Virus record (IMG/VR): IMGVR_UViG_3300045776_000167
Location: 1-21,142 of that record
Length of the DNA: 21,142 nucleotides
Source of the DNA: a virus
Reading direction: 5' to 3' (one strand)
The translations under genes and the position numbers were made by a program. Shown here in pieces: positions 1-21,142 of this stretch (positions within the stretch are counted from its first letter, which is position 1; each line of letters opens with the position of its first letter). The notes below the pieces were generated by a model, which ran no database searches, was not told where the DNA came from, and saw only the letters and a program-made list of their open reading frames with translations.

Positions 1-454
1 CGGGATTGGTGACGCGCTGGGCGAACGGGGTGTCGGAGGCGAAGCCGACCTTGAAATCGGGGGTGACGCTCCAGACGCCGTAGGCGCCGCCGGTGGCGGC
101 GGCCTGGATCAGGTTGCCGCTGGTGGTTCCCGGGGTTTGCCGGCCGGGTCCGACGAGGTTGACACCGGAGAAGGTGATGCTGGGGAAGATGCCGTTGACC
201 GCGGCGTCGATCTCGCTGTTGTCGAGCCGGACCATGCCGGCCGGGTTGGACCAGACGGTGGCGGCGTCGTAGGCCTTCGCGGTGTCGCCGGCGAAGGCGT
301 TGGCCATCCAGTCGGCGCTGCCTTCGCGCAGTTCGAAGCTGGAGGCCCGGGCCTGGGGTACGAGGGCCTGGGGCGCGAGGGCCTGTGTGGCGAGGGCAAC
401 CGCGGCGATGGCGGTCGCGGCGCGGGTGATGCGCATGGGGCGGTTTGGTTGCAT
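1..454 (-). CDS. OmpP1/FadL-family outer-membrane transporter, N-terminal part (runs off the left edge)
   Basis: The minus-strand frame opens with ATG at 454, preceded by a strong GGAGG at 461-465, and stays open to the window edge (151 codons seen). The N-terminus is a signal peptide: basic MQPNRPMRITR, an Ala/Leu-rich core and a likely cleavage after QARA near residue 38. The mature start, SSFELREGSADWMANAFAG followed by a stretch ending in WSNPAGM, matches the N-terminal pattern of FadL/TodX porins, whose N-terminus plugs the barrel and which carry long-chain fatty acids or aromatic hydrocarbons across the outer membrane. The C-terminal two thirds are missing, so substrate cannot be judged. 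This is a host gene outside the prophage. Confidence 0.85.
   Translation of the reverse strand, partial: MQPNRPMRITRAATAIAAVALATQALAPQALVPQARASSFELREGSADWMANAFAGDTAKAYDAATVWSNPAGMVRLDNSEIDAAVNGIFPSITFSGVNLVGPGRQTPGTTSGNLIQAAATGGAYGVWSVTPDFKVGFASDTPFAQRVTNP
350..394. repeat. Three tandem 15-bp units in the FadL signal-peptide coding region
   Basis: Three consecutive 15-bp units start with GGCCTG (350-364, 365-379, 380-394) and differ at a few bases. On the coding strand they encode repeats of Gln-Ala-Leu-x-Pro or similar within the hydrophobic core of the signal peptide. The unit length is a multiple of three, so gain or loss of copies keeps the frame. Confidence 0.6.
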
Positions 455-465
455 TGTTTTCCTCC

Positions 466-942
466 ACCGGGCGTGTCTTCGGGACCGCTGATTCTGCCTG
501 TCGACTTGTTGGGTCCCTGGCGGTTAGTGCCGTAACCATTGCATAGGGGCAAGAGTGTTACTGGGTGAGGGTGATTTTCTTCACGGGTTGATGCAAATAT
601 GTTTCCTGTCGACGGAGGTGCCGCGTTGGCGAGGCTTGCCGCCGTGGATTGATTGAGGCCGTGCTTGGCGCGCAGCGCTTGCGGCAGGTTCCGGCGTCGG
701 GCGGGGCCGGTTCCGGTGGCCCTGTGTCTGCGTCGGGCCGACGCAGGTCAGGATCTGGGCGTTGGGAGCAACGGGGCGGTGTACGGTGGCCTTGTTAGCG
801 GAATGTCGTTCGGAGAGCTTGGCTGTAAGTCTCGGGCACGATGTCCTCAGCGGGCCTGGGTGGGTCGGGGGGGTTCGATGCAGCTCGATCGGCGGACCAA
901 TCAGGCCGGCTGCGGGCCGGTTCGTTCGGGTATCTATGTGGC
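466..942. other. Intergenic region between the FadL-type gene and tRNA-Thr; no gene recognised
   Basis: About 480 GC-rich bases upstream of the FadL-type gene and downstream of the tRNA. The open frames here have proline/arginine-rich, low-complexity translations typical of noncoding GC-rich DNA and lack convincing ribosome binding sites. I see no RNA gene, transposon end or clear terminator. A promoter for the FadL-type gene should lie near its left part, but no good -35/-10 pair stands out. Confidence 0.5.
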
Positions 943-1017
943 TGGTGCCGGGTGAGGGACTTGAACCCCCGACCTTCGGTTTACAAAACCGCTGCACTAC
1001 CGCTGTGCTAACCCGGC
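943..1017 (-). tRNA. tRNA-Thr (anticodon UGU)
   Basis: The minus strand folds as a complete 75-nt cloverleaf with an encoded CCA end. The acceptor is GCCGGGT paired with ACCCGGC, then discriminator A and CCA at the 943 end. The D arm is GCAC/GTGC. The anticodon loop TTTGTAA gives UGU, threonine, with one G-A mismatch at the end of its stem. The T arm is GGGGG-TTCAAGT-CCCTC with one G-U pair. The gene is intact and sits between the host FadL-type gene and the integrase operon, so it marks the likely chromosome/prophage border. Its 5' end, not its 3' end, faces the integrase. Confidence 0.95.
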
Positions 1018-1070
1018 AACTACCTGATTTTCAAAGTTTAATTTACGCAACGCCACTTTTGAGTTGAACG

Positions 1071-1104
1071 AAAAAGTTGAACGCTTTGGCAAATCCGTTC
1101 AACT
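1071..1104 (-). terminator. Intrinsic terminator of the integrase operon
   Basis: On the minus strand a perfect 9-bp stem (AGTTGAACG / CGTTCAACT, 1096-1104 with 1075-1083) with a 12-nt loop is followed by five Ts (1075-1071). It starts 18 nt after the integrase stop codon. A further copy of the arm (GTTGAACG) lies at 1063-1070, so the same sequence may also serve as integrase arm-type binding sites near the attachment site. Confidence 0.7.
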
Positions 1105-1121
1105 GCCGTTCGCCCGCACCG

Positions 1122-2189
1122 CTATTTTCGCTGCCGGCTCGCGCGTTGTAAACGCCCCATGGCGCCTTTGGCAAACGTATCGTCAGGCCGGACGTACACC
1201 TGCAGAACTTCGCGGGTCCGGTGACCGGTAATCGACCTGATCTGGTCATCCGTGCAGCCGGCGGCGCCGAGGGCGGTCGCGAGCGTCCGGCGCAGATCGC
1301 GATACTGCAGGTCCTTCGGCAGCCCCGCCTGGTCCCTGATCTCCGCGAACGTGTGCTGGAAATCCGACTCTTTGTAAGGGCGCCCAGTGTTCTCCGAGAC
1401 CACCATCTGCGTCGACTTTCGATCAGTCGCCTCCAACAGCACCTTCAACTCGGGCAGCACCGGGATGCCCACGGCCTTGTCGGTCTTGGCCTGCCTGATC
1501 CGGACGGTGTGCCCATCATATGCCGTCCAGGCCATCGTGCGCAGGTCCGCCGGCCGCTGGCCGAGACACCAGCCCAACATCACTGCCAGCGCCATGGAGG
1601 GCCGGCCGGCTTCGATTGCCGCGAGGCAGAACGTGTCCCGCTCGGCGGGGGTCCAGATCCGGGACCGGCTTTGAGGAGCCCTGACGCGCAGTCCGGCCGC
1701 TGGATTCTCCGCGAGCCATCCTTCGACCTTCCCAAAAGCCAGCAGACGGCGCAACGCGGCGAAACGATTGCGCGAAGTCGCCGCGCCATTTGCGTCGCGC
1801 TGGGCACGATACCAGGTTCGCACGGCCTTGCTCGTGATCTGCCGGACGGGAACGTCTTCAGCCCATTCCAGAGCCGACTTGATGTTGTAGAGATAGTCGC
1901 GCTGGGTTCGAGGGCCCATGTCGAGGAACCAGTCGTCCCGCTGGAAAAGATCGTCGAGAGCGCGCAATCCATCCGGAATGGTGGACGGCCGGGCGGACAG
2001 GTCACCGCGATACCAGGCATCCAGTTCGGCGTTCAGCGTCTCGGCCTGCCGCACTGCCTCTGCCGGATCGTCGTCAAGCCTTCGCGGGAGGAATCCGGCC
2101 CGTCGGAGCTTCGGAGTCGGCCACCAATACCGGGCCAAGCCGTTTTTTCGGCGGCGTTCGATCAGGTAGCGGACCTTGACCTTGCCCAT
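1122..2189 (-). CDS. int: Tyrosine-type integrase (prophage integrase)
   Basis: Site-specific recombinase of 355 residues that would insert and excise the prophage. The N-terminal part has the basic, Trp-rich arm-binding start common in this group. A core-binding domain spans roughly residues 75-165. The catalytic domain shows R212 (GQRPADLR), K235 (QAKTDK), an RDLRR box (297-301, with Arg at the usual His position, as in several phage integrases), H323 (TGHRT) and nucleophile Y332. I start it at ATG 2189 because MGKVKVRYLI resembles family starts; ATG at 2219 has a better ribosome binding site (GGAG) and is the main alternative. It is the last gene of a leftward operon and overlaps the excisionase-like gene by 116 nt out of frame. 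A terminator follows. Confidence 0.92.
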   Translation of the reverse strand: MGKVKVRYLIERRRKNGLARYWWPTPKLRRAGFLPRRLDDDPAEAVRQAETLNAELDAWYRGDLSARPSTIPDGLRALDDLFQRDDWFLDMGPRTQRDYLYNIKSALEWAEDVPVRQITSKAVRTWYRAQRDANGAATSRNRFAALRRLLAFGKVEGWLAENPAAGLRVRAPQSRSRIWTPAERDTFCLAAIEAGRPSMALAVMLGWCLGQRPADLRTMAWTAYDGHTVRIRQAKTDKAVGIPVLPELKVLLEATDRKSTQMVVSENTGRPYKESDFQHTFAEIRDQAGLPKDLQYRDLRRTLATALGAAGCTDDQIRSITGHRTREVLQVYVRPDDTFAKGAMGRLQRASRQRK

Positions 2190-2439
2190 TGGCTCGCCGG
2201 ATGAGGATCTCTTCTGCATCGTGCGGATCTCCGCCCGGACTGACAAGCCCGTACCGGTGGCGCACCCATATCGCCACCGCTTGGGTTGAAAACAGGTCGT
2301 AAGTCGGATCAGGGCGTGGGAAATCGGCGGGAAAATTGTCGCGCAACCAGGTTTCCGGCCGACGAAACGCGACCTCGGCAACCTCCGCCCAGGTCATGGT
2401 CAGGGGTTGCCAGGGATAGGTGCGCCGCTTGCCGCGCAT
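2074..2439 (-). CDS. Excisionase-like small DNA-binding protein
   Basis: 121 residues from ATG 2439, which overlaps the upstream gene's TGA as TGATG, so translation is probably coupled. Residues 15-65 contain a short helix-turn-helix followed by FPRPDP and a hydrophobic helix (STQAVAIWVRHRYGL), the layout of AlpA/excisionase-type MerR-like winged helices that bend attachment-site DNA. The C-terminal half (about residue 70 onward) lies over the start of the integrase gene in another frame and is low-complexity, so only the first ~65 residues look constrained. Its place directly before the integrase fits an excisionase or directionality factor. Function is inferred from fold pattern and position. 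Confidence 0.6.
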   Translation of the reverse strand: MRGKRRTYPWQPLTMTWAEVAEVAFRRPETWLRDNFPADFPRPDPTYDLFSTQAVAIWVRHRYGLVSPGGDPHDAEEILIRRANGQGQGPLPDRTPPKKRLGPVLVADSEAPTGRIPPAKA

Positions 2440-2822
2440 CAGGTCCGCCCGGGCCGTCCAGGCCGCGCGCGCTCGACCATGCACCAGTCCGCCTTCGCAT
2501 TCTCCACCAACTCGTCGAGCGTGCGTTCCATCCGACCGACCGTGCAGGCGACGAGATTAAGGCTGGCCCATGCCGCCGGCGCCTGATCCGCGGCAATCGC
2601 GCGAAGCTGCGCGGCGACTGTGGCCTGCTGAGGCAGGTCCGCCGCCAGCCTTCGCGACAGCGCTGTGATCAACCAAGGCGTAACGGCGTCAGGGATTTCG
2701 ATCGTAATGGGAGCGCCGCCGCCATGGTGACAGGAATAGAGTGCGATTCCGCCGGCAGATCCGACAATGGCGAACGTCTCAGTGCCGGTGTGGTTGGTAA
2801 AATGGATTTGCGACAGCGTCAT
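2439..2822 (-). CDS. Unknown protein in the integrase operon (127 aa)
   Basis: Not recognised. The start ATG overlaps the preceding gene's TGA (ATGA, 2819-2822) and its own TGA overlaps the next ATG (TGATG at 2437-2441), so it is firmly part of the operon. The N-terminal half is beta-like with a Gly/His-rich loop (CHHGGG near residues 31-36), then an acidic-hydrophobic stretch; the C-terminal half is predicted helical (LAADLPQQATVAAQLRAIAADQ and a MERTLDELVENAK helix). No signal peptide or membrane segment. It may be a small phage accessory or dosage protein, but nothing in the sequence shows which. Confidence 0.65.
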   Translation of the reverse strand: MTLSQIHFTNHTGTETFAIVGSAGGIALYSCHHGGGAPITIEIPDAVTPWLITALSRRLAADLPQQATVAAQLRAIAADQAPAAWASLNLVACTVGRMERTLDELVENAKADWCMVERARPGRPGRT

Positions 2823-3220
2823 AGCGACGCACCTTCGACTGTCAGGTTAGAAAGGCAGCGCTTGCCGAAATCAACCAAGGCAGCGAACACCAAGGGTTCG
2901 AGGAACACGACGCTGTCGTGATCGGCATGAGGACCGCAGATGCGGATCTGGCCCTCCTTGAACGCGGCATAGACGCCGTCTCCGAGATAGATTTCCTGTT
3001 CCAAGATCCGGTCCTCCGCATGTCGGATTTCCACCTCGAGCGATGTCCGCGCGCGGTGCAGTTTCGTTGTGGTTTCGTCGAGACGCTCGTCAATGCGTTG
3101 TGGCGACGGCAAACCGCTGGACCGCAACCTGGTCAGTGCGGCAATCGATCGGTCGAGCCGCTCGCAGGCCACGTAGAGTGCCGTCAGTGCACCGACCGGC
3201 GGCGGGGGGCTGGATGGCAT
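2819..3220 (-). CDS. Unknown protein, first gene of the integrase operon (133 aa)
   Basis: Not recognised. I start it at ATG 3220, which has GAGAGGA six bases upstream; an ATG at 3235 would precede this site. After a Pro-rich N-terminus comes a long charged helix, probably a coiled coil (about residues 18-75: repeated Leu with Arg/Glu, ending in IRHAEDRILEQ). A short beta-rich segment follows (GDGVYAAFKEGQIRICGP) and then a hydrophobic tail. Its promoter and operator lie 40-70 bp upstream, so it is the first product of the leftward transcript under repressor control. It overlaps the next gene by ATGA. Confidence 0.65.
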   Translation of the reverse strand: MPSSPPPPVGALTALYVACERLDRSIAALTRLRSSGLPSPQRIDERLDETTTKLHRARTSLEVEIRHAEDRILEQEIYLGDGVYAAFKEGQIRICGPHADHDSVVFLEPLVFAALVDFGKRCLSNLTVEGASL

Positions 3221-3261
3221 CGTGGGTCCTCTCATCGGCGCCGGGGTGGCTCGATGGAGGG

Positions 3262-3290
3262 ACTATATGCAGTTTATCTGCATACCGCAA
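3262..3290 (-). promoter_or_regulatory. Leftward promoter of the integrase operon with an operator in its spacer
   Basis: On the minus strand, -35 TTGCGG (3290-3285) and -10 TATAGT (3267-3262) are exactly 17 bp apart. The spacer is filled by the 17-bp operator palindrome ATGCAGTTTATCTGCAT (3267-3283). A bound repressor would cover both polymerase contacts. Transcription would begin near 3255, just ahead of the first gene's ribosome binding site. Confidence 0.65.
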
Positions 3291-3340
3291 GGAAGAAATG
3301 CAGATAAACTGCATTTAGCTTGAACGCAGTTTTCCTGCTA
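3267..3340. promoter_or_regulatory. Operator cluster: two 17-bp palindromes and one degenerate copy
   Basis: ATGCAGTTTATCTGCAT at 3267-3283 and its exact reverse complement at 3298-3314 share the core GCAG-N5-CTGC. A degenerate third copy (GCAG-TTTTC-CTGC) lies at 3326-3338, overlapping the rightward extended -10. Centres are 31 and 26 bp apart. The same core recurs beside the repressor gene at 5245-5257 and 5286-5298, which identifies these as binding sites for a dimeric repressor. Confidence 0.7.
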
Positions 3341-3344
3341 TGAT
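3336..3344 (+). promoter_or_regulatory. Rightward extended -10 promoter element
   Basis: TGC-TATGAT is a near-consensus extended -10 with no good -35. It overlaps the third operator. An ATG at 3351, six bases after the -10, opens a 15-codon Gly/Asp-rich frame that overlaps the start of the next gene out of frame, so transcripts may begin almost at that ATG. Confidence 0.5.
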
Positions 3345-3369
3345 AGCGGCATGGATGGCGGAGGCGGTG

Positions 3370-3597
3370 ATGGCGACGATGGTGGTGGAGATCTATGATG
3401 CGCTTCGGAGCATCGGCGTAGCCGAGGATAAGGCGACGAAGGCTGCGGAGGCCATGGCAACGCTTGAACCGCAATTCGCGGCCGTTCGATCTGACATCCG
3501 CGTGCTCAAATGGCAGTTGGGGCTGCTGTTCGCTATCACGGGGCCAACGTTGCTTCTGTTGCTTCGTGTCGCCGCGAAGGTCGGCGCGTTAGGTTAA
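3370..3597 (+). CDS. Small DUF1640-like protein with C-terminal membrane segment
   Basis: 75 residues from ATG 3370, chosen because GGAGG lies five bases upstream; in-frame ATGs at 3340 and 3355 are possible. The N-terminal helix (YDALRSIGVAEDKATKAAEAM) resembles the start of DUF1640 (CCDC90-like) proteins. A short amphipathic stretch follows, then a hydrophobic segment (about residues 48-68, LGLLFAITGPTLLLLLRVA) that should span the membrane. It shares this plan with the next gene and is probably a shortened paralog. Such proteins recur beside phage and mobile genes in alphaproteobacteria, but their role is unknown; superinfection or envelope functions are only guesses. Confidence 0.6.
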   Translation: MATMVVEIYDALRSIGVAEDKATKAAEAMATLEPQFAAVRSDIRVLKWQLGLLFAITGPTLLLLLRVAAKVGALG

Positions 3598-3617
3598 GCC
3601 GCCATGATGCCCCACCC

Positions 3618-3635
3618 TGCTAAGCTGTCGGCATG
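3618..3635 (+). promoter_or_regulatory. Repeated extended -10 element before the second DUF1640-type gene
   Basis: TGC-TAAGCT, then GTCGGC and an ATG at 3633. Spacing between -10 and ATG (six bases ending in CGGC) equals that of the elements at 3336 and 4068. The ATG opens a 12-residue frame overlapping the true start at 3650. Confidence 0.35.
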
Positions 3636-3649
3636 AGCGGAGAGACTGG

Positions 3650-4003
3650 ATGGCTGACAGAATGCCCTTAGATACGCTTGAGGTGGTGAAGGGGCTGAAG
3701 GCGGCCGGGTTCACCGATGAGCAGGCCGAGGCCTTGACCCGCGTGGTGCGCGACGCTCAAAGCGTCGATTTGTCCACCCTGGCCACGAAGCCGGATCTTC
3801 AGGATGTGCTGGCAGCCACGAAGGCGGACCTTCAGGCTTCCTCGGCTGCCATAAAAGCTGATCTTCAGCTCGGCCTGGCTGGCGCCAAGACTGACCTGGC
3901 AGAGACCAAGGCGGAAATCCTCAAATGGATGGTCAGCGCAATCGGCATACAGACGGTCGTGATCATCGGCGCCGTGGTTGCGCTCGTGCGGGTGGGACAT
4001 TGA
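3650..4003 (+). CDS. DUF1640 (CCDC90-like) coiled-coil protein with C-terminal membrane anchor
   Basis: 117 residues; ATG 3650 follows GGAGAG by five bases. The plan is that of DUF1640: an N-terminal helix (LEVVKGLKAAGFTDEQAEALTRVV), a run of coiled-coil units built on a repeated (T)K-x-DL motif (residues about 45-88), and one C-terminal membrane helix (about 92-114, ending ALVRVGH). Family members are membrane-anchored oligomers without an assigned bacterial function. It follows the related short gene at 3370 and has its own promoter-like element, so the pair may be expressed independently of the late genes, possibly in the lysogen. Confidence 0.75.
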   Translation: MADRMPLDTLEVVKGLKAAGFTDEQAEALTRVVRDAQSVDLSTLATKPDLQDVLAATKADLQASSAAIKADLQLGLAGAKTDLAETKAEILKWMVSAIGIQTVVIIGAVVALVRVGH

Positions 4004-4067
4004 AAACGTGATGCCCCACCCTCTCCCGCTGGATGGATCGATCAAGTCCTGACGACCCCCTGATCCG

Positions 4068-4085
4068 TGCTACCTTCGCGGCATG
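4068..4085 (+). promoter_or_regulatory. Extended -10 element giving a probable leaderless start
   Basis: TGC-TACCTT followed by CGCGGC and the ATG of the next gene at 4083. A start about seven bases after the -10 would put the 5' end of the RNA at or near the ATG. The surrounding block CCCTGATCCGTGCTACC recurs almost unchanged at 4526-4541. Confidence 0.4.
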
Positions 4086-4277
4086 AGCAAGAACTCCTTC
4101 CCCAAGCCGCGACCGATAACGTTCATGACCCATGGATTCAGTGCGGGTCAGGCGGTGGAGATCCTAGAGTGTTGGGACACCCTATCCGACGACGAAGTTA
4201 TGGCGCTCGGTCTTACGGGTTCTGTTTCTGGAGAACAGCCGCAATCGATGAAGCCGCGACCGCAATCTGTGCATTAA
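4083..4277 (+). CDS. Small unknown protein, probably leaderless (64 aa)
   Basis: Not recognised. The frame MSKNSFPKPRP continues through an acidic helix (EILECWDTLSDDEVMALGL). It has no Shine-Dalgarno sequence but sits exactly six bases after an extended -10 element shared with its neighbours, which favours leaderless translation. Its last 65 bases overlap, tail to tail, the oppositely oriented gene at 4213-4464, so its C-terminus may not be conserved. Coding status is plausible, not certain. Confidence 0.4.
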   Translation: MSKNSFPKPRPITFMTHGFSAGQAVEILECWDTLSDDEVMALGLTGSVSGEQPQSMKPRPQSVH

Positions 4278-4464
4278 GCTGCGTGCCACCAGCGGCCGAA
4301 CTTGCGATACGTTCCAAGTGTGATTCTATCCGATCTAGATAGAGCGCGATGTACTCCAGGGCATGAATCTGGCGTTCGTCGGCGCTCGCCGGAGCCGACG
4401 GCATTGACATAAGCGGCATCCACGTCTTGCGCGCTGCCGGTGGCTGTTGGGGTTGAGTTGCCAT
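4213..4464 (-). CDS. Unknown helical protein (83 aa)
   Basis: Not recognised. ATG 4464 has AAGGAG a few bases upstream; an upstream in-frame start at 4494 would ignore this site. The N-terminus is Gln/Pro-rich. Residues from about 30 form a helix (QIHALEYIALYLDRIESHLERIASSAAG) followed by an Ala-rich helix, as in small coiled-coil phage proteins. It is the last gene of the leftward cluster that begins with the repressor. Its upstream leader is a near copy of the leader of the gene at 4807. Confidence 0.55.
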   Translation of the reverse strand: MATQPQQPPAARKTWMPLMSMPSAPASADERQIHALEYIALYLDRIESHLERIASSAAGGTQLNAQIAVAASSIAAVLQKQNP

Positions 4465-4515
4465 TGGTTTTCTCCTTCGTTGGGTTTCGATCACCGTCCC
4501 CGCACCCGGGCGATC
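4461..4515. repeat. Imperfect direct repeat of a gene junction, copy 1 (copy 2 at 4804-4853)
   Basis: The stretch covering the 3' end of an upstream reading frame, its stop codon and the ribosome binding site of the next gene is nearly repeated at 4804-4853. On the minus strand copy 2 ends the repressor gene with ARVRGR-stop; copy 1 also ends a short frame with ARVRGR-stop, although no intact gene precedes it. This suggests a past duplication of a repressor-plus-downstream-gene segment followed by decay of one upstream copy. Confidence 0.55.
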
Positions 4516-4588
4516 ATCGCAGCGCCCTGATCCGTGCTACCGTCGCGGCCAGCAGATGGAGCGCGGGTGGGCAGCATGGAGTTTGCGA

Positions 4589-4807
4589 TTACGGATTTGG
4601 AGTGGGTTTCGCTTCAGCCTCGTCAGCCTTTCTGGCTAACATCGCAGCAATTGTGCGAGCTTCGGTGGGAGTCATTCGTATTGCGACGGGACGTTCAACG
4701 AACTCAGCCCACTGGCCCATATCCAGGGTCACGAGAACATCGCGATCCGGGTTTATGATCGCGAAGCCAAGATTATCGGGCGTCAATATAAGCTAGTCAT
4801 CAGCCAT
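4589..4807 (-). pseudogene. Small unknown gene interrupted by an amber codon at codon 5
   Basis: A strong ribosome binding site (AAGGAGA) precedes ATG 4807, but the frame reads Met-Ala-Asp-Asp and then TAG (4795-4793). The same frame continues open for 67 codons, with a possible TTG restart at 4786. The downstream product has a beta-like N-terminus (NLGFAIINPDRDVLVTLDM) and a C-terminal helix (MTPTEARTIAAMLARKADEAEA) of a kind common in small phage proteins. Either the gene was recently inactivated or translation restarts just after the stop. It lies 21 bp downstream of the repressor gene and would be co-transcribed with it. Confidence 0.55.
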
Positions 4808-4828
4808 CGTTCTCTCCTTGGTTGGATT

Positions 4829-5224
4829 TCACCGTCCTCGCACCCGGGCCATCGGCACGATGCAGCCGGCGGCGCGGCGCTTGGGGCGCGGGTTGGGGGG
4901 TGGTTCAGGTTTGACGTGAAGGTCTCGCGCCGCCTCGACGTCCTTTTGCAAGGCGGCCTGTTCCGACTTCCAAAGAATATCTGCCAGGGACGAATCGATA
5001 CCTACTACGGTACCTCGGTAGAGCCAGTCTGTTGTGATGCCGTATCTGTCGCAGAACTGCTTCACAAACCAAGCCGCAGGATAGTTATCGCCACGGAGCC
5101 AGTTTCCAAGCTTACTCGGCGCTGTGTTCAGCCTACTCGCAACTTCCGCTTGAGAGAGGCCTAGCGCTTCTATGGCGGCCCGCAGCCGTCGGCCAACCTG
5201 TGCTTTGTATAGCGTTTCTGACAC
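4829..5224 (-). CDS. Cro/C1-type repressor (HTH, 131 aa)
   Basis: Residues about 6-70 form a lambda-repressor-like domain with the helix-turn-helix SQAEVASRLNTAPSKLGNWL (24-43), then DWLYRGT, typical of the end of the fold. The C-terminal part is short, charged and Pro-rich with no S24/LexA peptidase domain, so RecA-stimulated self-cleavage is not expected. The start is GTG at 5224; no strong ribosome binding site is visible. It diverges from the YdaS/Cro-like gene at 5313 across a region with GCAG-N5-CTGC operators, as a prophage maintenance repressor would. It probably also controls the integrase promoter, which carries the same operator. Confidence 0.8.
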   Translation of the reverse strand: MSETLYKAQVGRRLRAAIEALGLSQAEVASRLNTAPSKLGNWLRGDNYPAAWFVKQFCDRYGITTDWLYRGTVVGIDSSLADILWKSEQAALQKDVEAARDLHVKPEPPPNPRPKRRAAGCIVPMARVRGR

Positions 5225-5242
5225 GACGTCATGATCGACTAC

Positions 5243-5300
5243 GTGCAGATTTTCTGCGATGCAGAAGATTGATCGTTGACTTTATGCAGAATTCCTGCAA
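5243..5300. promoter_or_regulatory. Immunity-region operators and rightward early promoter
   Basis: Two operators with core GCAG-N5-CTGC lie at 5245-5257 and 5286-5298, with a half site (GCAG) at 5261-5264. They match the palindromes at 3267-3314. A -35 TTGACT at 5276-5281 directs rightward; its 17-bp spacer would again be occupied by the second operator, though the -10 (about 5299-5304) is poor. A leftward repressor promoter must also lie here but I cannot define it. Confidence 0.6.
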
Positions 5301-5312
5301 GTCATTCAAGCT

Positions 5313-5618
5313 ATGCCAAATTACGATCCAGCACTCATACGTGTGTTAGAAAAATCGGGCGGCCCGGCCCGGCTCGCCATGTATCTCGGCGTCGTCGCTT
5401 CTGCGGTAACACAATGGTCGCGCGTGCCCGCTAGACACATACCTCGGATTGAAGCGCTAACCGGGATTCCTGGGACTGAGATTCGGCCCGATTTGTATTC
5501 GGCTCCTGAGCCAAAGATACGCAAACTGAATACAGCCAAGGCGTCGCAAAAGCCGAAGGCGAAGCGCTCCTCTGCGAAGTCCCGTATCTCCGAACCGCAG
5601 CAAGAAGAAGCCGCCTGA
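5313..5618 (+). CDS. YdaS/Cro-like DNA-binding protein (101 aa)
   Basis: Residues 5-62 match the YdaS/Cro pattern: ALIRVLEKSGGPARLAMYLG, then AVTQWSRVPARHIPRIEALTGI and the ending EIRPDLY. The residues after about 65 are a basic Lys/Ser-rich tail. As the first gene rightward from the immunity operators, opposite the repressor, it has the position of Cro and would promote the lytic choice by repressing the repressor. YdaS-type proteins are also described as antitoxin-like, but no toxin partner is adjacent. Its TGA overlaps the next ATG (TGATG at 5616-5620), giving coupled translation with the ProQ/FinO gene. Confidence 0.8.
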   Translation: MPNYDPALIRVLEKSGGPARLAMYLGVVASAVTQWSRVPARHIPRIEALTGIPGTEIRPDLYSAPEPKIRKLNTAKASQKPKAKRSSAKSRISEPQQEEAA

Positions 5619-6241
5619 TGTCCGCGGGCGACGCGAGCGCCGGCCCACGCCCGAGTCGCTTCGGCGGCACTCTGTTGCTGTCCAAGCCGGCGCCGCCGAA
5701 GGTCGCGGCCATGGTCGCGGCGATCAAGTCTCCCCAGGCCCCAAAGCCACCGCCAGCCGAACCGCAGTGCGCAAGCAATCCTTCCGCACTGCCCCCGGCG
5801 AAACCTCCGACCAAGCGCGACCGCGGCCCTGTCGTCCTGCTGCCGCCCGGCTCACCGACGCCTGGCGCGGTCGAGGCTGCCGCTGAACGCCAGCGCATCG
5901 CCTGGCGCGTCGCCGATCTGGCACTGTGCCGCGAGCGGTACCCGGCGCTGTTCGACCCCGACCATCCTGTGCCGCTTGCGATCCACATCCATAAGTCCGG
6001 CCGCCTCGGGCAGCTGCTGGGCACCAAGCGGGCCAAGCGCCTGCTGGACTGGTGGACCTCCCAGCCTGCCTATGTCGCCGCTGTCGCAGCGGGCGGTCAA
6101 CGTTTGAACCTTGACGGCTCTTCGGCCGGCGAGGTGTCCCCTCAGCACTGCGCCGTCGCCCAAGCTGCGCTGCTCTCTCGAGCACAACCTATAGATTTGC
6201 CTCCCTCGGTGGGGGTTCGACAAATGGAGGATGCAGCGTGA
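5618..6241 (+). CDS. ProQ/FinO-family RNA chaperone
   Basis: 207 residues. The first ~90 are Pro/Ala/Lys-rich and probably disordered. Residues about 95-187 show the ProQ/FinO pattern: ERYPALFD, then PLAIHIHKSGRL, a Lys/Arg-rich helix (LGTKRAKRLLDWW), the AYVAAVAAGGQRLNLDG signature and GEVSPQHCAVAQAAL. These proteins bind the 3' terminator hairpin and U tail of small RNAs and act in antisense regulation (FinO with FinP/traJ) or globally (ProQ). Here the gene is coupled to the Cro-like gene, so it is an early phage product under repressor control. A predicted small antisense RNA ends just downstream, a possible ligand. The identity of the domain is clear; its target is inferred. Confidence 0.85.
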   Translation: MSAGDASAGPRPSRFGGTLLLSKPAPPKVAAMVAAIKSPQAPKPPPAEPQCASNPSALPPAKPPTKRDRGPVVLLPPGSPTPGAVEAAAERQRIAWRVADLALCRERYPALFDPDHPVPLAIHIHKSGRLGQLLGTKRAKRLLDWWTSQPAYVAAVAAGGQRLNLDGSSAGEVSPQHCAVAQAALLSRAQPIDLPPSVGVRQMEDAA

Positions 6242-6310
6242 GCCCCCTTTCGGCGAAACATCGCGTCAGTGACTACGACTTTCGTGTCGTTGTCATTTCA
6301 CTGCTGGCAC

Positions 6311-6348
6311 ATAAATAAACAACCCCCAGTTGCTAGAACAACTGGGGG
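6311..6348 (-). terminator. Leftward intrinsic terminator
   Basis: A perfect 10-bp stem (CCCCCAGTTG / CAACTGGGGG at 6323-6332 and 6339-6348) with a 6-nt loop is followed on the minus strand by a T-rich tract (TTGTTTATTT, 6322-6313). On the plus strand the hairpin is followed by CAAAAAG, so it should not stop rightward transcription. Confidence 0.75.
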
Positions 6349-6371
6349 CAAAAAGAGTAAATCCAAATGCG
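6312..6371 (-). ncRNA. Predicted ~60-nt leftward small RNA (OOP-like position)
   Basis: A leftward promoter (-35 TAGACG at 6406-6401, 17-bp spacer, -10 TATAGA at 6383-6378) would start near 6371, and the terminator above would end the RNA near 6312. The transcript has no reading frame of note and consists of a short 5' part and the terminator hairpin. It lies between the ProQ/FinO gene and the replication initiator and runs against early transcription, the same arrangement as lambda OOP between cII and O. Its 3' hairpin plus U tail is the feature ProQ/FinO proteins recognise. Prediction from signals only. Confidence 0.45.
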
Positions 6372-6377
6372 TCACAA

Positions 6378-6406
6378 TCTATACACAACATTTCCTCTCC
6401 CGTCTA
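6378..6406 (-). promoter_or_regulatory. Leftward promoter of the predicted small RNA
   Basis: TAGACG and TATAGA with exactly 17 bp between them on the minus strand. No leftward protein gene lies between here and the terminator 55 bp downstream, so the unit would make only a small RNA. Confidence 0.4.
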
Positions 6407-6420
6407 TTGCTGGCGAATTA

Positions 6421-6468
6421 ATGTTTCCCGACGTTTCCGTGAACGCGGCCGGCTGGGCTGAGTTCTGA
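6421..6468 (+). CDS. Possible 15-residue leader peptide coupled to the initiator gene
   Basis: ATG 6421 opens MFPDVSVNAAGWAEF, whose TGA overlaps the initiator's ATG as TGATG (6466-6470). The initiator lacks a convincing ribosome binding site, so coupling to a short leader could set its translation. The bases just before (GGCGAATTAATG) resemble the iterons inside the initiator gene. Coding status is uncertain. Confidence 0.3.
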   Translation: MFPDVSVNAAGWAEF

Positions 6469-8006
6469 TGTCGGCGACGAACGCCGGTCCCGGTCGGCCG
6501 CCCGGAATATCCGAGGCGACGCTGGAGCGCCAGCGCAGGGTCCGCGCGATGCACGCAAAGGGCATCTCCATAGCGACGATCGCGGAGCTCGAGGACCGCG
6601 TGCCGGCGTACGTGCGTTCGCTGATCGGCGGCGCCGCGAAGGACAGCGAGCCTGAGCCGGGCGAGGACACTCTGCCGCAACCGCCGCGACCGCTGTCACG
6701 GCGAACGGTAGTGTCCCGGGCATGGGACTTCATCGAAGATCAGCCCACCATGACGCTGGGCGTAGCCGAGAACGATTTCTGGATCAGGGTTCTCGTCGCC
6801 ATCCATGAAACCGGGGACGGGTTCCGTCTCCAGATCGGCGAGGAGGGTTGCCGGTTCCGGACGCGCGCGGATCTGGCCCTGCTGGTCGGCGCCGGCCATT
6901 TTTGTGCCGGCGACAAGATCGATGTCGAGGGGTGGCTGACGAAGCTGATCGCCCGGGGGCGCCTGATCGACATCGGCGGCGTCGATATCGGGATACCACA
7001 GGGTCATCCCCGTTTGCGCCTGACGCCGACGAACAGCAAACCGCGCAAACCGACGCCCAAGCCACAAGCCAGCGACGATGACCGGCGCCAGGGCGCGATG
7101 CTCCATTCGTTTCCAGGGGGGCGCCTGTCCGCCTCTGACGACGGCGAATTAAATCTGCGTTTCGCAGATAAAAACCCCTCCGGCGGGGAATTAAATATGC
7201 GTCGCACCGCAGATTTAATTCCCTCCGGCGCAGATAAAATCGCAGATTCAATTCCCGGGGTCGCGTGCGTGGGCACGGCTGCTGCTGCTGCTAATGCTAA
7301 GGAAGATCAATCTATTAGCATCAGCAGCAGCACTGTTAGCCGCGCGGGCGACGGGGAATTAAATATGCGTTTTGGCGAATTAAATATGCGTTCGGAAAAC
7401 CCCTCCGGCGCAGATGAAATTAAACCGAAACGACCCGACGACGACCTCGTCAACCTGGTCGCCGAGCTGGTGGAGCTGGCCAGGCTAGGGCGCCACCCGA
7501 ACCCCAAGGACCTGCGGGCCGTCCAGGGATGGCTCGAGAAGGGGGAGCCAGCGGCCACGATGCGGGCGGTGATCGAAACCGTCGTTTCCAGGCCGAATGG
7601 CACACGGCCGACGTCGCTGGCTTACTTCGACCGAGCGATGGGCGAGGCTATGAGGGCAGCTGTCCGGCCGTCGGGGGCCGCTCCCCCTGCGGGATCGCCA
7701 GCACGGCCGACGATGTCCGATGCCGACCAGGCGATTCAGGCCATGCTGAAACCCTCCTGCGAGCGATGGCGGAAGGACATGCACAAATACCCATTTCCCG
7801 GGAACCTCGCGGCCTTCAAGGCGGCGATCAGCTCGGGCGTGCAGCCTCTGGCCGACCGATGGATCGAGTATGACGACGCCTGGAACAAGGCGGGCTGCCC
7901 GGCTCCCCTAAAGCCTCCGGACTTCACGCTTCTGGCTTCTAACCCGTCCGCTTTCGAGGCGCGCCTGTTTGAGTGTGAGGAAGGAATAACCGACCCCGGC
8001 GCCTGA
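6468..8006 (+). CDS. Phage replication initiator with internal iterons (lambda O-like organisation)
   Basis: 512 residues. Residues about 8-55 form a helix-turn-helix-like start (GRPPGISEATLERQRRVRAM, then AKGISIATIAEL). Residues about 80-185 look like a winged helix (AWDFIEDQPTMTLGVAENDFWIRVLVAI and later DVEGWLTKLIARGRLIDIGG). A low-complexity linker (226-308) with repeated Glu-Leu-Asn-(Met/Leu)-Arg is encoded by DNA iterons. A C-terminal helical domain follows (320-512), the part that in lambda-type initiators loads the helicase. Order and setting (early operon, downstream of Cro, internal repeats) point to an origin-binding initiator. No helicase gene is adjacent, so the host DnaB is probably recruited. 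The family assignment is by organisation, not by a diagnostic motif. Confidence 0.7.
   Translation: MSATNAGPGRPPGISEATLERQRRVRAMHAKGISIATIAELEDRVPAYVRSLIGGAAKDSEPEPGEDTLPQPPRPLSRRTVVSRAWDFIEDQPTMTLGVAENDFWIRVLVAIHETGDGFRLQIGEEGCRFRTRADLALLVGAGHFCAGDKIDVEGWLTKLIARGRLIDIGGVDIGIPQGHPRLRLTPTNSKPRKPTPKPQASDDDRRQGAMLHSFPGGRLSASDDGELNLRFADKNPSGGELNMRRTADLIPSGADKIADSIPGVACVGTAAAAANAKEDQSISISSSTVSRAGDGELNMRFGELNMRSENPSGADEIKPKRPDDDLVNLVAELVELARLGRHPNPKDLRAVQGWLEKGEPAATMRAVIETVVSRPNGTRPTSLAYFDRAMGEAMRAAVRPSGAAPPAGSPARPTMSDADQAIQAMLKPSCERWRKDMHKYPFPGNLAAFKAAISSGVQPLADRWIEYDDAWNKAGCPAPLKPPDFTLLASNPSAFEARLFECEEGITDPGA
7143..7422. other. Putative phage replication origin: iterons within the initiator gene
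   Basis: Six copies of the 14-mer GAATTAAAT(A/C)TGCG or its complement occur at 7146-7159, 7188-7201, 7208-7221 (inverted), 7241-7254 (inverted, one mismatch), 7356-7369 and 7377-7390. Three degenerate inverted copies begin with CGCAGAT at 7163, 7229 and 7409. A second motif, CCCTCCGGCG, recurs at 7176, 7221 and 7401. The AT-rich iterons stand out from the GC-rich surroundings. Clustered iterons inside the initiator's own gene are the hallmark of lambdoid origins. Confidence 0.65.
7278..7331. repeat. Long inverted repeat between the iteron groups
   Basis: The arm GCTGCTGCTG plus ATGCTAA (7281-7290 and 7294-7300) pairs with TTAGCATCAGCAGCAGC (7315-7331), leaving a 3-nt bulge and a 14-nt loop: 17 paired bases. 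It separates the four left iterons from the two right ones and could extrude as a hairpin in single-stranded origin DNA. Confidence 0.5.
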
Positions 8007-8007
8007 C

Positions 8008-8361
8008 GTGATCGCCCTCCGCGCCGCGGCCGCGGGGCTGGCCGAAAAAGACGTCACGGCTCTGCCCGGCCGCCGGCCGCTGTCCCTGGAGGAGTTCCTG
8101 AAGGCCAATACGCCTCCCGTCGGGATCGACCTCGGCACCTCGGTTCTGACGTCGCCTTCCGGCGGCAGGTCCAGGAAGGACATGACCGAGGAGGGCGTGG
8201 TGATCGAGGTGGTGCCGCCTGGCGGCCAGGTGCGGTCGGCGCGGGTGGTTTATCCGCGCACCGCCTGCGCCGCGCGCTCGGCGGTGGTTCGCTACGTGGT
8301 GCAGTGCTGGACGCGCCGGGTGTTGCGCTGGGCGGCCGAGTTGCAGGTCATTAGCCGATAG
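8008..8361 (+). CDS. Unknown protein downstream of the initiator (117 aa)
   Basis: Not recognised. GTG 8008 begins one base after the initiator's TGA, so it is translated as part of the same operon. The N-terminus has LSLEEFLKANTPPVG, the middle is beta-like (EGVVIEVVPPGGQVRSARVVYP) and the C-terminus is basic and helical with two Cys and several Trp (YVVQCWTRRVLRWAAELQ). Possibly a small replication or early regulatory accessory protein; the sequence does not decide. It ends with TAG, directly followed by the ribosome binding site of the next small gene. Confidence 0.6.
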   Translation: MIALRAAAAGLAEKDVTALPGRRPLSLEEFLKANTPPVGIDLGTSVLTSPSGGRSRKDMTEEGVVIEVVPPGGQVRSARVVYPRTACAARSAVVRYVVQCWTRRVLRWAAELQVISR

Positions 8362-8372
8362 AGGGAGGGGTT

Positions 8373-8546
8373 GTGGAGACGCTGGAATACTGGAAGGCCA
8401 AGGCGGAGGCGCTGGAAGCCGCGCTGCGTCGGGTGGAGGCCTGGTCGTTCGACGAAGCGGTGGATCTGACGCCGGCCGGCTATGAGGACTGGTGCCCGCT
8501 GCTGCATGGCCAGCGCATTCGGCCGGAGCGCTACCGTGGCCACTGA
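8373..8546 (+). CDS. Small unknown protein (57 aa)
   Basis: GTG 8373 follows a strong purine-rich site (GAGGGAGGGG, 8361-8370). The product starts METLEYWKAKAEALEAALRR, a helix, and ends in an acidic then basic segment (DEAVDLTPAGYEDWCPLL and an Arg-rich tail). It fits tightly between the neighbouring genes and overlaps the next start by 11 bp. Not recognised. Confidence 0.55.
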   Translation: METLEYWKAKAEALEAALRRVEAWSFDEAVDLTPAGYEDWCPLLHGQRIRPERYRGH

Positions 8547-8832
8547 ACCGGACCGGCTGTTTTTCGGCGCGGCCCCTCCGCTGCCGGATTACGACGTCGA
8601 CGACATCGCCAAGGAGGCGATCGAGGGCATCGAGGCGCTGGGGGTCATCAAGGGCGTCCTGGTGGCGTTCGATCCTGCCGACCCGCCGGAGGTCCACATT
8701 CTGTATTCCAACGCCGCCGCGGCTGACCTGGTGCCGCTGCTGCATGCGGTCCTGGCGCAGCTGGAGGCGGGCGTGCTGCGCCTGCCGGTCGAGGGCGGCG
8801 TGCGCTGGTCCAGCGATGCCGATCCGGCCTGA
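8536..8832 (+). CDS. Unknown acidic protein (98 aa)
   Basis: I start it at GTG 8536 because it yields MATEPDRLFFGAAPPLPDYD with GGAG about eight bases upstream; an in-frame start at 8482 would overlap the preceding gene much more. The product is acidic, with an alpha/beta pattern (IEGIEALGVIKGVLVAFDP, PPEVHILYSN, then an Ala/Leu-rich helix and a short C-terminal strand). No motif recognised. Overlap with the previous gene places it in the early operon. Confidence 0.6.
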   Translation: MATEPDRLFFGAAPPLPDYDVDDIAKEAIEGIEALGVIKGVLVAFDPADPPEVHILYSNAAAADLVPLLHAVLAQLEAGVLRLPVEGGVRWSSDADPA

Positions 8833-9169
8833 GCTGCGCTGTCTAGGCTTACTTACCTAATGCGCCGCGCGCTCGGCGATCTGTTCACCGGACCTTATCG
8901 GCGCCGCTGAGCGACCGCGCGACGCATAGAAACATGGCGTGACGCTAGATGACGCGCGATCTAATTCGTCTGAGAATTTTATCTAAATATTTTTCATATT
9001 ATTGATTCACCCGACCGCAATTTTAGCACATGCGACGGTGCGGCTCGGCGCATCGACATACGCGTTCGGCGCTGTTTACTTCAGACGTTCGGGGTATTGG
9101 TCGAAGGAGTGCCGGTGCTTCAAACGCCGGCACTCACCTCTGACCACCCGAGTGCTGGAGCACCCCCGA
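8833..9169. promoter_or_regulatory. Intergenic region with an AT-rich block; probable promoter region
   Basis: About 340 bases without a convincing gene. A 16-codon frame (8860-8910) and an in-frame extension of the next gene from TTG 9002 lack ribosome binding sites. The stretch 8961-9005 is strikingly AT-rich, with TATTAT at 8997-9002, in an otherwise GC-rich region. It probably marks an operon break with a promoter for the zinc-ribbon, NusG-like and recombinase genes, but I cannot match a -35. Confidence 0.35.
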
Positions 9170-9733
9170 ATGGCTGATGAACCTTCTACCAAACGATGCC
9201 CGATGTGCGACACGGTCAGGCCGCTGAACGAGTTTGGCCGTCTTCGTGTATCGAAGGACGGCATGGCATTTTACTGCAAGTCGTGCATGCGCGGTTACAA
9301 CGTGGAGCGACGGCGGGTAAACGCGGCCTCTGAACGCAGCGCATCATCCGGGCTGAAGACGCTGGCACGGAAAGCAATGGCAGCTGAACGCAAGGTTGCC
9401 AAAGCCAAGGCGGCTCAACGCTCGGTCGCCGCGGAATACAAGGCGGCGGCGCAATCGTTGGCTCCAGCACTAGCGGCCTTGAAGGCGGCGGTATCCGCGC
9501 TGGAAGCGCTGATGGGTCCAACTCCGGCGCCAAAGCCGGCGAAGGCGCGAACGGCCAACGGAACAACCTCTGCGCGGCATCTGCCAGTGGTGCCATCTAG
9601 CAGTCCGCCGCTCATCCGCGAGATCAAGGCCATCGTCGCCGACGACCGGGTGAGTTTGGCTGAAGCAAAGCGTATCCAGGAACGCGAGATAGTGGCACGG
9701 GCCGAATGGAGGCCTTCTGCGTCGCCTTCCTGA
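9170..9733 (+). CDS. Zinc-ribbon protein with Ala/Lys-rich helical region
   Basis: 187 residues from ATG 9170, preceded by GGAG. Residues 8-40 form a zinc ribbon: CPMC (10-13), 22 residues including LNEFGRLRVSKDG, then CKSC (36-39), the same arrangement as phage zinc-finger proteins related to HNH and transcription factors; no HNH residues follow. Residues about 55-115 are an Ala/Lys/Glu-rich probable coiled coil, then a Pro/Ala linker and an acidic C-terminal helix (SLAEAKRIQEREIVARAEW). Likely a nucleic-acid-binding protein. Its place between replication and late genes would suit a regulator, which is inference. Confidence 0.6.
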   Translation: MADEPSTKRCPMCDTVRPLNEFGRLRVSKDGMAFYCKSCMRGYNVERRRVNAASERSASSGLKTLARKAMAAERKVAKAKAAQRSVAAEYKAAAQSLAPALAALKAAVSALEALMGPTPAPKPAKARTANGTTSARHLPVVPSSSPPLIREIKAIVADDRVSLAEAKRIQEREIVARAEWRPSASPS

Positions 9734-9790
9734 CCCACGATCTAAAAATAAACGTTGCAGCTTGGGATACACGCGAGCCAAATAGAGTCC

Positions 9791-10348
9791 ATGCAGGCAG
9801 CGGGCGCGTCAGTTTGTGCCTTCGTGCCTAGCGGCAGCCGTGCAGGCGCCCGCTGGTTCTGCGCCTGGACTCATCCGCGGGACGAACGGCGCGCACATCT
9901 GGCGCTGAGCCAGCAGGGCTTCGACGCCTATCTCCCGTTGCGCATGGATCCTCGGACGAAAAGCATTGGCAGCCTGTTCCCGGGGTATCTGTTCATCCGC
10001 TTCGATGCCGATCGGGACGCCTGGGGTGCGATCCGGTCCACCAGCGGCGTTGGCGGCCTTGTTTGCTCCGTCGCCGGACGCCCATCGCCACTGCCGGACG
10101 CCGTCGTCGGGGACTTCATCAGCCGGACGTCAGCGCGCGGCGTGGTCGATGATCCAGGGCCGGACCCGGCGCCTGACCGCGTCACACCTATCCCGAGCGG
10201 CACATCGGTGCTGCTCGCCTCCGGCGCGATGGTCGGCCTGACCGGGATCTGCCAGTGGTCGGACGCCAAGCGGGTCAGACTGTTGCTCGAAATCCTCGGC
10301 CGGACGGTGCCGATGACGGTGCCGAGGGCTGCGGTCGATGCGGTTTGA
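9791..10348 (+). CDS. NusG/RfaH-type transcription elongation factor (phage-encoded)
   Basis: 185 residues from ATG 9791; TTG 9755 is an alternative and neither has a strong ribosome binding site. Residues about 20-112 form a NusG N-terminal domain: RWFCAWTHPRDERRAHLALS, GFDAYLPL, FPGYLFIRFD and TSGVGGLV, the diagnostic order. Residues about 133-185 fit a KOW-type barrel (IPSGTSVLLASGAMVGLTGI, then RVRLLLEILGRTVPMTVP). NusG paralogs such as RfaH bind RNA polymerase at special sites and let it read through terminators. This gene sits between the early genes and the late structural operon, so a role as late antiterminator is plausible. The loop usually rich in Lys/Arg is degenerate, as in specialised paralogs. 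Confidence 0.8.
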   Translation: MQAAGASVCAFVPSGSRAGARWFCAWTHPRDERRAHLALSQQGFDAYLPLRMDPRTKSIGSLFPGYLFIRFDADRDAWGAIRSTSGVGGLVCSVAGRPSPLPDAVVGDFISRTSARGVVDDPGPDPAPDRVTPIPSGTSVLLASGAMVGLTGICQWSDAKRVRLLLEILGRTVPMTVPRAAVDAV

Positions 10349-10372
10349 AAATAGAGTGAATCCGCCGTTTTG

Positions 10373-10402
10373 AATGTTATACAAGTCTCATTTAATAACA
10401 TT
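10373..10402. repeat. Inverted repeat resembling a tyrosine-recombinase core site
   Basis: AATGTTAT (10373-10380) and ATAACATT (10395-10402) form a perfect 8-bp inverted repeat. Read as two 11-bp arms the match is 9 of 11, with an 8-bp centre (AGTCTCAT). This 11-8-11 layout is close to Xer and lox-type sites. It lies 12 bp before the start of the second recombinase gene and is AT-rich in a GC-rich setting. It could equally be a promoter operator. Confidence 0.4.
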
Positions 10403-10414
10403 AAGACCGGACCC

Positions 10415-11302
10415 ATGGACATCATCATCAGCGGCGCCGTCGAGACCATCGCCGCCGTTCCCGTCGTCCAGCAGGCATCCAGCGACGAGGACATGATCGC
10501 CCGCTGGATCGGGCGCTATCGGTCCGCCGCGACCCGAACGGGCTACAGGATCGACATTCGGGCGTTTCGCGGGTTCACCGACAAGTCGCTGCGCGCGATC
10601 ACTGTCGGCGACGTGCAGGACTTCGCTGCCACGCTGGCGCACCTGGCGCCGTCGACCATTGCCCGCCGCCTCTCCGCCGTGAAGTCGCTGCTCGGCTTCT
10701 CCCACCGGCTCGGCTACATCCCGTTTGACGTCGGCGGCGTTGTCGAGACGCCGCACATCAAGGACGCGCTGGCCGAGCGGATCATGACCGAATCGGACGT
10801 GCAGCACATGCTTAGGCTGGAGCGTCATCCCCGCAACGCAGCATTGCTCCGGCTGATCTATGGCGCCGGGCTTCGGGTGAGCGAGGTCTGCGGCCTGCGC
10901 TGGCGCGACACGGTGACGCGGGACGATGCCGGCCAGATCACGGTGTTCGGCAAAGGCGGCAAGACGCGAGTGATCCTGCTGCCGGCTGCGCTCTGGACTC
11001 ATGTCGTCGCAATCCGCAACGGCGCCGGTCCTGACGACCCGCTTTTCCGGTCGCGGAAGAAGGGGGGTGCGTTGGTGCCGATGCAGGTCCATCGGATCGT
11101 TAAGAACGCCGCACAGCGCGCGAAACTGCCGGTTTCGATATCCACGCATTGGCTGCGCCATGCCCACGCATCGCACGCGCTCGACCGCGGCGCTCCTGTG
11201 CACGTGGTGCAAACGACGCTCGGCCACGCATCGCTGACTACCACCACGCGCTATTCGCATGCGCGGCCCGGCGATAGCAGCGCCAAGTATCTGACAGCAT
11301 AG
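10415..11302 (+). CDS. Second tyrosine recombinase, XerC/XerD-like
   Basis: 295 residues, the length of Xer proteins. A SAM-like core-binding domain covers residues about 23-105. The catalytic domain keeps every key residue: R154 (AGLRVSEVCGL), K180 (FGKGGK), H245 and R248 (THWLRHAHASH), H271 (LGHAS) and Y280 (TTRYSH). I start it at ATG 10415; TTG 10370 would extend it over the inverted repeat. It differs clearly from the integrase at 1122-2189, being shorter and without the arm-binding domain. Xer-like enzymes resolve dimers or exchange cassettes without arm sites. Here it lies between the NusG-like and ParB-like genes, so it may resolve concatemers or a circular replicating form. Confidence 0.9.
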   Translation: MDIIISGAVETIAAVPVVQQASSDEDMIARWIGRYRSAATRTGYRIDIRAFRGFTDKSLRAITVGDVQDFAATLAHLAPSTIARRLSAVKSLLGFSHRLGYIPFDVGGVVETPHIKDALAERIMTESDVQHMLRLERHPRNAALLRLIYGAGLRVSEVCGLRWRDTVTRDDAGQITVFGKGGKTRVILLPAALWTHVVAIRNGAGPDDPLFRSRKKGGALVPMQVHRIVKNAAQRAKLPVSISTHWLRHAHASHALDRGAPVHVVQTTLGHASLTTTTRYSHARPGDSSAKYLTA

Positions 11303-11308
11303 ACCGAA

Positions 11309-11329
11309 GTATATACCGTGAGTATTTAC
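11309..11329. repeat. AT-rich direct repeat before the ParB-like gene
   Basis: GTATATAC (11309-11316) and GTATTTAC (11322-11329) are near-palindromic octamers spaced 13 bp apart, in the 30-bp gap before the ParB-like gene. They may be an operator, or part of a promoter for the late genes (TATATA-like -10). Confidence 0.3.
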
Positions 11330-11333
11330 ACAC

Positions 11334-11990
11334 ATGGCAATGGGAAGAAAGACCGGCGGCCGGCGGAAGGGCTCACTCAACAAGCCAAAGGTAGCTACGG
11401 ATGCCGCTACGCCCGTAGCGGCAGCGCCGGGGGCGGCGGGGGCGGGCGGCGCGCCTGATCAGGAGTTTTTTTCACCTATAAAAACGCGCGCGAAGCCGGC
11501 GTTCCCGAAATACCGGATAGTGCGGGTCGACAGCCTGATCCCGAATGAACGGAACCCCCGTATCCACACACGCGAATCCGTCGATGCGCTGGCCCGCCAC
11601 ATCGGCGAAGTCGGCTGGACGAATCCTATCCTGGTGGCCGGCGCCAGGAACCATATCCTGGCCGGACACCGGCGGCGGCTGGCCGCGATCAAGCGGGAGA
11701 TGGAGTACGCCCCGGTCATCGATATTGGTCACCTCAGCGCGAAGCAGCGGCGCGCCTATATCATCTGGGACAACAAGAGCACGATCGACGGGTCGTGGGA
11801 CCGAGACCTGCTGGACTTCGACCTCGGCGAGATGCGTGACGACAAGGATTTTGACGTCGGTTGGACAGGCTTTAGTGCTGATGAGATCAGCAAACGGCTG
11901 GATGACCCGGGACTGCCTGCCCCCGCGCCCAAGCGCCGCACCGAGAAGTTCGTCACGTGCCCGGAATGCCAACACGAATTTTCGCCGTGA
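11334..11990 (+). CDS. ParB/Srx-domain protein with C-terminal zinc motif
   Basis: 218 residues. The N-terminus is basic and disordered (GRKTGGRRKGSLNK, then an Ala/Gly/Pro linker). Residues about 60-135 form a ParB N-terminal/sulfiredoxin-like domain: VDSLIPNERNPRIHTRESVD, LARHIGEVGWTNPILV, then the box LAGHRRRLAA corresponding to the GERR motif of ParB. A DNKS segment follows, as in phage ParB-like proteins that pair with DNA methylases; no methylase is fused or adjacent. The C-terminus carries CPEC (205-210 region) with one CxxC only. Phage members lie beside terminase genes, as here; they may act as nucleases or CTP switches. Role here unknown. ATG 11334 is used; ATG 11340 is possible. 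Confidence 0.8.
   Translation: MAMGRKTGGRRKGSLNKPKVATDAATPVAAAPGAAGAGGAPDQEFFSPIKTRAKPAFPKYRIVRVDSLIPNERNPRIHTRESVDALARHIGEVGWTNPILVAGARNHILAGHRRRLAAIKREMEYAPVIDIGHLSAKQRRAYIIWDNKSTIDGSWDRDLLDFDLGEMRDDKDFDVGWTGFSADEISKRLDDPGLPAPAPKRRTEKFVTCPECQHEFSP
11391..11423. repeat. Cluster of palindromes in the 5' end of the ParB-like gene
   Basis: TGCCGCTACG (11402-11411) and CGTAGCGGCA (11414-11423) form a perfect 10-bp inverted repeat with 2 bp between. GTAGCTAC (11391-11398) is a second palindrome built from the same GTAGC word. They lie in the codons of the low-complexity linker. Possible DNA binding site for the encoded ParB-like protein, or an RNA hairpin. Confidence 0.4.
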
Positions 11991-12024
11991 CGGCCGCGTT
12001 TGCGCCGTCAACCCTGGAGCCGCC

Positions 12025-12462
12025 ATGCCGCTTGACACGACCAAACCGGCCGGAGTGACCGACGCCATCGCCGAGGCCTTCACGGCCATCGGCTATCCGA
12101 ACGAATCGCGCAACGCCCGTGACCGGCTGGCCGAGGAATACTGGTCTGCCTCGCTGCTCAGCCGCTTTGCCGACGCCAGGCGCGAGAAGGCGAAGAAGGC
12201 GGCGGTGACCGGCGGCGTGCTGCCTGACCACCTGACGCATCCCTATCCCGTGGGCACGTCGGAGACCGTCTTTGCGGGTGCCACCGTGACGATCAACCTC
12301 AAGGTCGTGCCGCAGGCCGACCGGCTGAACACCGCGGCGCTGGTGGCTGATCTGCAGCAGAAGGCCGGCGTCAAGCCTGCGTTGCTCAAGCGGCTGGTGA
12401 AGAAGCACACCGAAACCTTTGGTGGCGCACACATCTTTACCGCCAGCCTGGTGACGCTCTGA
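12025..12462 (+). CDS. Unknown protein before the terminase genes (145 aa)
   Basis: ATG 12025 has GGAG six bases upstream; longer in-frame starts overlap the ParB-like gene. The N-terminal half is helical (TDAIAEAFTAIGYPNESRNARDRLAEEYWSASLLSRFAD in outline). A beta segment follows (VFAGATVTINLKVVPQ) and then a helical C-terminus (LVADLQQKAGVKPALLKRLVKKHTE) with a final strand. No motif recognised. The gene lies between ParB-like and TerS genes with short gaps, so it belongs to the late operon. Confidence 0.65.
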   Translation: MPLDTTKPAGVTDAIAEAFTAIGYPNESRNARDRLAEEYWSASLLSRFADARREKAKKAAVTGGVLPDHLTHPYPVGTSETVFAGATVTINLKVVPQADRLNTAALVADLQQKAGVKPALLKRLVKKHTETFGGAHIFTASLVTL

Positions 12463-12466
12463 CCCC

Positions 12467-12823
12467 ATGGCCCGGCCGCCTTACGAACCGAACGATCAGG
12501 ACCGCAAAACTGTGCGCGCCATGACCGCCTACGGCATCACCCAGGACCAGATCATCGCTGTGCTCGGCATTACCCGCCCGACCCTGCGCAAGTATTTCCG
12601 TAAGGAACTGGCGACCGCCGCGATCGAGGCCAACGCGCAGGTTGCCGGCTCGCTGTTCCACAAGGCCCGTGCCGGGGACACGATATCGATGATCTTCTGG
12701 CTCAAGGTCCGCGCCGGCTGGAAAGAGCCGCCACAGGAGGTGGGCGGCATCGATGGCAGCCCGATCGCTGTCGAATACAGCTGGGCGGATCCGCCGGCGC
12801 CGAAGCCGGCCGCGCCTGAATGA
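12467..12823 (+). CDS. Terminase small subunit
   Basis: 118 residues, five bases after the preceding stop. Residues about 8-50 contain a helix-turn-helix typical of TerS (DRKTVRAMTAYGITQDQIIA, then GITRPTLRKYFRKEL). Residues 51-85 form the oligomerisation helices (ANAQVAGSLFHKARAGDTIS and MIFWLKVRAGW, the latter a common TerS ending). The Pro-rich tail probably contacts TerL. TerS recognises the packaging site and stimulates the large subunit. Its stop overlaps the TerL start as ATGA (12820-12823), so the two are translationally coupled. Confidence 0.85.
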   Translation: MARPPYEPNDQDRKTVRAMTAYGITQDQIIAVLGITRPTLRKYFRKELATAAIEANAQVAGSLFHKARAGDTISMIFWLKVRAGWKEPPQEVGGIDGSPIAVEYSWADPPAPKPAAPE

Positions 12824-14121
12824 GCCACATCCAGCGGGTCACGCTGCCGTTCGCGCCGCGGCCCTGGCAGGTCCCGCTGATCAACGACCCGGCGCCGCGC
12901 ATCGTCGCCGTCGTTCATAGGCGGGCCGGCAAGAGCACGGCGCTGATGTGGCGCGGCCTCAAGCGCTGCCTGACCGAGCGCAAGGCGCTGCCCCGGGTCG
13001 TCCACATCCTGCCCTATGGCGTGATGTGGAAACGCACCGGCCTGTGGGACCAGGTGATGCGGGCCGCCGACGCGATACCGGGGGCGACTATCAAGCGGTC
13101 GGACGCCGCGATCCGGCTGCCGAATGGCGGGATCTACCAGGTCGGAGGGGCGGACAATCCCGACAGCTGGCGCGGCGGTTACGCCGACGAGGTGATCATC
13201 GACGAGTTCGACGACACCCCGGTTTCGATGGTGCCGCTGGTGATCGAACCGATGCTAGCCGATCGCGACGGGTCGCTGTTGCGTTCGGGAACCCCGAAAG
13301 GCCGCGGATTGCTGCAGGCCGCCTACGACCGGGCCCGCACCACGCCGGGCTACAGCGCCTATCTGCTGGATTGCACCAGGACCGGTGCCTTGTCGGAGGC
13401 AGCGATCGCGCGGCTGAAGCAGGAGATGACGGAGGAAGAGTTCGCGCAGGAGATGATGTGCTCGTTCGAGGCGCCGAACAGCGGCAGCTACTACGGCAAG
13501 CTGCTGCAGGCCGCGGAGACCGAGGGCCGCATCACCGCGGTGCCGTATGACCCGGCGCTGCCGGTCTGGACCAGCTGGGACCTCGGCATCGACGACAGCA
13601 CGGCGATCTGGTTCGCCCAGATCACCCGCGCCGGCCAGTGGCGCATCATCGACTACATCGAGGACTCTGGCGCCGGCCTCGACCACTACGCCAAGCTGCT
13701 GGCCACCCGCCCCTACAGCTACGAGCGGCACCTGCTGCCGCACGACGTGGAGGTCAGGGAGCTCGGCTCTGGCCGCAGCAGGCGGGAGACCCTGCAGGGG
13801 CTCGGCGTCTCGCCGATCCGCATTGTCCAGGCGCAGAGTGTGGCCGATGGCATCAACGCGGTGCGCATGGCGCTGCCGCTGTGCTGGTTCGACGCGGTGA
13901 AATGCGTCGACGGCATCAAGGCGCTGCGGAACTACCGGCGGGAATGGAACGAGGCGGCGCAGACCTGGCGGGCAACGCCGGTGCACGACTTCGCCAGCCA
14001 TGGTGCGGACAGTTTTCGCTACCTCTGCCTTGGCTACCGCGATTCAACGCCGAAACCGGAGCCGACGCAGGAGCAGGTGCTTTACCGGTTCGGCGATAAC
14101 TCAGGATGGATGGGAGCATAG
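12820..14121 (+). CDS. Terminase large subunit (ATPase/nuclease)
   Basis: 433 residues, the packaging motor. The Walker A motif is HRRAGKST at residues 33-40, after an adenine-contact region with PWQ (15-17). Walker B with catalytic Glu is VIIDE (125-129) and the coupling motif is SGTPKG (156-161). The C-terminal RNase H-like nuclease has WDLGIDDST near residue 253 and an Asp-rich DFASHGADSFRYL near 388-400. All core motifs are intact. Translation is coupled to TerS, and the portal gene lies 600 bp downstream. Length is slightly below many TerLs but the ends look complete. Stop codon is TAG. Confidence 0.95.
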   Translation: MSHIQRVTLPFAPRPWQVPLINDPAPRIVAVVHRRAGKSTALMWRGLKRCLTERKALPRVVHILPYGVMWKRTGLWDQVMRAADAIPGATIKRSDAAIRLPNGGIYQVGGADNPDSWRGGYADEVIIDEFDDTPVSMVPLVIEPMLADRDGSLLRSGTPKGRGLLQAAYDRARTTPGYSAYLLDCTRTGALSEAAIARLKQEMTEEEFAQEMMCSFEAPNSGSYYGKLLQAAETEGRITAVPYDPALPVWTSWDLGIDDSTAIWFAQITRAGQWRIIDYIEDSGAGLDHYAKLLATRPYSYERHLLPHDVEVRELGSGRSRRETLQGLGVSPIRIVQAQSVADGINAVRMALPLCWFDAVKCVDGIKALRNYRREWNEAAQTWRATPVHDFASHGADSFRYLCLGYRDSTPKPEPTQEQVLYRFGDNSGWMGA

Positions 14122-14123
14122 CG

Positions 14124-14405
14124 ATGTCCGGCACAACGGAAACCCCGCTCACGAAGAAACAGCAGGCTGAGGCTGATCGAGCCGAGGCCCTGCGCCTTAA
14201 CGCCGAGGCCGAGGCCGACGACCCGAACCCGGCTGCCGTTGCGACCCACACCGCCGACCCCTCCGGCGTGGAAGCTGCCGTCGCCTATGGCGCGCGCGTC
14301 GAGGCGGCGCATTTTACGCTGCGCGAACTTGGCCACATCGAGATCGACCGGCTGATCGACGACCTCTACGCCGGCGTGCAGAAGCTGGAGGCGGGCGATG
14401 TCTGA
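14124..14405 (+). CDS. Small unknown protein, first of two tandem paralogs (93 aa)
   Basis: ATG 14124 follows GGGAG at 14112-14116. The N-terminus is a charged helix (KKQQAEADRAEALRLNAEAEA). The C-terminal 45 residues (ARVEAAHFTLRELGHIEIDRL, then IDDLYAGVQKLEAG) match the C-terminal half of the next gene, with shared AxFxLRExGH and LIDDL. The location between TerL and portal suggests a virion-assembly or packaging accessory, but no family is recognised. It overlaps the next gene by 8 bp. Confidence 0.7.
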   Translation: MSGTTETPLTKKQQAEADRAEALRLNAEAEADDPNPAAVATHTADPSGVEAAVAYGARVEAAHFTLRELGHIEIDRLIDDLYAGVQKLEAGDV

Positions 14406-14640
14406 CGCCCCGCCGATCAGCCCGACCCCAGGCACCGAGCACCCGGGCCCGGACGCGCCGCCGGTGTTCGACCCGCAGACGGTGCGCCAGCATGACAGCT
14501 TCTATGACCGCATTCGCAAGGCGGCTTTTGACCTGCGTGAGCAAGGCCATACCGCGACGCTGCAGCTGATCGACGACCTGCATGGCGAGGTCGTCCGTCT
14601 GCGGGCCGAGGCGCCAGCGCCGAAACCGAAAGCCCGCTGA
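14398..14640 (+). CDS. Small unknown protein, second of two tandem paralogs (80 aa)
   Basis: The start ATG at 14398 lies within the end of the previous gene, without its own obvious ribosome binding site, so coupling is likely. The Pro-rich N-terminus differs from its neighbour, but FYDRIRKAAFDLREQGHTAT followed by LQLIDDLHGEVVRLRAE aligns with the C-terminal half of the upstream protein. It ends three bases before a 25-residue micro-gene. Function unknown. Confidence 0.7.
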   Translation: MSDAPPISPTPGTEHPGPDAPPVFDPQTVRQHDSFYDRIRKAAFDLREQGHTATLQLIDDLHGEVVRLRAEAPAPKPKAR

Positions 14641-14643
14641 ACC

Positions 14644-14721
14644 ATGGCAAACTGCGACTGCCCGCCCGGCTGGGAAAAATACTGCGTTCTCAAGAGCTGT
14701 AATCGCAGGCAGCCACGCTAA
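14644..14721 (+). CDS. Cys-rich 25-residue micro-protein ahead of the portal gene
   Basis: ATG 14644 opens MANCDCPPGWEKYCVL and ends in SCNRRQPR: four Cys in the first 19 residues, spaced C-x-C, C-x8-C and C-x3/4-C. It begins three bases after the previous stop and its TAA overlaps the portal ATG as TAATG (14719-14723). No Shine-Dalgarno is evident, so it would be read by coupling and could in turn deliver ribosomes to the portal gene. The Cys pattern suggests metal or disulfide binding, but a gene this short is uncertain. Confidence 0.45.
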   Translation: MANCDCPPGWEKYCVLKSCNRRQPR

Positions 14722-16952
14722 TGGCGCGCAAGGGCGAGACCGACGAGGACATCATCAAGGAGGCGCGCGAGCGCTTCCAGCGGTGCCAGGACTGGGAGTC
14801 GGACGCCCGCGCGCATGCCCTGCTCGATGCCCGGTTCGCCAATGGCGACGCCTACAACCGCGACCAGTGGCCGGATGCGGTGCTCATGTCGCGCGGCGAC
14901 CGGCCGTGCCTGACCCAGAACAAGGTGCGCCAGCACAATCTGCACGTCGTCAACGACGCCAGGCAGCACAAGGCCGCCATCAAGGTGACCCCCACGGGCG
15001 GCGGCGGCACGTTCGAGGCGGCGCAGGTGTTTTCGGCGATCATCCGGCGCATCGAGTATCAGTCGAAGGCGATGGATGCCTACAGCACGGCGATCTACCA
15101 CCAGGTGGAGAGCGGCATCGGCTACGTGCGGGTGACGACCGACTACGCCGACGATGAGAGCATGGACCAGGAGATTTTCATCCGCCGGGTGCCGAACCCG
15201 CGCGAGATCTACCTCGATCCTGACGCCAAGGACTACGACAAGGCCGACATGCGGTTCGCCTTTCTGTTCATCGACACGCCGCGGAAAGAGTTCGAGGCGG
15301 CGCATCCCGACGTAGACAGCCACGATGCCGCGCCAATGGACTATTCCGAGCACTGGGACAGCAAGGACCATGTGCGGGAGGCTGAATACTGGCGCCGCGG
15401 CGTCAAGGACGACGAGCTGCACGAGCTGCACGACGGCAGCGTTGTGCGCGACAGCAAGCTGCCGCCCGGGATCACCAAGGCGCAGCTGCCGATCAAGCGC
15501 AGTCGCAAAGTGGCCGAGCCCGAGATCGAGTGGTATCAGCTGGCCGGCAGCAAGATCATCGATCGCAAGACCTGGCCCGGCAAGTACATCCCCTTAGTCC
15601 CGTTCATCGGCGAGGAGATCGTGATCGACGGCAAGATGGATCGCAAGGGCCATACCCGGGCGCTGATCGACGCCCAGAAGATGTACAATTACTGGACCTC
15701 TTCGGCCGTCGAGCACGTGGCACTGCAGGGCAAGAGCCCCTATGTCGGCGCCGCGGCCGCGGTCGAAGGCCACATGAACCAGTGGAAGACCGCCAACACA
15801 CAGAACTACAGTGTGCTGGTCTACAACCACATGGACGTCAACGGAAAGCCGCTGGAGGCGCCGCAGCGCAGCCAGCCGCCGGTGATGGCCCAGGCCTACC
15901 TGGAGGGGATGAACTCGGCCCGCCAGGACATGATGGAAGTCTCCGGCCAGTATCAGGCCGAAATGGGCGCGCCCGGCAACGAGCGCAGCGGCGTCGCGAT
16001 CCAGCAGCGCCAGCGCGAGGGCGACACCGCGACGTATCACTACATAGACAACCAGGCCAAGGGCATCCGCCAGATCGGCCGGATCGTGCTCGATCTGATC
16101 CCGAAGCTCTACGACGTGCAGCGGGTGATCAAGATCATGGCCGAGGACGGCTCGACATCTGACGTGCATGTGGATCCCAGCCTGCCGGTGCCGCACCAGC
16201 ACATCATGCCGCCGGGAGCGCCCGGACAGCCGCCGCAGCCCGTGACGCCGGAGCAGGCGCAGGCCGCGCAGCAGGACCCGACCCAGCCGGATCCGAGCAT
16301 CATCTTCAACCCCCAGATCGGGCGGTATGACGTCGAGGCGGATGTCGGGCCGAGCTTCGGGACGCAGCGCGAGGAGGCCTACAACGCCATCTCGCAGATC
16401 ATCCAGGCGTCGCCTGACCTGGTGCATGTCGCCGGTGACCTGCTGTTCAAGAGTGCGGATTTCCCGCTGGCGGACCAGCTCGCGCAGCGGCTGCAGCGTG
16501 GCGTGCCGCCGCAGTATATGGGCGGGCCCAGCCCGCAGGTGCAGCAGCTCCAGCAGCAGCTGCAACAGACCCACCAGAACGCGCAGAACATCGCCAAACA
16601 GGCCGATGCCGAGGTGGCCCACCTCAAGGCGCAGGTGGTCATTCTGCAAGAGCAGGCCAAGGAGAAGGGCGGCAAGATCAGCATTGACGACTACCGGGCC
16701 GAGACCGACCGGCTTGCGGCCGTGACGGCGGCTGATCCGACGGTGGCCAAGGTGCTGGTGCGCAGCATGCTGTCGCAGCTGCTCGGGATGCCGGCGCTCC
16801 CGATCATGCAGGAGCACGACGCGGCCGACGCGGCGCACGCGCAGTCGATCGCGCCGCCTGACCCGGATGCGAACCCGGGCGCGCAACCTGATCCGGGTGC
16901 CGTGAACGGCGCGGCGCCGGCACAAGCGCAGCCGGGCGCCCCGGCCCAATGA
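14721..16952 (+). CDS. Portal protein, P22-type
   Basis: 743 residues. The body resembles P22 gp1-type portals: an N-terminal helical region (DIIKEARERFQRCQDWESDA), NKVRQHNLHVVNDARQHKAA, VESGIGYVRVTTDY, RRVPNPREIYLDPDAK, then the later KMYNYWTSSAVEHVAL and GNERSGVAIQQRQREGD segments, which are typical landmarks. The C-terminal part has a Pro/Gln-rich stretch and a Gln-rich coiled coil (about 605-655), as in the barrel of long portals, then an Asp/Pro/Ala tail. It forms the dodecameric DNA channel at the capsid vertex and docks the terminase. It overlaps the next gene by ATGA. Confidence 0.92.
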   Translation: MARKGETDEDIIKEARERFQRCQDWESDARAHALLDARFANGDAYNRDQWPDAVLMSRGDRPCLTQNKVRQHNLHVVNDARQHKAAIKVTPTGGGGTFEAAQVFSAIIRRIEYQSKAMDAYSTAIYHQVESGIGYVRVTTDYADDESMDQEIFIRRVPNPREIYLDPDAKDYDKADMRFAFLFIDTPRKEFEAAHPDVDSHDAAPMDYSEHWDSKDHVREAEYWRRGVKDDELHELHDGSVVRDSKLPPGITKAQLPIKRSRKVAEPEIEWYQLAGSKIIDRKTWPGKYIPLVPFIGEEIVIDGKMDRKGHTRALIDAQKMYNYWTSSAVEHVALQGKSPYVGAAAAVEGHMNQWKTANTQNYSVLVYNHMDVNGKPLEAPQRSQPPVMAQAYLEGMNSARQDMMEVSGQYQAEMGAPGNERSGVAIQQRQREGDTATYHYIDNQAKGIRQIGRIVLDLIPKLYDVQRVIKIMAEDGSTSDVHVDPSLPVPHQHIMPPGAPGQPPQPVTPEQAQAAQQDPTQPDPSIIFNPQIGRYDVEADVGPSFGTQREEAYNAISQIIQASPDLVHVAGDLLFKSADFPLADQLAQRLQRGVPPQYMGGPSPQVQQLQQQLQQTHQNAQNIAKQADAEVAHLKAQVVILQEQAKEKGGKISIDDYRAETDRLAAVTAADPTVAKVLVRSMLSQLLGMPALPIMQEHDAADAAHAQSIAPPDPDANPGAQPDPGAVNGAAPAQAQPGAPAQ

Positions 16953-17314
16953 CCCTCGGCTACGGCAAGCGACTCAACCAGATCCTCGCCATCCTGGCGT
17001 CGATCCAACTGGAGATCCTGAAAATGTCCTCGACCGTCTCGACGCTCGACAGCGATATCGCTGAACTGAAGGCCGATGTGGCCGCGCTCACCACGGTGGC
17101 GACCTCCGCCACCGCCCTCATCAACGGCTTTGCCACCCAGCTCGAGGCCGCAACCAATGCCGCCGCAGGGGCTGGGGCGACGGCCGCCGAGCTGCAGGCG
17201 CTGACCGATCTGCACACCGCGCTGACCACCGACACTGCCGAGCTCTCGGCCGCTGTCGCCGCCAACACGCCGGCCGCGCCCGCGCAAACCGACACGCCGC
17301 CGGCTGCGGCCTAA
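16949..17314 (+). CDS. Small coiled-coil protein after the portal gene (121 aa)
   Basis: ATG 16949 overlaps the portal stop (ATGA). An internal ATG at residue 26 (MSSTVSTLDSDIAEL) is an alternative start. The product is Ala/Thr-rich with heptad-like repeats (STLDSDIAELKADVAALTTV, then LQALTDLHTALTTDTAEL), so it is probably a helical oligomer. Such short coiled coils occur in phage head and tail operons; no specific function is recognised. Confidence 0.6.
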   Translation: MTLGYGKRLNQILAILASIQLEILKMSSTVSTLDSDIAELKADVAALTTVATSATALINGFATQLEAATNAAAGAGATAAELQALTDLHTALTTDTAELSAAVAANTPAAPAQTDTPPAAA

Positions 17315-17389
17315 CCAGTTTCAGCCGGGCAGCGCACCCGGCGAGAACCGCCACCGGTCGGTTAACCGGCTATTCCATGGGGCTATCCT
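17315..17389 (+). other. Structured gap before the scaffold gene
   Basis: A GCCGGG / CCCGGC hairpin (17324-17329 with 17337-17342) and a CGGTTAACCG palindrome (17359-17368) lie in the 75-bp gap. There is no T-tract, so they are not terminators. They may affect RNA processing or translation of the scaffold gene. Confidence 0.3.
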
Positions 17390-18136
17390 ATGAGCGACAC
17401 GACCACTGAGAACGCCTTACAGGGGGCCGCGACCGAACCTGCTGAACTGCCCGCGACCGAGACCGCTCCAGAGACGGGCCAGGAGCAACCCGCGACGCAA
17501 GAGTCCACGCCGGCGAAACCTTCGCAGCCTGATCCACGCGACCAGGCGATCCGGCAGCTGGCCTTCGAGCAGCGGGAGACCAGGCGGCAGCTACAGGCCG
17601 CTCGCGAGCAGCTCGAGCGCATCCAGCCACGCGATCCGAACGCCCAGCCAACGCCGGCTGAGTACGACGCACAGCTGGAACAGCGCGCCGCACAGCTCAT
17701 CGAGCGGCGGGAGACGGCGGCAAAGCAAGAGGCGGCGATTGCCAGGGGCAATGCGGCGTTTCCTGATTTCACGCAGCGGTGCAACCAGATCGCCGAGATG
17801 GGCGCGGCCGATAACCCCGCCTTCATGGCGACGATCTGGGAAGTGCCGGAGGCTCATCAGGTCATCTCCGACCTGGCGGAGCACCCGGCGGAGGCCGCGC
17901 GCATCCTGAAGCTGCCGCCGGCCAGGATGGCGCTGGAGCTGGCGAAGTTGTCGCAGGCCATCGCGACACCGGCAGCCGCACCGGCGCCGGTAAAAGCCAC
18001 CACGGCTGCCCCGCCGCCCATCAAGCCGCTCGACACCGCCCCGCGTGGCGAGGTCAACCCGGCCACGATGAGTTCGGAGCAGTTCAAGGAGTATTGGAAC
18101 AAGACAACCCGATCAGGAGTCCGCCCGGGCTTTTGA
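17390..18136 (+). CDS. Scaffolding protein
   Basis: 248 residues lying between portal and coat genes, the scaffold position in P22-like phages. The N-terminal ~55 residues are Thr/Glu/Pro-rich and acidic. A long helix, probably coiled coil, covers about 55-115 (QAIRQLAFEQRETRRQLQAA and more), followed by helical segments and a Pro/Ala linker. The C-terminus ends in a small basic helical part (SSEQFKEYWNKTTRSGVRPGF in outline), like the coat-binding C-terminal hook of scaffolds. It would guide procapsid assembly and then leave the head. The call rests on position, composition and the C-terminal pattern. Confidence 0.75.
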   Translation: MSDTTTENALQGAATEPAELPATETAPETGQEQPATQESTPAKPSQPDPRDQAIRQLAFEQRETRRQLQAAREQLERIQPRDPNAQPTPAEYDAQLEQRAAQLIERRETAAKQEAAIARGNAAFPDFTQRCNQIAEMGAADNPAFMATIWEVPEAHQVISDLAEHPAEAARILKLPPARMALELAKLSQAIATPAAAPAPVKATTAAPPPIKPLDTAPRGEVNPATMSSEQFKEYWNKTTRSGVRPGF

Positions 18137-18220
18137 GGCTAACGCCAAACCGTAGGCCGCCCTTGGGCAAGGCAGCCGACAGCGTCGCGAGACGCCGTGT
18201 CCTTCTCAATGGAGCCTCCC

Positions 18221-19399
18221 ATGGCCAATACGTTTCTTAATTCCAGTATCATTACGAACGCCGCGCTCGCCATCCTCCACCAGAAGTGCAACTTCATCGC
18301 CTCGATCAACAGAGCCTATGACGACAGCTTCACCGCCGGCGGCGCGCAGATCGGCACGTCGGTGCGTATCAGGTTGCCGAACCAGTATCAGATCAGGTCT
18401 GGCCCCACGCTCTCGACGCAGCCCACGGTCAACAACCAGGTGACCTTGAACGTGACGTCGCAGAAGGGCGTGGATGTCGTTTTCTCCAGCGTGGAACTGA
18501 CGCTGAACATTATCGACTTCAGCAAGCTGATCCTCGAACCGGCGATGGCTGTATTGGCCGCGAATATCGAGGCCGATTGCCTCAACATGATCACCAGCGT
18601 GTATAACCAGGTGAACGGCCAGGGTTCGCCGCAGTCGCTGCAGAACATCCTCGGCGCACGCAAGATCCTGCTCGACAACCTGGCACCGCCCGGTGAGAAG
18701 CTGATCCGGCTGAACACCCAGGATAACGTCGATCTGGTCAACAGCCTGAAGGGCCTGTTTCAGTCCAGCACCCAGATCGCGGATCAGTACACCGATGGCG
18801 TGATGGGCCATACGGCGGGGTTTGAGTTCGCGGAAAACACCTTCCTGAACCAGTACACGCGCGGCGCTGAATCGGCCACGTATCAGGTCAACGGCGCCAA
18901 CCAGACCGGATCATCGCTGGTCGTCAACACCGGCAGCGGCGCAGGCAACGCGGGCGATATCTTCACCATCGCCAACGTGTTCAGGGTGCATCCCGAGACC
19001 AAGGCCAGCACCGCGACCCTGCAGCAGTTCGTGCTCACGTCGAACTATGCCGGCGGCAACGGCACCATGGCGATCAGCCCCGCGATCGTCACCACGGGCG
19101 GCATGCAGAACGTCACCAACTCGCCCGCCGCCGGCGCGCTGATCAGCTTCGCCGGCACCGCGTCGACCGCCTCCGGCATCTCCCTGGCCTATGCGAAAGA
19201 CGCGTTTACCATCGCAACGGCGGATTTGGTTATGCCCGGCGGCGTGGACATGGCGGCACGGAAAGTCATGGATGGGATCAGCATGCGTCTGGTCCGCATG
19301 TATGACATAAATAATGATTTGTTTCCGTGCCGATTTGATGTACTCTACGGCTATCAGGCTATTCGCCCTCAACTAGCGGTCAGATTAGCTGCAAACTAG
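18221..19399 (+). CDS. Major capsid (coat) protein, P22 gp5-like
   Basis: 392 residues from ATG 18221, chosen because GGAG lies at 18211-18214; an upstream in-frame start at 18197 has no such site. The sequence follows the P22 coat pattern: MANTFLNSSIITNAALAILH, the E-loop-like region ending with VRIRLPNQYQ, VVFSSVELTLNIIDFSKLIL, an insertion-domain-like beta-rich middle (residues about 215-330), and the C-terminal DMAARKVMDGISMRLVRMYD followed by a strand ending LAVRLAAN. It forms the HK97-fold shell. The stop TAG lies inside ACTAGT, repeated 14 bases further on. Confidence 0.92.
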   Translation: MANTFLNSSIITNAALAILHQKCNFIASINRAYDDSFTAGGAQIGTSVRIRLPNQYQIRSGPTLSTQPTVNNQVTLNVTSQKGVDVVFSSVELTLNIIDFSKLILEPAMAVLAANIEADCLNMITSVYNQVNGQGSPQSLQNILGARKILLDNLAPPGEKLIRLNTQDNVDLVNSLKGLFQSSTQIADQYTDGVMGHTAGFEFAENTFLNQYTRGAESATYQVNGANQTGSSLVVNTGSGAGNAGDIFTIANVFRVHPETKASTATLQQFVLTSNYAGGNGTMAISPAIVTTGGMQNVTNSPAAGALISFAGTASTASGISLAYAKDAFTIATADLVMPGGVDMAARKVMDGISMRLVRMYDINNDLFPCRFDVLYGYQAIRPQLAVRLAAN

Positions 19400-19476
19400 T
19401 ATAACCACTAGTAAAATGTCCGTATAACTAACACGGTTATTCGTTTCGCTGAATTGGTCCTGAGGATGTATGATAT

Positions 19477-19500
19477 CACCACAAATCAGGTGGTGCCATG
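19477..19500 (+). promoter_or_regulatory. Hairpin that may hide the ribosome binding site of the HNH gene
   Basis: CACCAC (19477-19482) pairs with GTGGTG (19490-19495) around a 7-nt loop. The second arm is part of AGGTGG, the only Shine-Dalgarno-like sequence before ATG 19498. Translation of the HNH gene would be reduced on long transcripts. Confidence 0.45.
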
Positions 19501-20289
19501 CAGGACGAAGACGGCAAATGGGTAGTCTGCTGCGTTAAGGGGTGCGAGAAAGAGACCATATCGCTGGGGCTATGTATCAACCACCTTCGGCGCACATAGA
19601 AGTATGGCTCGCCGGTCGCGTCTCAGACGACCGCTTGGCGATGGCGGCACCTCACGCATGAAGAGCGCTTCTGGAAGCAGGTTAAAAAGACCGAAACCTG
19701 TTGGTTATGGCAATCGGGCAAGGATACGGACGGATACGGTGCCTTCAAGGCCGAGCATGACGGCGTTCTCTATCTCAGAGCGCATCGCTACAGCTTCGCA
19801 TTGCACCACCGGCATCCTCCGAAGACGATGAGCGTCTGCCATACCTGCGATACACCGGCCTGCGTCCGGCCGGATCACCTGTTCCTCGGCACAACAGCCG
19901 AGAACATGGCAGACAAGATGGCTAAAGGGCGTGGCCGCTGGATGGCTGGCGAGAACCAGCCTCGGGCGGTTCTGACCGAAGAACAGGCCAAGGCAATCCT
20001 CAACGATCCACGGCCGCACTCTCAAATTGCGGTCGATTATGGTGTCCATGCCCAGACTATCAGCAGCTTGAAGACCCGCGTGTCCTGGCAGCATCTTGGT
20101 ACCGAAAAGGGGGTGAAAGCCAAGCGTGTAAGCCCTCGCAAGGGGGTAAGTGACAAGATTACGCCTGACATCGTGCGTGAAATCAGGACGAGCACCGAGA
20201 CGCATACTGCCCTCGGCCCCCGTTTTGGCGTGACGCGCGGCACTATCTGCGACATCCGCAAGCGCCGCAGTTGGGCGCACATCGAGTAA
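19498..20289 (+). pseudogene. HNH homing endonuclease gene with an in-frame amber codon (codon 34)
   Basis: From ATG 19498 the frame encodes an N-terminal zinc motif (CCVKGCEKETISLGLCINHL), then TAG at 19597-19599, and goes on in the same frame to 20289. The continuation reads KYGSP, FWKQVKKTETCWLWQSG, GYGAFKAEHDG, then LRAHRYSFALHH, VCHTCDTPACVRPDHLFLGT and AENMADKMAKGRGR: the full HNH pattern. Two helix-turn-helix repeats follow (about residues 160-263). The order is that of free-standing homing endonucleases. A single AAG to TAG change would explain the break. Later in-frame starts lose the HNH core, so the gene is probably inactive unless the amber is read through. It sits between coat and next head gene. 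Confidence 0.8.
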
Positions 20290-20301
20290 AGGATTCCCAT
20301 C

Positions 20302-20652
20302 ATGGCACTTTATAACTTTCCGCAGGCTTTCCCGGCGGTCTCGACGGTCACCGAAGGCATCGTGGCGACCCCGGGCGGCACCCAGGCAACAGCGGTCGTG
20401 CTGACCACCCGGTATAACTCGGTTGCCACCTGCGCCACCTCCGGCGACAGCGTGATCCTGCCGCCCTGGCAGACCGATATCCCGGTCTATGTCTCAAACG
20501 ACGGCGCCGCGCCGGTCGGCGTGTATCCCTATACCGGCCAGTCGATCGGCTCCGGTGCGATCAACGCGGTGCAGCTGGTGACCAACGGCAAAACCGCGAT
20601 GTTCATCGGCGCGGGCACGTCAGGCAAGTGGCGTTTCATTCTGTCCGCATAA
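20302..20652 (+). CDS. Small structural protein, first of two tandem paralogs (116 aa)
   Basis: ATG 20302 follows AAGGA. The product is beta-rich, Gly/Ala/Thr/Val-rich and nearly without charge, as in head decoration or fibre-associated proteins. The core GDSVILPPWQTDIPVYVSND and the ending GKTAMFIGAGTSGKWRFILSA recur in the next gene. It lies directly after the HNH gene in the head operon. A capsid or tail-tip accessory role is inferred from location and composition. Confidence 0.7.
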   Translation: MALYNFPQAFPAVSTVTEGIVATPGGTQATAVVLTTRYNSVATCATSGDSVILPPWQTDIPVYVSNDGAAPVGVYPYTGQSIGSGAINAVQLVTNGKTAMFIGAGTSGKWRFILSA

Positions 20653-20664
20653 CGGGAGGCCGAC

Positions 20665-21048
20665 ATGCCTGTCACTCAGTATGGCGTCGGCACCGGGCTA
20701 CAGGACATGGGCCTGATTAGCGGCGGCGCCGGCTTCACCTACCTCAACAACATCACGGCCCACGCCGGGGGTTTGCAGCCCGCGGCGGTGCCGCTGACCG
20801 CGGCGATGAACCGTGTGACCGTCGTCGGCACGGCGGGCGACAGCGTGGCGCTGCCGGTCGCCTATGGCGGCCAGGCGATAACCGTTATCAATGCCAGCGC
20901 CACCTCGATGAACGTGTTTTCGAGCAATGCCAGCACCGCCGACACCATCAACGGCGTGGCCGGAACCACAGCCTATGCGATCGCGGCTGGGAAAACGGCG
21001 GATTTCATGTCGTTTCCCGGCGCGTGGCACGCGCTGCTCAGCGCCTGA
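20665..21048 (+). CDS. Small structural protein, second of two tandem paralogs (127 aa)
   Basis: ATG 20665 follows GGGAGG. The second half matches the upstream protein: GDSVALPVAYGGQAITVIN, AINGVAG-like turns, then GKTADFMSFPGAWHALLSA against GKTAMFIGAGTSGKWRFILSA. The N-terminal part (QYGVGTGLQDMGLISGGAG) is not shared. Together the pair looks like a duplicated beta domain. It ends three bases before the next gene. Confidence 0.7.
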   Translation: MPVTQYGVGTGLQDMGLISGGAGFTYLNNITAHAGGLQPAAVPLTAAMNRVTVVGTAGDSVALPVAYGGQAITVINASATSMNVFSSNASTADTINGVAGTTAYAIAAGKTADFMSFPGAWHALLSA

Positions 21049-21051
21049 GCC

Positions 21052-21142
21052 ATGCCCCTGATCCAGACCGCCGGTGACCTGGTCAACTTTGCCTTGCGCA
21101 CGGCCAACATCAACGGCGTCGGACAGACGCCATCAGCGGAGG
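21052..21142 (+). CDS. P22 gp4-like tail accessory factor, N-terminal fragment (cut by the window end)
   Basis: Thirty codons are visible: MPLIQTAGDLVNFALRTANI then NGVGQTPSAE. The pattern of a short helix, GVGQTPSAE and presumably a further acidic start of a helix is typical of P22 gp4-type head-completion proteins, which extend the portal and link it to gp10. Position after the coat region agrees. The rest of the gene lies outside the window. Confidence 0.6.
   Translation, partial: MPLIQTAGDLVNFALRTANINGVGQTPSAE

Follow-up and report, generated by a model that had tools for sequence, protein, structure and literature searches.

A gene for a FinO/ProQ-domain protein lies in the early region of a viral genome, between a Cro-like regulator gene and a candidate replication initiator gene, which raises the question of the RNA on which such a protein might act. 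The original prediction held that the protein and a small terminator-like RNA encoded directly downstream constitute a self-contained post-transcriptional switch for initiator expression or lysogeny, analogous to the FinO/FinP pair of plasmids.

Phage and early regulatory region

The window, meaning the whole stretch of DNA analysed (an IMG/VR virus record of 21,142 bases), is, judged by its gene content, a P22-like temperate phage, since it encodes a tyrosine integrase beside a tRNA-Thr gene, a P22-like portal and coat protein, and a divergent CI-like/Cro-like regulator pair. Portal matches include Acetobacter phage phiAX1 and the tRNA-Thr displays a 92% match to an Ancylobacter genome, so an alphaproteobacterial host is likely, the tRNA match pointing no further than that level. 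Features of the integration and early regulatory regions are listed below.

1122-2381, minus strand: tyrosine integrase gene, beside the tRNA-Thr gene
4829-5224, minus strand: CI-like repressor gene (cI), divergent from cro (HTH_31/HTH_19; PHROG transcriptional regulators/repressors)
5313-5618, plus strand: Cro/YdaS-like regulator gene, cro (Pfam YdaS_toxin, E 1.7e-9; P22_Cro, E 1.3e-5)
5618-6241, plus strand: FinO/ProQ-domain gene, proQ, 207 aa (Pfam PF04352, PDB profile, predicted fold)

The TGA of cro overlaps the ATG of proQ at 5618-5620 (TGATG), confirming the predicted coupling of the FinO-domain gene to the Cro-like gene. The cI-cro interval (5225-5312) contains palindromic TGCAGA-type repeats, GCAGATTTTCTGC and TGCAGAATTCCTGCA, which were spotted by eye only and are likely operators. 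In addition to the classical integrase, the window encodes a second, XerD-like tyrosine recombinase at 10370-11302, with a match in only one of the related loci (L140). An RfaH/NusG paralogue at 9755-10348, with matches also in 17 related phage loci, is a candidate late-gene antiterminator.

The FinO-domain protein

The product of 5618-6241 matches PF04352 with an E value of 2.3e-12 (47.3 bits, against a curated cut-off of 27), and a PDB profile search with the window protein and 19 relatives recovered E. coli ProQ, NMB1681, RocC and FinO, all at E 1.2e-11 or better. The FinO domain, spanning approximately residues 82-190, is predicted by AlphaFold mostly at pLDDT above 90, while the N-terminal extension of about 80 residues is Pro/Ala-rich and is predicted at low confidence. 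A Foldseek search with the predicted domain retrieved NMB1681, terminator-bound RocC and FinO, each with a probability of 1.00. From these profile and fold matches, membership of the FinO-domain family can be regarded as practically certain, and the identification of the protein in the original prediction is upheld. Comparison with E. coli ProQ reveals that Y70 and R80 are retained (Y152 and R162 in the window protein) and that R58 is replaced by Lys (K140), while K35, K54 and R62 are not conserved, K35 being replaced by Ala and K54 by Thr (T136). The importance of these contact residues in E. coli ProQ is known from mutants, and loss of K54 weakened RNA binding (PMC7192607). Judged from its domain, the window protein is likely to bind RNA.

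Proteins of this type are uncommon in the presumed host group. Matches to the window protein at E ≤0.001 were found in 10 of 385 alphaproteobacterial genomes, several of them weak, which agrees with the published account of the family as a recent arrival in Alphaproteobacteria, often via mobile elements (PMC9977716). In at least 71 genome loci with FinO-domain genes the other genes of the window are absent, save for one distant XerD-like match. FinO-domain genes are also annotated in Erwinia and Aeromonas phages; in Erwinia phage Rouille the gene precedes rIIA/rIIB, and in Aeromonas phage LAh_9 it sits among unannotated genes. The Shewanella phage protein KASIA_p031 is the product of a FinO-domain early gene, for which the authors found no FinP-like neighbour (PMC8541194). 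These genes also reside in phages, and neither an initiator nor an antisense hairpin has been reported beside them.

A strong hairpin with probable leftward polarity

The interval between proQ and the next long gene, together with that gene, contains the following elements.

6238-6318, plus strand: possible 26-aa ORF (GTG start), identified by translation; it has a 4-nt overlap with the proQ stop and ends just 5' of SL1
6323-6348, minus strand: SL1, strong hairpin with leftward terminator polarity (fold, tail, strand comparison)
6312-6371, minus strand: predicted antisense RNA of ~60 nt ending at SL1, with an inferred start near 6371
6367-6468, plus strand: candidate 33-aa leader ORF (sequence, translation)
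6412-6421, plus strand: lone match to the iteron core, GGCGAATTAA, within the leader (pattern search)
6441-6465, plus strand: SL2, imperfect hairpin that stops 2 nt short of the initiator ATG, weaker than the hairpins that mask the Shine-Dalgarno (SD) sequence in relatives
6468-8006, plus strand: candidate replication initiator gene, 512 aa; its position and the iteron array inside it are O-like
7139-7420, plus strand: iteron array of GGSGAATTAAATMTGCG repeats inside the initiator gene (repeat finding, pattern search)

SL1 is the first element downstream of proQ, 119 nt upstream of the initiator start, and displays a perfect 10-bp stem closed by the loop CTAGAA. When the 230-nt stretch 6241-6470 was dinucleotide-shuffled 3000 times, a perfect stem of this length arose in 13 of the shuffles; with the whole window shuffled 100 times, 23 sequences held such a stem somewhere. 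The hairpin is flanked by CAAAAAGAGTAA on the plus strand, where there is no U tail, and by TTGTTTATTTAT on the minus strand; a simple terminator scan scored it as terminator-like on the minus strand only, and 12 pairs form on the minus strand compared with 10 on the plus strand. The minus-strand tail is broken by a G and an A, and the 5' flank is rich in U, not in A. On this evidence, the polarity of SL1 is probably leftward. An Rfam search of the window returned no RNA family at SL1, its sole match being the tRNA, and covariation between the window and its sister phage (see below) was nil at SL1, the hairpin being identical in both.

The predicted terminator hairpin downstream of proQ thus exists as a strong structure, but it lacks the plus-strand U tail that a rightward small RNA ending there would need; minimal ProQ barely binds terminators devoid of a 3' tail (PMC11912907), and the rightward version of the small RNA is not sustained. 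With the U tail confined to the minus strand, a FinO-type ligand at SL1 would have to be a leftward antisense RNA to be plausible. A minus-strand promoter-like match, TAGACG-17-TATAGA (8/12, plus-strand coordinates 6406 to 6378), would place the 5' end near 6371 and the 3' end near 6312, in line with both the length of about 60 nt and the end coordinate given in the original prediction, although such matches occur at a background of 1.66 per kb and this one is not significant. For comparison, RNAI of IncK (I-complex) plasmids measures 60-61 nt (PMC10724649). That a real leftward RNA is made at SL1 is considered slightly more probable than its absence.

Leader and candidate initiator

The TGA of the 33-aa leader ORF overlaps the initiator ATG (TGATG), and the start codon of this ORF is covered, on the other strand, by the predicted antisense RNA. 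The pattern GGNGAATTAA has five matches in the window, against 0.06 expected, four of which fall within the initiator gene and one in the leader; the array in the initiator gene, in which the GGSGAATTAAATMTGCG repeat family was located at 7139-7393, is a candidate origin. No replication-initiation domain was recognised in the product of 6468-8006, for which HTH_7 and DnaB_2 scored below threshold and PHROGs gave just a weak match to a regulator, and the gene is a candidate replication initiator assigned by position and iterons rather than by family match. Control of the initiator, one of the two outputs originally proposed, is plausible from the position of the hairpin just before this gene.

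Linkage of proQ to replication

A sister phage (IMGVR_UViG_3300022863_000006) is identical to the window over 6025-8400 and differs at 14 positions over 5607-6024, 12 of which fall no further downstream than 5690, in the region where proQ begins. Its cI and cro are different genes, while proQ, hairpin and initiator are nearly identical. The clustering of 12 of the 14 differences at or before 5690 suggests that the exchange took place inside proQ. Since the sister phage swaps cI/cro and keeps the proQ-hairpin-initiator block, proQ appears to travel with the replication block. On this comparison proQ, leader and initiator form one replication module, linked to replication and not to the cI/cro immunity region, and SL1 in turn belongs to the replication module rather than to proQ or the immunity region. 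The suggested coupling to the lysogeny switch is thereby not supported. When 3680-4422 of the contig L002 is set against 4829-5690 of the window, the whole of cI/cro is swapped between otherwise near-identical phages, the exchange point apparently lying within the first codons of proQ.

Leftward hairpins in related phages

Relatives were gathered by coat protein and terminase, giving 48 longer contigs, many of which are fragments in which an absence is no proof. Either proQ or the initiator of the window was found in only one of the 48, namely the sister phage. Exact hairpin arms were detected in no further viral contig, and a close-relative search for the initiator likewise returned none.

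In three relatives in which proQ was not found (L143, L147 and L151), a strong, sequence-diverged hairpin lies 96-100 nt before the start codon of the initiator and is T-richer on its leftward side. The initiators of these phages are PHROG-recognised, O-like and contain internal repeats. Across 517 kb of the related contigs there are 35 such leftward hairpins, a background of 0.018 per 260 nt. Ten initiators were detected in the relatives (two in one stretch), of which three are preceded by a strong leftward hairpin and one, in L185, by a weaker one; the feature is recurrent, not universal. Similar leaders in L123/L149, L124, L130 and L144 precede genes of which not every one is shown to be an initiator. 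Since relatives that lack proQ possess the same kind of hairpin before their initiators, the hairpin is apparently independent of proQ, which speaks against a self-contained protein-RNA pair.

Hairpins of the window and its relatives were compared one by one because MAFFT misaligns stems of unequal length. Eight of the nine hairpins compared fold better as the minus strand, the exception being L143, and several of the phages are related, so these are not nine independent events. In most cases the bias arises where a G.U pair of the minus strand corresponds to a C.A mismatch on the plus strand. The lambda terminator tO behaves similarly (-14.7 kcal/mol on the minus strand versus -9.5 kcal/mol on the plus strand), and, as a control, the same scan applied to lambda recovered tO together with a minus-strand promoter at O.

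The leaders of the relatives contain a second hairpin, which masks the SD of the initiator, and the leader of L147 folds far better than its shuffles (z -5.0). An exact-pattern search for this SD-masking hairpin identified no contigs beyond the related set. A common leader layout can be recognised, comprising a leftward-type hairpin, a CTGTAAC-like motif and an SD-masking hairpin directly 5' of the start codon (L143:4806-4954, L147:5020-5167, L151:7565-7710, L123:1587-1739, L124:7137-7288, L130:2552-2696 and L144:4346-4500); from its sequence it appears to be a type of structured leader, so far undescribed, for phage replication genes.

Comparison with known antisense systems

The proposed analogy with FinO/FinP holds to the extent that a FinO-domain protein is encoded next to a leftward hairpin with a U-rich tail. 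The FinO/FinP/traJ system of F-like plasmids likewise combines a FinO-domain protein with a short terminator-ended RNA that is antisense to a leader (PMC9977716). In contrast, FinP controls the transfer activator traJ rather than replication, and the predicted RNA of the window has no established second stem-loop. The closest parallel is rather the FopA/Inc/RepZ system of plasmid pCol1B9 (ColIb-P9), in which FopA helps Inc to pair with repZ mRNA and reduces the amount of initiator made (PMC9977716). Translation of the plasmid initiator depends on a pseudoknot, which the antisense RNA disrupts. Both there and in the window the FinO-domain gene resides on the same mobile element as the initiator, and in the window it is accompanied by a leftward terminator-like hairpin before the initiator gene. 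The window differs in that the setting is a phage early operon rather than a plasmid and in that the antisense RNA is only predicted. A BLAST search with the window FinO-domain protein revealed no match to an enterobacterial IncI plasmid.

In lambda, OOP is a leftward RNA that ends at tO and acts on cII (PMC5869508). Similar to SL1, tO is a leftward terminator hairpin, better folded on the minus strand, located just before an O-type initiator gene that contains the origin, and lambda O, like the candidate initiator, has iterons inside the gene. Lambda differs from the window in having no FinO-domain protein in the interval before O, where the window has proQ, and OOP targets cII, whereas the predicted RNA of the window would overlap the initiator leader.

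Proposed mechanism and alternative explanations

In the proposed model, the early rightward operon would be read in the order cro, proQ, leader and initiator, with the origin within the initiator gene. SL1 would constitute the 3' end of a short leftward OOP/RNAI-like antisense RNA spanning the start codon of the 33-aa leader ORF, the stop of which overlaps the initiator start; translation of this ORF, and its coupling to the initiator, would be part of the scheme. The FinO-domain protein, produced from the same mRNA, would bind the hairpin and U-rich tail of the antisense RNA, stabilise it and promote its pairing with the leader, such that initiator synthesis would be kept low after the operon has been expressed. 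The computation supports the FinO domain and its fold, the overlapping frames, the polarity of the hairpin, the hairpins of the relatives and the linkage of proQ to replication; antisense transcription, protein binding, translation and coupling of the leader ORF, and the lowered initiator output are inferred. The model as a whole, in which a FinO-domain chaperone assists an OOP/RNAI-like antisense RNA that covers the initiator leader, is put forward tentatively, as somewhat less than an even prospect.

Nearly as likely, and closest to this model, is an explanation in which SL1 only ends leftward transcription, as a plain terminator or as the end of a ProQ-independent OOP-like RNA (perhaps served by host Hfq), while the FinO-domain protein is separate cargo that acts in trans, its targets being RNAs of the host or other RNAs of the phage. 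The proQ-less relatives, with the same hairpin type at the same position, fit this explanation well, as do the unrelated neighbourhoods of the FinO-domain genes of Rouille and LAh_9 and the frequent occurrence of many RNA ligands for a single FinO-domain protein (PMC9977716). It accounts less readily for the fact that proQ adjoins hairpin and initiator in both phages that have it, although these represent one lineage in which chance adjacency is possible, or for the union of the same parts in the plasmid FopA/Inc/RepZ system.

SL1 might instead act within the rightward mRNA, as an intercistronic stem-loop with a part in protecting or processing the proQ-initiator transcript or in shaping the leader, and possibly bound by ProQ in autoregulation. 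Such a role would suit its position, flanked by candidate short ORFs between two genes that are read rightward, and the SD-masking hairpins of the relatives and the strongly folded L147 leader show the kind of structure it invokes. Nevertheless, the missing plus-strand U tail, the greater stability of the minus strand in most hairpins and the scarce binding of tail-less terminators by minimal ProQ (PMC11912907) render this role unlikely. Reading the palindrome as a DNA site, for instance the core site of a XerD-like tyrosine recombinase, is prompted by its 10-bp inverted arms around a 6-bp centre, which resemble a tyrosine-recombinase core, and by the XerD-like protein that the phage itself encodes. 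Against it, the equivalent hairpins of the relatives differ greatly in arm sequence, no XerD-like gene was found in the stretches of these relatives that were searched (L140 giving the one match among the related loci), and the one-sided T-rich flank and strand signature suit an RNA; we consider a DNA site highly improbable. Returning to the antisense model, the simplest account is that the antisense element predates proQ in this phage group and that the chaperone was added by the lineage of the window.

Significance

Phage FinO-domain genes are already known, in Erwinia, Aeromonas and Shewanella phages, without an assigned function, and the claim of a lack of phage precedent applies to the arrangement at the initiator leader, which is apparently new: in the open-licence literature no report was found of a FinO-domain gene adjoining an initiator leader that has a hairpin of antisense type. 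The locus offers one phage FinO-domain protein a concrete candidate ligand and target. It may represent a phage counterpart of plasmid FopA/Inc/RepZ, in which OOP-like initiator control, exerted through a leader already used by proQ-less relatives, has acquired a FinO-domain chaperone; this interpretation is held with a little more reserve than the mechanism itself. The recurrent leftward hairpin before the initiators of related phages would remain a finding even if ProQ is uninvolved. If true, the model would link the antisense copy-control systems of plasmids to the OOP RNA of lambda, the regulation of which is still termed unsolved (PMC5869508), and would show that the antisense element came first and that a dedicated chaperone was added later.
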